From a bacterium HR28 (lineage in GTDB: Bacteria > Chloroflexota > Chloroflexia > Thermomicrobiales > Thermomicrobiaceae), in contig BEIE01000001.1 of the NCBI GenBank assembly GCA_002898255.1, forward strand, positions 682,001 through 746,000: 64,000 nucleotides of DNA, given 5' to 3'. Positions 1 to 64,000 of the stretch are shown here, one piece after another; position 1 is the stretch's first letter; each line of letters opens with the position of its first letter. The position numbers and the translations under genes were made by a program. The notes under the pieces were generated by a model that did not search any database, was not told the origin of the DNA, and was given only the letters and a program-made list of their open reading frames with translations.

Positions 1-957
1 CCAGGCGAGCCCCGCCCCGAAGGCGACAAGAACGACGTTCATCCCTGGCCGAAGGACCCCCTGTTCGGCAGCTTCGGCAATTCCGAGTGGTACCGAAGCA
101 GCAGAAGTGTTGCCGTAACGATCGAGATTGACCCAGACCTTTTCCCACGGTAGACCAAGGCGCTTGACGGCCGCATCGATGATGCGCAGGTTCGCTTGGT
201 GCGGGATCAGGAGATCCACCTCGTCAAGCGTGAGTCCGGCGCGGGCGATCGCCTCGGCTGCTGCTTCGCCGATGATGCGCACGGAGAAACGGAAGACCTC
301 TCGCCCGTCCATCCGCATGACTGGACGCTTTGGGGGGAGCGAGCCGTTAGCAAGGAGGAGCTCGGGAAAGCCATCGAGATACAAGTGCATTGCACCGCTG
401 CCGTCCGAGCCCAGGACGGTTGAGAGGACACCTTCATCTTCAGTACTGGCTTCCAGGACGACCGCCCCTGCCCCGTCACCGAAGAGGACACATGTTGAGC
501 GGTCAGTGAAGTCGAGCCAGCGCGTCAAAGCGTCGACGCCGACCACAAGGACGGCGCGGGCCGTGCCGGCCATAATGAACTGCGCACCGACGCTCAAGGC
601 GTAGACGAAGCCGGAACAGGCTGCCACAAGGTCGAACGCACCGGCTCGGGGTGCGCCGATGGCAGCCTGGAGGAGCGACGCGGTCGCTGGCATAAGGTAG
701 TCGGGAGTCGTAGTGGCGACGATGACCAGGTCGAGTTGGGCAGGGTCAAGACCAGCCGTCGCCACTGCCCGCCGGGCAGCTTCCGTCGCCATGGAGAGCG
801 TCGTCTCTTCAGGGCCGGCGATTCGGCGCTCACGGATACCAGTGCGCGTCACAATCCACTCGTCGGACGTCGCGACCATCCGCTCAAGATCGGCGTTTGT
901 GAGCACGCGAGCTGGTACGTAAGCTCCCCAACCGGTGATCGCGGCACGCTGCGCCAT
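1..957 (-). CDS. fabH: 3-oxoacyl-ACP synthase III (KAS III), 3' end cut by window edge
   Basis: Condenses acetyl-CoA with malonyl-ACP to start fatty-acid synthesis in the cytoplasm. The frame reads MAQRAAITGWGAYVPAR from an ATG at 957 and stays open to base 1 (319 codons). The KAS III triad is visible: Cys114 in VAACSGFVYA, His in LLIPHQAN and Asn in YGNTSAAS. It ends in GAGLAW, so about ten residues are missing compared with the usual 325-335. A GGGGA ribosome site precedes the ATG. It lies just downstream of rpmF, in the common yceD-rpmF-fabH order. Confidence in the family is very high. Confidence 0.95.
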   Translation of the reverse strand, partial: MAQRAAITGWGAYVPARVLTNADLERMVATSDEWIVTRTGIRERRIAGPEETTLSMATEAARRAVATAGLDPAQLDLVIVATTTPDYLMPATASLLQAAIGAPRAGAFDLVAACSGFVYALSVGAQFIMAGTARAVLVVGVDALTRWLDFTDRSTCVLFGDGAGAVVLEASTEDEGVLSTVLGSDGSGAMHLYLDGFPELLLANGSLPPKRPVMRMDGREVFRFSVRIIGEAAAEAIARAGLTLDEVDLLIPHQANLRIIDAAVKRLGLPWEKVWVNLDRYGNTSAASVPLGIAEAAEQGVLRPGMNVVLVAFGAGLAW

Positions 958-987
958 GGCGACGTCCCCTGCCTGTTCTCTCGACCG

Positions 988-1197
988 TTACGCCTCGGGG
1001 CGCCGCTGCCGTTTCTGCCGGCTTACGTCAAGGACGAGGCGACCACGGTAGTGGCCGCAATGCGGGCAGACATAGTGTGTGCGGTGCTTCTGCCCACAAG
1101 TCGGACAGGTCGTCAAGGGCGGGACATCGATGTACTGATGTGCCGCACGGAAGCCCTGCCGTCGCTTGCTAACTTTATGCTTCGGGACAGCGCCCAT
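988..1197 (-). CDS. rpmF: 50S ribosomal protein L32
   Basis: Small zinc-ribbon protein of the large ribosomal subunit, 69 aa. The N-terminus GAVPKHKVSKRRQG is diagnostic for L32. Two CxxC pairs (CPTCG and CPHCG) form the zinc site, so this is the zinc-binding form of L32. It sits between yceD and fabH on the same strand, and the three are probably cotranscribed from the promoter before yceD. Confidence 0.97.
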   Translation of the reverse strand: MGAVPKHKVSKRRQGFRAAHQYIDVPPLTTCPTCGQKHRTHYVCPHCGHYRGRLVLDVSRQKRQRRPEA

Positions 1198-1247
1198 CAG
1201 AGTAATCCTTTCAACAGTTCGTCGTTTGCGTCACACAGACCACTGTG

Positions 1248-1263
1248 GCCTCCAGCCGGAGGC
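1248..1263 (-). repeat. small hairpin between yceD and rpmF
   Basis: A perfect 6-bp inverted repeat (GCCTCC/GGAGGC, 4-base loop) lies in the roughly 100-base gap between yceD and rpmF. It has no T-run, so it is more likely an mRNA-processing or stability element than a terminator. Function is unknown. Confidence 0.3.
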
Positions 1264-1294
1264 TACTCCATGCTGAGAAGTAGTTGTCGCACAG

Positions 1295-1819
1295 TCAAGA
1301 CCGTTCGTCAAGGAGCGCTTGGAGAACGGCTAGCCGGGCGTCGACGATCTCTTCCTCCTGCCGCCAGAGCGATTCCGGCCCTGGACACTGTGGACCACAG
1401 ACCGGATAGGAGGGGAGGGCGAGGATCGCGAACTGCCGAAGCAGTTCGTGAAGATCAAGATGGTGATTCTGATCAATAGTAAAAATATCCTCGTCCTCAG
1501 GCGGCGGAAGTGGCAATCCGGTCAAGACGTCGATCGTCGGCCAGTACTCAGCCTCGAAGGTTTCGCTGTACCGACTGTCGAACTCGGTGAGGCAGCGGAC
1601 ACAGGTGAGATGGGCCGACACGTGGAGTTCGCCAGTCGCCAAGATGCCGCTCGAAGTGCGCAACAGACGGACCGAAGCGTTGACATCGCGAACCTCGAGA
1701 TCGCTGTCAAGCGTCAAGCGATCAAGGTGAACAGTGAAGAAACGTTCGGTGCCGACAGGGGCCTTGAGGAGCTGAGCGACGTTGATAATAGTGTCATTCT
1801 CGAGGTGTCTCGTGCGCAT
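1295..1819 (-). CDS. YceD/DUF177 family protein (23S rRNA accumulation)
   Basis: A 174-aa protein of the DUF177/YceD family, which is usually encoded just before rpmF and is linked to accumulation of large-subunit rRNA. Visible marks are the CVRCLTEFD segment near residue 75 and the late CGPQCPG cysteines. The middle LDLHELLRQFAILALPSYP stretch matches the family. The ATG at 1819 follows GGAGGACAGCCCC. The neighbours rpmF and fabH support the call. The exact biochemical role of the family is not settled. Confidence 0.85.
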   Translation of the reverse strand: MRTRHLENDTIINVAQLLKAPVGTERFFTVHLDRLTLDSDLEVRDVNASVRLLRTSSGILATGELHVSAHLTCVRCLTEFDSRYSETFEAEYWPTIDVLTGLPLPPPEDEDIFTIDQNHHLDLHELLRQFAILALPSYPVCGPQCPGPESLWRQEEEIVDARLAVLQALLDERS

Positions 1820-1863
1820 GGGGCTGTCCTCCGGCTGCGCTCCTGGGGGTGCGCAACTCCCTA

Positions 1864-1892
1864 AGTGTAACCTGTGCCAACCTGGCCGACAA
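1864..1892 (-). promoter_or_regulatory. promoter of yceD-rpmF-fabH
   Basis: On the minus strand TTGTCG (1887-1892) is separated by 17 bases from TACACT (1864-1869), a good housekeeping-sigma spacing, and lies about 45 bases before the yceD ATG. It is divergent to the aldolase promoter. Confidence 0.6.
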
Positions 1893-1923
1893 ACTGCCCT
1901 ATCGCCGACGGCACTTCCCGCGG

Positions 1924-1929
1924 TAGAAT
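1924..1929 (+). promoter_or_regulatory. -10 element TAGAAT before the aldolase gene
   Basis: A TAGAAT -10-like box lies 37 bases before the chosen ATG at 1967, with only a weak -35. Its position places the transcript start after the earlier in-frame codon at 1874 and so argues for the later start. Confidence 0.4.
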
Positions 1930-1966
1930 GCCCGCGCGGGCTGGCTGGGACGTGGGGAGCGTGCGG

Positions 1967-2734
1967 ATGCGCGAGAATCGAGTCAAGCGGCGCCTCCGAG
2001 CAGGCGAGGTAGTTGTCGGCTGCTTCATTCCCTACCCATCTCCAGAGTTAGCGGAGATCTGCGGATATCTCGGTTTCGATTTTGTCCTGATCGACGCCGA
2101 GCACGGCCGTATCACCGAGGAGTCAGCGTACCACATGGTGCTGGCGGCTGAGGTGGCCGGTGCGACGCCGATCGTCCGCGTGCCGTTCGGCCACCGGCAG
2201 GTGATTTTGCGATATCTGGATCTGGGCGCTGCGGGTGTTATGGTTCCGCAGGTCAACACGCCCGAGGAAGCAGTTGCAGTCGTCGAGGCCTGTCGCTACC
2301 ACCCGAATGGGCGACGTGGAGTGGCAGGGGTGCGAGCAGCAGAGTTCGGGCTCACCAAGCCGCTCAGCGAGTATGTGCAGGAGGCGAATGCGGAGACGTT
2401 GGTCATCGTGCAGATCGAAAGTATCGCGGCGGTCGAACGACTGGAAGAGTACTTGGCGATCCCGGGGATCGATGTGCTGTTCGTGGGGCCGAATGATCTG
2501 GCTCAGTCGATGGGGTATCCTGGGCAGCCGCTCCATCCTGATGTGCAGGCGGTGATCGACGACATTGTGCGGCGTGTCGCTGGGCGCGTACCGCTGGGCA
2601 CAACGGCGCCGACGCCGGAATTGGCGCAACGGCAACTTGAGCGCGGTTTTCTTATGTTGGCAGCGAATACGACTGCGCTGCTCGCCGCAGGAGCACGCGG
2701 CCTGCTCGGTGCGGTTGCAGCGAAGATACAGTGA
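1967..2734 (+). CDS. HpcH/HpaI-family class II aldolase
   Basis: Metal-dependent aldolase of the HpcH/HpaI (2-oxo-3-deoxy acid) family, 255 aa. It cleaves or forms 4-hydroxy-2-oxo acids to give pyruvate or oxaloacetate plus an aldehyde. Family marks are FVLIDAEHG near residue 45, a catalytic-arginine segment IVRVP, the metal Glu in VQIES and the metal Asp in LFVGPNDLAQSMG. The ATG at 1967 is preferred because the frame before it looks non-coding and a -10 box lies between. The substrate cannot be told from sequence. The nearest downstream gene is ilvE, but a catabolic link is only a guess. Confidence 0.85.
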   Translation: MRENRVKRRLRAGEVVVGCFIPYPSPELAEICGYLGFDFVLIDAEHGRITEESAYHMVLAAEVAGATPIVRVPFGHRQVILRYLDLGAAGVMVPQVNTPEEAVAVVEACRYHPNGRRGVAGVRAAEFGLTKPLSEYVQEANAETLVIVQIESIAAVERLEEYLAIPGIDVLFVGPNDLAQSMGYPGQPLHPDVQAVIDDIVRRVAGRVPLGTTAPTPELAQRQLERGFLMLAANTTALLAAGARGLLGAVAAKIQ

Positions 2735-2770
2735 CAGGCAAGGTCGTGGGAGTGAACGGAGGATCGAGCG

Positions 2771-3721
2771 ATGGCTGGAACCGAACTGTTTCCGATCGCC
2801 TTCTTTGAAGGGCGCTTTGTGCCGATCCAGGAGGCAAAGGTCAGTATCGCGACACACGCGCTGCAGTACGGTACCGGTGTCTTCGCCGGGGTGCGGGGTT
2901 ATCTTGACCGAGACGGGCAGACGATCAATATCTTCCGGCTTTCTGACCATACGCGGCGACTCCTGCAATCGGCACGCCTCTTGCGGGCTGAGCTTCCCTA
3001 TGATGCTGAGCAGCTTGGCAGTTTGATCGTCGAATTGGTGCGACAGAATGCGCCGCGGACCGACGTGTATATCCGCCCCTTTGTCTACAAGGCGGATCTG
3101 GAGATTGGACCGAAGCTCAAAGGGGTGCGTGACGAGCTCGCAATCTACATGCTACCGATGCAGGAGTATCTCCCAATCACCCATCCGATCCGGCTCATGA
3201 CGAGTTCCTGGATGCGAACGGTCGACGTTGTGATCCCGAGCCGTGCCAAAGTCTGTGGTGCCTACGTGAACTCGGCCTTCGCCAAGGACCAAGCGATGGA
3301 GTGCGGGTTTGACGATGCGATCATGCTCAACCACCATGGGAAGGTGGCTGAGGGAAGCGCTGCGAACCTCTTCATCGTCCGCAATGGGACGTTGATCACA
3401 ACACCGGTCACGGCGGATATCCTGGAAGGCATCACGCGCCGCACCATCATCGAGTTTGCTCACGACCTCGGTATTCCGGTCGAGGTGCGGGAGATTGACC
3501 GCAGTGAGCTCTACATCTGCGACGAGGCGTTCCTCTGTGGGACGGGGGTGCAGATCTCGCCGATCGGGAATATCGATGGTCGGACGGTGGGAACTGGGCA
3601 GATTGGCCCGATCACGGCGCGTCTGCAGCAGCTCTACCTCTCGGTGGTGCGCGGCGAAGACACGCCGTACCGGCACTACCTGACGCGGGTGACCGTCGCG
3701 CGTGAGGCAGAGGCACGGTAA
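2771..3721 (+). CDS. ilvE: branched-chain amino acid aminotransferase
   Basis: PLP-dependent fold-type IV transaminase (316 aa) that makes or degrades Leu, Ile and Val using glutamate/2-oxoglutarate. The PLP lysine is in SRAKVCGAYVNS near residue 163, followed by the signature GKVAEGSAANLF. The N-terminal THALQYGTGVFAGVRGY is typical of IlvE. GGAGGATCGAGCG precedes the ATG. It follows the aldolase by 36 bases and may share its transcript. D-amino acid transaminase and ADC lyase are related alternatives, but length and motifs favour IlvE. Confidence 0.92.
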   Translation: MAGTELFPIAFFEGRFVPIQEAKVSIATHALQYGTGVFAGVRGYLDRDGQTINIFRLSDHTRRLLQSARLLRAELPYDAEQLGSLIVELVRQNAPRTDVYIRPFVYKADLEIGPKLKGVRDELAIYMLPMQEYLPITHPIRLMTSSWMRTVDVVIPSRAKVCGAYVNSAFAKDQAMECGFDDAIMLNHHGKVAEGSAANLFIVRNGTLITTPVTADILEGITRRTIIEFAHDLGIPVEVREIDRSELYICDEAFLCGTGVQISPIGNIDGRTVGTGQIGPITARLQQLYLSVVRGEDTPYRHYLTRVTVAREAEAR

Positions 3722-3744
3722 GCGCCCGTGGTACCCTTGACCGG

Positions 3745-3769
3745 CCCAGCTATCGCGTGCCGGGCTGGG
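3745..3769 (+). repeat. hairpin between ilvE and the solute-binding protein gene
   Basis: CCCAGC and GCTGGG arms, 6 bp with a 13-base loop, lie in the 76-base gap after ilvE. There is no T-run, so any role as terminator is weak. Confidence 0.25.
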
Positions 3770-3797
3770 AGCTGCATGGCGGTGCCAGGAGCGAGGA

Positions 3798-5537
3798 GTG
3801 CGTCGGCGTTCATCCGTTCTTTGGATCCTTCTTGTGCTCGTGCTCGTCTACGCCTGCCGTCGTGCCCCAGCGACGGAGGTCGCGACACCAGAGGTTTTTC
3901 CATCGACCCCTGCTGCTTCTGGGCCAGTTGTGACAGCAGCTCCGGAAATGCCTGGCAGCGCAGCACAAAGTCCTATTCCGCGCGCGGTGATACCGGCAAC
4001 ACCTGCGACCAGTGCCTCGGTAGAGCGCGGGATCGTCGAGGCGGGGTTTGAGGAGCCGCGCACACTCAATCCACTGTTCGTCGCTGATCCGCTCTCAGAT
4101 GCTCTCAGCCGCCTCGTCTTCGACGGTTTGGTTTCGCTCGATCCCACCAGCGGTGAGCCAGTGCCAGCACTTGCCACTTCCTGGGACGTCAGTGACGACG
4201 GGACGACCTACACGTTCCACCTCCGCGAGAATGTCCGCTGGCATGACGGGCAACCGTTCACAGCGAGCGACGTTGCATTTACCTATACACGACTCCTCGA
4301 TCCTGACGTCCGCTCGCCTCGCTATTCGCGGCTCGCCGAGCGCGTCAAATCGGTGGACATCATTGACAGCCAGACGGTGCGGATCACGCTGATTCGCCCT
4401 GATGCCTCTTTCTTGTCTACCCTTGCGACGATTGGGATTGTTCCCGAACATGTGCTCGGGACGGTGCTCCCGCAGCAGCTGGTGACCGACCCCTTTGGGC
4501 TCTCTTCAGCGGTCGGAACGGGACCATTTATCCTCACCCAATGGCTGCGCGGTGTTTCGCTCACCTTCCGTGCCAACCCGGACTATTACCGAGGTGCACC
4601 GACCATTCCTCAATATACCTACCGTGTTGTCAGTACACTGGACGAACTCGCGCGTGGGCTGCAGGACGGCACGATTGATTGGGCGACGCTTGACCCGGCT
4701 CAGGTAAGTCAGCTTCCGGCGCTCGACGGGGTCATAGTCGAGCGCTATCCGGGCTATGAGCTCGTGCTCGTCGCGCTGCAGCTTGATCCAGCCAAGAACA
4801 AGCTGTTCACCGATCTCCGTGTTCGCAAGGCGCTGCTCCTTGGAATCGACCGGGCGGCGATCGTCGAGAAAGTGTGGGGTGAGTGGGCGCGTGTTGCGGA
4901 GACCCTCCAGCCGCCAGCTTCCTGGGCTGCCGGTGAGCCGCCGGTGCGCTATCCGTACGATCCGGCGGAAGCACAGCGCTTGCTCGAGGAGGCCGGCTGG
5001 GTCTTGGGGGACGATGGCGTGCGTGTCCGCCAAGGGCAACGCCTGCAGTTCGGGCTCTTGGCGACGGGGAGCGATCCGAGCCGGCGTGCCGTCGCGGAGC
5101 TCCTGCAACAACAGTGGCGCGCGATCGGCGTCGATGTCCAGCTCGACTTGGCGTCCTGGGGCGAGGTACGCCGTCGGGCGACGCAGGAGCGGGACTTTGA
5201 CGCCCTGCTTATCGGTGTGCTCTGGGACGTCGATCCGGACCAGTCCTCGGTCTGGTCGAGTGACTCCTTTTTCGACGGACTCAACTTCGGTCACTACCTC
5301 AGCCCGGACGTCGATCGTCTCTTGGTCGAGGCGGTGGGGACGACCGACCGGGCACGGCGCATTGAGCTCTACCGGGCGATCGAGCAGCAGGTCCTCAGCG
5401 ACCTCCCGGTGCTCCCGATCGCCTTCCCTGACGTGATTGTGGTGCGGTCCGAACGGCTTCAGGTACCAGCGATGAATGCGCTCGTCGTGCGGACTCGAGC
5501 TGGGGTTGAGCAGTGGCAAGTGCGGGCGGACAGGTAG
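3798..5537 (+). CDS. ABC transporter solute-binding lipoprotein, family 5 (peptide/nickel type)
   Basis: Extracytoplasmic substrate receptor of an oligopeptide-type importer, 579 aa. It starts with a charged N-region and hydrophobic core ending in the lipobox LVYAC (Cys20), then a Pro/Ala/Thr-rich linker to about residue 70. The body shows SBP_bac_5 features: FEEPRTLNPLFVADPLSD, YTFHLRENVRWHDGQPFTA and the C-terminal LPVLPIAFPD segment. The GTG at 3798 follows GGAGCGAGGA. It is followed about 300 bases later by the matching DppD/DppF ATPases. The substrate could be peptides, nickel chelates or sugars and cannot be named. Confidence 0.92.
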   Translation: MRRRSSVLWILLVLVLVYACRRAPATEVATPEVFPSTPAASGPVVTAAPEMPGSAAQSPIPRAVIPATPATSASVERGIVEAGFEEPRTLNPLFVADPLSDALSRLVFDGLVSLDPTSGEPVPALATSWDVSDDGTTYTFHLRENVRWHDGQPFTASDVAFTYTRLLDPDVRSPRYSRLAERVKSVDIIDSQTVRITLIRPDASFLSTLATIGIVPEHVLGTVLPQQLVTDPFGLSSAVGTGPFILTQWLRGVSLTFRANPDYYRGAPTIPQYTYRVVSTLDELARGLQDGTIDWATLDPAQVSQLPALDGVIVERYPGYELVLVALQLDPAKNKLFTDLRVRKALLLGIDRAAIVEKVWGEWARVAETLQPPASWAAGEPPVRYPYDPAEAQRLLEEAGWVLGDDGVRVRQGQRLQFGLLATGSDPSRRAVAELLQQQWRAIGVDVQLDLASWGEVRRRATQERDFDALLIGVLWDVDPDQSSVWSSDSFFDGLNFGHYLSPDVDRLLVEAVGTTDRARRIELYRAIEQQVLSDLPVLPIAFPDVIVVRSERLQVPAMNALVVRTRAGVEQWQVRADR

Positions 5538-5836
5538 TGACTCAGGAAGACCGCGGCTCCGTGCTCGGGGACGACCCCATCTGGATCGTCGCATGTCCGA
5601 TGCCACCAGGGGGACGTCGCGGCGGCCAGAGGATCATTTGGACGACACTGAGGTGGCCGGTGAACGAGGGTGGAACGCTTTGATCAATCGAGAATCGAGC
5701 CATACGATGATTGAGATCCTCGTCGCAAGGGGCCGGTTGACGGTGTAGAGCGGAACCGCTAGACTGAGCGCGTAGCCGCGGAGAGCGGGATTCCAGCATG
5801 TGGTGACCAACGGGCGAAGGGGACGAAGGAGGCGCG
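5538..5836 (+). other. intergenic region before the ATPase genes; promoter only
   Basis: No convincing gene is seen in either strand in these 299 bases. The only readable signal is the promoter at 5737-5765. The gap and promoter suggest the ATPases can be expressed separately from the binding protein. Confidence 0.5.
5737..5765 (+). promoter_or_regulatory. strong housekeeping promoter for the opp ATPase pair
   Basis: TTGACG (5737-5742), a 17-base spacer and TAGACT (5760-5765) lie about 70 bases before the first ATPase start. This is one of the best sigma-70-like promoters in the window. Confidence 0.75.
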
Positions 5837-6862
5837 ATGGAACCGCTGCTCGAGGTGCGCGATCTCCGCACGCAGTTCTTCACCCAGGATGGTGTCGTCA
5901 AGGCGGTTGACGGGGTCTCCTTCCATTTGATGCCGGGAGAGACGCTTGGGTTGGTCGGTGAGAGCGGTTGCGGGAAGAGCATCACCGCGCTCTCGATCAT
6001 GCGGCTTATCCCAAGCCCACCGGGGAAGATCGTCAGCGGCGAGATCTTGTTCGAGGGTGAAGACATCTTGAAAATGAGCGACGATGAGGTTCGCTCGATC
6101 CGTGGCCGGAAGATCGCAATGATCTTCCAGGATCCGATGACGTCGCTCAATCCGGTGCTGACGATCAACCGGCAGATCAGCGAGGCGCTCGAGCTCCATC
6201 TCGGGATGAGCAAGCAACAAGCGCGGCAGCGGGCCATCGAGCTCCTGAAGATGGTTGGGATCCCGAACGCCGAGCAACGGGTCGATCAGTACCCGCATCA
6301 GTTCTCCGGTGGGATGCGCCAACGAGTGATGATCGCAATGGCACTCTCTTGCAACCCCTCGCTCCTGATCGCCGACGAGCCGACGACAGCGCTCGACGTG
6401 ACGATTCAGGCGCAGATCCTCGACCTTATCCGAACCCTCCAGCGTGAGCACAATACGGCGCTGATTCTCATTACCCACGATCTTGGTGTGGTCGCGGGAA
6501 TGACCGACCGGATCCACGTGATGTACGCGGGGCATATCGTGGAGACAGCGCCGACTGAGGAGCTGTTCGAGAATCCGAAGCACCCCTATACCGTCGGGCT
6601 TCTGAACTCTATCCCGCGTCTCGATGCGCCGCGAAAGGAGCGGCTCAATCCGATCCGCGGGCTTCCGCCGGACCTGATCGACTTGCCAGACATGTGTCCG
6701 TTCGTACCCCGGTGCGACTTTGCGCGTGAAAAGTGCAGTGAGAAGAATCCCCCACTTTTCGAGGTGAATCCAGTTCACCGCTCTGCGTGCTGGTACTGGG
6801 ACGAGGTCTCGCTCGCCGGTCCACGGCGCTATGGAGAGGTGAGGGCTGACGATGGCAACTGA
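5837..6862 (+). CDS. oppD: oligopeptide/dipeptide ABC transporter ATP-binding protein (D-type)
   Basis: One of two cytoplasmic ATPases that power a peptide-type importer, 341 aa. Walker A GESGCGKS is at residues 41-48, the signature SGGMRQRV near 156 and Walker B LLIADEPT near 175. After the NBD comes the Opp C-terminal domain with four cysteines ([14 protein letters not shown] and a later SACW), known in this family to hold an Fe-S cluster. It overlaps the next gene by 11 bases. The permease genes B and C are not in the window. The opp/dpp choice is arbitrary. Confidence 0.93.
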
Positions 6863-7886
6863 ACTCCGACCTGCAGCGACGACGACTGGCCCGCAGCAGC
6901 GGGAAGTGCTGCTCGACGTCCGTAACCTCAAGATGTACTTCCCGCTTACCCGGGGCATCATCTTGCAACGGCGTGTGGGCTGGGTGAAGGCGGTTGACGA
7001 TGTCTCTTTCCAGATCTACCGGGGCGAGACACTTGGTCTCGTCGGTGAGAGCGGTTGTGGGAAGAGCACGACCGGGCGAGCAATCCTGCAGCTCTATAAG
7101 CCGACCGCTGGACAGGTGCTCTTCAACGGGGTCGATCTCACGAAGCTGCCGCCGGGCGAGATGCGCAAGATGCGGCGGCATATGCAGATGATCTTCCAGG
7201 ACCCCTATGCATCACTGAACCCGCGTATGACGGTTGGTAGTATCATCGCGGAGCCCATGCAGATTCACAAGCTGGTGCCCAAGGAACAGCGGAACCAGCG
7301 GGTGCAGGAACTCCTTGAGGTCGTCGGTCTCAACCCCTACTTTGCCAACCGCTATCCGCACGAGTTCTCTGGCGGGCAGCGACAGCGGATCGGAATCGCC
7401 CGCGCGCTCGCGGCAAACCCGGAATTCATTGTCGCTGACGAGCCGGTGTCCGCACTCGACGTCTCGATTCAGGCTCAGATCATCAATCTCCTGGAAGAGC
7501 TCCAGGAGAAGTTCCACCTGACTTACCTGTTCATCGCACATGATCTCAGTGTCGTGCGGCACATCTCTGACCGTGTGGCTGTGATGTATCTCGGTAAGAT
7601 TGTCGAGCTGGCCGATCGCAACGCACTGTACGATGATCCGCTCCATCCCTACACGAAGGCACTCTTAAGTGCCGTGCCAATCCCCGATCCGAAGATCGAG
7701 AAGAAGCGCGAACGGATCATCCTGACTGGTGATGTGCCCAGTCCGATCAACCCGCCGGCTGGTTGCCGCTTCCACACGCGTTGCCCGTACGCGATGGACG
7801 TGTGTGCCAAGGTCGAGCCGCGTTTTGTCGATCAGGGCGGCGGGCACTATGTGGCCTGCCACCTCTATCCCGGCTGCACGCCGTAA
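6852..7886 (+). CDS. oppF: oligopeptide/dipeptide ABC transporter ATP-binding protein (F-type)
   Basis: Partner ATPase of the preceding gene, 344 aa. Walker [10 protein letters not shown] lies near residue 65, signature SGGQRQRI near 173 and Walker [13 protein letters not shown] near 195. The C-terminal Opp domain carries [14 protein letters not shown] plus a final ACHLYPG. The ATG at 6852 lies inside the end of the previous frame, so translation is coupled. Two different NBDs are the norm for Opp/Dpp systems. It needs permeases encoded elsewhere. Confidence 0.93.
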
Positions 7887-7892
7887 CCTGCC

Positions 7893-8537
7893 GTGCTTGG
7901 ACGACTCGATGCGGAAACCATTCTGGCCACGCTCCTCGCGTTCGTGGTCGCAATTACGATCCACGAGTTTGCGCATGCCTGGACGGCGCTGCGACTGGGT
8001 GACGATACAGCTGCGCGGCTTGGCCGAGTGACATTGAATCCATTAGCGCACCTTGACCCGATCGGTTCGCTCGGGCTGTTAATGATTGTCTTCTTGGGCT
8101 TCGGGATCGGCTGGGGGAGGCCGGTACCGGTGAATCCAAACCGTCTCCGCTGGGGACATCGGGGGATGGCACTCACTGCGTTGGCCGGCCCCCTCTCGAA
8201 TGTGATCGTGGCACTCGCCTTTGCTCTGCCGTACCGGCTGGGGTTACCGGCTGCTCCTGAAGTGGTGACAACGTTCGTCCAACGACTCGTGCTTGTGAAT
8301 CTCTTACTCGCTGCCTTCAACTTGATCCCGATCCCGCCATTGGATGGGCTCAAGATCCTCCTCGGGATCTTGCCGGCGTTCTGGTACCCGGTATTGGCGC
8401 CGCTGGAGCGGTACGGGGTGGGGATCCTCCTTGTGCTGATCGTGTTTGGTAGCCTGGGTGGAAGCATTCTGGCGGCGATGTATTTGCCGGTATATCGTCT
8501 CCTCTTTCGCCTGGTCGTTGGAGAATCGCCGCTCTAG
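7893..8537 (+). CDS. site-2-protease-like membrane zinc peptidase (M50)
   Basis: Polytopic membrane metalloprotease, 214 aa, of the short 'site-2 protease family' lacking a PDZ domain. The active-site HEFAH is near residue 24, inside the first membrane helix. The second metal motif is NLIPIPPLDGLKI near residue 142, and ALAGPLSNVIVALAFALP is also typical. The GTG at 7893 is only 6 bases after oppF. It is followed 3 bases later by scpA. Many Chloroflexota and Firmicutes place such a peptidase next to scpAB. The substrate is unknown. Confidence 0.88.
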   Translation: MLGRLDAETILATLLAFVVAITIHEFAHAWTALRLGDDTAARLGRVTLNPLAHLDPIGSLGLLMIVFLGFGIGWGRPVPVNPNRLRWGHRGMALTALAGPLSNVIVALAFALPYRLGLPAAPEVVTTFVQRLVLVNLLLAAFNLIPIPPLDGLKILLGILPAFWYPVLAPLERYGVGILLVLIVFGSLGGSILAAMYLPVYRLLFRLVVGESPL

Positions 8538-8540
8538 GCC

Positions 8541-9269
8541 GTGAGCATGCGCGCAACAGTACTCTCCACCCGCCTGCGCAACGTACCGATCACAGTGGGA
8601 GAGTTTTCCGGGCCGCTTGATCTCTTGCTCCAACTGGTCGAAGCACGGCAGCTTCCAATTACCACGGTCTCGCTTCGTGCGGTGACGGAACAGTTCCTCG
8701 CGGCGTTGGAACCGCTTGAAGAGGCACAGCCGGAATTGCTCGCTGATTTCCTGGTCGTTGCCAGTCGCCTGGCTGCGCTCAAGGCACGCGCGCTCTTGCC
8801 TCGACCGGACTCGCCGGAGGACGTGGAGGACCCGCTGGTTCGGGATCTCCAGCGGTACCAGGTGTTCCGTGAGGTCGCGAACTGGCTACGGGCGCGTGAT
8901 GAAGCAGGCCTACGTTCGTGGTCGCGTCCACCGCAGCCCCGTGCGCAGGCAGCTGTTCCTGAAGGGCGCCCTGAACAACTTCTTCAAGCCTTGCAGCGCT
9001 GGGCGCGACGGCAGCGCCCTGTCGCCACAGTGCGCTGGAGACCGGTGGTCTCGCTGACGGCAATGATCGAACGATTGCGGGCACGCCTCGTGGGACGTTG
9101 CGCCTTCCGCACACTGCTTGGTGAACGACCGACGCGAAGCGAGGTAGTCGTTGGCGTGTTGGCGCTTTTAACGCTCGTGCGCCGGCGACTTGTAGAGCTA
9201 GAGCAACGAGAGCCGTTCGGCGAGATTTGGGTATGGCCGAAGGAGCGCGAGCCGAATGGTAGAGCGTGA
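8541..9269 (+). CDS. scpA: segregation and condensation protein A (kleisin)
   Basis: Kleisin subunit of the SMC condensin that organises and segregates the chromosome, 242 aa. The N-terminal EFSGPLDLLLQLVEARQLPI (residues 21-40) is the ScpA signature, followed by DFLVVASRLAALKARALLP. The C-terminus has the winged-helix SMC head-binding segment RPTRSEVVVGVLALLTLVRR. It overlaps scpB by 14 bases, so the pair is coupled. The GTG at 8541 directly follows the peptidase stop. Confidence 0.93.
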   Translation: MSMRATVLSTRLRNVPITVGEFSGPLDLLLQLVEARQLPITTVSLRAVTEQFLAALEPLEEAQPELLADFLVVASRLAALKARALLPRPDSPEDVEDPLVRDLQRYQVFREVANWLRARDEAGLRSWSRPPQPRAQAAVPEGRPEQLLQALQRWARRQRPVATVRWRPVVSLTAMIERLRARLVGRCAFRTLLGERPTRSEVVVGVLALLTLVRRRLVELEQREPFGEIWVWPKEREPNGRA

Positions 9270-9795
9270 TCGGATCGCCGCGCTTGGTGCAGTGCTCTTT
9301 GCGGCGGGTGGGCCAGTGGCGTGCGAGCGGCTGGCTGCACTCTTGGAGATTGTGCCAGAAGAACTGGAGCCACTCCTTGGAGAACTCGAGCGCCGTGCAC
9401 GGACCATTGGGCTCATCCTCCTCCGGCATGGGGATCAGGTGCAGCTTGCGACGCTACCAGAGGTCGGGCCGCTGATCACTCGCTTCCTCGGGAATGAGTC
9501 AAGTCGCCTGTCAGCAGCTGCGCTAGAGACCCTCGCAATCATTGCCTATCTTCAGCCGGTGACACGTGCCGAGATCGAGGCGATCCGCGGTGTTGACTGC
9601 AGCACAGCACTCCAAACCTTGCTCGCGCACGGACTAGCCGAGCCGATCGGACGGCGATCAGGGCCTGGCCAACCGGTAGAGTATGGGACGACAACACTCT
9701 TTCTTGAACGGTTCGGCCTTGCCAATCTGACCGCCTTGCCGCCGCTGCCGGCTGAGCTCCGTGAACTCCTCCTGGCCCGACGGAGCACACATTAA
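9256..9795 (+). CDS. scpB: segregation and condensation protein B
   Basis: Winged-helix partner of ScpA in the SMC complex, 179 aa. It shows the ScpB features [49 protein letters not shown] and a late [15 protein letters not shown] turn. It starts inside scpA and its stop overlaps the stop of the convergent iscS by 4 bases, so there is no room for a separate terminator between these genes. Confidence 0.93.
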
Positions 9796-10964
9796 CGAGC
9801 GCGAGTTCGAGCAAGCTTGCGCAGCCGAGTGACTGTCTCCTCGAGGACGTCGAGTGTGCGCTCGATCTCGCTGGCTGTGTTGTCCTTGCCGAGGGTTAGG
9901 CGGACGCTGCTCCGCGCCTGCTCTGGTGTGAGCCCAATCGCAAGTAAGACATGACTTGGTTCGGTAGAGCCGGTGGTGCAGGCGGAACCAGAGGAGGCGG
10001 CGATGCCATGCAGGTCGAGGTTAAGGAGCAAAGTTTCCCCGTCAACACCCTCAAAGGTCACGTTGACGTTGTTCGGGAGGCGCTGCTCCCGATGGCCGTT
10101 GAGACGTGCACCGGGAATTCGGCTCAGGATGCCATCAATGAGCTGCTCGCGCAGCGCCAAGACGTGCGCGTTCCGTTCTTCGAGTTCCTCGTATGCCAGT
10201 TCGAGGGCACGTGCCATCCCAACGATGCCGGGTACGTTCTCGGTACCGGCTCGCCGGTTGCTCTCCTGTGCACCACCATGCTGTTGCCAGAGGATTGGTG
10301 TTCCGGTGCGGACATAGAGGAACCCAACCCCCTTAGGCCCGTAGAACTTGTGCGCACTCACAGAAAGAAGATCAACTCCCAGTGCCTCAACATCCAGCGG
10401 CAGGGTGCCGGCAGCTTGCACCGCGTCAGTGTGGAAGGTAATACCGCGTTCCCGACACAGCCGGGCGATCTCAGCGATCGGCTGGATGGTGCCGATTTCG
10501 TTGTTGGCATACATGACCGAGACGAGGATCGTATCCGGTCGCAACGCTGCCTCAATGAACTCCGGGTGAACAATCCCGTCCCGGTCTGGTCGGACGTAAG
10601 TGACCTCAAAGCCGAATCGCTCCAAATACTCGGCGCTGTGGAGCACCGCGTGGTGCTCGAATGCCGTCGTGACGATATGGCGTCCACGCCCATGCAGAAG
10701 ATGCCAGAACGCGACGCCCTTGAGGGCGAGATTGTCGCTCTCGGTTCCTCCGCTCGTGAAGATGATTTCGCGTGCCTGGCAGTTGAGGAGCCGGGAGATG
10801 CGAGCACGCGCCTGGTCAAGCGCTGCGCGTGCCTCACGGCCAAGGGCATAGATACTCGAGGGATTGCCGTAGCGTTCGCTGAAATACGGCAACATCGCCT
10901 CGAGCACGCGTGGATCGACCGGGGTCGTCGCAGCGTGGTCGAGATAGATCTCCGTTCGATTCAC
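9792..10964 (-). CDS. iscS: cysteine desulfurase (IscS/NifS family)
   Basis: PLP enzyme that takes sulfur from cysteine for Fe-S clusters and thio-modified tRNAs, 390 aa. The GTG at 10964 gives the family N-terminus [18 protein letters not shown] and follows ACGGAGGAACGA. The PLP lysine is in [12 protein letters not shown] near residue 208. The catalytic cysteine lies in [16 protein letters not shown] near residue 327, in the longer group I loop. It is 37 bases downstream of iscR in the same direction. No iscU follows, so the scaffold must lie elsewhere. Confidence 0.93.
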
Positions 10965-11001
10965 TCGTTCCTCCGTTGTGCAAGACGACCGAGCGAGTGG
11001 T

Positions 11002-11442
11002 TCACGCCGGCTGCTCAGCACGCGGCCGTGGCGCTTGGGCGATGAGGTCAGCAAGGGTGGTCGAATCGAGCACCTCGATGATGCTATCGCGAAGCTTCAG
11101 CCAGACGACCCGGGTGGCACAGCCATCGATCATTGGGCACGTGTCCTCGTCGGCATCCTCCCGGACGCAGTCCATCGGTGCGATTGGTCCTTCCATGACC
11201 CGGTAGATCTCGCCGACTTTCACCTGTTCCGGTGGCCGTGCCAGCTGATAGCCACCATGTGCGCCGCGAGTGGAGATAACCAGCCCTGCTCGGCGCAGCG
11301 GCAGCATCAGCTGCTCCAGGTATGCGAGTGGGACAGCCGAGTCTTGTGCGATCACGCTCAAAGGCATTGGCCCGCGCCCGTACATCCGTGCCAGCGAGAC
11401 CATCGCTCGGAGTCCGTACTCACCGCGCGTTGAGACCTTCAT
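11002..11442 (-). CDS. iscR: Rrf2-family Fe-S sensing regulator (IscR-like)
   Basis: Winged-helix transcription factor, 146 aa, starting [18 protein letters not shown] as Rrf2 proteins do. The recognition-helix region is [19 protein letters not shown]. Three cysteines in [17 protein letters not shown] (spacing C-x9-C-x5-C) would bind an Fe-S cluster. It heads the iscR-iscS pair, so feedback control of cysteine desulfurase by cluster status is the natural reading. A palindrome sits just downstream of its promoter. Other Rrf2 members sense NO or cysteine synthase, so IscR is the best but not the only name. Confidence 0.85.
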
Positions 11443-11498
11443 GGTTCGTGTCCTATCGCTGGCGAAAGGCGGGGACGATCTGCAACTCTCTCGCAGCT

Positions 11499-11511
11499 GA
11501 GAATCATTCTC
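11499..11511. promoter_or_regulatory. palindromic operator candidate over the iscR transcription start
   Basis: GAGAATCATTCTC is a perfect 6-1-6 inverted repeat. It resembles the core of a Fur-type box (TGATAATNATTATCA) with one flanking mismatch. It lies about 8-20 bases downstream of the predicted iscR transcript start, a position fitting repression. Whether IscR itself or a Fur-family protein binds is unknown. Confidence 0.55.
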
Positions 11512-11524
11512 GCCCCGCGCCTTT

Positions 11525-11553
11525 ACCTTACCGCAGCGATCGGGATTCGTCAA
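11525..11553 (-). promoter_or_regulatory. promoter of iscR-iscS
   Basis: On the minus strand TTGACG (11548-11553), a 17-base spacer and TAAGGT (11525-11530). It is back-to-back with and partly overlaps the prfB promoter region, about 83 bases before the iscR ATG. Confidence 0.6.
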
Positions 11554-11567
11554 CCGGAAGGTGTTTC

Positions 11568-11576
11568 TGCTATACT
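11568..11576 (+). promoter_or_regulatory. extended -10 promoter of prfB
   Basis: TGC directly before TATACT (11571-11576) makes an extended -10 element. The -35 is weak. The predicted start lies just before the hairpin at 11585. Confidence 0.6.
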
Positions 11577-11584
11577 GTAGCGGA

Positions 11585-11611
11585 GGCTGACCGCAGGGTC
11601 AGCCGCTTTTT
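11585..11611 (+). terminator. terminator-like hairpin in the prfB 5' leader
   Basis: GGCTGACC and GGTCAGCC form a perfect 8-bp stem with a GCAG loop, followed by GC and five T residues. It lies between the prfB promoter and its ribosome site, with the T-run on the plus strand. It could therefore act as an attenuator of prfB, or merely as a leader hairpin. Confidence 0.5.
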
Positions 11612-11630
11612 CCGTGGGAGGTGGTGGACG

Positions 11631-12756
11631 ATGGTACAGCCGATGCTTATCGATTTGGAAGAGCTGGTCGAGCGACTTGATCGAATTGGGGTGCGTCTTT
11701 GACCTGCCTGGCAAGCGCCGGCAGATCGAGCAACTTGAGCACGAGACTGCCGATCCCGAACTCTGGCAGGATCCGCCGCGTGCACAGCAGCTTCTGCGTC
11801 GTCTGAGCCAGCTGCGCGAACTGGTTACTGAGTGGGAGACGCTCTCACAGCAGGCGCGCGATCTCCTGGAGTTCCGTGTCCTTGCCAGCGAAGATCTAGA
11901 GCTGGCGAGTGAAGTCGAGCGTGAGGCCGCCGAGCTTGCAGAGCGCGTACGACAGCTTGAACTCCGTCTGCTCTTGAACGGCCAGTATGACGGACATGAT
12001 GCTATCCTGGCGGTCCATGCCGGTACTGGTGGTGTGGACGCCCAGGACTGGGCGGAGATGCTCTTGCGGATGTACCTCCGTTGGGCGCAGCGGGCCGGAT
12101 TCGCCGCAGAGGTTGTTGACCTGCTTGAAGGGGAAGAGGCCGGGATCAAGAGCGCGACGGTCGAGGTTCGCGGGCCATACGCGTATGGGTACTTGAAGGG
12201 TGAGGCTGGGACGCACCGACTGGTGCGTCTGTCGCCCTTCGATGCTGCGCACCGGCGCCATACGTCGTTTGCCCTGGTGGAGGTCTTGCCGCTCGTCGAA
12301 GAGGACGATGACGTCGAGATTCGTGACGAGGACATCCGGATCGATACCTTCCGTGCCTCTGGCCACGGTGGGCAGCATGTCAACAAGACGGAGTCTGCGG
12401 TGCGTATCACGCACCTGCCGACCGGTATTGTGGTGACATGTCAGAACGAGCGGTCGCAGATCCAGAACCGCGAGACGGCGATGAAAATTCTGAAGGCTCG
12501 CCTCCTAGAGCTGAAGATCCGTCAGCGCCAGGAGGAGCAAGCCCGCCTCAAGGGGAAGCCGGTTGTCACGGGCTGGGGCAACCGCATCCGATCCTATGTA
12601 CTGCACCCGTATACAATGGTTACCGACCACCGGACGGAGGTCAGCACGCCGAATATCCAGGCGGTGCTGGAAGGTGAGATCGATCCGTTCATCGAGGCAT
12701 ACCTGCACCAGCAGGCTGCCGAGAGCGAGGAAACGAGTAACGCGAGCGGCAACTAA
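11631..12756 (+). CDS. prfB: peptide chain release factor 2, with programmed +1 frameshift
   Basis: RF2 ends translation at UGA and UAA codons. Translation starts at the ATG at 11631 (GGGAGGTGGTGGACG before it). It reads 23 codons ending IGVRL and meets an in-frame TGA at 11700-11702. The site CTT-TGA-C, preceded by GGGGTG three bases before CTT, is the classic RF2 autoregulatory shift. After slipping, reading resumes at GAC 11701 as DLPGKRRQIE. The full product is about 374 aa. The release motif GGQHVNKTESAVR is present. An anticodon-mimic SPF is visible as RLSPFDAAHRRHTSF, which marks RF2. Confidence 0.95.
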
Positions 12757-13969
12757 GCTTTTGCTCGCGTTGCTCGTGCTCGCAGTCTTCCCATTGCAGC
12801 CGACTCAGGCCGCAGCGAGTGTCCAGTTCCACGACCTCGCTGCGGCCGTCGACTTTCCCGAGCGCATTGTTTTTACCCTCGAGGTCGAGGCGGCCCAGCC
12901 CATCCAACGGGTCGAGCTCCGTTATCGCCCTCTCCTCGGTGCCGTAACCTTCGTCGCCCGGCCACGCATCACGCCTGCTCCAGCGCTCTCCGTGCGCTAT
13001 GAGCGGGATATGCGCGTGAACTATCTCCCGCCGGGAATCGACCTCACCTATCGCTGGCGCGTGGTATTCGCCGACGGGAGTTGGGTCGACTCGCCTGCTC
13101 GCACGTTGCGCTACCTGGACAATCGTTACCAGTGGGTGCAGCGAGTGAGTGGTCCGGTGGAGCTCTACAGTGCCGTCACCGACGCGCGGTATATCGAGCA
13201 GGCGCTGACGATCACAACCCGCTCGATCGCTGACTTCAGCCAACGGTTTGGGGTCGAGCTGGAGAGACCGGTACGTGTGCTCTTGTACCCTTCTCCGGAG
13301 GCACTGCGTAGCGCCTTACCACTGCAGAGCGAGGAGTGGATCGGGGGCCTCGCAATTCCCGAGTACTGGCTCGTCTTGGCTGGCATTGCGCCTGGGATCG
13401 GGGCGGAGGAGGAATTCGCGCGCATCTTGAGTCACGAGGTACTGCATCTAGTGATCGCGCAGGCTACCGACAACCCGTTCACGATGCCACCGGCCTGGCT
13501 TGATGAAGGACTGGCGACTGCTTACCAGATGGCCAATGATCCGCGATTGGATGCAGTACTCGAGCGAGCTCGTCGCTCGGGAAAGCTCCCTTCCCTGAGG
13601 GCACTCGGTTCCGGTTTTGGCACCGATCCCGAAGCGGCACTCCTCGGCTACGCAGCGAGCCGGAGCGTCGTGGAATACCTTGTGGCGACCTACGGCGAGG
13701 AAGGAGTTGCGCGTCTCCTCGCTGCCTATCGCGAGGGAGTGACGGACGACGAAGCACTGGAGCGGAGTCTCGGGCTTAGCGTCGATGAGCTTGATCGGTC
13801 GTGGAAAGCGTGGCTCGCCGAACGTGCCGCCACGCAGGAAGAGAGCCGGGCAGCCGCGGCTGTTGTCCTGGGCGTGGCTGCACTGGCAGCGGTTGTCGCG
13901 CTCTGGCGTGGTAGTCGGGGAAGCTGGCGATACCCCCAAGCGACCCTGCGTTCGGATGGCCACTCCTGA
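12674..13969 (+). CDS. secreted gluzincin-type metallopeptidase (peptidase MA-like)
   Basis: A predicted exported zinc peptidase of about 400-430 aa. A hydrophobic segment LLLALLVLAVFPLQPTQA looks like a signal peptide. A beta-rich N-terminal region follows, then HEVLHLVIAQ (HExxH) near the middle and a downstream WLDEGLATAYQ whose Glu would be the third zinc ligand. A C-terminal membrane helix (AAVVLGVAALAAVVALW) suggests anchoring. No ATG precedes the signal peptide. GTG 12674, CTG 12716 and TTG within 12759-12775 are candidate starts, and the coding region certainly overlaps the end of prfB or abuts it. The substrate is unknown. Confidence 0.75.
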   Translation: MRSIRSSRHTCTSRLPRARKRVTRAATKLLLALLVLAVFPLQPTQAAASVQFHDLAAAVDFPERIVFTLEVEAAQPIQRVELRYRPLLGAVTFVARPRITPAPALSVRYERDMRVNYLPPGIDLTYRWRVVFADGSWVDSPARTLRYLDNRYQWVQRVSGPVELYSAVTDARYIEQALTITTRSIADFSQRFGVELERPVRVLLYPSPEALRSALPLQSEEWIGGLAIPEYWLVLAGIAPGIGAEEEFARILSHEVLHLVIAQATDNPFTMPPAWLDEGLATAYQMANDPRLDAVLERARRSGKLPSLRALGSGFGTDPEAALLGYAASRSVVEYLVATYGEEGVARLLAAYREGVTDDEALERSLGLSVDELDRSWKAWLAERAATQEESRAAAAVVLGVAALAAVVALWRGSRGSWRYPQATLRSDGHS

Positions 13970-14363
13970 TGCGGCCAGTACTCCCACCGGTGCGTGGGAG
14001 AGGAGAGCGAGCAGCGTTTCGCAGACGAGGGAGAGCGAATAGCACGCTGGTCATCCTGGTAGAGGGGCGCGGCTTCTGCCGGTTGTGAGTGGGACAAGGC
14101 TTTCGAGAGCGATACCATCCTTGTCGTGCTGGCTCACGCGGCAGAGTCGCGCCGCGCCCTATGGCGGGTGGGCTTGCGCAGTGCCTCCCCGTGCAGCTGC
14201 TGTGGCCTTGCGAGGCACGGCACGCCTGGCCCTCCCGTCCGGCTTATCCACCAAGAGCGGCGTCCATGCCGCAGCGTGTCGCTCGAAGGAAGCTGCGCAG
14301 TGGCAGCGCCGTCGTCATCGGCAGCGAGCGATGCGCAAGGGATTGCTGTGGTTCACTGGAACC
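13970..14363. other. intergenic region before the heat-shock operon, no gene seen
   Basis: About 390 bases with open frames in all three plus phases, as expected for GC-rich non-coding DNA. None has a ribosome site or recognisable product. No RNA gene was identified. Confidence 0.5.
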
Positions 14364-14392
14364 TTGACATGAGCCGTAGCAAGGCCTATCCT
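14364..14392 (+). promoter_or_regulatory. promoter of hrcA-grpE-dnaK
   Basis: Consensus TTGACA (14364-14369), a 17-base spacer and TATCCT (14387-14392). The CIRCE operator begins nine bases after the -10, so it covers the transcript start. Confidence 0.85.
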
Positions 14393-14401
14393 TGCCGTAG
14401 G

Positions 14402-14428
14402 CTAGCACTCGAGGAGGTCGAGTGCTAA
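14402..14428. promoter_or_regulatory. CIRCE element (HrcA operator)
   Basis: CTAGCACTC, nine bases, GAGTGCTAA. This matches the CIRCE consensus TTAGCACTC-N9-GAGTGCTAA at all but the first base. HrcA bound here shuts off the operon at normal temperature. Its position at the transcript start and before hrcA itself gives autoregulation. Confidence 0.95.
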
Positions 14429-14441
14429 GCGCGGGGATACG

Positions 14442-15491
14442 ATGAGCGTGCAGTTGACGGAGCGACAGCGCCAAATCTTGCGTCACGTAGTGGAGGAGTA
14501 CCTCCGCTCCGGACGAGCGGTTGGTTCGAAGGCGTTGCTGGAGCGGGTTTCCTTGGGCGTGAGCCCAGCGACCGTCCGGAACGACATGAGCGTGCTCGAG
14601 GCGCTCGACTTCCTGACGCAGCCACATACGTCGGCCGGACGTGTGCCGACCGAGCACGGACTGCGCTACTACGTGCAGTATCTCATGGAGGAAGGCGAGC
14701 TCACGCCGGAAGAGCAGCTCATGATCCGGCACCAGTTCCGGCAGGTGGAGCAGCAGGTGCCGAGTTGGCTCAAGTTGGCTGCCTCGGTCCTGGCGGATAC
14801 GAGCGGAAACGTCGGGCTGGTGACGCCGCCGCGGGCGCGCGTTGAGCGGTTGCGGCATTTCGAGCTGATCAGCTTGCGCCCGCGTGTCGTGCTGCTCGTC
14901 TTGGTGACGCAGTCGGGGGCGATTCACCAGTCGCTGCTCGATCTCGCTGAACCGCTCGAGCAAGAGCGATTGAGCGCGCTGAGTCGCGTACTGAACCCAG
15001 AGCTGCGCTGGCTGGATCGCCAGGCGATCGAGCGGCGGGCAAGTGGTGCCGAACCGCTGGTAGCGCTGGTGCTGCGTCGCATTGCGGAGGCGCTGCGCTT
15101 TATCGAACAGCAACAGCGTTCGGAACTCTATGCGGAAGGCTTAGAATACGTCGTCCGGCAACCAGAGTTCGCTCAGGCCCAGCTCGCCCAAGTGCTGCTG
15201 GAGGTGCTGCGAGGCGGGATGCTGTTGACCTGGCTTCTGCCTCGGCTCGACCCGAGTGAAGGTGTTCGGGTGTTGATTGGTTCGGACCTGGCCCTGCGAG
15301 AGCTCCGGCCTTTCAGCCTTGTCCTTTCGTCCTATCGCTCGGGTGCAGACGTCACGGGCTGGCTGGGGGTCCTCGGGCCACAGCGAATGGCGTATGCGCG
15401 GGCGATCGCGGCGGTTCGGTTCTTGTCCTCGGTCGTCTCCGAGTTGATGAGCGAACTCTCTGGTGAGCCGGAATGGGAGGGAGTGCGATGA
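14442..15491 (+). CDS. hrcA: heat-inducible transcription repressor HrcA
   Basis: Repressor of class I heat-shock genes, 349 aa. The N-terminal winged helix reads LTERQRQILRHVVEEYL and GSKALLERVSLGVSPATVRNDM. HTSAGRVPTEHGLRYYV is the classic HrcA follow-up motif. The ATG at 14442 lies 13 bases after the CIRCE element. HrcA activity is maintained by GroEL in studied bacteria. Its stop overlaps the grpE start (ATGA). Confidence 0.96.
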   Translation: MSVQLTERQRQILRHVVEEYLRSGRAVGSKALLERVSLGVSPATVRNDMSVLEALDFLTQPHTSAGRVPTEHGLRYYVQYLMEEGELTPEEQLMIRHQFRQVEQQVPSWLKLAASVLADTSGNVGLVTPPRARVERLRHFELISLRPRVVLLVLVTQSGAIHQSLLDLAEPLEQERLSALSRVLNPELRWLDRQAIERRASGAEPLVALVLRRIAEALRFIEQQQRSELYAEGLEYVVRQPEFAQAQLAQVLLEVLRGGMLLTWLLPRLDPSEGVRVLIGSDLALRELRPFSLVLSSYRSGADVTGWLGVLGPQRMAYARAIAAVRFLSSVVSELMSELSGEPEWEGVR

Positions 15492-16132
15492 CGGTGAACG
15501 AGCAGCCCGAACGCGTCGAGCAGGCAGGGGAGGCGCGTCCGGTGGAGGAGCCGATTCCGGTGCCGAGCGAGATTGCGACGCCGGAAGAGGTCCAACCACC
15601 ACCGATTCCCGCTGATGAGCTCGAGGCGTTGCGTCTGGAGAACGAGCACCTCAAGCGAGAGGTCGAGGAGTATCTCGATCAGGCGCGACGAGCTCGAGCG
15701 GAGTTCCTGAATTACAAGCGCCGGGTCGAACAGGAGCTGGAGGAGTTCAAGCACCTGGCGCATATGGAACTTATCCGTAAGCTCCTGCCGGTGCTGGATG
15801 ACTTCCACCTGGCGATCGCTCACTTGCCAGAAGAGGCGAAGGACAGCCCGTGGGTGCAGGGGCTGCTCCTGATTGAGCGGAAGCTCTGGGCCGTTCTGGA
15901 AAGCGAGGGTGTTGAGCCGATCGAGGTGGTTGGGAAGCCATTCACACCGGAGGAGCATGAGGCCGTCGCGGTGAGCGGCGAAGGGCCACATCACGTCGTC
16001 GTCGAAGAAATCCGGCGCGGTTATCGCCTGCGTGGACGTGTCCTGCGCCCCGCTCTCGTGCGGGTTGAGCGTCGGGCGACCGCACCGGAAAGCGAGACAC
16101 CAACGAACGAGCGAAAGCGAGGTGAGGAGTAA
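15488..16132 (+). CDS. grpE: nucleotide exchange factor GrpE
   Basis: Cochaperone that releases ADP from DnaK, 214 aa. A charged N-terminal tail is followed by a long coiled coil from about residue 40 to 85 ([20 protein letters not shown]), then [12 protein letters not shown]. The C-terminal beta domain has [20 protein letters not shown]. The ATG at 15488 overlaps the hrcA stop, and GGGAGTGCG precedes it. The Pro/Glu-rich ends are normal for the family. Confidence 0.95.
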
Positions 16133-16134
16133 CC

Positions 16135-18039
<1,905 letters not shown>

Positions 18040-18067
18040 GGCGGTACTCACCTGCGCGACACGGGAT

Positions 18068-18097
18068 GAGCCGACCGGTGCATACACCGGTCGGCTC
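18068..18097 (+). terminator. terminator of hrcA-grpE-dnaK
   Basis: A perfect 13-bp stem (GAGCCGACCGGTG with its complement) with a CATA loop lies 29 bases after the dnaK stop. The T-run after it is poor, but the stem is very stable. Confidence 0.75.
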
Positions 18098-18579
18098 GCT
18101 CATCTTTGGAATGCCACAGGAATCCACGCTCTTCTTGCTCGTTTCTGCACTAGAGTGCGAATGGGCCGTCCGGCCTATGCTTCGCGAGCCTGCTCCGCGG
18201 TCTGCATGGCGATCTTCGGACGGCGCGCGTCACCAACTCTGTTCAGTTCGTATCTGTTATTGTCGTCGCGATTGATGAGCTGAGAGTTCTCTGGACTCGG
18301 CCAAGGGGACGCATCCCAAGCGGCGCCCTGTGGAACACTGCAGCCGCCGGACGGGTGTGCTGCAACGAATGAGGTTGACAGATGCGTGCACGGACGAGGA
18401 GTGACGCGCGCATCAACTGTCACTGCAGGATAGGCAGGGTCTGCCGTGCTCTGTCGACAGGCGTTGAAAGTGAGCAACGCTACAACGGATGCGGAAGGTT
18501 GGTGGCTCCACCGTGATACCGAGCCAACGCTGTGTGCCCGTTGCTCAGCGCTGTGCGCGAGAACTGAGCTCTTTTCTTG
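18098..18579. other. intergenic region, nothing recognised
   Basis: About 480 bases between the dnaK terminator and the tRNA. No frame has a convincing start and product, and no RNA fold stood out. Confidence 0.5.
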
Positions 18580-18665
18580 TGGTGGGGGAAGTGGGACTCG
18601 AACCCACACGCCTCATCGGCACGTGATCCTAAGTCACGCCCGTCTGCCAGTTCCGGCATTCCCCC
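18580..18665 (-). tRNA. tRNA-Leu (anticodon UAG)
   Basis: The minus strand gives a complete class II tRNA of 86 nt with an encoded CCA. The acceptor GGGGGAA pairs with TTCCCCC. The anticodon arm CGTGA-CTTAGGA-TCACG places TAG at 34-36, reading CUA/CUG leucine codons. The T-arm is GTGGGTTCGAGTCCCAC. The long variable arm is typical of tRNA-Leu. A TATACT box about 17 bases upstream (18687-18692 on the minus strand) could be its -10. Confidence 0.96.
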
Positions 18666-18693
18666 GAAGGGCAGTGCCTGCAGATAGTATAAC

Positions 18694-18716
18694 GGCAGCC
18701 GTCACGGTAGGCTGCC
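18694..18716 (-). terminator. weak hairpin after the iscA-like gene
   Basis: GGCAGCC and GGCTGCC form a 7-bp stem with a 9-base loop, 37 bases past the stop of the minus-strand iscA-like gene. No T-run, so possibly a Rho-dependent end or a processing site before the tRNA. Confidence 0.35.
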
Positions 18717-18752
18717 GTGTCGTTGCCCTTTCTGCAGTCCTTTAGAGGTAAG

Positions 18753-19136
18753 TCACCAGCCGCCGCAGCCGCAGCCTTGTGCCGTGCCCGCGTTGCCTCC
18801 GGCATCGAAGCTGTGGCCACACGCGCAGGTGGCGACGGCGTTTGGATTGTGGACAGTGAATCCGCCGCCCATCAAACTGTTCACGTAGTCGATCTCGGCG
18901 CCTTCCAGATAGGTGGCGCTAAAAGGATCAACAATCACGCGAACACCATCGATTTCGAAGGTGAAGTCGTCTTCCTCCGCGGATTCCTCGAGCGCCATCC
19001 CGTACTGAAGGCCGGAGCAGCCACCGGGCGCGACAAAGACGCGGAGATACGCGTCCGGCATTCCCTGCTCCTCCATAAACTGCTTTAGGCGGCGCACCGC
19101 CTCTGGCGTCATCGTGATAAGCGTTGTCTGCTGCAT
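18753..19136 (-). CDS. Fe-S cluster insertion/A-type carrier protein (IscA/ErpA/SufA family)
   Basis: A-type carrier of 127 aa that delivers Fe-S clusters to apoproteins. It begins MQQTTLITMTPEAVRRLK. The three family cysteines are in APGGCSGLQYG and TCACGHSFD. There is an unusual Cys/Gly tail ending GCGCGGW that adds further cysteines after the usual end. The ATG at 19136 was chosen by the family N-terminus. It is monocistronic with its own promoter. Confidence 0.92.
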   Translation of the reverse strand: MQQTTLITMTPEAVRRLKQFMEEQGMPDAYLRVFVAPGGCSGLQYGMALEESAEEDDFTFEIDGVRVIVDPFSATYLEGAEIDYVNSLMGGGFTVHNPNAVATCACGHSFDAGGNAGTAQGCGCGGW

Positions 19137-19185
19137 CGTCCTCGCTCCACTTTCGCCGCGCGATTTCACAACCGTCCTGTTTTCG

Positions 19186-19213
19186 ATCTTACCCCACGCT
19201 GCCCAGTTGTCAA
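19186..19213 (-). promoter_or_regulatory. promoter of the iscA-like gene
   Basis: On the minus strand a perfect TTGACA (19208-19213), 16-base spacer and TAAGAT (19186-19191), about 50 bases before the start codon. Confidence 0.75.
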
Positions 19214-19439
19214 GTGGAAGTGTACCGCGTTGTGGAGTCTGCTGTCGCGGATCTCTCACTCGTGGGCACGCGCGTGGCCGCAGGGGTCGTGTGGCGCCGA
19301 GCGATACGCTGGGGGCATAGTGTTAGTGACCATTGCGGAAGGGCAAACGTGACCCGACGAAGGGCCGGAATTGGGGCGCGGCACACCTCTGCTTTGAGGC
19401 GGGACAGCGCCCTGCCGTTCCACGGCGCCCTAAACCTGC
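19214..19439. other. intergenic region between divergent promoters
   Basis: About 225 bases with no gene seen, between the iscA-like promoter (minus) and the histidine-kinase promoter (plus). Confidence 0.4.
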
Positions 19440-19445
19440 TATCCT
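19437..19445 (+). promoter_or_regulatory. extended -10 promoter before the histidine kinase
   Basis: TGC directly before TATCCT (19440-19445), 37 bases before the chosen ATG at 19482. The -35 is weak. Confidence 0.45.
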
Positions 19446-19481
19446 GAATCGGTAGGAATGCGAGGCACATCGAGGACATCG

Positions 19482-20903
19482 ATGCCCGATCAGCTGGAGA
19501 CGACACTCAATCGATCACTCCGCCGACTCAAGCGGCTTGGGATAGTCCTTCCCCTCGGCTTCCTCGCGGTGCTCGTCGTCCTCGGGCATGGGCTGGTGCC
19601 GATCTTCGGGGTGACTTGGACCTGGGTCTTGACCGGAACGCTTGCGGTGCTCGGCGTGGTCGGGTTTGCGGACTGGATCTTTCGGTTGGTTGGCCAGTTA
19701 CACCGACAGCTCCTCGCTCAGCATGCCGAGTTGGTGGCGCTCCACGAAGCCGGACTCGCAATAACTGCCGATCTCGATTTGTCGGTCGTTTTGCAGCGTG
19801 TTATCGACCAAGCGCGTCGCTTGGTCGGTGCACGGTACGGACTTTTGATTCTGCAAGATGATCATGGGATACGAACGCTCTTCACGTCGGGATATTCCCA
19901 CACGGAAGCATGCGAGATCGGAGAGACGAGTGGTCACGGGATTCTCGATCAGGTGCTGCGCGAGGGACGGACGCTTTGCATTGACGATCTCGAGCGGTAT
20001 CCAGGGGAGCGCCGATACCCGCGGGGCCATATCGTGATGCGGAGCTTACTTGGAGTGCCGATCCGTTCGGGTGAGGCGATCGTCGGTGGTCTTTACCTCG
20101 CTGATCGCGAAGATGGTTGCCCGTTCGATGAGCAGGATCGCTCTCGACTTGAGCGGTTTGCCACACAGGCGGCATTGGCCATTACGAACGCGCGCTTGCA
20201 TCGCCGTCTGACTAGTCTGGCCGTGATCGAGGAGCGTGAACGGATCGCGCGGGAGATGCATGACAGCCTGGCGCAAGTGCTTGGTTACGTCATCACCAAG
20301 GCGTCGGCGCTGCGCGAGTTGCTCCGTCAACCGGAGCGGCTTGCCGATGCTGAGCGACACCTCCGGCAGCTCGAACAGGCAGCGCGGGACGCGTACGCGG
20401 ACGTGCGAGAGGCGATCCTCGGTCTCCGGACGGGCCTCGCGCCAAACCGAACGCTGTTAGAGACACTCCGGACGTATCTTGAGCGCTGGCAGGATCAGAG
20501 TGGGATCGCCGCGGCGCTGGTTGTTGAGCCTTCCGACGATGTCCTGCGTGGACTGCAGCCGATGGCGGAGCTCCAGCTCTTGCGCATTGTCCAGGAGGCA
20601 CTTGCGAACGTACGGAAGCATGCACGGGCGACGCAGGTCACAGTCAAGATGACGCGACTCGACGGCGTGCTCCACGTCAGGATCGAGGACAACGGTGTCG
20701 GCTTTGATCCGACCGCGCTGGAACGTGCGAATTACCCGCGTTTTGGTCTCGCGACGATGCGTGAGCGGGCTGAGGCTGTCGGCGGTTCCTTGACAATCAA
20801 TTCTCGGCCTGGAAATGGGACGACCATCGAAGCGGTCATTCCGCTCGGGGTCGTGCCCGTTGGGGTCGACGGGGGAGAGCATGCGCGTCTTGATCGTCGA
20901 TGA
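19482..20903 (+). CDS. sensor histidine kinase with GAF domain (NarL/DegS class)
   Basis: Membrane sensor kinase, 473 aa. Two membrane helices lie at about residues 20-70. A short linker leads to a GAF domain (about 95-245, from ALHEAGLAITADLDLSVVL to FATQAALAITNARL). The HisKA_3 dimerisation helix has ERERIAREMHDSLAQ, with His near residue 260. A HATPase_c domain ends the protein (VQEALANVRKHARA, VRIEDNGVGFDP). ATG 19482 has GAGGACATCG before it. The regulator starts within its last 23 bases. The signal is unknown. GAF domains can bind heme, nitrogen species or small ligands, and the following NirK-like gene is suggestive only. Confidence 0.9.
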   Translation: MPDQLETTLNRSLRRLKRLGIVLPLGFLAVLVVLGHGLVPIFGVTWTWVLTGTLAVLGVVGFADWIFRLVGQLHRQLLAQHAELVALHEAGLAITADLDLSVVLQRVIDQARRLVGARYGLLILQDDHGIRTLFTSGYSHTEACEIGETSGHGILDQVLREGRTLCIDDLERYPGERRYPRGHIVMRSLLGVPIRSGEAIVGGLYLADREDGCPFDEQDRSRLERFATQAALAITNARLHRRLTSLAVIEERERIAREMHDSLAQVLGYVITKASALRELLRQPERLADAERHLRQLEQAARDAYADVREAILGLRTGLAPNRTLLETLRTYLERWQDQSGIAAALVVEPSDDVLRGLQPMAELQLLRIVQEALANVRKHARATQVTVKMTRLDGVLHVRIEDNGVGFDPTALERANYPRFGLATMRERAEAVGGSLTINSRPGNGTTIEAVIPLGVVPVGVDGGEHARLDRR

Positions 20904-21534
20904 TCACGCCTTGTTCCGCGATGGTTTGCGGAGTCTCTTAGAGGCCCGCGGAGTCAACGTTGTGGGTGAGGCTGGCAACGGCCGCGAGGCGGTGGAACTC
21001 ACTCGGCAGTTGCGACCGGATATCGTCCTCATGGATTTGACGATGCCGGAGGTCGATGGACTCAGCGCGACGCGCATTCTGACGACTGAGCTGCCGGAGG
21101 TCAAAGTTGTTGTTCTCACGGCCTCTGATGACGAGGCTGATCTCTTCGAGGCCATCAAGTCCGGTGCATATGGGTACCTATTGAAGAATCTGGAGACAGA
21201 GGAGTTCTTCCGGGCTCTTGAAGTGGTGCATTCGGGGCAGCCGGTTCTGACTCCGCACCTGGCACGGCGTGTTCTTCAGGAGTTCGGGCGCGGCGAATCG
21301 AGACGACAAGAGGAGACAGCGTTGACTGAACGTGAACGCGAGCTCCTCGAACTTTTGGTGCAGGGGGTCACGTCAAACCGGGAACTCGCTAATCGTCTCT
21401 TCATCAGTGAGAACACGGTGAAGTACCACCTCCGGAACATCATGAATAAGTTACATCTCGAAAATCGTGCACAGGTAATTGCGTACGCGTTGCGAACCGG
21501 GCTCGTTCGCACGCGTGCAGACAGTGAGCAGTGA
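20881..21534 (+). CDS. LuxR/NarL-family response regulator
   Basis: Cognate DNA-binding regulator, 217 aa. The receiver domain starts MRVLIVDDHALFRDGL. The phospho-acceptor Asp is in PDIVLMDLTMPEVDGL near residue 54, and the conserved Lys lies in SGAYGYLLKN. The C-terminal GerE helix-turn-helix reads LTERERELLELLVQG and RLFISENTVKYHLRNIMNKL. It starts inside the kinase gene behind GGGGGAGAGC, so the pair is coupled. A clear terminator ends the operon at 21579. Confidence 0.94.
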   Translation: MRVLIVDDHALFRDGLRSLLEARGVNVVGEAGNGREAVELTRQLRPDIVLMDLTMPEVDGLSATRILTTELPEVKVVVLTASDDEADLFEAIKSGAYGYLLKNLETEEFFRALEVVHSGQPVLTPHLARRVLQEFGRGESRRQEETALTERERELLELLVQGVTSNRELANRLFISENTVKYHLRNIMNKLHLENRAQVIAYALRTGLVRTRADSEQ

Positions 21535-21578
21535 ACTGCGTCGATCGCGATCCGGGTAGACCGCGCACGCGCAGAGAA

Positions 21579-21611
21579 GGCGACCTATCCTATTGGATAG
21601 GTCGCCTTTTT
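21579..21611 (+). terminator. terminator of the two-component operon
   Basis: A perfect 12-bp stem (GGCGACCTATCC with its complement) around TATT, followed by TTTTTA. A textbook intrinsic terminator 45 bases after the regulator stop. Confidence 0.9.
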
Positions 21612-21732
21612 ACCCATTAGGGTGGGATGAAACTACCCTGCAAGGCGTGGGTAAGCATGTTTCGCGTCGCGACACTTCGAAACTGAAAGGGCCGCCGATG
21701 TCACGAGGAAGAGGCGGCGAAAGGGGGTCGCG

Positions 21733-22842
21733 ATGCAGGGTAACCGGTGGACAAGGCGATCGATGCTCGTCCGCAGCGGTGTGATTGGCCTGTCGCTCCC
21801 GATGTTGGGAAGCTTCCTAAGCGCATGCAGACAGGCGGCCAGTTCGAGTCAAGGCGTTGCTGCTCAAGCGGCGGCGACAGAGTCGAGCACGCCTTCGGCG
21901 AGCTCCGTCGCTGGATTGCAACGGTTACCTCTGCCGCACGTGGCACCGCCCGTCAATGGACGAGAGGCGACAGTAGTCCAAGTCGAGGTGGAAACGATCG
22001 AGGTTCCGGCGCTGATCGATGATGGTGTAGGGTTCACCTTCTTCACCTATGGTGGCACTGTTCCGGGGCCGATGATCCGCGTTCGCAAGGATGATGTGGT
22101 CGAGCTGACGATCCGCAATCACCCTGACAACCGGACACCTCACAACATCGACTTGCATGCTGTGACTGGCCCCGGAGGTGGAGCAAAGTTCACGGTTGTC
22201 AATCCAGGGCAGAGTGCAACGATCCGGTTCAAGGCCCTGAACCCGGGCGTCTATGTGTATCACTGCGCTGTTCCACCGGTTCCACTGCATATCTCAAGTG
22301 GAATGTATGGACTCATCGTGGTCGAGCCTCCAGAAGGACTGCCGCCGGTCGATCGGGAGTTCTATGTGATGCAGGGCGACTTCTACTTGACCGGCAAGCG
22401 AGGAGAACCTGGTCTTCACGAGTTCTCGCTCGAGAAGTGCTTGGCCGAGCAGCCGGACTATGTCGTTTTCAATGGATCGGTCGGTGCTCTTGCCGGCGAA
22501 CGGGCGCTACAAGCGAAGGTTGGCGAGCGCGTCAGAATTTTCTTCGGGAACGGCGGTGTCAATCTCACGTCCAGTTTCCACGTGATCGGTGAAATCTTCG
22601 ATCGTGTCGCGCTGGAAGCTGGATCGCTCTGGGCTGAGAATATCCAGACGACCTCCGTGCCGCCCGGCGGAGCGACCATTGTCGAGTTCACTCTCGAGGT
22701 TCCCGGCGATTACGTGATGGTTGATCATGCGCTTGGGCGGCTCCTCAAGGGGGCCTCAGGAGTGATTCACGTCGAAGGCCCGGAGAATCCTGATGTCTTC
22801 CAGGTCATTCAGCCAGGTGCCCAGCTGACGAGTGGTCACTGA
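21733..22842 (+). CDS. nirK: copper-containing nitrite reductase-like multicopper protein (NirK family)
   Basis: A two-cupredoxin-domain protein, 369 aa, of the NirK/AniA type that reduces nitrite to NO. The N-terminus has a twin-arginine TRRSMLV stretch and a lipobox-like FLSAC, then a Ser/Ala linker, so export and anchoring are likely. All copper ligands can be placed: TPHNIDLHA (type 1 His, Asp, type 2 His), YVYHCAVPPVPLHISSGM (type 2 His, type 1 Cys/His/Met), SFHVIGE and VMVDHALG (type 2 His). Preceded by AAAGGGGG. It stands alone between terminators. Nitrite reduction is the family expectation; an oxidase role cannot be excluded. Confidence 0.85.
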   Translation: MQGNRWTRRSMLVRSGVIGLSLPMLGSFLSACRQAASSSQGVAAQAAATESSTPSASSVAGLQRLPLPHVAPPVNGREATVVQVEVETIEVPALIDDGVGFTFFTYGGTVPGPMIRVRKDDVVELTIRNHPDNRTPHNIDLHAVTGPGGGAKFTVVNPGQSATIRFKALNPGVYVYHCAVPPVPLHISSGMYGLIVVEPPEGLPPVDREFYVMQGDFYLTGKRGEPGLHEFSLEKCLAEQPDYVVFNGSVGALAGERALQAKVGERVRIFFGNGGVNLTSSFHVIGEIFDRVALEAGSLWAENIQTTSVPPGGATIVEFTLEVPGDYVMVDHALGRLLKGASGVIHVEGPENPDVFQVIQPGAQLTSGH

Positions 22843-22861
22843 TTGGTCGGACCGCGGGTGG

Positions 22862-22901
22862 CAGCGGGTACTGGTCCGTTTACCAGTACCCGCTGGAATT
22901 T
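22862..22901 (+). terminator. terminator of nirK
   Basis: A perfect 13-bp stem (22862-22874 with 22883-22895) and 8-base loop, followed by GAATTTT, 20 bases after the nirK stop. Confidence 0.85.
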
Positions 22902-23185
22902 TCACGAATCACAAGCGTTCGTGCGGGTACAACCAAGGGGTGACATGTGGAATCTGATCTGGTTTCGCTGAGTGCGTTGGTGCACTAACTGTCCGTGTGT
23001 GGAGTGGCCGGTGCAGCAGGAACACCTGTTCACCACTCGGCTTGCGTCTCAAGTGATGCAGCGTGTGGTCCATGACAGCCTCGTGGCCCCGGTCTTGTAA
23101 CGGGTTTGTGATACTAAAGTCGGGAAATGCTGGTAGGTTATGGATAAAATAGGGTAACGTGCGTGGAAGGGAGAGGGGGATTGGT
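22902..23185. other. intergenic region, only a weak -10 seen
   Basis: About 280 bases without a gene. A TAAAAT box near 23146 could be the -10 of the following membrane-protein gene, but no good -35 was found. Confidence 0.35.
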
Positions 23186-23761
23186 ATGTTCATCGACTAT
23201 CTGACAGTCATGATGGTCGCGGTGGTGAGCGGTACGCTGCTTGCCGGGTTTTACGGCTGGCGGCTTCTTGATGCACCGCCTGCGACGACACGTTCGTGGG
23301 GCTGGAGCTTCCTGGCTGTCGGACTTCTGCTTGCGATCCCGGCACTGCATCTGACACTGACCTGGCCACTCCCAGGCGGGAACAACATCATCATGGGCGA
23401 GCCTGGTTTGTACTTCGGCCTTTTGCTTGCGTTGGCCGGAGTGGCTCTGCTCAGAGAGTACGACCTACGGCCGCTCGCTTGGCTGAGCTTGCCTGGCGGT
23501 GTCGTCCTGGTAACGATCGCAGGAGCGATTCTCCAGCATGGCTTGACGCGGAGTCCGGCGCTCTGGGCGACCGCCTATGCGGTGATCGGCGTCGCGGCTA
23601 TCCTCGTTCCGTTCGCGTTCCGTGTTCCTGCGCTGCGGCTCGTTGCGGCGGCACTGCTGGTCATTGGTGCGGCCATCTTCGCCTTCGGGACGATCGGCGC
23701 ATATCTCGAGCACCCGGGGCCTGAACAGTTTGGACAGTGGCGGCCGCTTCCGATGCGCTGA
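23186..23761 (+). CDS. DUF981-like polytopic membrane protein
   Basis: 191 aa, with about six hydrophobic helices spread over the whole length and few charged residues. The N-terminus MFIDYLTVMMVAVVSGTLLA and the motif LTWPLPGGNNIIMGEPGLYFG resemble DUF981, a family of bacterial and archaeal membrane proteins without known function. ATG 23186 follows GAGAGGGGGATTGGT. It is flanked by terminators, so it is monocistronic. It lies next to nirK, but a functional link is not shown. Confidence 0.65.
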   Translation: MFIDYLTVMMVAVVSGTLLAGFYGWRLLDAPPATTRSWGWSFLAVGLLLAIPALHLTLTWPLPGGNNIIMGEPGLYFGLLLALAGVALLREYDLRPLAWLSLPGGVVLVTIAGAILQHGLTRSPALWATAYAVIGVAAILVPFAFRVPALRLVAAALLVIGAAIFAFGTIGAYLEHPGPEQFGQWRPLPMR

Positions 23762-23812
23762 GCAGTCGGACGGGCAGTCGACAGCGACATAGGATTAAGT
23801 GCATTGTGAAGC

Positions 23813-23866
23813 CCACACTGGGACGCAGCTCTACCTGCGTCCCAGTGTGGTGTAGCTCTGTTTTGA
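23813..23866 (+). terminator. strong terminator after the DUF981-like gene
   Basis: A perfect 16-bp stem (23813-23828 with 23835-23850) with a CTCTAC loop lies 51 bases after the stop. A TTTT follows about 10 bases later. It is the longest uninterrupted stem in the window apart from the lysW leader helix. Confidence 0.8.
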
Positions 23867-24097
23867 CATCAGTTCTCCTTGGGCAGCCGACAGGTGAGCT
23901 TGACTGCAAGGGAGCGCGGATGAGTCCGGAGCAGCGGACGAACTCCTCCACACTTCTGGCGGGTTGCTTTTGTGCTAGCGCCACTTCTCGTTACGGGGCA
24001 ACCCGTCTCCGTTGTCCAGAATGCCGCTCTAGACAGGCAGATATCCAGAGCGAGGAGCATGAAACGACAGAGGATGCACGCTCATACCGGCACTCTG
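23867..24097. other. region between convergent genes, one loose hairpin
   Basis: No gene seen. CGGGTTGC (23960-23967) can pair with GCAACCCG (23998-24005) across 30 bases, which could mark the 3' end of the uvrB transcript. Evidence is thin. Confidence 0.3.
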
Positions 24098-26104
<2,007 letters not shown>

Positions 26105-26140
26105 GCTCTCTTGCCCCGACGGTGCGTCGTGCATTGACCG

Positions 26141-26146
26141 AGTATA
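26141..26146 (-). promoter_or_regulatory. -10 element of uvrB
   Basis: TATACT on the minus strand, 37 bases before the uvrB ATG, in the context GGGGTATACTCGG that recurs at other promoters here. No good -35 and no LexA-like box were seen. Confidence 0.5.
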
Positions 26147-26211
26147 CCCCGTCGGGCTCTCAGGTCGCTGGATGTGCTCGAGTTTCGGTATGGCCGAGCG
26201 CGCTCGGTTGT

Positions 26212-27318
26212 TTACAGGTCCCAATAACGGCTGAGCACCTGCCGTGCTGCCTCGATGGCTGACTCCTGGTCGGGGCGGAACTCTCGCTCGGCTTGTGCCA
26301 GTTCACTTGTCCCCTCGTGAGGATCAGGGATGCCACTCTGACGCCCCATGATGCCCTCGAGGATCGCCAAGGTGCAGAATGGGACGTAGCGGAGCGAGTA
26401 GCCGCCCTCCATCAGGACAACCAGTCGGCCACCGCAGACTGACTCGGCAAGTTCTCGGACCAGCTCACTCATCCGTCGGTACCCACTCATGGTGACCAGC
26501 ATGCGTCCCAGCGGGTCATCCATGCTCGCGTCCTGCCCAGCCGAGACGAAGACGATCTCGGGACGGAACTGCCGGGCGATTGGTAGGACAACGCGCTCAA
26601 GCGCGAGGAGGTAACCCCGGTTTCCAGTGCCGGGTGGGAGTGGGATGTTGACGGTTGTCCCCTCTGCACCCGGCCCACCGACATGGTCGACCGCGCCCCA
26701 TCCCTCTGGATACCAGTTCTCTTGATGGAGCGAGACGAACAAGACTGATGGGTCGTCCCAAAAGGCGTCCTGTGTGCCGTTTCCATGATGGACGTCCCAG
26801 TCGAGCACCATGACGCGCTGGATACCCCGGCGCTGGGCATGGCGCACCGCGATCACCACGTTGTTGAAGACGCAGAAGCCCATGCCCTGTGCCCGCATTG
26901 CGTGGTGTCCCGGAGGACGGAGAAGCCCGAACGCATGACGTGCGTGGCCGTCCAGGACGGCGTTGGTGAGTTCGATGGCTGCCCCCGCCGCCAGCAGCGC
27001 AGCATCCCACGAGCCAGGGACGACCGGGGTCTCGGGGTCGAGCCAGCCACCACCCTCAGCAGTGACGCGCTGGACATGAGCGATGTATTCCCGGGTGTGA
27101 TAAGCAGCGAGTTCGTCCTCTGTTGCTGGACGGGCGGGAACGATGAGTGCGTCCGCGAGCAGGCCCGAACTGGCGATGAGCTGTGCGGTGCGCCGGATGA
27201 TACGTGCGCTGGATGGGTGCTCAATCGGCTCAAGAACGGAACCGTCGGGCAGACGGTGCTCGTCGAGACCAGTATCGTGCTGGAGAAATCGCTCGTCATA
27301 GCAGTACGCTGTCCGCAT
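26212..27318 (-). CDS. histone deacetylase-superfamily amidohydrolase
   Basis: Zinc amidohydrolase of the HDAC/acetylpolyamine/AcuC superfamily, 368 aa, removing acetyl or acyl groups from amines. Active-site marks are [11 protein letters not shown], the zinc motif [13 protein letters not shown] and the third ligand in [13 protein letters not shown]. The GGYS motif near the C-terminus is in [13 protein letters not shown] 27318 follows AAGGAGCACAAAAGAC. Bacterial members act on acetylpolyamines or on lysines of metabolic enzymes. A protein acetyltransferase candidate exists at 46010, but no link is shown. The class IIb-like motif set favours a broad acyl-amide hydrolase. Confidence 0.88.
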
Positions 27319-27491
27319 GTCTTTTGTGCTCCTTGTTTTGTCGGTTGTAACTGCCTCTCGCTTCTTGATGATGACCGAACGAGAAGGCACGGGCAATCCC
27401 TGCACTCGCGCCCACATGAGATCGCACATGTTAGACTGGCGCGGGCAGAACGTGCGCGAGCATCTGCGAGCGGGGAAGGAGGCGCTGGAGC

Positions 27492-28454
27492 ATGGCCTGG
27501 CCGCGCGTCGGGATTGATCAGCCTGATCGGAGCAGTGCCGTTGGAGCGTTGGCGGCGATCCGTCGTCTCGAGGCTGCAGGTGTTCCGGCTCTCTGGACAG
27601 TGACTGGTGGTCGGACGATCGATGCGCTCACTGTCTACGCGGCAGCAGCGGTGCAGTCGGAGCGGATCGTGCTGGGCACAGGGATTATTCCGACCTACCC
27701 AAGACATCCCTTCGTAACGGCTCAACAGACACTTGCGGTGCATCAGTTAGCGCCTGGACGTGTGCGCCTTGGACTTGGTCCTAGCCATCGGCCAATCATC
27801 GAGGGGTCGCTTGGTATCCCAATGGTTCGTCCACTCTCGCATCTCCGCGAATATGTCACGATCGTCCGCGCGTTGTTATGGGAGGGGCAGGTCGATTTCC
27901 AGGGCGAATTCTTCCGTGTCCGACAACGGCTTCCCGAGAAAGCGCCTGTTCCGATCTACACGTCGGCGTTGCGACCGAAGGCGTTCCACTTGGCAGGTGA
28001 GATCGCGGACGGCGTGCTCTCCTGGATGTGCCCGGCACAATACATCCACCAGCAGGCTGTGCCGGCACTCGAGGCGGGAGCGCAGGCAGCTGGGCGAAGT
28101 CGCCGGCCGCGCCTCGTGGTGCACGTGCCCGTCGTGATGACGACTGACGTCGCCACGATGCGCGAGAAGGCACGACCGGTCGTCGGTCTCTACGGCCGCA
28201 TGCCGTTCTACGCCGAAATGTTCGCCACGGCTGGTTTCCCACTCGAGAACGGTGTGCCAAGCGACGCGTTGCTGGATCACCTTGTGGTCTGGGGAGATCA
28301 GGACACGGTTGGCGAGCGGCTGGCGCGTCTCCTGGAGAGCGGGATCGATGAGCTCCTGACCATGCTGATTCCGGTGAGCGACCATCTGGCGGAAGAGGCG
28401 GCCCTCGCCAGTGTGCTTGCTGCGCTCGACCGGCGCTTCGGCTGGAGTGAATGA
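27492..28454 (+). CDS. luciferase-like (LLM) flavin/F420-dependent oxidoreductase
   Basis: TIM-barrel oxidoreductase of the bacterial luciferase-like family, 320 aa. Marks are the [20 protein letters not shown] segment, [18 protein letters not shown] and [24 protein letters not shown]. Such enzymes use FMN or F420. The cofactor cannot be decided, but F420 enzymes are frequent in Chloroflexota. GGAAGGAGGCGCTGGAGC precedes the ATG. The substrate is unknown. It is divergent from the HDAC-like gene. Confidence 0.85.
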
Positions 28455-28480
28455 CGCGAGTGCGCACTCTGCGGTAGGAT
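28451..28480 (+). promoter_or_regulatory. promoter of the 61-aa membrane-protein gene
   Basis: ATGACG (28451-28456), an 18-base spacer and TAGGAT (28475-28480). It overlaps the stop codon of the LLM gene. Confidence 0.45.
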
Positions 28481-28521
28481 AAGCGCAGCGTTGTGGCCGC
28501 GGACGGGAGGGGAGCACGGTC

Positions 28522-28707
28522 ATGGCGGACAACCCGGCGATGGTGTCGATGGGGATTCTGGCGTTGTTCGCGGCGCTCTGGAGTGTTCCCGGGGCGGTGC
28601 GGGCACGTCGTTTGGGGCTGCCGCGTCTGGCGGTGATCGGGTGGGTCGCGATTGCTGTGATCGTCGTCATGGCGGTGGTGATGATCCTCGTCGGCCTCTT
28701 CGGGTGA
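28522..28707 (+). CDS. small membrane protein of unknown function
   Basis: 61 aa, with one helix at about residues 8-28, a basic patch AVRARRLGLPR and a second helix near residues 38-60. Two-helix hairpin topology is likely. A strong ribosome site GGGAGGGGAGC, its own -10 and a terminator close behind support a real gene. I do not recognise a family. Confidence 0.6.
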   Translation: MADNPAMVSMGILALFAALWSVPGAVRARRLGLPRLAVIGWVAIAVIVVMAVVMILVGLFG

Positions 28708-28736
28708 CAGCACGGTTGCGAGCGTTTGCTGTGCTG

Positions 28737-28774
28737 GCCGGCTGGAGAGACCCAGCCGGCTATCGTCGTTTTCC
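28737..28774 (+). terminator. terminator after the 61-aa gene
   Basis: GCCGGCTGG and CCAGCCGGC form a 9-bp stem with a 6-base loop, followed by TATCGTCGTTTT, 29 bases after the stop. Confidence 0.8.
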
Positions 28775-28802
28775 AGCAGTATGTTGACCCAGCGCGAGGT
28801 GC

Positions 28803-30704
28803 GTGATGCTCGGTTTTCCTCCCCCCATCTGGTCTGGTCATTGGCGCAGCGTCGAGTCGGACGGGCGTCCAGTGATCGATCGTGCCGTCCTCGCGCGTGT
28901 GCTCCGCTCGGCGTTGCCGTACCGTTGGCCGATCACTTTGATGGTTGCGGCTATCCTGCTCAGCGCAATCCTCGAGGCGCTCCAAACCCAGCTTCTTCGG
29001 CTCGCGATCGACCGCGCGCTTCCCACGGCGAGTCATGCCGGGAATGTGAAGCTCCTCGTGCTGTTGAGTCTCGGCATGATCCTTCTGCCGCTCCTCTCTG
29101 GGCTCATCGGTGTCGGGCAGCGACAACTGAGCGCACGTGTCGGCGAGGGAATCATCTACGACCTGCGCAGCGCGTTGTATGAGCACCTTTTGCGCCAAGG
29201 TTTCCGCTTCTTCACGAGTGTCAAGGCGGGCGAACTTGTTTCCCGTCTGACGAATGACGTCGTGGGAGCACAGCGTGCTGTGACGAATACAGTGACGACG
29301 CTTGTCAGCAACGTCGCACTTGTGGTCGTTTCCCTTGTGGCCATGCTGGCGATGGACTGGCGGCTCACGCTGCTCTCGTTTGTCGTGTTTCCACTTCTCC
29401 TGTTGCCCTTGCGTCGATTCGGGCGGACGCTGCGCCAACTCACTCGCGCACAAATGGAGCGGAATGCCGCCATGACGGCCCAGCTCACGGAGACGCTTGG
29501 AGTGAGCGGAGTGCTCTTGGTGAAACTGTTCGGCCGCCAGCAGGACGAGCTGAGACGGTTCCGGGCTCGTGCAGCGGCGGTGCGGGACATCGGGGTGCAG
29601 TTGGCGGTCGCCGGGCGCTGGCTCATGCTACTGTACGGTCTCGGCGCGGCAGTGGGCACAGCGCTCGTCTTTGGTGCTGGAGGCTATTTGGCCATCCAAG
29701 GGAGCATGACTACCGGTGAGCTTGTCGCCTTCACCGTCTATCTGGTGCGGTTGTACGGGCCGGTGACTGCCCTCTTGAACACGCACGTTGACCTCGCGAC
29801 CTCCCTCGTAAGCTTCGAGCGCGTCTACCAGCTGCTCGATCGTCCGATCGAGATTGTGGAGCGTCCAGATGCCGTCCGTCTTGAGCGACCACGCGGCTCA
29901 ATTGCCTTTGAGGATGTCTGGTTCACTTACTTCACCGAGGCATCCCCGAGTGATGGTGTGGTCGGCCTCGCGGTACGGGAGCGAGAGCCGAGCGAGAGAG
30001 CAACGATCCGCTACTGGGCACTTGCTGGCGTTTCCTTCCGCATCGAACCGGGAGAACTCGTCGCGCTCGTCGGCCCGAGCGGTGCAGGGAAGACGACTAT
30101 CACTTATCTCCTAGCCCGACTCTTCGATCCAACACGGGGTCGGATCACACTAGATGGCTATGACTTGCGTGATCTCTCGTTGGAGACGCTCGCACGGACG
30201 ATCGGGATGGTGACACAGGATCCGTACCTTTTCCACGACACGGTGGCGGCCAATCTTCGCTATGCACGGCCGGAGGCGACCGACGCTGAGCTCGAGGCTG
30301 CGGCACGTGCCGCGCAGATCCATGACCGGATCTTGGAACTTCCAGAGGGATACCAGACGGTGGTCGGTGAGCGTGGTTACCGGCTTTCCGGCGGGGAAAA
30401 GCAGCGGCTGGCCCTCGCTCGGCTCCTGCTCGCTGATCCGCCCGTGCTGGTGCTTGACGAGGCGACGTCCTCGCTCGACTCGGCCTCGGAACGACTTGTC
30501 CAAGAGGCGCTTGCCACGCTCATGCGCGGTCGCACGACGCTCGTCATTGCGCACCGGCTCTCGACCGTGCTTGCCGCCGATCGGATCCTCGTGTTGGATG
30601 GCGGCCGGATCGTCGAGCAGGGAACACACCAGGAACTCTTGGCACAAGGAGGACTCTACGCACGCCTGTACCGGCTGCAGTTTGCCGTCGAGCCAGCGGC
30701 ATGA
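28803..30704 (+). CDS. ABC exporter half-transporter (membrane domain fused to ATPase)
   Basis: Type IV exporter of the MsbA/lipid-drug type, 633 aa. An N-terminal six-helix domain covers about residues 40-345, followed by an NBD. Walker A GPSGAGKTT lies near residue 427, signature RLSGGEKQRLALA near 528 and Walker B VLVLDEATSSLD near 555. Between membrane domain and NBD core there is an inserted charged loop (about 380-400). Start at GTG 28803 or ATG 28806 behind GAGGTGC. Substrate unknown. It could work as a homodimer, since no partner is adjacent. Confidence 0.92.
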   Translation: MMLGFPPPIWSGHWRSVESDGRPVIDRAVLARVLRSALPYRWPITLMVAAILLSAILEALQTQLLRLAIDRALPTASHAGNVKLLVLLSLGMILLPLLSGLIGVGQRQLSARVGEGIIYDLRSALYEHLLRQGFRFFTSVKAGELVSRLTNDVVGAQRAVTNTVTTLVSNVALVVVSLVAMLAMDWRLTLLSFVVFPLLLLPLRRFGRTLRQLTRAQMERNAAMTAQLTETLGVSGVLLVKLFGRQQDELRRFRARAAAVRDIGVQLAVAGRWLMLLYGLGAAVGTALVFGAGGYLAIQGSMTTGELVAFTVYLVRLYGPVTALLNTHVDLATSLVSFERVYQLLDRPIEIVERPDAVRLERPRGSIAFEDVWFTYFTEASPSDGVVGLAVREREPSERATIRYWALAGVSFRIEPGELVALVGPSGAGKTTITYLLARLFDPTRGRITLDGYDLRDLSLETLARTIGMVTQDPYLFHDTVAANLRYARPEATDAELEAAARAAQIHDRILELPEGYQTVVGERGYRLSGGEKQRLALARLLLADPPVLVLDEATSSLDSASERLVQEALATLMRGRTTLVIAHRLSTVLAADRILVLDGGRIVEQGTHQELLAQGGLYARLYRLQFAVEPAA

Positions 30705-30729
30705 GCTGGGGAAGTAAGTCGCGCGCCGG

Positions 30730-31737
30730 TCACTGATCAGGCAGTGGCGCATAGGCATCGAGTGTTGCCTCGAGTTCCTCACGATTCGCTTGCGCGTTGC
30801 CGAACTTGCCGATGACGATGCTTGCCGCCAGCTGCGCCAGCGCAAGCGCAGCCACCGCGTCGGCTCCGACGGACAAAGCGGCTGCGAGGACAGCAAGTAC
30901 CGTGTCACCCGCTCCGGTGACGTCGAAGACGGCACGGACTGCTGGCGGCGGAAATTCCCAATAGCCGGCTGCAGTGACCAGTGCAGCACCCTCACCACCA
31001 AGAGTGACCACGAGGACACGGCACTGGAGCGCTTGCCAGAGTGCGGTAAGTTCAGTCGCTCGCTCAGCACGCGAGGCAAGCGAGCGACCAAGGAAGCGTT
31101 CCGCCTCGGCACGGTTGCACTTCACGACTGTCGCTCCGCGGAAGGCGTCGAGCCGACCTTGCGAGTCGACGGCTGTGAGTTTCCCACTGGCGAGCGCCGC
31201 AGCGATGACGCGTGGGGTGAGCGCACCACTCTGGTAGTCGGAAAGCACAATAGCGTCCACGCTCGCCGCTCTTTGTCCGATGAGGTCAGCAAGCTGCGCC
31301 TCTAAGTGACCGTCGAGCGGATGACGAACTTGCCGATCGACGCGGACGAGCTGCTGCGGCAGCACGTTGTAGGGGCCGATGGCAACGACGCGCGTCTTCA
31401 CTGTCGTCGGTCGGCTCGGATCAACCAGAATGCCGTTCGTCTCGACACCGCGCTCGGTCAGCAGCTGGCGGAGGAGAGCACCTTCCGGATCGTCACCGAT
31501 GATGCCGAGTTGTTGGACATGTGCGCCGAGCGCGGCGAGGGCAAGACCGGGCGCTGCTCCACCACCGGGACGGTGCTCAATGTTGCGTTCTTCCAGGACG
31601 AGCACCGGTGCTTCCCGCGAGATGCGGACAGGCTCACCGAAGATGTAGCGATCTAGATACAAATCACCGATCACCAGGAATCGCTTCTGCGGAATCGCGT
31701 CCAGGATCCGACGATAGTCGTGCTGTGGCGTCATCAT
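30730..31737 (-). CDS. PfkB-family sugar kinase, HldE/RfaE N-domain-like
   Basis: Ribokinase-fold kinase, 335 aa. It resembles the D-glycero-beta-D-manno-heptose-7-phosphate kinase domain: FLVIGDLYLDRYIFGEPVRIS at the start, GGGAAPGLALAALGA, IVLSDYQSGALTP, and the PfkB signature DVTGAGDTVLAVLAAAL. It has no cytidylyltransferase domain. It shares a compact minus-strand set with a WecG-type glycosyltransferase, pointing to surface-glycan sugar activation. ADP-heptose use in a Chloroflexota member is not proven, so another sugar phosphate is possible. Confidence 0.82.
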   Translation of the reverse strand: MMTPQHDYRRILDAIPQKRFLVIGDLYLDRYIFGEPVRISREAPVLVLEERNIEHRPGGGAAPGLALAALGAHVQQLGIIGDDPEGALLRQLLTERGVETNGILVDPSRPTTVKTRVVAIGPYNVLPQQLVRVDRQVRHPLDGHLEAQLADLIGQRAASVDAIVLSDYQSGALTPRVIAAALASGKLTAVDSQGRLDAFRGATVVKCNRAEAERFLGRSLASRAERATELTALWQALQCRVLVVTLGGEGAALVTAAGYWEFPPPAVRAVFDVTGAGDTVLAVLAAALSVGADAVAALALAQLAASIVIGKFGNAQANREELEATLDAYAPLPDQ

Positions 31738-32285
31738 TGTCGCACCCGGAAGCGCACGAACGGGATCAGCAACGCGAGAGCCACGAACAGGAGATCAGGG
31801 AGTGGCCGTAGCTGAAGAAGTGCCCACAGACGGGCGTCACCGAGATGCATCACGAGTTCGGCCAGATTCAGGCCAGCTCGCCCAAGGAGGAAGAGACGCG
31901 AGAGGATAAGCCCGAGAGCGACGCAGATCATGCCCAGTATTTGCAGGGCGACCCCGCGCTGGGCTCGAGCCGCCCAGGCCATTGCCTCGGCGACGCCGAA
32001 CCCGAGAAGCAAAGCGAGATAGAACTGCCAGGCTGGTACCCGACTCCACAGCCAGCCCACCGTGACAGCGACGAGAAGTCCGGCGAGGAGCGCGCGGAGA
32101 AGGAGCGTCGTCGGCACATCGCTCCAGGCGAGGCCGGAGAGTCCGGCGCAGGACGGGCAGCGAAAGCCAACCGGTGTTTCGACCATGCAGCGTGGGCAGA
32201 TTGGGGTACCGCATTTGCTGCAGCGGAGTCGTGTCGAGATCGTCGGGTGGCGCGGGCACTGCTGCTCGTCGAGCGCGGCGAACAC
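31734..32285 (-). CDS. zinc-ribbon/B-box-like membrane protein
   Basis: 183 aa. The first 50 residues carry Cys/His pairs (CPRHP, CSKCGTPICPRCM, CPSC) that look like a B-box-type zinc finger. Four or five hydrophobic helices follow, and the protein ends in RFRVRQ. GTG 32285 is preferred to the upstream ATG because GAAGGAGGAGCA precedes it and the frame before it lies inside wecG. Its stop overlaps the kinase start (ATGA), so the two are coupled. Rhomboid-like proteins share this zinc-finger-plus-membrane layout, but no GxSx motif is seen. Function unknown. Confidence 0.7.
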   Translation of the reverse strand: MFAALDEQQCPRHPTISTRLRCSKCGTPICPRCMVETPVGFRCPSCAGLSGLAWSDVPTTLLLRALLAGLLVAVTVGWLWSRVPAWQFYLALLLGFGVAEAMAWAARAQRGVALQILGMICVALGLILSRLFLLGRAGLNLAELVMHLGDARLWALLQLRPLPDLLFVALALLIPFVRFRVRQ

Positions 32286-32295
32286 TGCTCCTCCT

Positions 32296-33054
32296 TCAAG
32301 TTGCCGGGCCAAGCCGAACACGGATCGCCTCCAGCGTGGCCAGCGCGGCGAAGTATGGGAGCACCAGCTGGCGACGCCAGCGCCACGGCTGCCGGATCAA
32401 ACGATACAACCACTCGAGCCCGAGACGGCGGATCACCTCTGGGGGGCGTGGAACGACACCAGCCAGGTAGTCGAACGTACCTCCCACGCCGAGCGCGACA
32501 CGCACGCCCGCGAGCGTTAACTCACTCCGATGGCGAGCAATCCAAAGGTCTTGGGCTGGGGCGCCATAGGCGACGCAAAGCACCTGAGGACGGGCTGCCG
32601 CGATCCGTGCGAGCGCATCGGAAGCGTCCTCCGGGCGTGGTGATCCAGCCCAGGTGCCGACGACAGTCGCTCCGAAGCGCTGCTCAAGAACGCATGCGGC
32701 CCGCTCGGCTACTCCCGGAGCCGCACCCAGGAGGAAAAGTCGCAGCCCAGCGGCGGCCAGCGCCTCGACGAGATCGACACCGGTCACACGGCCGCGGAGT
32801 GGTGTCCCACGCAACCTGGCGGCCGCGATCAGGCCGACGCCATCGGCGGTCACCAGCGCTGCGGTCTCGACGACGGCTCGGAAGGCAGCATTGCGGCGCG
32901 CTGCCATGACCATTTCGGGGTTGAGCGTCACGATCTGCTGGAGTGTGTCGGCAGCAGTGCACCAACTTTGGGCCAGGTGGACAGCCTCGGCGAGTGTCAC
33001 ATCGTCGAGGGGGAGCCCAAGAATCCGGATACGGTGTGGTCGTGATGAGGTCAC
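32296..33054 (-). CDS. WecG/TagA/CpsF-family glycosyltransferase
   Basis: GT26 enzyme, 252 aa, transferring an N-acetylmannosamine-type sugar from UDP to a lipid-linked acceptor in cell-surface glycan synthesis. Marks are QIVTLNPEMVMAARRN, TADGVGLIAAARLRG with the catalytic Asp, LFLLGAAPGVAE and a C-terminal GLEWLYRLIRQPWRWRR typical of the family. GTG 33054 follows GCGAGGGTAGCG. It leads the three-gene minus-strand set. Confidence 0.9.
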   Translation of the reverse strand: MTSSRPHRIRILGLPLDDVTLAEAVHLAQSWCTAADTLQQIVTLNPEMVMAARRNAAFRAVVETAALVTADGVGLIAAARLRGTPLRGRVTGVDLVEALAAAGLRLFLLGAAPGVAERAACVLEQRFGATVVGTWAGSPRPEDASDALARIAAARPQVLCVAYGAPAQDLWIARHRSELTLAGVRVALGVGGTFDYLAGVVPRPPEVIRRLGLEWLYRLIRQPWRWRRQLVLPYFAALATLEAIRVRLGPAT

Positions 33055-33157
33055 CGCTACCCTCGCTGGATGGTGTCTCCTGTGGCGTGCCGCATCGCGC
33101 TCCTGTTCCCCAGGAAGGATACCGTTGGCGGGATAGTGCTGATGACCGGTCAATCGC

Positions 33158-33163
33158 TATACT
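33158..33163 (+). promoter_or_regulatory. -10 element of the WYL regulator gene
   Basis: TATACT, 30 bases before the ATG at 33193, with a weak -35. Confidence 0.4.
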
Positions 33164-33192
33164 GTGGGCATCGACCGAAAGGATGGGGGACA

Positions 33193-34230
33193 ATGCCACG
33201 CGGGGCACGGTTAGAACGCCACGGAGAAGGCGATCGGATTGCCCGGCTGGTCGACATGGTGCTCTTACTCGGCCAATACCCGCGTCAGTATAACCGGGCA
33301 GCGTTAGCCGAGCGGTATGGAGTGACAGAACGTCAGGTTACGAAGGATCTCCAGCTCCTCCGTGAGCGCTTAGAACTCGCAATTGAGCGTGATCCCAGCG
33401 GTCAGGGCTATTATCTGGCATCGGTGCCGCGACTCCCTTCACTCCAGCTTGACCTGGCGCAGGCACTCGCGTTGCTGTTGGCCGCAGAGGCAGGGCACTT
33501 TGTCCCTGGCGTCTCTGGGCAGGAGCTCAACGCGGCACTCGCCCGGTTGCGTGCGATCCTGCCGGATCGGTTCCGTGAGCTCCTGGAGAAGACGGCGCGC
33601 GTGCGTCGACCGAGCAAGACTGACGAGCGTCGAGCGACTCGTCTGCGAGAGCTCCTTGAGGCGATGGCACTCTGCCACACGGTCGAGATCAGCTACCGCA
33701 CTGCGTCCCGTGGTGGTGAGCGGGTGGAGCGACGGTTCGATCCGTACTGTGTCGTCCCCTTTGGGCGATCGTGGTACGTCATCGGTTGGTGTCATCTCCG
33801 CCGTGCCATTCGCACGTTGAAGGTCGATCGGATTGAGAAGCTTTGGAATACGCGAGTTCCGTTTCAGATTCGCCCCGAGTTCTCACTCCAAGACTTCCTG
33901 GCGGCGAGTTGGGGAATGTTCGAGGCACGCGACGTTCCGGCCGAAGAAGTCGAACTCGAGTTCTCGGAGACGGCAGCACCGTGGGTTGCCGAGGAAGAGT
34001 GGCACCCGACGCAGCAGATCGAGCAGCTTCCCGATGGACGCGTACGCTTCCGTGTTCGTCTGCCAATCACACCCGACTTCGTTCGCTGGGTGCTGTACTA
34101 TGGCGTCGAGGTCACGGTGATCCGTCCAGAATCGCTCCGTGAGCAGATCCTTGCGCACGCGCGCGGTATCCTGCGGAAGTACGGCGTGCGTGAGGCTGCG
34201 CAACCAGGAGTGGCGGAGGTAGGACGGTGA
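33193..34230 (+). CDS. WYL-domain transcriptional regulator
   Basis: 345 aa. An N-terminal DeoR-type winged helix (RIARLVDMVLLLGQYPRQYN, RYGVTERQVTKDLQLLRERL) is followed by the WYL domain with FDPYCVVPFGRSWYVIGWCHLR. A C-terminal WCX extension ends in the YGVEVTVIRPESLREQI segment. WYL proteins sense nucleic-acid-like or nucleotide ligands and often control DNA-damage or defence genes. None is adjacent here. Start chosen at MPRGARLERH behind GGATGGGGGACA. Confidence 0.88.
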   Translation: MPRGARLERHGEGDRIARLVDMVLLLGQYPRQYNRAALAERYGVTERQVTKDLQLLRERLELAIERDPSGQGYYLASVPRLPSLQLDLAQALALLLAAEAGHFVPGVSGQELNAALARLRAILPDRFRELLEKTARVRRPSKTDERRATRLRELLEAMALCHTVEISYRTASRGGERVERRFDPYCVVPFGRSWYVIGWCHLRRAIRTLKVDRIEKLWNTRVPFQIRPEFSLQDFLAASWGMFEARDVPAEEVELEFSETAAPWVAEEEWHPTQQIEQLPDGRVRFRVRLPITPDFVRWVLYYGVEVTVIRPESLREQILAHARGILRKYGVREAAQPGVAEVGR

Positions 34231-34236
34231 TGTTAT

Positions 34237-34440
34237 TCAGTCCGCTGCACGGAGTTCGTCGCAGCACTCGCGCGTGATTCGGTTCGGACAGTCGTCACCT
34301 GCCTCCGCTGGCCGGCTTTCCTTCGCCTTGCCCTTGCACTGGCGTTCGTCTTGTCGCTCCTCCGGTACGCTAGAGGAGCGAGAGCGCCGCGTCACGAACA
34401 CACGGTGAGCGGGATACGAGCGTTTCCTTCGGCGTCGCAT
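34237..34440 (-). CDS. small basic, cysteine-containing protein
   Basis: 67 aa. The N-terminus MRRRRKRSYPAHRVFVTRRS is strongly basic, followed by an acidic/polar middle and a C-terminal set of four cysteines (ERQCKGKAKES, DDCPNRITRECC). The ribosome site GGAGGAACCAAG is excellent and spacing is ideal, which is the main argument for reality. It is the last gene of the DUF4352-like operon. No family recognised. Confidence 0.5.
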   Translation of the reverse strand: MRRRRKRSYPAHRVFVTRRSRSSSVPEERQDERQCKGKAKESRPAEAGDDCPNRITRECCDELRAAD

Positions 34441-34482
34441 CTTGGTTCCTCCATTCCCGGATTCCTCGTTGAGCATTCCATG

Positions 34483-34830
34483 TCACGTCGTGATGAGAGT
34501 TCGGCCACTCCGTCTCCCGAGAGCGGCAGTCAGTGCGCCTAACCCAAAGAGCGCGGCAGAAGGGATCCAGAAGAGCCAAATTGCCAACAGACCGCCAAGA
34601 CCGGCGATGAGCTGGAGTACGGCACTGACACCTGGACGGCTGAGTGCAAGCGCACCCCCGACAGTTCCAAGCGCAGCCAGAACGACGGCTGCCAGTCCTC
34701 CACCGACCACGAGGCCAGCTCCCTCGGCGGCAAACGCAGCAGCTAAGCCCCCGACACCCAGCGCGAGGAAGGCTGCGACGAGTCCGACGAGACCACCGAG
34801 AACCCCGAAAACGAGCGCAGCAATCCGCAT
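34483..34830 (-). CDS. Gly/Ala-rich polytopic membrane protein
   Basis: 115 aa with three or four hydrophobic segments rich in Gly, Ala, Leu and Val (LGGLVGLVAAFLALGVGG, LQLIAGLGGLLAIWLFWI) and a basic C-terminus GRRSGRTLITT. ATG 34830 follows GGAGGAAACGAG. It may belong to the small DUF4064-like membrane proteins, but I could not confirm this. It lies between the DUF4352-like gene and the small basic gene on the same strand. Confidence 0.65.
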   Translation of the reverse strand: MRIAALVFGVLGGLVGLVAAFLALGVGGLAAAFAAEGAGLVVGGGLAAVVLAALGTVGGALALSRPGVSAVLQLIAGLGGLLAIWLFWIPSAALFGLGALTAALGRRSGRTLITT

Positions 34831-34848
34831 CTCGTTTCCTCCATATCT

Positions 34849-34874
34849 GGGGGTGGGAGTCGACTCCCACCCCC
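34849..34874. terminator. 26-base perfect palindrome after the DUF4352-like gene
   Basis: A 13+13 perfect palindrome of G-runs and C-runs around GTCGAC, directly after the stop at 34886 (minus). It can form a stem in either strand's transcript but has no T-run. It may dampen rather than stop readthrough to the next gene. Confidence 0.45.
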
Positions 34875-34885
34875 CACAAACGTCG

Positions 34886-36088
34886 TCACTGCGCGTCGAA
34901 GTACAGTTCGGCACTCGTTATCGGGTTCGGGTCGAACTTCAGGAAGAGCGGCTGAGCACTCTGCGGGATCTGGAAGACCACGATGCCTTGCATCTTGCCA
35001 CCGGGGCCGACCTCCCCGCTCAGGAGTTCTCCCTCAGTGAAGCCAGTCACCATGATCTCCGGCTCGTAGTCGAACCCGTCTTGTGTCCGGAGTGCCCACT
35101 GCGTCGGTATGAGCGTGATCGAGCTCGTTCCCGCGTTCTCGAACTGCACCTGGACGAGCCAGAACTTGTGCCCCTCCTTTGGCTGGACGAACATATTGCT
35201 GGATGTGGCACCGTCGACGATGGCCATAACTGTGACACGGTACACCTGCTTCCCGTCGGCGATAGCGCCGCTCTGACCAACGACGAGCGGGACGTGCCGA
35301 TCGTTCTTACTCGTGCCCCAGCTCTTGCCGGCCTGATCGCCTGGAGTACCCTCTGGTGCCGCGGCGGCTGGCTGGCTAGCGGCTCCAGACTGGACGAGTT
35401 CCAGCGCGTTCGGCGCATCGAAATAGAGCTCGGCCGAGGTAATTGGGTTCGGGTCAAACTTGAGGAAAAGCGGCTGCTGATCCGTGGGGAGCTCGAAGAC
35501 GACAATACCGCGTGCCTTCCCGCCTGGGCTGATTTCCTGGGAGAGGGCTTCTCCCTCAGTGAAACCAACCGGCGCGAAAACCGGTTCATAGTCGAAACCA
35601 GCTACCGTGCGGAGTTGGAAGTTAGTCGCTGAGATGAGATGGGAGCGCGTTCCGGCATTCTCGACGACAATCGAGAACAAGAGGTACCGGTTCCCCTCCT
35701 TTGGTTGCTGAAACTGATTGGTGGAGGCCGCACCATCGACGATCTTTTCGAGGGTAAGACGATACACCTCCTTCCCATCGGTGAGCTCAGCCGTCTGGCC
35801 TTCAACCAGCGTCGCGTGGACATCTTCCTTGCTTGTACCCCAGGGCAGCGTCGGCGTTGCTTGTGGTGCAGCGGTCGGCTCCTGAGTGGCTTGCGGTGGA
35901 GTAGTCGCTGTCGGCTCGTGCGGTTGCGGCGTTGCAGAACCAACCGCCGGTGCTGCTGTCGTAGCACCGGCCACCTGCGTTGGGGTGGGCTTCTCACTCC
36001 CACCGCCTTGGGTCAGGACCGCAAGCAGGATGCAGACAGCAAGGAGACCACCGGCTCCGATTAAGAGTACCTTCATGAAGCGTCGCAT
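34886..36088 (-). CDS. secreted/anchored protein with two tandem DUF4352-like domains
   Basis: 400 aa. A signal-anchor helix (VLLIGAGGLLAVCILLAVL) is followed by a Pro/Thr-rich linker to about residue 80. Two homologous immunoglobulin-like domains follow (about 85-225 and 265-400). Both carry WGTSK, a VYR(L/V)T strand, GFDYEP, GFTEGE, and end with LFLKFDPNPITSAELYFDA. DUF4352 domains (telokin-like) occur in extracytoplasmic lipoproteins, and binding partners are unknown. ATG 36088 follows GAGGAGG by 8 bases. It heads a three-gene minus-strand operon. Confidence 0.8.
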   Translation of the reverse strand: MRRFMKVLLIGAGGLLAVCILLAVLTQGGGSEKPTPTQVAGATTAAPAVGSATPQPHEPTATTPPQATQEPTAAPQATPTLPWGTSKEDVHATLVEGQTAELTDGKEVYRLTLEKIVDGAASTNQFQQPKEGNRYLLFSIVVENAGTRSHLISATNFQLRTVAGFDYEPVFAPVGFTEGEALSQEISPGGKARGIVVFELPTDQQPLFLKFDPNPITSAELYFDAPNALELVQSGAASQPAAAAPEGTPGDQAGKSWGTSKNDRHVPLVVGQSGAIADGKQVYRVTVMAIVDGATSSNMFVQPKEGHKFWLVQVQFENAGTSSITLIPTQWALRTQDGFDYEPEIMVTGFTEGELLSGEVGPGGKMQGIVVFQIPQSAQPLFLKFDPNPITSAELYFDAQ

Positions 36089-36399
36089 GACACACACCTC
36101 CTCGATCTTGAGTCAGACTCGAAGGGCCCTTCGTGTTCCAGTGTGGGCACCGGACGGGAATAGAGCGGTTCCCGTGGTCTCGGCCTTTCGTGACGAGTTG
36201 GCACGGCGGCTATGACACATAGTGTCCGCTGCAGCGGGGCCCCTTTTCCCGTCTCGTCATGCCTGACGAACAAGTTGGCTAGGTCCCGTGGGGTCTCGAC
36301 TGGTCCAGCCGGCGCCCAGGCTAGCGCCCGGGGTGGTGCGGTACCGTTTGGCGAGGACAAGCGACGTGCGGTTCGTCCACTACCCTGCAGGGGACAAAG

Positions 36400-36420
36400 A
36401 GGCGCCTCTTCGGGGCGCCT
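36400..36420. terminator. GC-rich hairpin between divergent genes
   Basis: AGGCGCC and GGCGCCT, 7-bp stem, 7-base loop. No T-run on the plus strand. On the minus strand CTCTTTG follows. No obvious gene ends here, so its purpose is unclear. Confidence 0.35.
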
Positions 36421-36533
36421 GATCCCTTGATGTTTCGATCTCCGTTTCAGGGAGGAGGGCAGCAATCCGTTCTTCTCGACGGTGATGATATTCCGTACTA
36501 AACTGTGACGAACCGGTTGGAGGTGAACCAGCG

Positions 36534-36539
36534 TATACT
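36534..36539 (+). promoter_or_regulatory. -10 element of the MFS gene
   Basis: TATACT in the context GCGTATACTCGG, 30 bases before the GTG start at 36564. The -35 is not clear. Confidence 0.4.
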
Positions 36540-36563
36540 CGGCCGGATCGGAGAGGGGGGATC

Positions 36564-37814
36564 GTGGGCGATAGCGAGAAGGCGGTCGCGCCGACGCCGG
36601 CCCGCGTAGAGACCGGGGCGCTTCCAACATGGGAGCTGACTGCGCTACTAGGCCTGATGATGGCCATGAGCGCCTTCGCGATCGACATTATGCTCCCTGC
36701 TCTGCGGGAGTTGGCGGATGCCTTCCAGGTGAGCGAGACCCGGGCACAGTTGGTGGTGAACATGTACTTCCTCGGCTTTGCAGCCGGGCAGCTCATCTTC
36801 GGCCCGCTCAGCGACCAAATCGGCCGGCGTCGCCCTTTGCTTGTCGCGACCGCGGGGTATGGCATCGCGGTGCTTCTTATGCTGTTCGCACCAAGCTTCA
36901 GTCTTCTGCTCGCTTTACGTTTCGTTCAGGGTTCCTTTGCTTCTGGTCTTCGTGCGACGGGGACTGCACTGGTACGAGATTCGTTTCGGGGCGAAGCGAT
37001 GGCGCGGATCCTCTCCTTTGCCTTCATGGTCTTGCTGGCAGCGCCACTCTTCGCCCCATCGATCGGCGTCGCACTCCTCCGTTGGGGATGGCGTGCCCAC
37101 TTCGCCTTCATGGCGGGGCTGGCAGTCGTTGTCTTTGTCTGGTTACTGGCTCGCGTCCCGGAGACGTTACCGCCAGAACGGCGGGCGGTGCAGAGTCCAG
37201 CGCATCTCTGGGAAGCGGCAAAAGCGTTCTGGGCCGTCAAACCAAGCCTCGCCTTTATGCTGGTGCTCGGGGCGAGCTACGGTGTGTTGCAAGCGTATCT
37301 CGCAAGCGCAGCGCAGCTTGTGAAAGGTCACTTTGGTCTTTCGAATGAGGCCTTCGCGATCGCTTTTGCAGGTGGCGGGCTGGCACAAGTGGTGGGAACG
37401 ATCATCAACGGGATGCTCATCACTCGGCTCGGTTTGCGGCGAGTGTTGCCAGCGGCGCTTCTCATCCTCGCTTTGGCTACGACCTATTTGGTCGCGGTGA
37501 GTTCACTGTCAGAGCCCTTCGTCGTCTTCTGGCTAGGGGTTCTCCTCATGTTCTTCGCGATCGCGCTTATTTTCCCCAATGCGAACAGCGCAGCGCTGGA
37601 GCCGCTTGGGCGCATCGCTGGATTCGCAAGCAGCTTGGTCGGTTTCGGCAGCACTGCCCTCGCCAGCATCATCGGCACGACAATTGGCCAAATGAGTGCT
37701 GGCGATCCGCTTCGCTTTGCCCTCGGCCTGTGGATAGCGAGCCTGGCCAATCTCCTTGTGCTGGCGTGGGTATGGCGACTGGGCTGGACGCGTCTACGCA
37801 GAGCGTCAGACTAG
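36564..37814 (+). CDS. MFS multidrug efflux transporter, Bcr/CflA type
   Basis: 416 aa with 12 predicted membrane helices. The motif-A loop after helix 2 reads GPLSDQIGRRRPLLVA. The first helix region ELTALLGLMMAMSAFAIDIMLPAL, with its conserved Asp-Pro-like turn, and the DHA1 Bcr/CflA motif YFLGFAAGQLIFGP are typical. GTG 36564 follows GAGAGGGGGGATC. It probably exports drugs or amino-acid-like compounds. The substrate is unknown. Confidence 0.9.
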   Translation: MGDSEKAVAPTPARVETGALPTWELTALLGLMMAMSAFAIDIMLPALRELADAFQVSETRAQLVVNMYFLGFAAGQLIFGPLSDQIGRRRPLLVATAGYGIAVLLMLFAPSFSLLLALRFVQGSFASGLRATGTALVRDSFRGEAMARILSFAFMVLLAAPLFAPSIGVALLRWGWRAHFAFMAGLAVVVFVWLLARVPETLPPERRAVQSPAHLWEAAKAFWAVKPSLAFMLVLGASYGVLQAYLASAAQLVKGHFGLSNEAFAIAFAGGGLAQVVGTIINGMLITRLGLRRVLPAALLILALATTYLVAVSSLSEPFVVFWLGVLLMFFAIALIFPNANSAALEPLGRIAGFASSLVGFGSTALASIIGTTIGQMSAGDPLRFALGLWIASLANLLVLAWVWRLGWTRLRRASD

Positions 37815-38058
37815 ACCGTGACCTAACATCTTCTCAATCACGAACGTTGGTGACATCGGCACGGCTAGGACAGTGCGTGCGCTGTTCCCGTTCAAGCCAG
37901 TAAGAGGTTGTCACGTGGGATTCGGCTGAGCGGCGTCCCAAGCGCTGATCGCACGTTGTCGGTGACGACCGTGCAAGAGTAGCAGACGGGTGCAGGATGG
38001 TCAGCAGGCCGGACTGCAAGGCGGTGCTTGACCTTTTCCGACCCGGCTTCTCGTCCCC

Positions 38059-39093
38059 TCACGCGGGAGGAGCGACAAGAGTGAGGATAGAGTCCACACG
38101 CACCGGTAGTTCTTGCCAGGTGTGACCAAGTTCAATGCCGCGCCAAAGGCTACCATTGCGGAAACCGGCATACACGACCTGCGGTTCGCTCATCGGAACG
38201 ACGAGGGCATAGGGCATCGAAGGGAGCGGGTCGGGATATCCCGCGATCGGTTCCCACGGGTTTGTACCCTGGCGCCGGTAGATCCGTGCCTGTGCTGTCC
38301 CTTCACGGTTGGGCATTGCCCCTCGGTGAGGTCCAGGACCATGCGCTTCTCGCGGTCCTGGTGCTGCGGAGACAAACCAAGTCGTTGGATCGTCCGGCGG
38401 ACTCGCCACGGCCCAGACATATCGATGATCGAGCCCCTCGTCCACCGCTTGCCAACTATTCCCCGCATCCTCGCTCCGTGCCACACCACCGCCGGCTGCC
38501 TCGAAGACAAGTTCCGGCATGGCGGGATGGAGGAGAAGTGCATGGCAGTCGAGGTAGCAGCCTGGGCGCTGGTCAGCCCACGTCATGCCGCCATCGGTAC
38601 TGCGCAGGACGCCACCGAACTCGATCCCGACCAGAACCAAACCAGGATCGTGTGGAGAAAGGGCGATCGCGCGGACGTGTGAGGTCCAGGGGCGTGGTGG
38701 GAATGACCAGGTCGGTGCGCTGGGGAGTTGCCGCAGCGCGCTCGCCTCATGCCAATGTCGCCCACCGTCTTCGCTCCAGTAGAGTGCGCTTGGCTCGCAT
38801 CCAGCGAACAGTACTCCGTGTCCAGCGACGCGCCACGCTGGACTGATCGCGACCGAGAGGACGCGGGTCGCGGGGAGCCGTTCTGCCCGCCTCCAGCTGC
38901 GACCACCGTCCTCGGAGAGGAAAACCCCTTCATCGAACGTACCGACGGCGAGGTGATGACCGTCCCCGGGATCAACGGCCAGACACTGCGCTCCGACCCC
39001 GCGCAAGAGCGGTTCGACGGTCCACCCACGCGTCGTTTCCCGGAGGAGAACCACGTCATCGCCCGTTGTCGCGTAGAGCGTTGTCAGAGCCAT
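38059..39093 (-). CDS. BNR/Asp-box repeat beta-propeller protein
   Basis: 344 aa without a signal peptide. It has repeated Asp-box motifs SEDGGRSW, SEDGGRHW, STDGGMTW and SEDAGNSW, the loops of sialidase/photosystem-stability-type propellers. The start MALTTLYATTGDDVVLLRE at ATG 39093 has GAGGAGGACATCT before it. The open frame upstream overlaps the glycosyltransferase and is not used. It is in an operon with a GT2 glycosyltransferase 35 bases upstream. No catalytic sialidase residues could be placed, so a binding or scaffold role is likelier. Confidence 0.78.
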   Translation of the reverse strand: MALTTLYATTGDDVVLLRETTRGWTVEPLLRGVGAQCLAVDPGDGHHLAVGTFDEGVFLSEDGGRSWRRAERLPATRVLSVAISPAWRVAGHGVLFAGCEPSALYWSEDGGRHWHEASALRQLPSAPTWSFPPRPWTSHVRAIALSPHDPGLVLVGIEFGGVLRSTDGGMTWADQRPGCYLDCHALLLHPAMPELVFEAAGGGVARSEDAGNSWQAVDEGLDHRYVWAVASPPDDPTTWFVSAAPGPREAHGPGPHRGAMPNREGTAQARIYRRQGTNPWEPIAGYPDPLPSMPYALVVPMSEPQVVYAGFRNGSLWRGIELGHTWQELPVRVDSILTLVAPPA

Positions 39094-39128
39094 AGATGTC
39101 CTCCTCGTCTTCGATCGACGCGATGGAA

Positions 39129-39920
39129 TCAGTCGCCGGGTGTGCGTTCCTGCAAGGGGGCTGCTGCACTGTCGTAGGCGCCGCGCCACGCGTGGATGCG
39201 CACAGCCAGAACGTCCCGGAGCATGAGGAGGGCATCGATCGCTGGGCGGACTTTCGAGCCTTCTACATGTCGCCAGGTCACGGGCAGGATGGCGATACGA
39301 TACCCGCGTCGTCGGGCGATGTAGAGAAGTTCCACATCGAAGCCGGTGACACGGGGCCCACGGAGTGGTTGCTGGCCGTCGCGGTAGAGGAGTGATCGGC
39401 CGAAAAGATCGAGGGCGACGAGGCGGCGAAATCCTTTGAAGCCGCACTGAGTATCGTCGATACCTGGTAACAGCAGCAGCTGCACGAGCCGGTTGTAGAC
39501 GCGCCCCATTGCGTGGCGATGCCAGGGTTCACCGATGCGGCGGGCGAGTGCGCCTTCGCGGGACCCGATCACCACGTCCCAGCCGTCGCGGAGCAACGCT
39601 AAGGCTTGCTCGACGTACTCAATGGGGGTCGAAAGGTCAGCATCCATAAAGAGAACATAGGTGCCTACCGAGGAGAGAACGCCGCTCCGCACGGCGGCAG
39701 CCTTGCCGCGGTGCGGGAGGCGCAGAAGTCGGATGCGCGGATCCTGTTCGCTCCAGAGGCGGACGAGTTCCGGCGTTGCGTCATCGCTTCCATCATCAGC
39801 GACGAGAAGCTCCCAGCTCCATGGTTGTTGGCTGAGATAGGCCTGCGCTGCCGCAAGTGTCCGCGGCAAGCGCAGTTCCTCGTTGTAGGCTGGGATGACC
39901 ACACTGAGTTCAACGGTCAT
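39129..39920 (-). CDS. glycosyltransferase family 2, dolichol-phosphate-mannose-synthase-like
   Basis: 263 aa. The N-terminus MTVELSVVIPAYNEELRLPRTL is the GT-A opening, the metal DXD-type motif is in LFMDADLSTP, and SREGALARRIGEPWHRHAMGR and DDTQCGFKGFRR match DPM1-like enzymes that load sugars on polyprenyl phosphate. No membrane helix pair is seen at the C-terminus. Start at ATG 39920. Likely substrates are GDP-mannose or UDP-glucose with undecaprenyl phosphate. Confidence 0.9.
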   Translation of the reverse strand: MTVELSVVIPAYNEELRLPRTLAAAQAYLSQQPWSWELLVADDGSDDATPELVRLWSEQDPRIRLLRLPHRGKAAAVRSGVLSSVGTYVLFMDADLSTPIEYVEQALALLRDGWDVVIGSREGALARRIGEPWHRHAMGRVYNRLVQLLLLPGIDDTQCGFKGFRRLVALDLFGRSLLYRDGQQPLRGPRVTGFDVELLYIARRRGYRIAILPVTWRHVEGSKVRPAIDALLMLRDVLAVRIHAWRGAYDSAAAPLQERTPGD

Positions 39921-39995
39921 CGCAGACTCCGCGCCGGCTCGTCGGCTGCATTGTAGCAAGCCAGCATACGTCGCTCGTGTCGGCTTGAGAACGGA

Positions 39996-40472
39996 TTATG
40001 GCAGTGTCTTCAAATAAGCTAAGAGATCACGGAACTGCTGATCAGTCAGCTGCCAGCGCGGCATTGGCCAGGACAAGGGCTCGCCATCCGGACCGATTCC
40101 CTCAGTGATTGCGCGGCGAATCTCCTCATCGGAGTGGTATGTGTGTCCACGACTGCCGTCGGGCTCGATCATGCCTTGGGGATCGGTCAAGTTGCGGTAG
40201 CGGATATCCGGGCTCACGAACATCGGCGTGCGGAGACCGCGGCCATCGATGCCATGACAGTCTGCACACGCCATGGGCATCATCATGCCGCCGCTGTAGG
40301 GAATCGGCGCTCCGGAATCCGGGTCAGTGGCCGTCGAGTAGATCCAGCGTCCCCGTTCCTCGGGACTGAGACTGCGGCTGATCTGTCGGCTTGCGAGAGC
40401 GCCAATGATCCCGAGGCCGAGTATGCCGACTAGAAGCGATAAAATGGCCAGCACAAGCAGATTTCGGCTCAT
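39996..40472 (-). CDS. membrane-anchored c-type cytochrome
   Basis: 158 aa. An N-terminal helix (LLVLAILSLLVGILGLGIIGAL) anchors it with the heme domain outside. The single heme site is CADCH near residue 69, preceded by a Met-rich GGMMMPMA. A later PMPRW near residue 137 could give the axial Met. A mono-heme class I fold with LTDQQFRDLLAYLKTLP as last helix. Its start overlaps the end of the SHOCT gene (4 bases). It likely passes electrons in a respiratory chain, with an unknown partner. Confidence 0.88.
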   Translation of the reverse strand: MSRNLLVLAILSLLVGILGLGIIGALASRQISRSLSPEERGRWIYSTATDPDSGAPIPYSGGMMMPMACADCHGIDGRGLRTPMFVSPDIRYRNLTDPQGMIEPDGSRGHTYHSDEEIRRAITEGIGPDGEPLSWPMPRWQLTDQQFRDLLAYLKTLP

Positions 40473-40750
40473 CCGCTTGCTCCACCGAGAAGGTCACGCC
40501 GCATCTGCTCGTACTGCTCGCGGGTAATCTCTCCTCGCGCATATCGCTCCTGCAAGATCTCGAGTGCCCGGCTCGTGCCCGCAGGCGTTCCCTCCCGGTG
40601 GACGATTTGTCGGATCGCCCAGACGATCAAGAGCACAATACCAATGAGGATGAGCAACCAGAAGATCATCATGATAAGCCCCCACCACCAGTTGCCCCAA
40701 CCCCCCATCATGCCGCCACCCCACGGGCCACACCATGGACAGGGCATCAT
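40469..40750 (-). CDS. SHOCT-domain membrane protein with Cys/Met-rich N-terminus
   Basis: 93 aa. The first 25 residues are rich in Met, Cys, Trp and Gly (MMPCPWCGPWGGGMMGG). One membrane helix follows (IMMIFWLLILIGIVLLIVWA). The C-terminal SHOCT motif is ALEILQERYARGEITREQYE. A CsoR-like palindrome covers its promoter, suggesting control by copper or a similar metal. GAGGAGGTAGACG precedes the ATG. It is coupled to the cytochrome c gene. The role of SHOCT domains is unclear. Confidence 0.8.
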   Translation of the reverse strand: MMPCPWCGPWGGGMMGGWGNWWWGLIMMIFWLLILIGIVLLIVWAIRQIVHREGTPAGTSRALEILQERYARGEITREQYEQMRRDLLGGASG

Positions 40751-40779
40751 CGTCTACCTCCTCTCGTCACCCATTGCCG

Positions 40780-40799
40780 AGTATACCCCATCCGGGTAT
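40780..40799 (-). promoter_or_regulatory. CsoR-like metal operator overlapping a TATACT promoter
   Basis: ATACCC-N5-GGGTAT (40783-40799) is a perfect 6-5-6 inverted repeat like the operators of CsoR-family copper repressors. On the minus strand it overlaps the -10 TATACT (40780-40785), 30 bases before the SHOCT/cytochrome gene start. No csoR gene is in the window. Confidence 0.6.
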
Positions 40800-40835
40800 C
40801 TCAAAGGCGTTACAATTTCGCAAATGTTTTTGCTC

Positions 40836-41108
40836 TTATCCGCTGTGTTCCAAATCACGGCGCATCTCGAGATATTGCTCACGGGTAATTTCACCACGGG
40901 CGTAGCGCTCGTCGAGGATGTCGCGAGCTCTATTGCTTGGTGTGCGGATGGGCTCGCTACCGATCCGGCGTGCTAACCACACTACTAGCAAGACGACTGC
41001 TGCGAGCAGGGCAAGCCAGAACAGGGTCTCAAGTAAATCGAGAATCCAAATCCACTCGCGGGGTGGACCTGCATGAAACGGGCCATGCCAACGCACTCGC
41101 CATTCCAT
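40836..41108 (-). CDS. second SHOCT-domain membrane protein
   Basis: 90 aa. A polar N-terminus (MEWRVRWHGPFHAGPPREW) leads to one helix (LETLFWLALLAAVVLLVVWLA) and a SHOCT motif RARDILDERYARGEITREQY. It is clearly paralogous to the next gene in its C-terminal half but lacks the Cys/Met-rich start. GGAGGGAGGATAGAT precedes the ATG. Upstream lies a promoter-like area with GTTTAC direct repeats. Confidence 0.8.
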   Translation of the reverse strand: MEWRVRWHGPFHAGPPREWIWILDLLETLFWLALLAAVVLLVVWLARRIGSEPIRTPSNRARDILDERYARGEITREQYLEMRRDLEHSG

Positions 41109-41503
41109 ATCTATCCTCCCTCCGGAATAAGAATAGGGGTGGCTGCGTAAACACTGTGTAAACAGATTCTCCTTGGCTCACGTAAGACCATGATTTGTTG
41201 AAGGTATGGACAGCGGAGGACGTCTTGCCTCGCCTGCGGTGCGAAGGGGTACATTTCACTACACCAGGCACGGGTGGTCGAAGAGCGCCGAGCACCACGT
41301 CTCTTGTCCTGCTCTTGGTTCGCCAAAAGACTTCCGGCGGAACGGCGCGTGGCGGAGCATGGTGGACTGTTGCTCTCGTGTTCGCCACACTGCAGCGGGC
41401 ACTTCGGAGAGAAACCTGATTCGTGCTCGCCGGGGTGAAACCCCACGTTGGTTGCCAGCGGTATCCTCACAGTAGCGGTTCGCAGTACTCGGCGGGAGGG
41501 AGT
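41109..41503. other. divergent gap between SHOCT and lytic transglycosylase genes
   Basis: About 395 bases with no gene seen. It includes ACACTGTGT (a 4-1-4 palindrome near 41150) flanked by GTAAAC repeats, close to the SHOCT promoter. TATCCT near 41462 may be the -10 for the plus-strand gene. Confidence 0.4.
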
Positions 41504-43759
41504 GTGACTGGTCAAGGACGCGGACTCCTGCATGGCTCGCTCGTACTGACTGTGCTCCTTGTCGCATTCACTGCGAGCTGGCAGGCGCCAGTTCCTGCGG
41601 TGGTTCCCGGTGCAACACCTCCTGGCGATCAAGCCGCCGCAGACATGGTTCGAACGCCAACAGCCCAAGCCCTGCCCGTGCCAACCGACCCAGCTATGGC
41701 GCTCGAGCAGGCACGGCGACTGCTGGCATCTGGTTCACCGGCCGAAGCGGCGCAACTCTTGGCTGGCGCACTTGGAGCTCCTGATCCGGCGCAACGACTG
41801 GAAGCACGGCTCCTACTAGCGCGGGCGACACTGGAGCGTGGGGACGCACATGTGGCGCTCGAGCTTGCCGCTGAAACGGCACAGCGGGCAGCGGATCAGC
41901 GCGCAGCAGGGATGGCGGCGGTCATTGCTGCTCGTGCGTTGGCCTCACTTGGGGAGCGCGAGCAGGCATCCGAGCAACTCCGCGTCGCGGCTCACCTACT
42001 TCCGGAACTTGCGCCGTATCTTGAGTACCGTACACTGGACCTCTTGGCTGGTACAGGACGAGAGGCGGAAGCGGAACAGCTGGTTGACCAGATTGTGACA
42101 ACCGCACCGATCAGGCGACTGGCTGTGGCCGCGCTGGAGTGGCGGAAGACACGTGCAGAGCAACGCGGTGACTTTCCAGCTGTCCGTGAGGCGGTAACCC
42201 GTCTCTTAGAGCTCGCGACGATTCCGAGTTACCGCGCGACGCTTCTTGTCCAACGTGCCCGCGCGGCGCGCGAGCTTGGGGACGTGCCGGCAGCACAGAC
42301 CGATCTCCTCATGGCCATCGAAACAGCACCGGAGAGTGCCGCAGCCGCGCAAGCGCTCGATGAACTAGATGCCCTGGGAGCGGGCAGCACTGTCTCCGCT
42401 GAGCGCCGTGCCGCGATCGCATTCGCCACCGGACGCTACGCGAATGCGATCGCGGCCTATTCAGCCATTCTCGATGGTGATCCGGCGCGCGCTGATGCTT
42501 GGTACCAACGTGCCATCGCGCGTGTGCGGAGCGGGGATTTGGTGACTGGTGTTCAGGAACTGGTGGCGATGGGCGAGCGATATCCGCAGGATGCCCGCAC
42601 GCCCGATGCTCTCGTCACGGCGGGAACGCTTGTCGAGTGGAACAACGAGGCTGGAGCTGAGGAACTTTACCGACGCGTGCTTGCGCAGTATCCGGGGAGT
42701 ACGGCTGCACGCGAGGCCCAGTTCAGACTGGGTCTCCTGGCCTACGGACGCGGCGACATGGAGGGCGCTGCCGCACTCTGGGAGGGGCTCGCCGCGGGTG
42801 GCGATGCGCGTGCCGGTTTCTGGTACGGCAAGGCACTTGCAGGGCGCGGTGACCTTGCAGGCGCGCAGCAGGCATGGCAGCAGGTGCTGCAGAGCGAGCC
42901 CCAAAACTTCTACGGTCAGCGAGCACGCGAACTCCTGCGTGGCGAATTGCCGGTCGCAAAAGCACCAGGGCAGGTCAGCCCCCTGCAGCCGGACGATCGG
43001 CCATTGACCACGTGGCTTGCGAGCCTCGACGCGACGAACGAGACCGCAGCGCAGCGTGTTCAGGCGAGTGGCGCGGCGCGACGCGCGTTGCTTCTGTTAG
43101 ATCTCGGTGAGCGCGAGGCGGCCGGGTGGGAGGTCGACGTCGCAGCTGACGAGCTCCATGACGATCCGATTGCGCTTGCAGCATTTGGGTGGGAACTCCT
43201 CCGGCGTGGCGAGGCGGCATACGCGTATCGTATTGGACTTCGACTCGCCACTGGAGCAGCAGTCCCGCAGGCTGTTCTGGCTCCGCTCCTCGCGCCCGTG
43301 CCCTATCCTGAATCGCTCCTACCGGTGAGCATGCGTTTTGGCGTCGATCCCCTGTTGCTTGCTGCCTTGATCCGTCAAGAGAGCGCGTTCGAACCAACGG
43401 CGGTTTCAGCGGCCGGGGCACGTGGACTCACGCAAGTGATGCCGGATACCGGTGCAACACTTGCCCAGGAACTCGGTCTGACGCGCTGGACTCCAGACGA
43501 CTTATTCCATCCGGCGACGAGCATCATGTTGGGAGCTGCCGAGCTCGCACGTCGCCTCGAGCAGTTCCAAGGGCAACTCTATCTTGCGCTCGCCAGCTAC
43601 AACGCAGGAGCTGGTGCAGTGCAACAGTGGCTGCGCGAACGGCCAACAAGCGACCCCGATCTCTTTGCCGAGCGGATCCCTTATCGCGAGACGTACGCCT
43701 ACGTCCAGCGAGTCTACGCCGGGTACCGTGCCTACCAAGAGATCTACAGTCTGGACTGA
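41504..43759 (+). CDS. lytic murein transglycosylase with TPR-like superhelix (Slt70-like)
   Basis: 751 aa. A signal-type helix (LVLTVLLVAFTASW) at the N-terminus is followed by a long alpha-helical region with TPR-like repeats from about residue 60 to 600. The C-terminal SLT domain has FGVDPLLLAALIRQESAFEP with the catalytic Glu, ARGLTQVMPDTG and YLALASYNAGAGAVQQW. It cleaves peptidoglycan to 1,6-anhydro products outside the membrane. GTG 41504 follows GGCGGGAGGGA. The superhelix-plus-SLT order equals that of E. coli Slt70 but is longer. Confidence 0.92.
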   Translation: MTGQGRGLLHGSLVLTVLLVAFTASWQAPVPAVVPGATPPGDQAAADMVRTPTAQALPVPTDPAMALEQARRLLASGSPAEAAQLLAGALGAPDPAQRLEARLLLARATLERGDAHVALELAAETAQRAADQRAAGMAAVIAARALASLGEREQASEQLRVAAHLLPELAPYLEYRTLDLLAGTGREAEAEQLVDQIVTTAPIRRLAVAALEWRKTRAEQRGDFPAVREAVTRLLELATIPSYRATLLVQRARAARELGDVPAAQTDLLMAIETAPESAAAAQALDELDALGAGSTVSAERRAAIAFATGRYANAIAAYSAILDGDPARADAWYQRAIARVRSGDLVTGVQELVAMGERYPQDARTPDALVTAGTLVEWNNEAGAEELYRRVLAQYPGSTAAREAQFRLGLLAYGRGDMEGAAALWEGLAAGGDARAGFWYGKALAGRGDLAGAQQAWQQVLQSEPQNFYGQRARELLRGELPVAKAPGQVSPLQPDDRPLTTWLASLDATNETAAQRVQASGAARRALLLLDLGEREAAGWEVDVAADELHDDPIALAAFGWELLRRGEAAYAYRIGLRLATGAAVPQAVLAPLLAPVPYPESLLPVSMRFGVDPLLLAALIRQESAFEPTAVSAAGARGLTQVMPDTGATLAQELGLTRWTPDDLFHPATSIMLGAAELARRLEQFQGQLYLALASYNAGAGAVQQWLRERPTSDPDLFAERIPYRETYAYVQRVYAGYRAYQEIYSLD

Positions 43760-43824
43760 CGGGCGATCGGCGGCTTCTCTGGAACCGGAAGATCCGATCA
43801 CTGTTGGACAGCGGGGCATCACCT

Positions 43825-43844
43825 TCGCCTAGAGATCTAGGCGA
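43825..43844 (+). terminator. hairpin after the lytic transglycosylase gene
   Basis: TCGCCTAGA and TCTAGGCGA, 9-bp perfect arms around GA, 65 bases after the stop. No T-run. Confidence 0.4.
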
Positions 43845-44016
43845 GCCGGCCTGCAACGCGTTGGTAATGAGATCTGTCCATGTCATGGGGTCACAAACTT
43901 CCCTGCTCGACCCCCTCGTCACCGATGGAAAGTCCACCGCCCTGTGGCCCTCACATTTCAGCCCCAAAGGGCTTGCAGAGACTCACTGTGCACCCGGCGA
44001 TCAGGGCCGAGCGACG

Positions 44017-44040
44017 CGCGCTTGCGAAAGCAAGCCGCGC
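44017..44040 (-). terminator. GC-rich hairpin after metG
   Basis: GCTTGC-GAAA-GCAAGC with outer GCG/CGC pairs, 56 bases past the metG stop on the minus strand. It is a stable tetraloop hairpin lacking a T-run. Confidence 0.45.
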
Positions 44041-44095
44041 TCCGCAGGACCCGTTACACACGCTCCTGTGGCGAGGTACAAGGAGCAGTGTCGTG

Positions 44096-45850
44096 CTAGC
44101 GAGACTGCGCAAGAAGGCGTTGTCGCTCCTGCTCGACAATCCCTTCGTCCAGCTTCTGATAGAGCGGCTGGGGTGGCGGTAGTGGTCGCCCTGCTTCTAA
44201 AGTGCTCGGCACCCAGCGGTCACGCCCCTCACTGGGGGCTGGTCGATAGCGGAGCACTTCATGTCCGCCGGTCTCTGGTCCTGGTTCGATGACCAATTCG
44301 CCGAAGAGCGGTTCAGTGTAGCCGAGCATACGGTGGAGTTGCTCGCTTGAGAAGGGAAGGATCGGAGCCAGGAGCAGCTTGAGAGAGTCGATGGCCCGCA
44401 GCGCGACGAAGAGTGTCGTGGCGGCAGCCTGCCGATCCTCACGGATCTGGAACCACGGCGCTTTCTCGTCAAGGTAGCGATTCACTTCCCGCGCTAGCGC
44501 CATCGCCTCACGCTGGGCTGCCTTCAGTTCTACTCGTTCGTAGAGTTCCCCGACACGCTGAAAGCCGGTCGCGATCTGGTCGAGCAGGAGGCGATCACGA
44601 CCGTCGAACTCACTCGGCTCCGGCACACGTCCCTCGAAACGGGTTTGGACGAAGGTCAGGATACGGTGAACCAAGTTCCCCCAAGTTGCGAGAAGCTCGT
44701 TGTTGTTTCGCTCCAGGAAACCTTGCCAGGTGAACTCGCTGTCACGCGACTCAGGAGCGATGCTGGTGAGGTAGTCGCGGAGCGGATCAGGCGCGTAGCG
44801 AGAGAGGAAATCGGGTACCCAGATTGCCCAGTTGCGGCTGGTCGAGAACTGCTGACCTTCGAGATTGAGGAATTCATTGGCAGGAATGTCGTACGGCAAG
44901 TTGAGGGTCTCATCGTAGCCCATGAGTTCGGCAGGCCAGATGATGGCATGGAAAGGAATGTTGTCCTTGCCAATGAAGTAGTACCCACGAGCGGCTGGAT
45001 CACGCCACCACGCCTCCCAGGCCCCTGGTCGATCTTCGGCGAGCGCCCACTCAATGCTGGCCGAGAGGTAACCGATCACCGCTTCGAACCAGACGTACAT
45101 CACCTTCTGCTCGTACCCAGGAATTGGGAGTGGGATTCCCCACTCGAGGTCGCGGGAGACTGGTCGCGGCTTGAGGCCGTCCTGGATGAAGTTCCGGACA
45201 AAGTGCTGGACGTTGGGGCGCCAGTGTGTCTGCCGGTCGAGATAGGCCAGCAGGCGATCAGTGAACGCCGGTAGGTCGAAGAAGAAGTGCTCCGTCTCCC
45301 GAGGGACGGGACGCTGGCCGCAGAGGCGACACCGTGGGTCGATGAGCTCAATGGCATCAAGAGTGCGCCCACAGTTGTCGCACTGGTCACCGCGTGCGTT
45401 CGCGTACCCACAGTAGGGGCAGGTACCCTCAACGTAGCGGTCAGGAAGGAAGCGACGGTCGTATTCGCAGTAGAGCTGGATCTGGGTTTGGGTGAAGATG
45501 TATCCGCGTTCATAGAGTGTGCGGAAGATGTCCTGGGCGACGCGGAAGTGATTCTGGGTGTGCGTATGGGTGAAGAGATCGAAGGTGATCCCAAGTTGCT
45601 GGTAGGTCTCAAGAAAGCGTCGGTGATAGCGCTTGAAGATGTCCTCTGGAGTGACGCCTTCGCGCTCAGCGGCTACGGTGATCGGTGTCCCGTGGGCATC
45701 ACTCCCGCTGACCATGAGCACGCGATTGCCGCGAAGGCGATGATAGCGGGCAAAGGTATCGGCGGGAATATAGACGCCAGCCACATGACCGAGGTGGAGA
45801 TCACCGTTGGCGTACGGCCACGCGACAAAGACACCGATCGTTTCAGACAT
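44096..45850 (-). CDS. metG: methionyl-tRNA synthetase
   Basis: Class I synthetase charging tRNA-Met, 584 aa. The N-terminus FVAWPYANGDLHLGHVAGVY includes the HIGH-type HLGH (residues 19-22). A two-knuckle zinc insertion follows (CPYCG, CDNCG, CRLCG). SGSDAHGTP and EWGIPLP are typical. The KMSKS-type loop near residue 332 reads QFSTSRNW, so both family lysines are replaced. There is no C-terminal tRNA-binding EMAP domain. The ATG at 45850 gives MSETIGVFVAWP. Confidence 0.94.
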   Translation of the reverse strand: MSETIGVFVAWPYANGDLHLGHVAGVYIPADTFARYHRLRGNRVLMVSGSDAHGTPITVAAEREGVTPEDIFKRYHRRFLETYQQLGITFDLFTHTHTQNHFRVAQDIFRTLYERGYIFTQTQIQLYCEYDRRFLPDRYVEGTCPYCGYANARGDQCDNCGRTLDAIELIDPRCRLCGQRPVPRETEHFFFDLPAFTDRLLAYLDRQTHWRPNVQHFVRNFIQDGLKPRPVSRDLEWGIPLPIPGYEQKVMYVWFEAVIGYLSASIEWALAEDRPGAWEAWWRDPAARGYYFIGKDNIPFHAIIWPAELMGYDETLNLPYDIPANEFLNLEGQQFSTSRNWAIWVPDFLSRYAPDPLRDYLTSIAPESRDSEFTWQGFLERNNNELLATWGNLVHRILTFVQTRFEGRVPEPSEFDGRDRLLLDQIATGFQRVGELYERVELKAAQREAMALAREVNRYLDEKAPWFQIREDRQAAATTLFVALRAIDSLKLLLAPILPFSSEQLHRMLGYTEPLFGELVIEPGPETGGHEVLRYRPAPSEGRDRWVPSTLEAGRPLPPPQPLYQKLDEGIVEQERQRLLAQSR

Positions 45851-46009
45851 CGTCAGTTGCTCCTGCTCGCTCGTCCGAACCGCTCATCTCACCTTCCGAT
45901 TAAAGCAAATCGGCTTCCTCTCGCTCGCACTGTTCCAGGACGGGAGGGAGCAGTATCCTGAGCATGCCGGGATCCGGTGCAGCGGGCAGGAGGTGAAAGG
46001 AGCGACGCG

Positions 46010-48727
46010 ATGCGCCAGGTCTATCCGGCTCACCGCGAAGCGGATGTTGTGCTGCGCGATGGCAGCACGGTTCATGTGCGGCCAGTTCGTCCCGAGGATG
46101 AGGGGGCTATCCTGGCGTTCTATCAGGGTCTTTCGGCTGAGGCGCGTAAACTCCGCTTTTTCGGCGAGGCGACTGATCTTGAACAAGCGGCACGCGACGA
46201 CACGCGCGTCGACTATGTGAACGACTGCACACTGGTCGCCGAGGCTGGGCCGGAGCACAGGATCGTCGGGGTTGCAACCTACCGTCGGCTGGATGGAGAT
46301 CGCGCCGAGGTCGCACTGGCGGTAGCGGACGCGTACCAAGGACGTGGGCTCGGCACGATTCTCATCGGACATCTGGCAGAGATCGCAGAGAGTAATGGTA
46401 TTCGAGTGTTCGTTGCCTGGGTTCTGCCGGAGAACTATCGGATGATCCAGGTCTTTCGGGATCTTGGGGTTCCAGTGGAGATTCGGGCAGGAATCGAAGA
46501 GATTCGCGTTACCTTTCCGACGTCGCTGACCTCGGAAGCGATCGAGCGGTTCGAGCGTCGCGAGCAAATCGCGGCAGCGCATGCGCTGGAGGCGGTTCTA
46601 CGTCCGCGGGCAGTCGCGGTTATCGGGGCCTCGCGACAGCGAGGAACGGTCGGTGGAGAACTGTTCCATAACCTCTTGGAGTACGGATTCAACGGCCCTG
46701 TCTTCCCAGTGAACCGGAATGCACGTGTTGTCCAATCAGTTCTTGCCTATCCATCGATCGAGTCGGTTCCCGAGCCGGTGGATCTGGCAGTGATTGCGGT
46801 ACCGGCTCCTGAGGTGCCAAAGGTCGCCGAAGAGTGCGGGCGGAAGGGGGTGCGCGCCCTCGTCGTAATCTCGAGCGGCTTTGCAGAGATTGGGCCGGAG
46901 GGCCGTGCTCGGCAGGACGAGCTCCTCCGTATCTGTCGGGCCTACGGGATGCGGTTGGTCGGTCCGAATTGCATTGGCGTCATCAACACCGATCCAGAGG
47001 TACGGCTCAATGCGACCTTCGGTCCATTACCGCCAGCAGCGGGACGGGTCGGCTTTGCCTCGCAAAGTGGCGCACTGGGATTGGCCATCATCGACTATGC
47101 GCGATCTCTGGGGTTAGGGCTCTCCAGCTTCGTCTCAATGGGCAACAAAGCAGACATCTCGGGGAACGATCTCTTGAACTACTGGGAGACCGACCCGCGG
47201 ACAGACGTGATCTTACTCTACTTGGAATCGTTCGGTAACCCGCGGAAGTTCGCGCGAATCGCGCGGCGTGTTGCACGTAAGAAGCCAATCGTGGCGGTGA
47301 AGAGTGGGCGAACGAGCGCAGGGGTACGAGCAGCATCATCTCACACCGGAGCGCTGTTGGCAGCGTCAGATGTAACGGTTGACGCACTCTTCCGTCAGAC
47401 TGGCGTCATCCGCACTGAAACGCTGGAAGGTCTCTTCGACGTCGCCACGCTGCTCGCGAATCAGCCTTTGCCAAAAGGTCGTCGCGTAGCAGTCGTCACA
47501 AATGCTGGGGGCCCAGGCATTCTCGCAGTGGACAGCTGCGTGGCGCATGGGCTGGAAGTGCCGGAACTCCATGAGACGACGCAAGAACAGTTGCGAGCAC
47601 TCGTCCCTCCGCATGCCAGTGTCATTAATCCTGTGGACTTGACCGCGCCGGCAACTGCCGAGGTGTACCGGAGAGCGATCCCGTTGGTTGCCAACGACGC
47701 GAGCGTGGACGCGCTGATCGTCATCTACCTTCCGCCACTGCGAGTGCCGAGTGAGGATGTAGCGCGGGCGATTGTGGAAGCGGCACGCGAGGTTAACGCA
47801 CTCGGGAAGCCGATGGCAGCAGTCTTTCTGTCCTCCCACGGCGTCCCTGAGGCGCTCCAGGACAGCGAGGTGCGTATCCCGTCTTACGCGTTCCCGGAAG
47901 CGGCGGCGATCGCGCTCGCGCGCGCAGCGCAGTACGCTGAATGGCGCGAGCGTCCCCTGACGCCAGCGCCGGATTTCCCCGATATCCGGCGCGACGAAGC
48001 GGCCTCGGTGATCGCGAGTGTCTTGGGGCGGGGCGGTGGCTGGCTCGATCCGGCGGAGACAGCCCGGATACTCTCCTGCTTTGGAATTCGCTTGGTCGAG
48101 CAGGAATTGGTCGCGACGCCTGAGGAAGCGGCACAGGCCGCTGCACGTCTCGGCGGTCTCTTGGTGCTCAAGGCTGTTGCCCCAGGACTGACGCACAAGA
48201 CCGAACGTGGTGCCGTGCGCCTAGGACTGGAGTCGCCAGCAGCCATAGAAGCGGCAGCGCGGGAGATGCAGGAGCGGCTCTCCCGGGAGGGATTCACTGC
48301 TTTGCGTTTCCTGGTGCAACGGCAGGTAGTCGGCGGAGTCGAGCTTCTGGTCGGTGTCACGCATGATCGCCACTTTGGCCCTGTAGTCGTCTGTGGTTTG
48401 GGTGGTGTGCTGGTCGAACTGCTGCGTGACATCTCGGTACGCCTCACGCCGCTGGCGGTCGAGGATGCACGCGAGATGTTGCGCGAGCTAAAGGGGTTTC
48501 CGTTGTTGACTGGCTACCGTGGCTCCCCACCTGTTGACATTGCGGCAGTCGAGGAGCTGCTGTTGCGGGTGAGTGCACTGGCGGAGGAACTCCCGGACGT
48601 CGCTGAACTTGATCTCAATCCGGTGATTGCCAGGGCAGATGGAGTGGTAGTCGTCGATGCGCGCATCCGAATTGAACAGGCGGAGCCTCCGCTCCCCCTT
48701 GGCGCGCGGACACGACCCTGGTGGTGA
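46010..48727 (+). CDS. GNAT acetyltransferase fused to ADP-forming acyl-CoA synthetase (Pat-like, N-terminal GNAT)
   Basis: 905 aa. Residues 1-170 form a GNAT domain (HVRPVRPEDEGAILAFY, acetyl-CoA loop AYQGRGLGTILIGHL). Residues 190-650 form the CoA-binding and ligase-like domains of ADP-forming acyl-CoA synthetase (AVAVIGASRQRGTVGGELFHN, GPNCIGVINTD, SSHTGALLAASD). Residues 680-890 form an ATP-grasp domain (AARLGGLLVLKAVAPGLTHKTE, AELDLNPVIA). This domain order is the reverse of E. coli Pat. Members acetylate metabolic lysines such as that of acetyl-CoA synthetase. Whether the synthetase half is active is unknown. ATG 46010 is preceded by AAAGGAGCGACGCG. Confidence 0.9.
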   Translation: MRQVYPAHREADVVLRDGSTVHVRPVRPEDEGAILAFYQGLSAEARKLRFFGEATDLEQAARDDTRVDYVNDCTLVAEAGPEHRIVGVATYRRLDGDRAEVALAVADAYQGRGLGTILIGHLAEIAESNGIRVFVAWVLPENYRMIQVFRDLGVPVEIRAGIEEIRVTFPTSLTSEAIERFERREQIAAAHALEAVLRPRAVAVIGASRQRGTVGGELFHNLLEYGFNGPVFPVNRNARVVQSVLAYPSIESVPEPVDLAVIAVPAPEVPKVAEECGRKGVRALVVISSGFAEIGPEGRARQDELLRICRAYGMRLVGPNCIGVINTDPEVRLNATFGPLPPAAGRVGFASQSGALGLAIIDYARSLGLGLSSFVSMGNKADISGNDLLNYWETDPRTDVILLYLESFGNPRKFARIARRVARKKPIVAVKSGRTSAGVRAASSHTGALLAASDVTVDALFRQTGVIRTETLEGLFDVATLLANQPLPKGRRVAVVTNAGGPGILAVDSCVAHGLEVPELHETTQEQLRALVPPHASVINPVDLTAPATAEVYRRAIPLVANDASVDALIVIYLPPLRVPSEDVARAIVEAAREVNALGKPMAAVFLSSHGVPEALQDSEVRIPSYAFPEAAAIALARAAQYAEWRERPLTPAPDFPDIRRDEAASVIASVLGRGGGWLDPAETARILSCFGIRLVEQELVATPEEAAQAAARLGGLLVLKAVAPGLTHKTERGAVRLGLESPAAIEAAAREMQERLSREGFTALRFLVQRQVVGGVELLVGVTHDRHFGPVVVCGLGGVLVELLRDISVRLTPLAVEDAREMLRELKGFPLLTGYRGSPPVDIAAVEELLLRVSALAEELPDVAELDLNPVIARADGVVVVDARIRIEQAEPPLPLGARTRPWW

Positions 48728-48747
48728 GCGTCTCTAGCGGACGCTCA
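48723..48747 (+). terminator. hairpin overlapping the stop of the GNAT/synthetase gene
   Basis: GTGAGCGTC and GACGCTCAC, 9-bp stem with a 7-base loop, containing the TGA stop. No T-run. Confidence 0.45.
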
Positions 48748-49019
48748 CGCCGAACTCGGGCGCCTGGAGAGGGACGACGGCCTCGCCATGCTTCGTAATT
48801 GAGCCGAGGTGCTCCCTCTCCACAGCGGTCTTGCCTCTCCCCAGGGATTGCTGCGTTGGATCTGACTCCGCTTGTGGTCGACTAACCTGCACTCTCCCCC
48901 AGGTCTGCGACTGAGCCGCGGCGGCGAGAAGCGGCCCGGCCCTTGAACCCAGGCGAGGAACGTACCGTCTACAACGGCGGTCCCTGTCTGGCTCGCGAGC
49001 ATCTCACCGACCTGACTGC
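48748..49019. other. intergenic region, no gene seen
   Basis: About 270 bases before the cmtR-like promoter. No open frame with ribosome site or recognisable product. Confidence 0.4.
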
Positions 49020-49049
49020 TTGACAGACAACGATAGCAAGCGGTAGCAT
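49020..49049 (+). promoter_or_regulatory. promoter of the metal-efflux operon
   Basis: Perfect TTGACA (49020-49025), 18-base spacer and TAGCAT (49044-49049), about 35 bases before the repressor ATG. Confidence 0.75.
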
Positions 49050-49053
49050 GTGT

Positions 49054-49069
49054 TTCAGGATTTGCTGAA
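49054..49069. promoter_or_regulatory. inverted repeat, probable operator of the ArsR/CmtR-like repressor
   Basis: TTCAG-N6-CTGAA lies four bases after the -10 box, over the expected transcript start. That is where an ArsR-family repressor would block its own operon. Confidence 0.5.
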
Positions 49070-49083
49070 GTGCTGGAGGAAGC

Positions 49084-49464
49084 ATGGTAGACCGTCGAGC
49101 CCTCGAGCTGAAGGCCAAGTTATTCCGTGGCTTTGCGGACCCGAGTCGCTTGGCGATCCTGGAAGTGCTGCGCCGTGGGCCATGTACCGTTGGCGAACTT
49201 GCCGAACGCACAGGACTGACGCTGACCAACGTGTCAAATCACTTGCGGTGTCTTCGGGACTGTGGGCTGGTGAGTCGGGAGCGGGCGGCACAGTTTGTCC
49301 GCTACAGCCTGAGTGATGAGCGGATTGCCGTACTGCTGGGACTTGCTGAAGACGTCCTCGCGGAAACGGCGTGGGGCGTTGCGGCATGTCCGCGCTATGA
49401 GCCCGCTGTCTGGCAAAGCGATGCTGTGGGGGTGGACGATGGACGAGCATCGTGCGACGACTGA
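49084..49464 (+). CDS. ArsR-family metal-sensing repressor, CmtR-like
   Basis: Winged-helix repressor, 126 aa, released from DNA by soft metals. The recognition helix region LTNVSNHLRCLRDCGLVSRE carries the Cys-x3-Cys pair, and AACPRYE near the C-terminus supplies a third Cys. Together this matches the Cd/Pb sensor CmtR of mycobacteria. It is followed, with a 26-base overlap, by a P1B-type ATPase, so it should control metal efflux and itself. GGAGGAAGC precedes the ATG. Confidence 0.88.
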   Translation: MVDRRALELKAKLFRGFADPSRLAILEVLRRGPCTVGELAERTGLTLTNVSNHLRCLRDCGLVSRERAAQFVRYSLSDERIAVLLGLAEDVLAETAWGVAACPRYEPAVWQSDAVGVDDGRASCDD

Positions 49465-51559
49465 GGAGCGTACTGACGGGACGACGCTCGTACTCCCTGT
49501 TGAGGGGATCGACTGCGCCGAGTGCGCGCGCCATGTGGAGCAAGCGTTGCAGAAGGTTCCGGGAGTGCTCGAGGTCGAAGCTTTCCCGCTGGCACGGAAG
49601 GTCACGGTCGTGGTCGATCCGTCACGCGTCGATCGTGCGACCGTCGAGCGGGTTCTGGCTGAGACTGGTTACCCGGTCGGCGAGGATACGGTAGCGGTGG
49701 ATCGTGCTTGGCGACGCGTGCTCGTCATGAGCGCAGTCGCTGTAGCGGTTGTGCTCGCAGTCGTGGCGGCGGAGTTAACCGGTTTTGTGGATCGCTTAAA
49801 CTCGTGGATTCCCTGGCCGCTCTGGCTCGCTGGAATTGTCGCTGGTGGTTGGCCGGTCTTTCGTGACGTGGCACGTGCCGTGCTGCAACGAAGAGTGACC
49901 GCGCACACGCTGATGACACTTGGCGCGCTTGCCGCGATGGCGGTCGGTGCGTGGGCGGCAGCGGCAATCGTCGTGTTATTCATGCGCCTTGGTGCTGTCT
50001 TGGAGGAGAGTACTGGAAGTGAGGCAGGACGGGCACTGCGCGAGCTCGCGGCTTTGGCGCCCCAGCGTGCCCGTGTCGAGCGTAATGGCCAGGAGATGGA
50101 AGTTCCGGCTGGGAGTGTCGTGCCGGGGGACGTTGTCGTCGTCCGTACCGGTGAGGCGGTGCCCGTGGACGGAACGGTGATCGACGGAACAGCGCTGGTC
50201 GACGAGGCGGCGTTGACGGGCGAGCCGCTCCCGCGCGCAGTCGGTGCGGGAGAGCAAGTCTACGCTGCGACCGTCGTACGGAGTGGGTACCTGCGATTGC
50301 AGGCGACAGCACCAGCATCTGACTCAGCGTTCGCGCGGATCGTGCGGCTCGTCGAGGCGGCAGAAGCAAATCCGGGGCGTCTGCAACGCGTAGCCGATCG
50401 CTTTTCTGGGTGGTATCTCCCGGTCGTCGCTGGCGTCGCAGTGCTGACGTTGCTCCTACGCCGTGATCCGCTGGCGGTGGCGGCGGTGCTTGTTGTCGCG
50501 TGCTCGTGTGCGTTCGCACTAGCGACGCCGATGGCACTGGTTGCAACGATTGGACGCGCAGCACGCCGGGGGGTACTGATCAAAGGTGGTGCGGTGATCG
50601 AGCGACTCGCGCGGGTTGACGTGGTGCTCTTGGACAAGACAGGGACGCTCACACTGGGTCGTCCAGTGGTGACCGACGTCGTAGTGGCGGACGGACGTGT
50701 CGGCGAGGACGAATTCCTCAGACTTGCTGCGACGGCCGAGCGCTACGCCGAACATCCCCTCGCTGAGGCGATCCGTGCGGCCGCGCGCGAGCGAGGAGTT
50801 CCGCTTGCTGCACCAGAATTGTTTGTCTTCGATCCCGGCGTCGGTGTGACAGCGCGTATCAACGGTGCAACGGTGCGTGTCCGCGCGCCATCGACCGACG
50901 AGGCGGATTGGCAGCCGGTCGCGCAGCTACGGGCACAGGGCAAGACGGTAGTGGTCGTCGAATGGGAGGGGGAACGTCTCGGCGTGCTGGCATTCGCTGA
51001 CGAGCTCCGACCTGGTGTAGCCGAGTCGATTGCCGAGCTGCGACGACTGGGCATTCGGGACATCGAGCTGATCACCGGTGACCATGAGCAGGCAGCTGCG
51101 GCACTCGCTGGCCCGCTCGGCATTCGTTGGCGGGCTCGATTGCTACCCGAGGATAAGCTGGCGGTGGTACGGGCATACCAGGAGGCTGGTCGGATTGTAG
51201 CGATGGTCGGTGACGGGATTAACGATGCGCCAGCGCTCGCCCAGGCGGACGTGGGCATTGCGATGGGACGGCTTGGCACGGCGCTGGCAGCCGAAACGGC
51301 GAACGTGGTGTTACTGCGTGAGGACTGGATGCTCGTGCCAGAAGTGATCCGTTGGGCGCGGCGGGCGCTGAGAACAGCTTGGGTGAACCTCGCGGGAACG
51401 GCGCTCTACAATCTGGTCGGATTAAGTCTGGCAGCCTTGGGTATCCTGCCGCCGACCTTGGCGGCGACAGCGCAAGTGGTGCCGGATGTTTTCATCCTTG
51501 GCAACAGTGCACGATTGGGTTTCGGTGGGGCAGATGGGCCGACGCAGCAGCGAGGGTAA
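49439..51559 (+). CDS. heavy-metal-translocating P1B-type ATPase with CSC motif
   Basis: 706 aa. An N-terminal HMA domain has GIDCAECARHVEQAL (Cys26/Cys29). About eight membrane helices, actuator motif TGEP, phosphorylation site DKTGTLT near residue 399, AEHPLAEAI and hinge GDGINDAPALAQ follow. The transmembrane metal motif, normally CPC, reads CSC (VVACSCAFALATP near residues 353-365), an unusual form. With a CmtR-like repressor, Cd/Pb/Zn export is the best guess, but the altered motif prevents a firm metal assignment. ATG 49439 lies inside the repressor gene. Confidence 0.92.
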   Translation: MDEHRATTEERTDGTTLVLPVEGIDCAECARHVEQALQKVPGVLEVEAFPLARKVTVVVDPSRVDRATVERVLAETGYPVGEDTVAVDRAWRRVLVMSAVAVAVVLAVVAAELTGFVDRLNSWIPWPLWLAGIVAGGWPVFRDVARAVLQRRVTAHTLMTLGALAAMAVGAWAAAAIVVLFMRLGAVLEESTGSEAGRALRELAALAPQRARVERNGQEMEVPAGSVVPGDVVVVRTGEAVPVDGTVIDGTALVDEAALTGEPLPRAVGAGEQVYAATVVRSGYLRLQATAPASDSAFARIVRLVEAAEANPGRLQRVADRFSGWYLPVVAGVAVLTLLLRRDPLAVAAVLVVACSCAFALATPMALVATIGRAARRGVLIKGGAVIERLARVDVVLLDKTGTLTLGRPVVTDVVVADGRVGEDEFLRLAATAERYAEHPLAEAIRAAARERGVPLAAPELFVFDPGVGVTARINGATVRVRAPSTDEADWQPVAQLRAQGKTVVVVEWEGERLGVLAFADELRPGVAESIAELRRLGIRDIELITGDHEQAAAALAGPLGIRWRARLLPEDKLAVVRAYQEAGRIVAMVGDGINDAPALAQADVGIAMGRLGTALAAETANVVLLREDWMLVPEVIRWARRALRTAWVNLAGTALYNLVGLSLAALGILPPTLAATAQVVPDVFILGNSARLGFGGADGPTQQRG

Positions 51560-51677
51560 GAAAGACCAGCGACCGCGGCTGCGTACCGCGGCACTGCTGG
51601 GGATCCTGTTTGGTCTCCTGAGCTGCGCAGTCCTGGCGCTGAGCCTCACGCTCCTCGGGACAATTCCACGGTCGTAG
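51534..51677 (+). CDS. 47-aa single-helix membrane protein after the ATPase
   Basis: Starts MGRRSSEGKKDQRPRLRTAA, strongly basic, then one helix (LLGILFGLLSCAVLALSLTLLG). It overlaps the ATPase end by 26 bases, as the ATPase overlaps its repressor. The ribosome site (GGTGGGGCAG) is modest. It could be a small regulatory subunit of the pump or spurious. Confidence 0.45.
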   Translation: MGRRSSEGKKDQRPRLRTAALLGILFGLLSCAVLALSLTLLGTIPRS

Positions 51678-51682
51678 GCGGC

Positions 51683-52351
51683 TCATGACGCTGCGATGGC
51701 CACCGTCTGCGGAGCGCGGATCAGATAGGAGCAGCAGGGATCGCCAGAGGCAAGATGGCAGCGTCGCTCGATGTCAGCGCGCAGGAGCGCCCGATAGAGT
51801 TCGACCTCGGCGTCGCAGGTGGTTGGGAAATTGGCTGCGACCTGGCGGATCGGGCAGTGATACTGGCAAAGACGGAACGTCTCACCGTCGAGCTGCTCCC
51901 AGGTCGTATAGTAGCCAAGCGCATCGAGCGTTTCGGCGAGCTTGCGGACGCGCTCACGGAGCGTGGGCGTGCCCTCCAGTTCCCGAGCGAGCGTCTGGCC
52001 AGCACGCTCGACGCGACGGCGCAGCAGAAGATCGACCTTGGCGGGGCCATCCAGCGCTGCCAGGTCACGCAGGACGTCGGTGAGCATGGCGTCGTATTGT
52101 TGCGGGAACAGCACATCGGCCTGGGCACTCAAGCGGTAGAGACGGGCCGGCCGACCAATCTTGCGCCGCAGAAGTGATGTCGTAACGAGCCCGTCGCGCT
52201 CGAGCGCGGTGAGGTGCTTGCGGACTGCCATGGAGGTAATCCCGAGCATCCGGGCGAGCTGATCAGCGGTGAGACCCTCGCTCTTCTTGAGCAACGTGAG
52301 GAGTTGCTCGCGGGTCGAGGGCCGGTCGGGTGTGATTGTCGCTTGGCGCAT
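51683..52351 (-). CDS. SufR/DeoR-like regulator with C-terminal cysteine cluster
   Basis: 222 aa. The N-terminal winged helix (REQLLTLLKKSEGLTADQLARMLGITSMAVRKHL split over residues 13-46) is followed by RRKIGRPARLYRLS, the wing typical of SufR and relatives. The C-terminal half has CQYHCPIRQVAANFPTTC, RRCHLASGDPCC: cysteines arranged as in the Fe-S sensor SufR. SufR represses suf genes when clusters are ample. No suf gene is adjacent, so the targets are unknown. ATG 52351 follows AAAGGAGGTAGAACG. Confidence 0.82.
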   Translation of the reverse strand: MRQATITPDRPSTREQLLTLLKKSEGLTADQLARMLGITSMAVRKHLTALERDGLVTTSLLRRKIGRPARLYRLSAQADVLFPQQYDAMLTDVLRDLAALDGPAKVDLLLRRRVERAGQTLARELEGTPTLRERVRKLAETLDALGYYTTWEQLDGETFRLCQYHCPIRQVAANFPTTCDAEVELYRALLRADIERRCHLASGDPCCSYLIRAPQTVAIAAS

Positions 52352-52373
52352 CGTTCTACCTCCTTTGTTTCCT

Positions 52374-52382
52374 AGGATAGCA
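52374..52382 (-). promoter_or_regulatory. extended -10 promoter of the SufR-like gene
   Basis: On the minus strand TGC precedes TATCCT (52374-52379), 23 bases before the start codon. CCTAGG at its downstream edge is a short palindrome. Confidence 0.5.
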
Positions 52383-52993
52383 GAACAGGAAAGGAATGGA
52401 AACGGGAAAATCTTTGACTCTGTTGGTGTTGAGCCTAGGTATCGTTGTGCCAGTTCTCGCTTCGCGCGCAGCAAGAGGTCTACGGCAGATTGAGCGAGTG
52501 AAAGGGGAGAAGGCTCGAGGTGACGCGTACCAACGCGGGAATCTCGATGATCACTCGCGGAGATCCGGCCGCGCGAGATCGATGACACGTGCGCGATTCA
52601 GCAAAAGATGATAAGCTGCTTGTCACGGCCATTCGCAACAGGATATCCCTAGCGAAAGGAAATGACGGAACGTATCCGCGGTGTCAGCCATTGTGCGGAG
52701 GGCCCAACAGAGGTACCACAGTGCGGGGCAATCCAACTGGCTTCGCCCTATCGGAAAGGAGTCTGACTGATCTCTCGGTAGCGTTCCATGAGTGTCCTCA
52801 ACGCGGATGGCCAGATTGTGATCAGCCGCTCGGAGGGGCTCCCAAAACAGGGTCGCGGAGGAGCGCGATCTCGACTTGGTGTACCGCAAGGCGTAGGAGA
52901 TATCGCCGGGTCGGAGGGGAGCTGAACCTCGGTCGTAGCACCCATCCTCCCCGGGAACGAGTAATCCGTGTCGATGAATCAGAGGGGTCAACC
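52383..52993. other. 610-base gap, no supported gene
   Basis: Short open frames occur in several phases, but none has a start site plus recognisable product. A minus-strand frame (52623-53003) is the longest and reads like random sequence. It could be a decayed gene, but I cannot identify it. Confidence 0.4.
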
Positions 52994-53473
52994 ATGCAGG
53001 CACAACCGCAGAAGCAGCACCAGTGGCTACAACAGCTCCTTGGTGAATGGACAGGCGAAGGCCAGGTAACGATGGGGCCCGACTTGCACGCTGAGCGACG
53101 CTCTGGCACGGCGTTCATACGGGCGCTCGGTGATCTCTGGATCGTAGCCGACATCGAGGAAGACGCGCCTGATGGTACTCAGGCGAGTTCGATCCTAACG
53201 CTCGGTTATGACCCAGAGCGAGGGCGGTTCGTTGGTTCGTGGGTCGGGTCGATGATGGCTCATTTCTGGGTGTACGAAGGCCAGCTCGACCCGTCTGGAA
53301 AGGTGCTGTCTCTCGAAACTGAGGGGCCGGGCATGACCCCTGGCAGCAGGGGGCGCTACCGTGACGTGATCAATGTAGAGAGTGACGACCACTGGACGCT
53401 GAGTTCTTTCATGTTGGACGATGAAGGTCAGTGGCAGCGTTTCATGAGCATCGGCTACCAGCGGGTGACGTGA
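52994..53473 (+). CDS. DUF1579-family protein
   Basis: 159 aa, single small beta-barrel-like domain. Family features are the opening WLQQLLGEWTGEGQ, LGDLWIVADIEED, SSILTLGYDPERGRFVGSWVGS and the late RYRDVINVESDDHW. DUF1579 proteins are cytoplasmic, lipocalin-like and uncharacterised. ATG 52994 follows AGAGGGGTCAACC. It stands alone. Confidence 0.8.
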   Translation: MQAQPQKQHQWLQQLLGEWTGEGQVTMGPDLHAERRSGTAFIRALGDLWIVADIEEDAPDGTQASSILTLGYDPERGRFVGSWVGSMMAHFWVYEGQLDPSGKVLSLETEGPGMTPGSRGRYRDVINVESDDHWTLSSFMLDDEGQWQRFMSIGYQRVT

Positions 53474-53902
53474 TGAGGAGCATTTGAGGAATCGCCCTGA
53501 GAGAGTAGTATGTTGGTTTCGCATGCGTGCCTGACGATTGGCTGCCGACGGAGGGGCGCAAGAGCAGATTGCCTCCAGACGCGGGACAAAAGGCGGTGGG
53601 CGTGGGCTGTCGTCACGTTTGAGGTCTGTCTACCCATCTTGGGAACCAGCAGCGAGTACCACGCTGGCGGCAAAGTAGGAGCATCTGAACATGGCGTCGG
53701 CCCACGTTAGGAGATGCCAGGAATCAACAGAGTGACAGCGGACAGTTTGTGTCCAAATGAACGCGAGTGTTCGCTCTTTCACCGGGCCAGGCGTTGCGAG
53801 TTCAGCAGGGCTCGTCGACCGGGTCAAGGAAAATCTCAGTCTTGCATTGCTGTGCAGCGCGTCGGCCTTAGCAGGAAGAAATTTGCTCGATACAAATCCC
53901 TC
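53474..53902. other. intergenic region, nothing recognised
   Basis: About 430 bases between the DUF1579 gene and the lysW leader promoter with no supported gene or structure. Confidence 0.45.
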
Positions 53903-53932
53903 TTGCGCTCACCATACCCGATGTGCTAGAGT
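53903..53932 (+). promoter_or_regulatory. promoter of the lysW leader/operon
   Basis: TTGCGC (53903-53908), 18-base spacer and TAGAGT (53927-53932) with an extended TGC before it. The predicted start near 53939 lies only about five bases before the first paired base of the leader helix. Confidence 0.55.
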
Positions 53933-53943
53933 CTACCTGCAAG

Positions 53944-54109
53944 TCCCGTTGCGGCAGGAGGCCGGGGACGGACGATGGTACGGGGTACAGAGACAATGAA
54001 CCGGACGGCAGAGAAACCTGGGGCAGTGAGCGCCAGGGGCTATGCCGTTCTGGCTACCCCCGCACCTATCCCCGCCCCCAGGTTCCTGGGGGCTCCTGCC
54101 GCAACCGGA
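53944..54109 (+). ncRNA. structured leader RNA (riboswitch-like or independent small RNA) upstream of lysW
   Basis: Bases 53948-53960 pair perfectly (13 bp) with 54093-54105. After a C-C mismatch, 53944-53946 pair with 54107-54109. Inside, GGCCGGGGA (53960-53968) can pair with TCCCCGCC (54069-54076). 54003-54010 pairs with 54043-54050 and encloses CCTGG/CCAGG (54017-54021/54033-54037). 54074-54082 pairs with 54085-54093. CCTGGGG at 54017 can instead pair with CCCCAGG at 54076, so two exclusive folds exist. Promoter before, terminator after, then lysW. No match to riboswitch or RNA families I know (lysine, cobalamin, T-box, SRP, RNase P, tmRNA). Confidence 0.55.
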
Positions 54110-54159
54110 AGCGCCCGCGGACGGTCCTGTTGACCTGACGCGCTAGCGTAGAGCCGGAG

Positions 54160-54197
54160 CGGCGGTGAGCCCACAAGCTCACCGCCGATTCGTTTTG
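54160..54197 (+). terminator. intrinsic terminator/attenuator before lysW
   Basis: CGGCGGTGAGC and GCTCACCGCCG make an 11-bp perfect stem with a 6-base loop, followed by ATTCGTTTTG. Only 37 bases separate it from lysW and no promoter was found in between. Transcription of the operon must therefore pass it, as in attenuation. Confidence 0.75.
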
Positions 54198-54233
54198 TCG
54201 GAACGTTGTATGGAGTGGAGGGAGTGACCCACG

Positions 54234-54389
54234 ATGTGCCCAGAGTGTGGTGCCAATCTCGGTCTGACGGACGTCGAGGTGGGGGAAATTGTCTCCTGCC
54301 CGGAGTGCGGAGCCGATCTCGAAGTCCTCTCGGTCGATCCACTCGAGCTCGGCCTTGCACCGGCTGAGGAAGAGGACTGGGGCGAGTGA
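54234..54389 (+). CDS. lysW: amino-group carrier protein LysW
   Basis: 51 aa, a gene easy to miss because of its size. It reads [11 protein letters not shown] at the start, [11 protein letters not shown] in the middle and ends EEDWGE. Two CPECG knuckles bind zinc. The C-terminal EDWGE is the diagnostic tail whose last Glu is joined through its side chain to the amino group of alpha-aminoadipate or glutamate. The protected intermediate is then carried through the later steps. GGAGGGAGTGACCCACG precedes the ATG. It is the first gene of the operon, directly after the attenuator. Confidence 0.95.
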
Positions 54390-54391
54390 CG

Positions 54392-55222
54392 ATGGCCACG
54401 CTCGCGCTGCTCGCCGAGCGACTGCGGGTTGAGGAGCGCCTGCTCCAGCAGGCGTTTGCGGCCGCGGGCTGGGAGGCCCGATTGTACGATCCCAATGAAA
54501 TCGCCATTCCCTTGCAGGACGGTAAGGTCGAGTTGCCGGCCGTCGCGCTCGACCGGGAGCAGGCGACCCCGGAGTCGGCTGCGCTTGCTGCGCTGCTGGC
54601 AGCGCGTGGCGCGGTAGTCGTAAACCGCCCGGCGACGACGCGGCTGCTGGCGGATCGATTGGCGTTCCTCCGGCATCTTGTCGTAGCTGGTATCCCAACG
54701 CCACCAACGATCGTTGCCTTCGGTGAGGCGGCGACCTTCCGCGCGATCGCGTCACTGGGATATCCGGTGTACCTGAAATCGCTGACTGTGGACCCGATGA
54801 TGCCGATCGCATTTGTCGAGGATCCGGATGCTGCTGAGGCACTGGTCGAGCACCGCCGGGTGCTCGGCGAGGAGCGAGCAGTGCTGGTCCAGCAGGCGGT
54901 CGCTGAGCCGGGTGCAGTACGGCGGATGGTGGTCGTCGGGACGGAGCTCCTCGCGGTTCTGCGAGGACGGGGCGGCGACATGCCGATAACGCTCGAGGAG
55001 CGGGAACGCTGGGAGCCGCTGGCGAGTGCGCTTGTTGGACGACTCGGCAGCGGCGTTTACGTTCTTGACGTCGTGGAACGGGACGGTCAGCCGATCGTCC
55101 TCTCTGCCGAAAATCTTTTGCAGTTCCGCGAGCTGGCCGAGCAAGGAGTGCCGATCGCGGAGCGGATTGTCGCGTTCGTGATGGAACAGGTTCAGCAAGC
55201 AACTCCAGGGACGAGGGAATGA
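54392..55222 (+). CDS. divergent LysX-like ATP-grasp paralog, possibly inactive
   Basis: 276 aa, co-linear with the canonical LysX at 56315: [20 protein letters not shown] aligns with its start, [14 protein letters not shown] and LGYPVYLK with [14 protein letters not shown] and LGYPAVIK. The LysX motif GSWGR is replaced by TVDPMMP. The substrate loop HWVTNVARG is missing. The metal motif EVNGGVEF is SAENLLQF. A lysine of the ATP site and an Arg at RRMVVVG remain. It may be a pseudoenzyme partner of LysW or LysX, or a ligase with changed substrate. It starts 2 bases after lysW. ATG 54392 chosen over GTG 54386. Confidence 0.75.
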
Positions 55223-55223
55223 G

Positions 55224-56318
55224 ATGACGACCGAGCTCGCCGTCGAAGCTGCTGCCTTCCTCGAAGCGTTCCTCCGTATCCCGAGTCTTTCGGGCCAAGA
55301 AGCGGCGGCCGTCGAGTGGTTATGCGCTCGCATGACGGAGCTCGGCTACCAGGCAGCACCGGATGAAGCGGGGAACGCGGTCGGGGTCCGTGGATCTGGT
55401 TCACGTGAGCTGATGTTGCTTGGGCACATCGATACCGTGCCGGGTCGGATTCCGGTGCGGCAGGTGGACGGGTTGCTCTATGGCCGCGGCGCAGTCGATG
55501 CCAAGGGACCGCTTGCGGCGTTTGTGCTGGCCGGTGCCCGAGCGACGCTTCCTCCGGGTATCCGCCTTACTGTGGTTGGGGCGGTGGAGGAAGAAGTGAT
55601 GAGTTCGCGTGGTGCGAATTGGCTCGTCGAGCATCACCCGCGTCCGGATGCGGTGATCATCGGTGAACCGAGCGGCTGGGACGGCGTTGTGCTCGGTTAC
55701 AAGGGGTCAGTAGCGATTGAGTATCGGATCGTTCGACCGTCAGCGCATGCTGCCGGACCAGGCACGACAGCAGCGGAAGACGCGGTTGCCTTTTGGAATG
55801 CCCTCGTCAGCTGGTGTGACGAGCAGAATGCTGGACGGACGCGTGCCTTCGATTGCGTCACACCGACCCTGCTCAGCATTGTCACCAATGGAGACGGACT
55901 GACCGAACAGGCCTGGTTGCGGGCCAACCTACGCTTGCCGCCGGACTTCCCGCCAGAACGGGCGGTCGCAGTGGCGCAGCGGCTCGCCGGTGCCGGGGAG
56001 GTCGTAGTGACAGTCAACGCGGCAGGATTCCGGGTCGACAAGCGGTCGCCATTGGTCTCGGCGTTTCTCTCAGCGATCCGAGAGCTCGGCGGTGAGCCGA
56101 AACTCAAAGTAAAAACGGGAACGTCAGACATGAATATCGTCGGTCCGGCTTGGGGCTGTCCGATCGTCGCTTACGGTCCGGGCGACTCCCGGCTGGACCA
56201 CACGCCGAACGAGCACATCGCGATCGACGAGTTCTTGCGCGGTATCGCCGTGCTCCAGCGGGCGATTGAGCGGATCGCGGCACAAATCGTGGGTGGGCGA
56301 TGGGGGGACGAGTCGTGA
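55224..56318 (+). CDS. lysK: LysW-gamma-lysine/ornithine hydrolase (M20 family)
   Basis: Zinc peptidase, 364 aa, releasing lysine or ornithine from LysW in the last step. M20 ligands are visible: [10 protein letters not shown] (His, Asp), [10 protein letters not shown] (bridging Asp), [13 protein letters not shown] (catalytic and metal Glu), [17 protein letters not shown] and [11 protein letters not shown] (last His). SGTSDMN-like [11 protein letters not shown] is typical for LysK rather than for DapE/ArgE. It lies between two LysX paralogs, starting one base after the first and overlapping the second by 4 bases. Confidence 0.93.
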
Positions 56319-57199
56319 GTACGCCGCGGATCGGGGTGCTACTCTCGCATGTCCGAGAAGAGGAGAAACTCCTCCTGCGTGCACTGGCTGAGCGAGGCGC
56401 AGAGGTCGTGCGGCTTTATGACCGCCAGCTCGTGTTTGATCTTACGGACCAACACAGCTGGCCGCAGGTCGATCTTGTCCTTGACCGGTGCATGGCGCAC
56501 AGCCGGGGGCAGGTAGCCCTGCGCCTCTTCGAGTCTGCCGGAATCCCCACGGTCAACCGGAGCCAGGCGACTGCCATCGCCGATGATAAGGTGCTGACGA
56601 CGCGGCTCCTGGCAGCAGCTGGTGTGCCCACGCTCCGCACGCTCGTCGCCTTCGATGTGGAGAGCGCTCTTGCGGCCCTAGAGCAGCTGGGATATCCAGC
56701 GGTAATTAAGCCGGTGACTGGCTCTTGGGGACGACTGCTCGCCCGTGTCAATTCTCCGGCCGCAGCGCGTGAGGTGTTGCAGCACAAGCGGGCGCTCGGC
56801 TCCTTCCACCATGGTGTCTTCTATCTCCAGGAATATGTTGATAAGCCAGGGCGCGACGTGCGTGTCTTCGTCGTCGGCAACCAGGTGGTTGCGGCATCAT
56901 ACCGTGTTGCCGAGCACTGGGTGACGAATGTAGCACGCGGAGCAGTCTCTCATCCCTGTCCAGTGACACCGCAGCTGGCCGAACTCGCGTTGCGGGCAGT
57001 ACACACGATCGGGTTGGAGATCGCGGGTGTCGATCTCGTCGAGACGGCGGATGGGCTCGAAGTCCTGGAAGTCAACGGCGGTGTTGAGTTTAAGGGATTG
57101 ATGCGCACGACCCATGTCGACGTGGCGGGACTCATCGCCGATTACGTGCTGGCGCGGGCGACGCAGGGAGCGTCGCCCGCGATGGCGTTGAGCCACTGA
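56315..57199 (+). CDS. lysX: LysW-glutamate/aminoadipate ligase (RimK-like ATP-grasp)
   Basis: 294 aa. It forms the isopeptide bond between the LysW C-terminal Glu and the amino group of alpha-aminoadipate (LysX) or glutamate (ArgX). All motifs are present: [38 protein letters not shown], the substrate loop [12 protein letters not shown] and the metal motif [14 protein letters not shown]. The GTG at 56315 overlaps the lysK stop (GTGA). Sequence alone does not tell lysine from arginine use, and dual use is known in some archaea. Confidence 0.93.
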
Positions 57200-57233
57200 C
57201 GGAAATACCACGGGAGGGAGAGGTGGTACCTGG

Positions 57234-58292
57234 ATGGCAGTGACAGTCGCGATCCTCGGAGGCTCGGGCTACACGGGTGGGGAACTCTTGCGCTTGTTGC
57301 TTCATCATCCGGAAGTCGAGGTAAAGCAAGTCACCTCGCGGTCGCGAGCCGGAAAATTCGTGCATACGGTGCACCCGAACCTCCGCAAGCGCACAACCTT
57401 GAAATTCGTCCCACCCGAGGCGCTCGAGCCGGTCGACGTGCTCTTCGCCTGCTTGCCACATGGGGAGACGGCTCCGATTGTGGACCGGCTGCTCGAACTT
57501 GCGCCGGTTGTTATCGACCTTTCTGCAGATTTTCGCTTGCGAGATCCGGCTGCTTATGAGACGTGGTACCACTGGTCGCATCCTCGGCCGGAGCTGCTTG
57601 GCCAGGCTGTCTATGGGCTTCCGGAGCTCCACCGGGAGGAGATTAAGACGGCGCGGTACATCGCCTCCCCAGGCTGCAACTCAACGGCAGTGATCCTTGG
57701 GCTCGCCCCGCTCTTCCGTGCGGGATTAGTCGACCTGGACATGCCAGTGACCGTTGAGTGTAAGGTAGGCTCCTCCGGGGCTGGTGGTGAGGCCGGGCCA
57801 GCAAGCCACCACCCAGAGCGGAGTGGAGTGATCCGTCCCTTCAAGCCGGGCGGCCACCGGCACACAGCCGAGGTGCTGCAAGAACTCACGGTCTGTGGAC
57901 GGACGCCGTCGCTTGGCCTCTCGGTCACGAGCGTCGAAGCGGTGCGGGGGATCTTGGCGACGGCCCATGTCTTTCCCAATCGACCACTCACCGACCGTGA
58001 TCTCTGGCAGGTCTATCGCGCAGCCTACGGGCAGGAACCATTCATCCGTCTGGTCAAGGAGGCAAGCGGAATCCACCGGTATCCGGAACCGAAGATCCTC
58101 GCTGGCTCGAACTACTGTGATATCGGCTGGGAGTTGGACGAACTCCCGGGTGGCCGGCAGCGGCTCGTGGTGATGTCGGCAATTGACAACCTAATGAAGG
58201 GTGCAGCAGGACAAGCGGTGCAGGCGATGAACATCCGGCTTGGCTTTCCGGAGACATTGGGCCTTGAGTTTCCGGGGCTGCACCCGTTGTGA
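57234..58292 (+). CDS. argC: LysW-glutamyl/aminoadipyl phosphate reductase (LysY/ArgC)
   Basis: NADPH-dependent semialdehyde-forming reductase, 352 aa. The Rossmann start VAILGGSGYTGGELLRLLL, the catalytic Cys in IASPGCNSTAVILGLAPL near residue 149 and the histidine region FKPGGHRHTAEVLQEL are present. The C-terminus VMSAIDNLMKGAAGQAVQAMNI is typical of ArgC. In a LysW operon it acts on the carrier-bound phosphate. GGGAGGGAGAGGTGG stands about 15 bases before the ATG. Confidence 0.94.
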   Translation: MAVTVAILGGSGYTGGELLRLLLHHPEVEVKQVTSRSRAGKFVHTVHPNLRKRTTLKFVPPEALEPVDVLFACLPHGETAPIVDRLLELAPVVIDLSADFRLRDPAAYETWYHWSHPRPELLGQAVYGLPELHREEIKTARYIASPGCNSTAVILGLAPLFRAGLVDLDMPVTVECKVGSSGAGGEAGPASHHPERSGVIRPFKPGGHRHTAEVLQELTVCGRTPSLGLSVTSVEAVRGILATAHVFPNRPLTDRDLWQVYRAAYGQEPFIRLVKEASGIHRYPEPKILAGSNYCDIGWELDELPGGRQRLVVMSAIDNLMKGAAGQAVQAMNIRLGFPETLGLEFPGLHPL

Positions 58293-58303
58293 GGAGTCGC
58301 GTG

Positions 58304-58957
58304 GTGCGACGTCGCTGGGTCATTTTCCCTTTGCTCGCGGTAGGTCTCGCGCTCGGCTGGAAGCTTGCTCGCCGACGGCCCTTTTCAGCGCGGCTCGCCT
58401 GGTTCTTGACACTGCCGGGGGTGCGCTCGTTCGCCCAGGCAGCGGAACTCACTGCCTTGCTGGAGTTGCAGCCGGGCATGCGGGTACTCGACGCTGGCGC
58501 GGGGCCGGGGCGACTGACAATCCCATTGGCCGAGTGTGTCGGGCCAAGCGGTTCAATCACCGCGCTCGACGTGCAGCCGCGTATGCTCGAACTGGTGCAG
58601 CAGCAGGCGGAAAAGCGCGGACTGACCAACGTACGGCTGCTGCTGGCGGAGCTCGGCCGGGGCACGTTGGCAGCGCTGGAGCAGAATGCTTACGACCGGG
58701 CGCTCCTTGTCCACGTGCTTGGCGAAACAGCCGACCCGGCGGCGACATTGCAAGAGTTGGCGACGGTGCTGCGACCAGGTGGGCGCCTGGCGATCGTCGA
58801 GACGGTGGGGGACCCGCACTACGTGCGGTATCGGCGGGTGCGCGAACTGGCTGAGCGGGCGGGTCTCCGACTCATCGCGGAGCGGCGCTGGCTCTTGGGA
58901 CATACCACAATCTGGGAAAAGCCGAGTGGGATGACGATGGAGAAAGGAGCGACGTGA
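58304..58957 (+). CDS. membrane-anchored SAM-dependent methyltransferase
   Basis: 217 aa. After VRRRW comes a short hydrophobic segment (VIFPLLAVGLALGWKLA), then a class I methyltransferase fold: motif I VLDAGAGPGRLTIPLA near residue 69, motif II ITALDVQPRM, motif IV YDRALLVHVLGE and motif post-I TVLRPGGRLAIVE. GTG 58304 lies 7 bases after GAGGAG. It is coupled to lysZ (GTGA overlap), in the middle of the LysW operon, where no methylation step is known. The substrate is unknown. Related enzymes include UbiE-like and SAM-MTases of lipids. Confidence 0.82.
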   Translation: MRRRWVIFPLLAVGLALGWKLARRRPFSARLAWFLTLPGVRSFAQAAELTALLELQPGMRVLDAGAGPGRLTIPLAECVGPSGSITALDVQPRMLELVQQQAEKRGLTNVRLLLAELGRGTLAALEQNAYDRALLVHVLGETADPAATLQELATVLRPGGRLAIVETVGDPHYVRYRRVRELAERAGLRLIAERRWLLGHTTIWEKPSGMTMEKGAT

Positions 58958-59799
58958 CGAAGATGTTGGTCGTGAAGCTGGGAGGGAGCGCGGGAATCGA
59001 TCCGGCACTGACGCTGGACGATCTGGCAGCGCTCTGGCGTGAGACACGGATCGTCTTCATCCACGGGGCGAACGCGACACTTGACGAGTGGACGCGACGG
59101 CTTGGACGGGAGCCACGCCTCGTGATGTCCTCGACTGGTCAGGTCAGCCGGTTTACCGACCGCGAGACGATGGATCTGATGTTGATGGTCTATGCCGGTC
59201 TGGTCAATAAGCGGCTCGTCGAGGGACTGCAGCAGCGTGGCGTCAACGCCGTTGGGCTGACAGCGATGGACGGGCGCATCGCCAGCGGTCCACGCAAAGA
59301 CACGCTGCGGGCGATCGAAAATGGGAAACCCAAGGTGCTGCGGGGAGACTATGCGGGAAGTATCGAACGGGTCGATACGCAGCTCTTGGAGCTCCTGCTC
59401 GACCATGGGTATCTGCCTGTGCTCACGCCCCCGGCGGTGAGCGACCAGGGCGAGGCGATCAACGTGGACGGAGACAAGCTGGCAATGCAGCTTGCGGTCG
59501 CGCTGCGGGCTGATGCGCTGGTCATCCTCTCGAATACACCTGGCCTCCTACGGGACGTGCGTGATCCGGACTCGCTGATTACCGCCATTGATGTGGACGA
59601 TCCGGCGAGTGTCGAGGCGGCGATGACGGCGGCACAGGGTCGAATGAAGAAGAAGGTGGAGGCAGGCTGCAAGGCGGTGCAGGCAGGGATCGGCCGAGTG
59701 GTGTTCGCTGATGCACGTGTGCCACAGCCCATCCAGCGGGCACTTGCCGGCGCGGGGACAGTGCTGATCGCCGGGAGCCGGGTCGAGGTGCGACCATGA
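58954..59799 (+). CDS. lysZ: LysW-glutamate/aminoadipate kinase (LysZ/ArgB)
   Basis: Amino-acid kinase-family enzyme, 281 aa, phosphorylating the carrier-bound glutamate or aminoadipate. Marks are MLVVKLGGSAGID, the IVFIHGANATLDEW glycine loop, DGDKLAMQLAVALRADALVILS and the lysine in QGRMKKKVEAGCKAV. SSTGQVSRFTDRETMDLM agrees with LysZ more than with classical ArgB. GTG 58954 overlaps the methyltransferase stop, and its own stop overlaps lysJ. Confidence 0.93.
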   Translation: MTKMLVVKLGGSAGIDPALTLDDLAALWRETRIVFIHGANATLDEWTRRLGREPRLVMSSTGQVSRFTDRETMDLMLMVYAGLVNKRLVEGLQQRGVNAVGLTAMDGRIASGPRKDTLRAIENGKPKVLRGDYAGSIERVDTQLLELLLDHGYLPVLTPPAVSDQGEAINVDGDKLAMQLAVALRADALVILSNTPGLLRDVRDPDSLITAIDVDDPASVEAAMTAAQGRMKKKVEAGCKAVQAGIGRVVFADARVPQPIQRALAGAGTVLIAGSRVEVRP

Positions 59800-60983
59800 C
59801 GGCGCGATCGACGGCGACGATCGTCCAACTCGACGAGACGCTACAGCCGCCGCTGTATGCCAAGCGCGGTATCGCGTTAGTGCGCGGCGAAGGGGTGTGG
59901 CTCTATGATAGTGACGGGCAGCGGTATCTCGACCTGATGAGCAACTACGGGGTCAATATCCTGGGGCACGCCCATCCTCGTGTCACCGCTGCGATCGTCG
60001 CGCAGGCGGGAAGACTTTTGAGCTGTCACCAGTCGTTCGCCTCGGACGTGCGGGCGGCATTCCTGGAAAAGCTGTTGTCTATCGCTCCTCATGGATTGGT
60101 GCGCGCGTTCTTGAGTAACTCCGGCGCGGAGGCGGTGGAGGCAGCGCTGAAGTTTGCCTGGGCGGTGACCGGGCGGCGCAAGATCGTGGCGGCACGGCGC
60201 GGCTACCACGGTCGGACGCTCGGAGCGCTGGCGGCGACAGGGGAGCCGAAATATCGCCAACCGTTCCTCGCTGTGTTGCCGGAAGTGACGCATGTCCCCT
60301 ACGGCGATGCCGTGGCGCTGGAGGCGGCCGTCGACCAGGAGACGGCGGCGGTGATCCTCGAGCCGGTGCAAGGCGAGGCAGGAATTTATCCAGCTGATCC
60401 GGGTTTCCTAGAGGCGGCGCGGCGGATCACGCGAGATCGTGGTGCACTCCTTATTTTCGATGAGGTGCAGACAGCGTTCCGCACCGGTGCCTGGTTTGCC
60501 TGCCAACACGCAGGGGTTTCACCGGACCTCCTCTGTGTGGCCAAAGGGTTGGCCAATGGAGTCCCGATTGGCGCGACACTCCTGACGGAAGATGTGGCGC
60601 TGGCGTTGCCGGCTGGTGTCCATGGGAGCACCTTCGGCGGGAACCCGCTTGCCTGTGCGGCTGGACTGGCAACGCTTCAGGCGCTCGAAGATGACCGCCT
60701 GATCCCCGCTGCCAAGGAGCTTGGTGCTTATTTCCGTCAGCAGCTACTCGCCTTGCGTCACCCACTCGTGCGCGAGGTGCGCGGACTCGGACTGATGCTC
60801 GGTGTTGATCTGAAGACGCGTGCGACGCCCGTTCTCAAGGCAATGCAAGAGCGCGGAGTGCTGGCGCTCCCTGCCGGCACGACGGTGGTGCGGCTCCTGC
60901 CGCCCTTGATCCTGACCCGCGAAGACATCGATTTCGCTGTGGTACGGATCGGCGAGGCGCTGGAGGCGCTGCGCGCCGGCTAA
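59796..60983 (+). CDS. lysJ: LysW-lysine/ornithine aminotransferase (LysJ/ArgD)
   Basis: Class III PLP transaminase, 395 aa, converting the carrier-bound semialdehyde with glutamate as donor. Visible are NSGAEAVEAALKFAW, VILEPVQGEAGIYPAD, the PLP Asp in LIFDEVQTAFRTG, and the PLP lysine in LLCVAKGLANGVPIGA near residue 252. GSTFGGNPLACAAGLATL follows. ATG 59796 overlaps the lysZ stop. It completes the LysW route of ligase, kinase, reductase, transaminase and hydrolase in one operon. Confidence 0.94.
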   Translation: MTARSTATIVQLDETLQPPLYAKRGIALVRGEGVWLYDSDGQRYLDLMSNYGVNILGHAHPRVTAAIVAQAGRLLSCHQSFASDVRAAFLEKLLSIAPHGLVRAFLSNSGAEAVEAALKFAWAVTGRRKIVAARRGYHGRTLGALAATGEPKYRQPFLAVLPEVTHVPYGDAVALEAAVDQETAAVILEPVQGEAGIYPADPGFLEAARRITRDRGALLIFDEVQTAFRTGAWFACQHAGVSPDLLCVAKGLANGVPIGATLLTEDVALALPAGVHGSTFGGNPLACAAGLATLQALEDDRLIPAAKELGAYFRQQLLALRHPLVREVRGLGLMLGVDLKTRATPVLKAMQERGVLALPAGTTVVRLLPPLILTREDIDFAVVRIGEALEALRAG

Positions 60984-60999
60984 GGCGGAGGAGGCGAGC

Positions 61000-61296
61000 G
61001 TGGCTGAGCAGCGACCGAGCGAGACGACGCGCGTCATCCTGCGTAGTTTCGGCGTGATGGTGACGACCTACGAAGAACGAATGGCCGAGTTGCTCGCGCA
61101 AGCGTCACGCGAGGATCTGACGACCGACGAAGCGCTGCGCCTTGCGGCGAGCGCGCTGACCCTTTCGGCGCGCCTGACACGCCGCTTACGTGAGGTCACT
61201 GATCACGTCCTGGAGATTGAGCAGCGACTGCTCAGTGCCCTCCAAGAACAGCTGGCGCAGCGTGTCCCTGCGGCATCCGTCGAGCTGGAGGAGTGA
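61000..61296 (+). CDS. small helical protein of unknown function
   Basis: 98 aa, almost entirely alpha-helical by composition, with heptad-like hydrophobic spacing in SARLTRRLREVTDHVLEIEQ and LLSALQEQLAQRV. No cysteines and no membrane segment. GTG 61000 follows GGCGGAGGAGGCGAGC at good spacing, 16 bases after lysJ, and an inverted repeat follows. It appears to be the last gene of the LysW operon. I do not recognise the family. Confidence 0.65.
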   Translation: MAEQRPSETTRVILRSFGVMVTTYEERMAELLAQASREDLTTDEALRLAASALTLSARLTRRLREVTDHVLEIEQRLLSALQEQLAQRVPAASVELEE

Positions 61297-61325
61297 AGGG
61301 CGTGCTCCGGGACGGGACACGCCCT
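61297..61325 (+). terminator. inverted repeat ending the lysW operon
   Basis: AGGGCGTG and CACGCCCT, 8-bp arms with a 13-base loop, begin one base after the stop of the last gene. No T-run, so only moderately convincing. Confidence 0.45.
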
Positions 61326-62031
61326 GCTCGTCCGAGCCAGCATGCAATCGTGTCAACGTGCGGAAAAGCGGCGAGAGTGGAGAATGAGCTCTGGGTGAAC
61401 CCTGGTGCGGACCGTCGATCTCGGCTGAATAGGCCGGGTTCCCTCATAGGGTAGGAAACGAGGGACGACGGGAGACGTTACCACCGAAGAACTAGCTTTC
61501 CTCGCTTTTCCCGCCAGGGTGGGGGAGTTGGGCTGGGCGTGATATCTCCGACAATGTGGCTTGGATAGCGGGACGCGAACGTGAGACGTACCCGGAGAGA
61601 CGCCACTTATCGCACTCGAGCGCATCAGTGATCTCACACGGAGTCTGCGCGCGGAGATGCCCCCTGCCCCACATTCGCTGCATGCTTGAGAGCCGGCCGA
61701 ACGATAGCCGCGTCGAGTGGCTGAACGGCTGTTGAGCGAGCGTGGTGCTAGGAACAGGTTAGGGAGGTGTCAACGCTCATTCTCCCTTTTCTGTTTCGAC
61801 GATCTGGACAGTCAATCGCCGGGTAGCGCTTGACTCGCTGTGTGCTGGTGCTCGCTGCCTTGTCAGGATGCCGGAGGCGCTGCAATACACCGGGAACGAG
61901 ATGGGGGCGGGAGGACGCAGTGTCCAAGAGCCGGCCATTGCGTCGTAAGTGTGGCCGGTTTTCAAGCTGGGGTCTGAGTGGGCACAGGGAACGGTTTGGA
62001 AAGGCGCCCATGCGCTGTATCCCGTGGCTCG
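61326..62031. other. 706-base gap, no gene or RNA recognised
   Basis: Frames in all phases look random and no T-box core motif, tRNA or riboswitch consensus was found, although valS genes in other bacteria often carry T-boxes. TTGACT near 61830 lacks a matching -10. Confidence 0.45.
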
Positions 62032-62061
62032 TTGACGTTCTGCGCTGGCGGTCGGTACGCT
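62032..62061 (+). promoter_or_regulatory. promoter of valS
   Basis: TTGACG (62032-62037), 18-base spacer and TACGCT (62056-62061), 140 bases before the valS ATG. Confidence 0.5.
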
Positions 62062-62086
62062 TGCCGGGAGAGGCCGTCCGACGGGA

Positions 62087-62119
62087 GGAAGGTCCTTCCG
62101 ACGAGTACGGCGCTCGTCG
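62087..62119 (+). repeat. two consecutive hairpins in the valS leader
   Basis: GGAAGG-T-CCTTCC (62087-62099) is followed at once by CGACGAG/CTCGTCG (62099-62105 with 62113-62119). They lie in the roughly 130-base leader. No T-run follows, so a terminator is unlikely. They may be structural leader elements. Confidence 0.35.
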
Positions 62120-62200
62120 ATTGGCCGCCCGTGAGTACTGAGTGCTGCTTGAGGGTAATCTGGTTCTCGATCGCGACACTCGACGTGGAGGTGGGACTCG

Positions 62201-64000
62201 ATGACGCACGTGGCGCGCTCCGACGAACTTGCCCCGACCTACCAGCCGCAGGCGGTGGAGGCGCGCTGGTACGACTGGTGGGAGCGACAGGGGTACTTCA
62301 CGCCGACGATCGACTGGAGTCGCAAGCCGTTCGTCATCATCATGCCGCCGCCGAACGTCACCGGCGAGCTCCATATGGGACACGCGCTCTTCGTCGCGAT
62401 CGAGGACTTAATGATCCGTTGGCGGCGCATGCAGGGCTACCCGACGCTCTGGCTGCCTGGGGCGGATCATGCTGGGATCGCTGGGCAATGGGTCGTTGAA
62501 CGGGAGCTCCTCAAGGAGGGGCTGACTCGGCACGATCTGGGGCGGGAGAAGTTCCTGGAGCGTGTCTGGGATTGGATGAACCGCTACCGCGGCCGAATTC
62601 GCGAGCAGCTTCGGATCCTTGGTGCCTCCTGCGATTGGACACGCTTCCGCTTCACGATGGATCCTGGCCCTTCACGGGCAGTGCGGACGGCCTTCAAGCG
62701 GCTTTATGACAAAGGGCTGATTTATCGTGGTGAACGCCTCATCAATTGGTGCCCGCGCTGTATGACCGCGCTGTCCGACCTTGAGGTTGACCACGAGGAG
62801 TTGGAAGGGACGCTCTATTACCTGCGGTACCCGGTGGAAGGAAGTGACGAGTCGCTGGTCGTGGCGACGACGCGACCGGAGACGATGCTCGGCGATACTG
62901 GTGTGGCTGTCCACCCGGACGACGAGCGCTACCGGCACCTTGTTGGGAAGACAGCGATCTTGCCCCTGCTGGGGCGGCGACTGCAAATCGTCGCTGATGA
63001 GGCAGTCGATCCGGCTTTTGGCACAGGGGCGGTGAAGGTGACACCAGCCCACGATTTCACCGACTTTGAGATTGCCCAGCGGCACCAACTGCCGCCGGTC
63101 AACATCCTGAATCCGGACGGCACCTTGAACGAGGCGGCTGGGCCGTTCGCGGGGCTGACCATCCAGGAAGCACGGCGTCGCGTTGTCGAGGAACTCGATC
63201 GACAAGGCTACCTCGTGCGGACGGAGCCGCATCGCTACAGCCTTGGTCACTGTCAGCGTTGCGGAACAGTGGTCGAGCCGCTTATCAGCAAGCAATGGTT
63301 CGTGCGCATGGCTCCGCTTGCCCAGCCCGCAATCGAGGTGGCCCGCAACGGAACGCTCCGGTTTATCCCCGAGCGCTTCCGGGCCGTCTACCTTCACTGG
63401 CTGGAAAACGTGCGCGACTGGTGTATCTCTCGGCAGCTCTGGTGGGGACACCGCATTCCGGTCTGGTATTGCCAGGACTGCGAGCAGTTGACAGTGACGG
63501 CCGAGGAGACGATCGACCGCTGTGAGCACTGCGGGAGCACGCGTATCGAGCAAGATCCAGATGTGCTGGATACCTGGTTCTCGAGCGGGCTGTGGCCGTT
63601 CAGCACGCTGGGGTGGCCGGACGAGACCGAGGATCTGCGGTACTTCTATCCCGGCTCGGTGATGGAGACGGGGTACGACATCCTGTTCTTCTGGGTCGCA
63701 CGCATGGTCTTCCTCGGCCTCGAATTCATGGGTGAGGTGCCGTTCTATACCGTCTATTTGCATGGCACGGTGCGCGACGAGCGCGGTCAGCGCATGAGCA
63801 AGACGAAAGGGAACGTGATCGACCCGACCGAGGTGACGCAGCAGTACGGCGCGGACGCGTTGCGCTTTACGCTGGTGACGATGGCTGGACCCGGTACCGA
63901 TATGAAGCTTAGCCTGAGCCGGGTTGAGGCGAGCCGCAACTTTGCGAATAAGATCTGGAATGCCACTCGCTACACGCTGCGTGCACTTGCCGGCGGGACG
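62201..64000 (+). CDS. valS: valyl-tRNA synthetase, 3' end cut by window edge
   Basis: Class I synthetase charging and editing tRNA-Val; the first 600 codons are present. The HIGH motif is HMGH in [15 protein letters not shown] near residue 60. The editing domain shows [19 protein letters not shown] and [31 protein letters not shown] and the KMSKS-type [17 protein letters not shown] near residue 530 follow. GGAGGTGGGACTCG precedes the ATG. About 280 residues, including the anticodon-binding part and coiled coil, lie beyond the window. Confidence 0.97.

Follow-up and report, generated by a model that had tools for sequence, protein, structure and literature searches.

Bacterial arginine operons are mostly known to be under the control of repressors, ArgR for example, or of T-boxes in some groups. 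Metabolites can also be sensed during translation of an upstream peptide: the fungal arginine attenuator peptide (AAP), SpeFL and TnaC are nascent-chain arrest sensors, of which the AAP belongs to eukaryotic translation control and works by arginine-induced arrest at a stop codon. For the LysW-dependent pathways, leader-peptide attenuation was reportedly described by Tsubouchi et al. 2005 for the lysine cluster of Thermus thermophilus, the first gene of which is said to encode homocitrate synthase. In Salmonella, the speF leader contains orf34, encoding SpeFL, which carries the Arg codons AGG-CGG, and its rate of translation alters RNA folding between low and high arginine (PMC6386406). A single AGG codon caused the strongest stalling among sense codons in the Salmonella his leader (PMC4046918). 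The uORFC-8-2 cysS motif is a comparatively found leader ORF with conserved codons that was read as ribosome-mediated attenuation (PMC8632094). Among the open papers that we found on arginine leader-peptide attenuation or on the Chloroflexi LysW operon, none described the leader element of lysW reported here.

In the window, that is, the whole 64,000-nt stretch analysed, the gene for the amino-group carrier protein LysW lies on the forward strand at 54234-54389 (TIGR01206, 76 bits; cut-off 53.2). It is followed on the same strand, at 54392-60983, by the rest of the LysW operon, in which an NCBIfam scan identified a LysX-like protein, a LysK-like hydrolase, LysX, ArgC/LysY, a methyltransferase, LysZ and LysJ/ArgD. 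Two LysX-like ligases are thus encoded in one operon, the one at 54392-55222 scoring far below the LysX cut-off (79.5 vs. 275.6 bits) and the one at 56300-57199 above it, and the methyltransferase gene (58289-58957), the product of which is of unclear type, is located between argC/lysY and lysZ. Among 21 family genomes, ArgJ was found in none (0/21), LysA of the diaminopimelate route in 17, and homocitrate synthase over the cut-off in G009 only (G009:C3:38754-39803). In related families, lysW is immediately preceded by the end of argF (ornithine carbamoyltransferase) or of argH (argininosuccinate lyase), as read by eye from the translation of the upstream sequence. The absence of ArgJ, the presence of LysA and the argF or argH neighbours together indicate that the operon serves arginine synthesis, so that arginine is the expected signal; judged by gene content, the LysW operon appears to be the only recognisable arginine route here.

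The region in front of lysW was compared in 16 genomes, which are all those of the Thermomicrobiaceae-family set with a readable lysW locus. In the window, it begins with a promoter on the forward strand, read from the sequence at 53903-53932 (TTGCGC at 53903-53908 and the extended -10 element TGCTAGAGT at 53924-53932). In 16/16 genomes, the extended -10 promoter TGNTANNNT precedes the AGG codon described below by 139-149 nt, and it scores below the thresholds of a sigma-70 scan; the transcript would start at about 53939. Downstream, a perfect 13-bp helix can form between 53948-53960 and 54093-54105, and an intrinsic terminator occupies 54160-54198 of the same strand, with an 11-bp stem (54160-54187) and the T-rich tail ATTCGTTTTG; a terminator hairpin followed by a T-rich stretch is present in all 16 genomes. 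Folding of the leader is better than that of shuffled sequences (z = -3.57, with 0/100 shuffles as good). An earlier note on this DNA had located the promoter, the 13-bp helix, the CCTGGGG motifs at 54017 and 54085, CCCCAGG at 54076, the terminator and lysW, all of which we find at these positions; the leader ORF, its Shine-Dalgarno sequence and the antiterminator did not figure in that account. Its statement that the RNA fits no known family also holds: covariance models gave no Rfam match at the gathering score (including the lysine riboswitch, cobalamin, T-box, SRP, RNase P, tmRNA and 6S families), and at E ≤ 10 there was none on the leader strand, only two chance miRNA matches on the other strand.

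Because a promoter and a strong terminator bracket a structured unit of ~250 nt, the same note had considered an independent small RNA that ends at the terminator, with lysW transcribed from elsewhere. This we regard as extremely unlikely. The element is always directly upstream of lysW, which is the next gene in 16/16 genomes, and the sigma-70 scan finds no promoter-like site between the terminator and lysW; moreover, the 5' arm of the terminator is also the partner strand of an antiterminator, a pairing in which covariation is seen (see below).

Between the promoter and the terminator, we identified a leader peptide ORF (53975-54133, forward strand) of 52 aa, MVRGTETMNRTAEKPGAVSARGYAVLATPAPIPAPRFLGAPAATGSARGRSC, with the core PAPIPAPRxLGAPAA and an alternative in-frame ATG at 53996. 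The ORF is uninterrupted and identically placed in 16/16 genomes from five genera, and its translation is predicted from a coding signature. Its Shine-Dalgarno sequence is AGGAGG (53956-53961), at a distance from the ATG that is long in the window (13 nt), a point that speaks against an attenuator. The leader peptides comprise 47-53 aa and share, with slight variation, the motif PAxxPAPRxxx(A/T)PA(A/C/V), with the stop codon 16-18 codons past the Arg; across the 16 sequences, eight residues do not vary, the start Met among them. With changes counted by parsimony on the LysX tree, the core codons -7 to 0 and +4 to +6 have 2, 4 and 15 at the first, second and third codon positions, respectively (binomial P = 0.0004), and the N-terminal part of the ORF has 58, 64 and 64. 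The excess of third-position changes in the core, against the flat counts in the N-terminal part, indicates that the core is selected as peptide and that the N-terminal part is not. The inner-domain RNA fold falls in this N-terminal part, and beyond the nearest genera the rest of the fold is not kept. On this comparative evidence, the leader appears to be both coding and RNA, in different parts.

A profile of the leader peptide matched the family genomes drawn with E values of 1e-24 to 1e-15. In a profile search of 158 genomes of the class and 400 of the phylum, strong matches occurred in the family only, all before lysW, and we read the remaining weak, scattered matches as probable chance. 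No Pfam or NCBIfam family was found for the peptide, with one weak match only in NCBIfam. We also considered a frameshift at CCY-AGG as a slippery site and rejected it, given that the +1 and -1 frames are conserved neither in length nor in sequence and do not join lysW consistently.

The regulatory codon would be the AGG at 54080-54082 (forward strand), which encodes leader residue 36. This Arg codon is AGG in 16/16 genomes, unchanged even though the neighbouring Pro and Ala codons drift synonymously, and it is rare, making up 3.7% of the Arg codons in the 64-kb window, which served as the only background of codon usage, and 1 of the 155 in the operon. It is the one conserved Arg codon of the leader; the others vary, and there is accordingly no run of regulatory codons. 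Inspection of part of the 47 tRNA loci yielded one tRNA-Arg(CCT), whose match scores lowest among the tRNAs of the genome. The locus of this tRNA (L135 1500-1752; G000:C5 near 5320-5569) divergently adjoins tRNA-Pro(CGG).

The proline codons of the core (54059-54097), up to five of them CCY, are CCC or CCT in 75/75 cases, vs. 31% CCY among the proline codons of the window, where CCG dominates. Such a bias would suit a translation-coupled control without arginine sensing, in which the leader reports general translation or the EF-P/proline status of the cell, and we consider this reading improbable, given that the operon is arginine-specific, that the codon at the switch point is the Arg codon AGG and that P-A-P is not a di-proline stall.

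The AGG codon stands at a fixed distance from the strands of a putative switch. The sequence CTCC(T/C)GC starts exactly 13 nt past the A of AGG in 16/16 genomes. Its complements are the leader Shine-Dalgarno region (pairing 1:2) and the terminator's 5' arm (pairing 2:3). In the window, this sequence is the core CTCCTGC, from 54093, of region 2 (54089-54102, forward strand, GGGGCTCCTGCCGC), which combines an anti-Shine-Dalgarno sequence with the 5' strand of the antiterminator. Region 3 (54159-54169, forward strand) is the 11-mer GCGGCGGTGAG, identical in 16/16 genomes, and forms the 3' strand of the antiterminator as well as the 5' arm of the terminator; the antiterminator and the intrinsic terminator are mutually exclusive, as region 3 is common to both. 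In all 16 genomes, regions 2 and 3 can form 10-16 pairs with one bulged U. Six of the pairs show changes on both sides, and one of them occurs as G-C, G-U, A-U and U-A. We counted 15 further pair types in this alignment vs. 11.1 in shuffles (reached in 5/500), and all slid registers gave lower values; relative to shuffles, the covariation is modest (5 to 37 of 500, according to the measure used). The bases that flank the 11-mer tend to co-vary with region 2 between genera. The 11-nt invariance of region 3, including the bulged U, exceeds what an attenuator model needs. The T of GCGGCGGTGAG is bulged in the antiterminator, and also in the terminators of one genus, and yet the 11-mer shows no change in any of the 16 genomes; it may bind another partner as well.

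Region 1 (53948-53960, forward strand), the 5' arm of the 13-bp helix, overlaps the leader Shine-Dalgarno sequence and pairs with region 2. The conservation of this helix is uneven: the 1:2 pairing comprises 13 bp in three genomes and, if wobbles are included, in a fourth. The other g3 members reach 10-11 bp, whereas lengths of 6-8 bp are seen in g2, in g4 and in most of g5, one g5 genome having 5 bp. Two genomes of the same genus, G001 and G002, lack the helix at its usual place. Upstream of lysW in these two genomes (L063 and L065), the 5' half of the leader is unrelated and the core and terminator are the same, as if the front had been replaced.

These differences between the parts of the leader bear on the first suggestion of the earlier note, namely a new riboswitch-type attenuator sensing arginine, lysine or a pathway product. 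An aptamer formed by the domain at 53941-54125, binding arginine, lysine or an intermediate directly, would agree with the presence of a terminator with alternative helices and with the conserved fold of the inner domain, in which both partners have changed at 11 of 56 pairs among eight close relatives (0/500 shuffles as high). Covariation, by which the note had proposed to test its fold, is thus significant for the inner domain, whereas the 13-bp helix shows one-sided changes only (G-U) in the close relatives. The sequences of the mutually exclusive CCTGGGG/CCCCAGG helices are present as proposed, whereas the alternative that uses the CCTGGGG copy at 54017 lacks conservation. In genomes beyond the close relatives, an unrelated 5' half is combined with the same ORF core, AGG codon, region 2 and terminator; the 13-bp helix is missing from its place in the two genomes mentioned, conservation tracks codons, and no Rfam family matches. 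We found no conserved aptamer core independent of coding, the invariant bases being those of codons and of the terminator arm. An aptamer riboswitch is therefore very improbable: of the earlier suggestion, attenuation and arginine are retained, and the riboswitch-type aptamer is rejected because the invariant parts are ORF codons, the rare Arg codon and the antiterminator strands, and the other fold is not kept. An apparent riboswitch candidate can prove to be a coding leader.

To relate the position of a ribosome to the switch, we took its leading edge as P-site +16 and folded the free RNA downstream of it before the 3' arm of the terminator exists. The 2:3 core pairs with a probability of 0.99 when AGG is in the A site; the value falls to 0.27-0.56 one codon further on and to ≤0.13 two codons further on, in 16/16 genomes. 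Varying the footprint from +13 to +18 shifts the switch point by about one codon. In these simulations, the codon of the end product is thus placed where a stalled ribosome frees the antiterminator strand. Equilibrium folding of the full transcript favours the terminator in most genomes, also when a ribosome stands at AGG, which implies that antitermination must be kinetic and decided during transcription, as in classical attenuators. In the ribosome-free fold before the terminator is complete, the 2:3 pairing is not reliably suppressed (0.00-1.00), and the protective role of the 1:2 helix is consequently weak outside, and even within, the close relatives.

We consider it probable that the element is a ribosome-mediated transcription attenuator through which expression of the LysW-dependent arginine operon would follow how much charged Arg-tRNA is available, the operon downstream being one that makes the amino acid presumed to be sensed. 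The ORF, the codon, its spacing, the alternative pairings and the identity of the operon were obtained by comparison; the direction of the response, the signal (Arg-tRNA) and the role of the nascent chain are what we infer. Transcription would begin at about 53939, and a ribosome would load at the Shine-Dalgarno sequence (53956-53961) and trail RNA polymerase. When the tRNA-Arg for AGG is scarce or uncharged, the ribosome would pause with peptidyl-proline in its P site and the AGG codon (54080) in its A site, the leading edge just short of region 2, so that the emerging region 3 could pair with region 2; no terminator would then form, and lysW and the genes behind it would be transcribed. When Arg-tRNA is ample, the ribosome would move beyond AGG and cover region 2, region 3 would join the terminator, and transcription would stop before lysW. 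If the leader is not translated, the 1:2 helix would withhold region 2, favour the terminator and hide the leader start site, which is the weakest step of the scheme. The ribosome is probably slowed by the conserved PAxxPAP that precedes the Arg, with peptidyl-proline as the donor, so that one codon may be enough. Arginine would then be made only when the cell runs short of it.

The conservation of the peptide itself raises the question of whether the chain rather than the codon is the sensor. The amino acids before the Arg are kept while third positions drift (most changes in codons -7 to -1 are synonymous), that is, the nascent chain is conserved independently of its codons, which codon starvation alone does not need; the eight invariant residues point the same way. 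The PAxxPAPR chain might then itself arrest the ribosome on free arginine (or ornithine) and not on uncharged tRNA, with arrest at or before AGG turning the operon on, or arrest at the following APA codons covering region 2 and turning it off. This is unlikely, however, as a pure peptide sensor has no need of an Arg codon that is invariant as AGG, the downstream APA is accounted for by the region 2 RNA, and the peptide lacks similarity in Pfam apart from the single weak match in NCBIfam noted above. A combined reading, also unlikely, is that PAxxPAP-Arg(AGG) acts as a bacterial arginine-sensing nascent peptide that holds or frees the ribosome in response to arginine itself; a single leader would then unite rare-codon sensing with peptide arrest and switch the intrinsic terminator.

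From sequence comparison, the lysW leader is best explained as an attenuator of arginine biosynthesis, conserved across the family and with an unusual single-codon design, and not as a riboswitch. Like the trp-, his-, leu- and ilv-type attenuators, it has an ORF with a codon for the product at the switch point, mutually exclusive antiterminator and terminator structures, a promoter just upstream and a biosynthetic operon downstream. Whereas trp/his-type leaders have codon runs (a run of at least two regulatory codons is usual, though not strictly defining, for attenuators), the leader described here has a single AGG, which counts against a classical attenuator; it further differs from the trp/his type in that the nascent motif PAxxPAPR is conserved, that region 2 doubles as the anti-Shine-Dalgarno sequence of the leader, that the amino acid is arginine and that the pathway is of the LysW type. 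With the fungal AAP it shares an upstream peptide of arginine metabolism with conserved residues, but the AAP arrests at the stop codon, whereas here the stop follows AGG at a distance of 16-18 codons and the proposed switch includes an intrinsic terminator. The attenuator of the Thermus lysine cluster, as it is said to have been described, likewise belongs to a LysW-pathway cluster of a thermophile, but precedes lysine genes and not arginine genes. The nearest arginine case that we found is orf34/SpeFL of speF, similar in that an Arg-codon leader ORF changes RNA folding; that leader, however, controls ornithine decarboxylase through Rho, RNase G/RNA decay and RBS exposure, vs. a biosynthesis operon and an intrinsic terminator here (PMC6386406), and the SpeFL core HIRRT..HIMM (DUF2618) is unlike PAxxPAPR. 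The cysS motif, with its tandem Cys codons before a cysteinyl-tRNA synthetase gene of alphaproteobacteria, is unlike this single-AGG leader (PMC8632094). An attenuator that senses arginine through a leader peptide, and that precedes the genes of the LysW carrier-protein route, would add a new point of control to this pathway, and the lysW leader would offer a natural test of whether one rare codon and a proline-rich nascent chain can replace the codon run.
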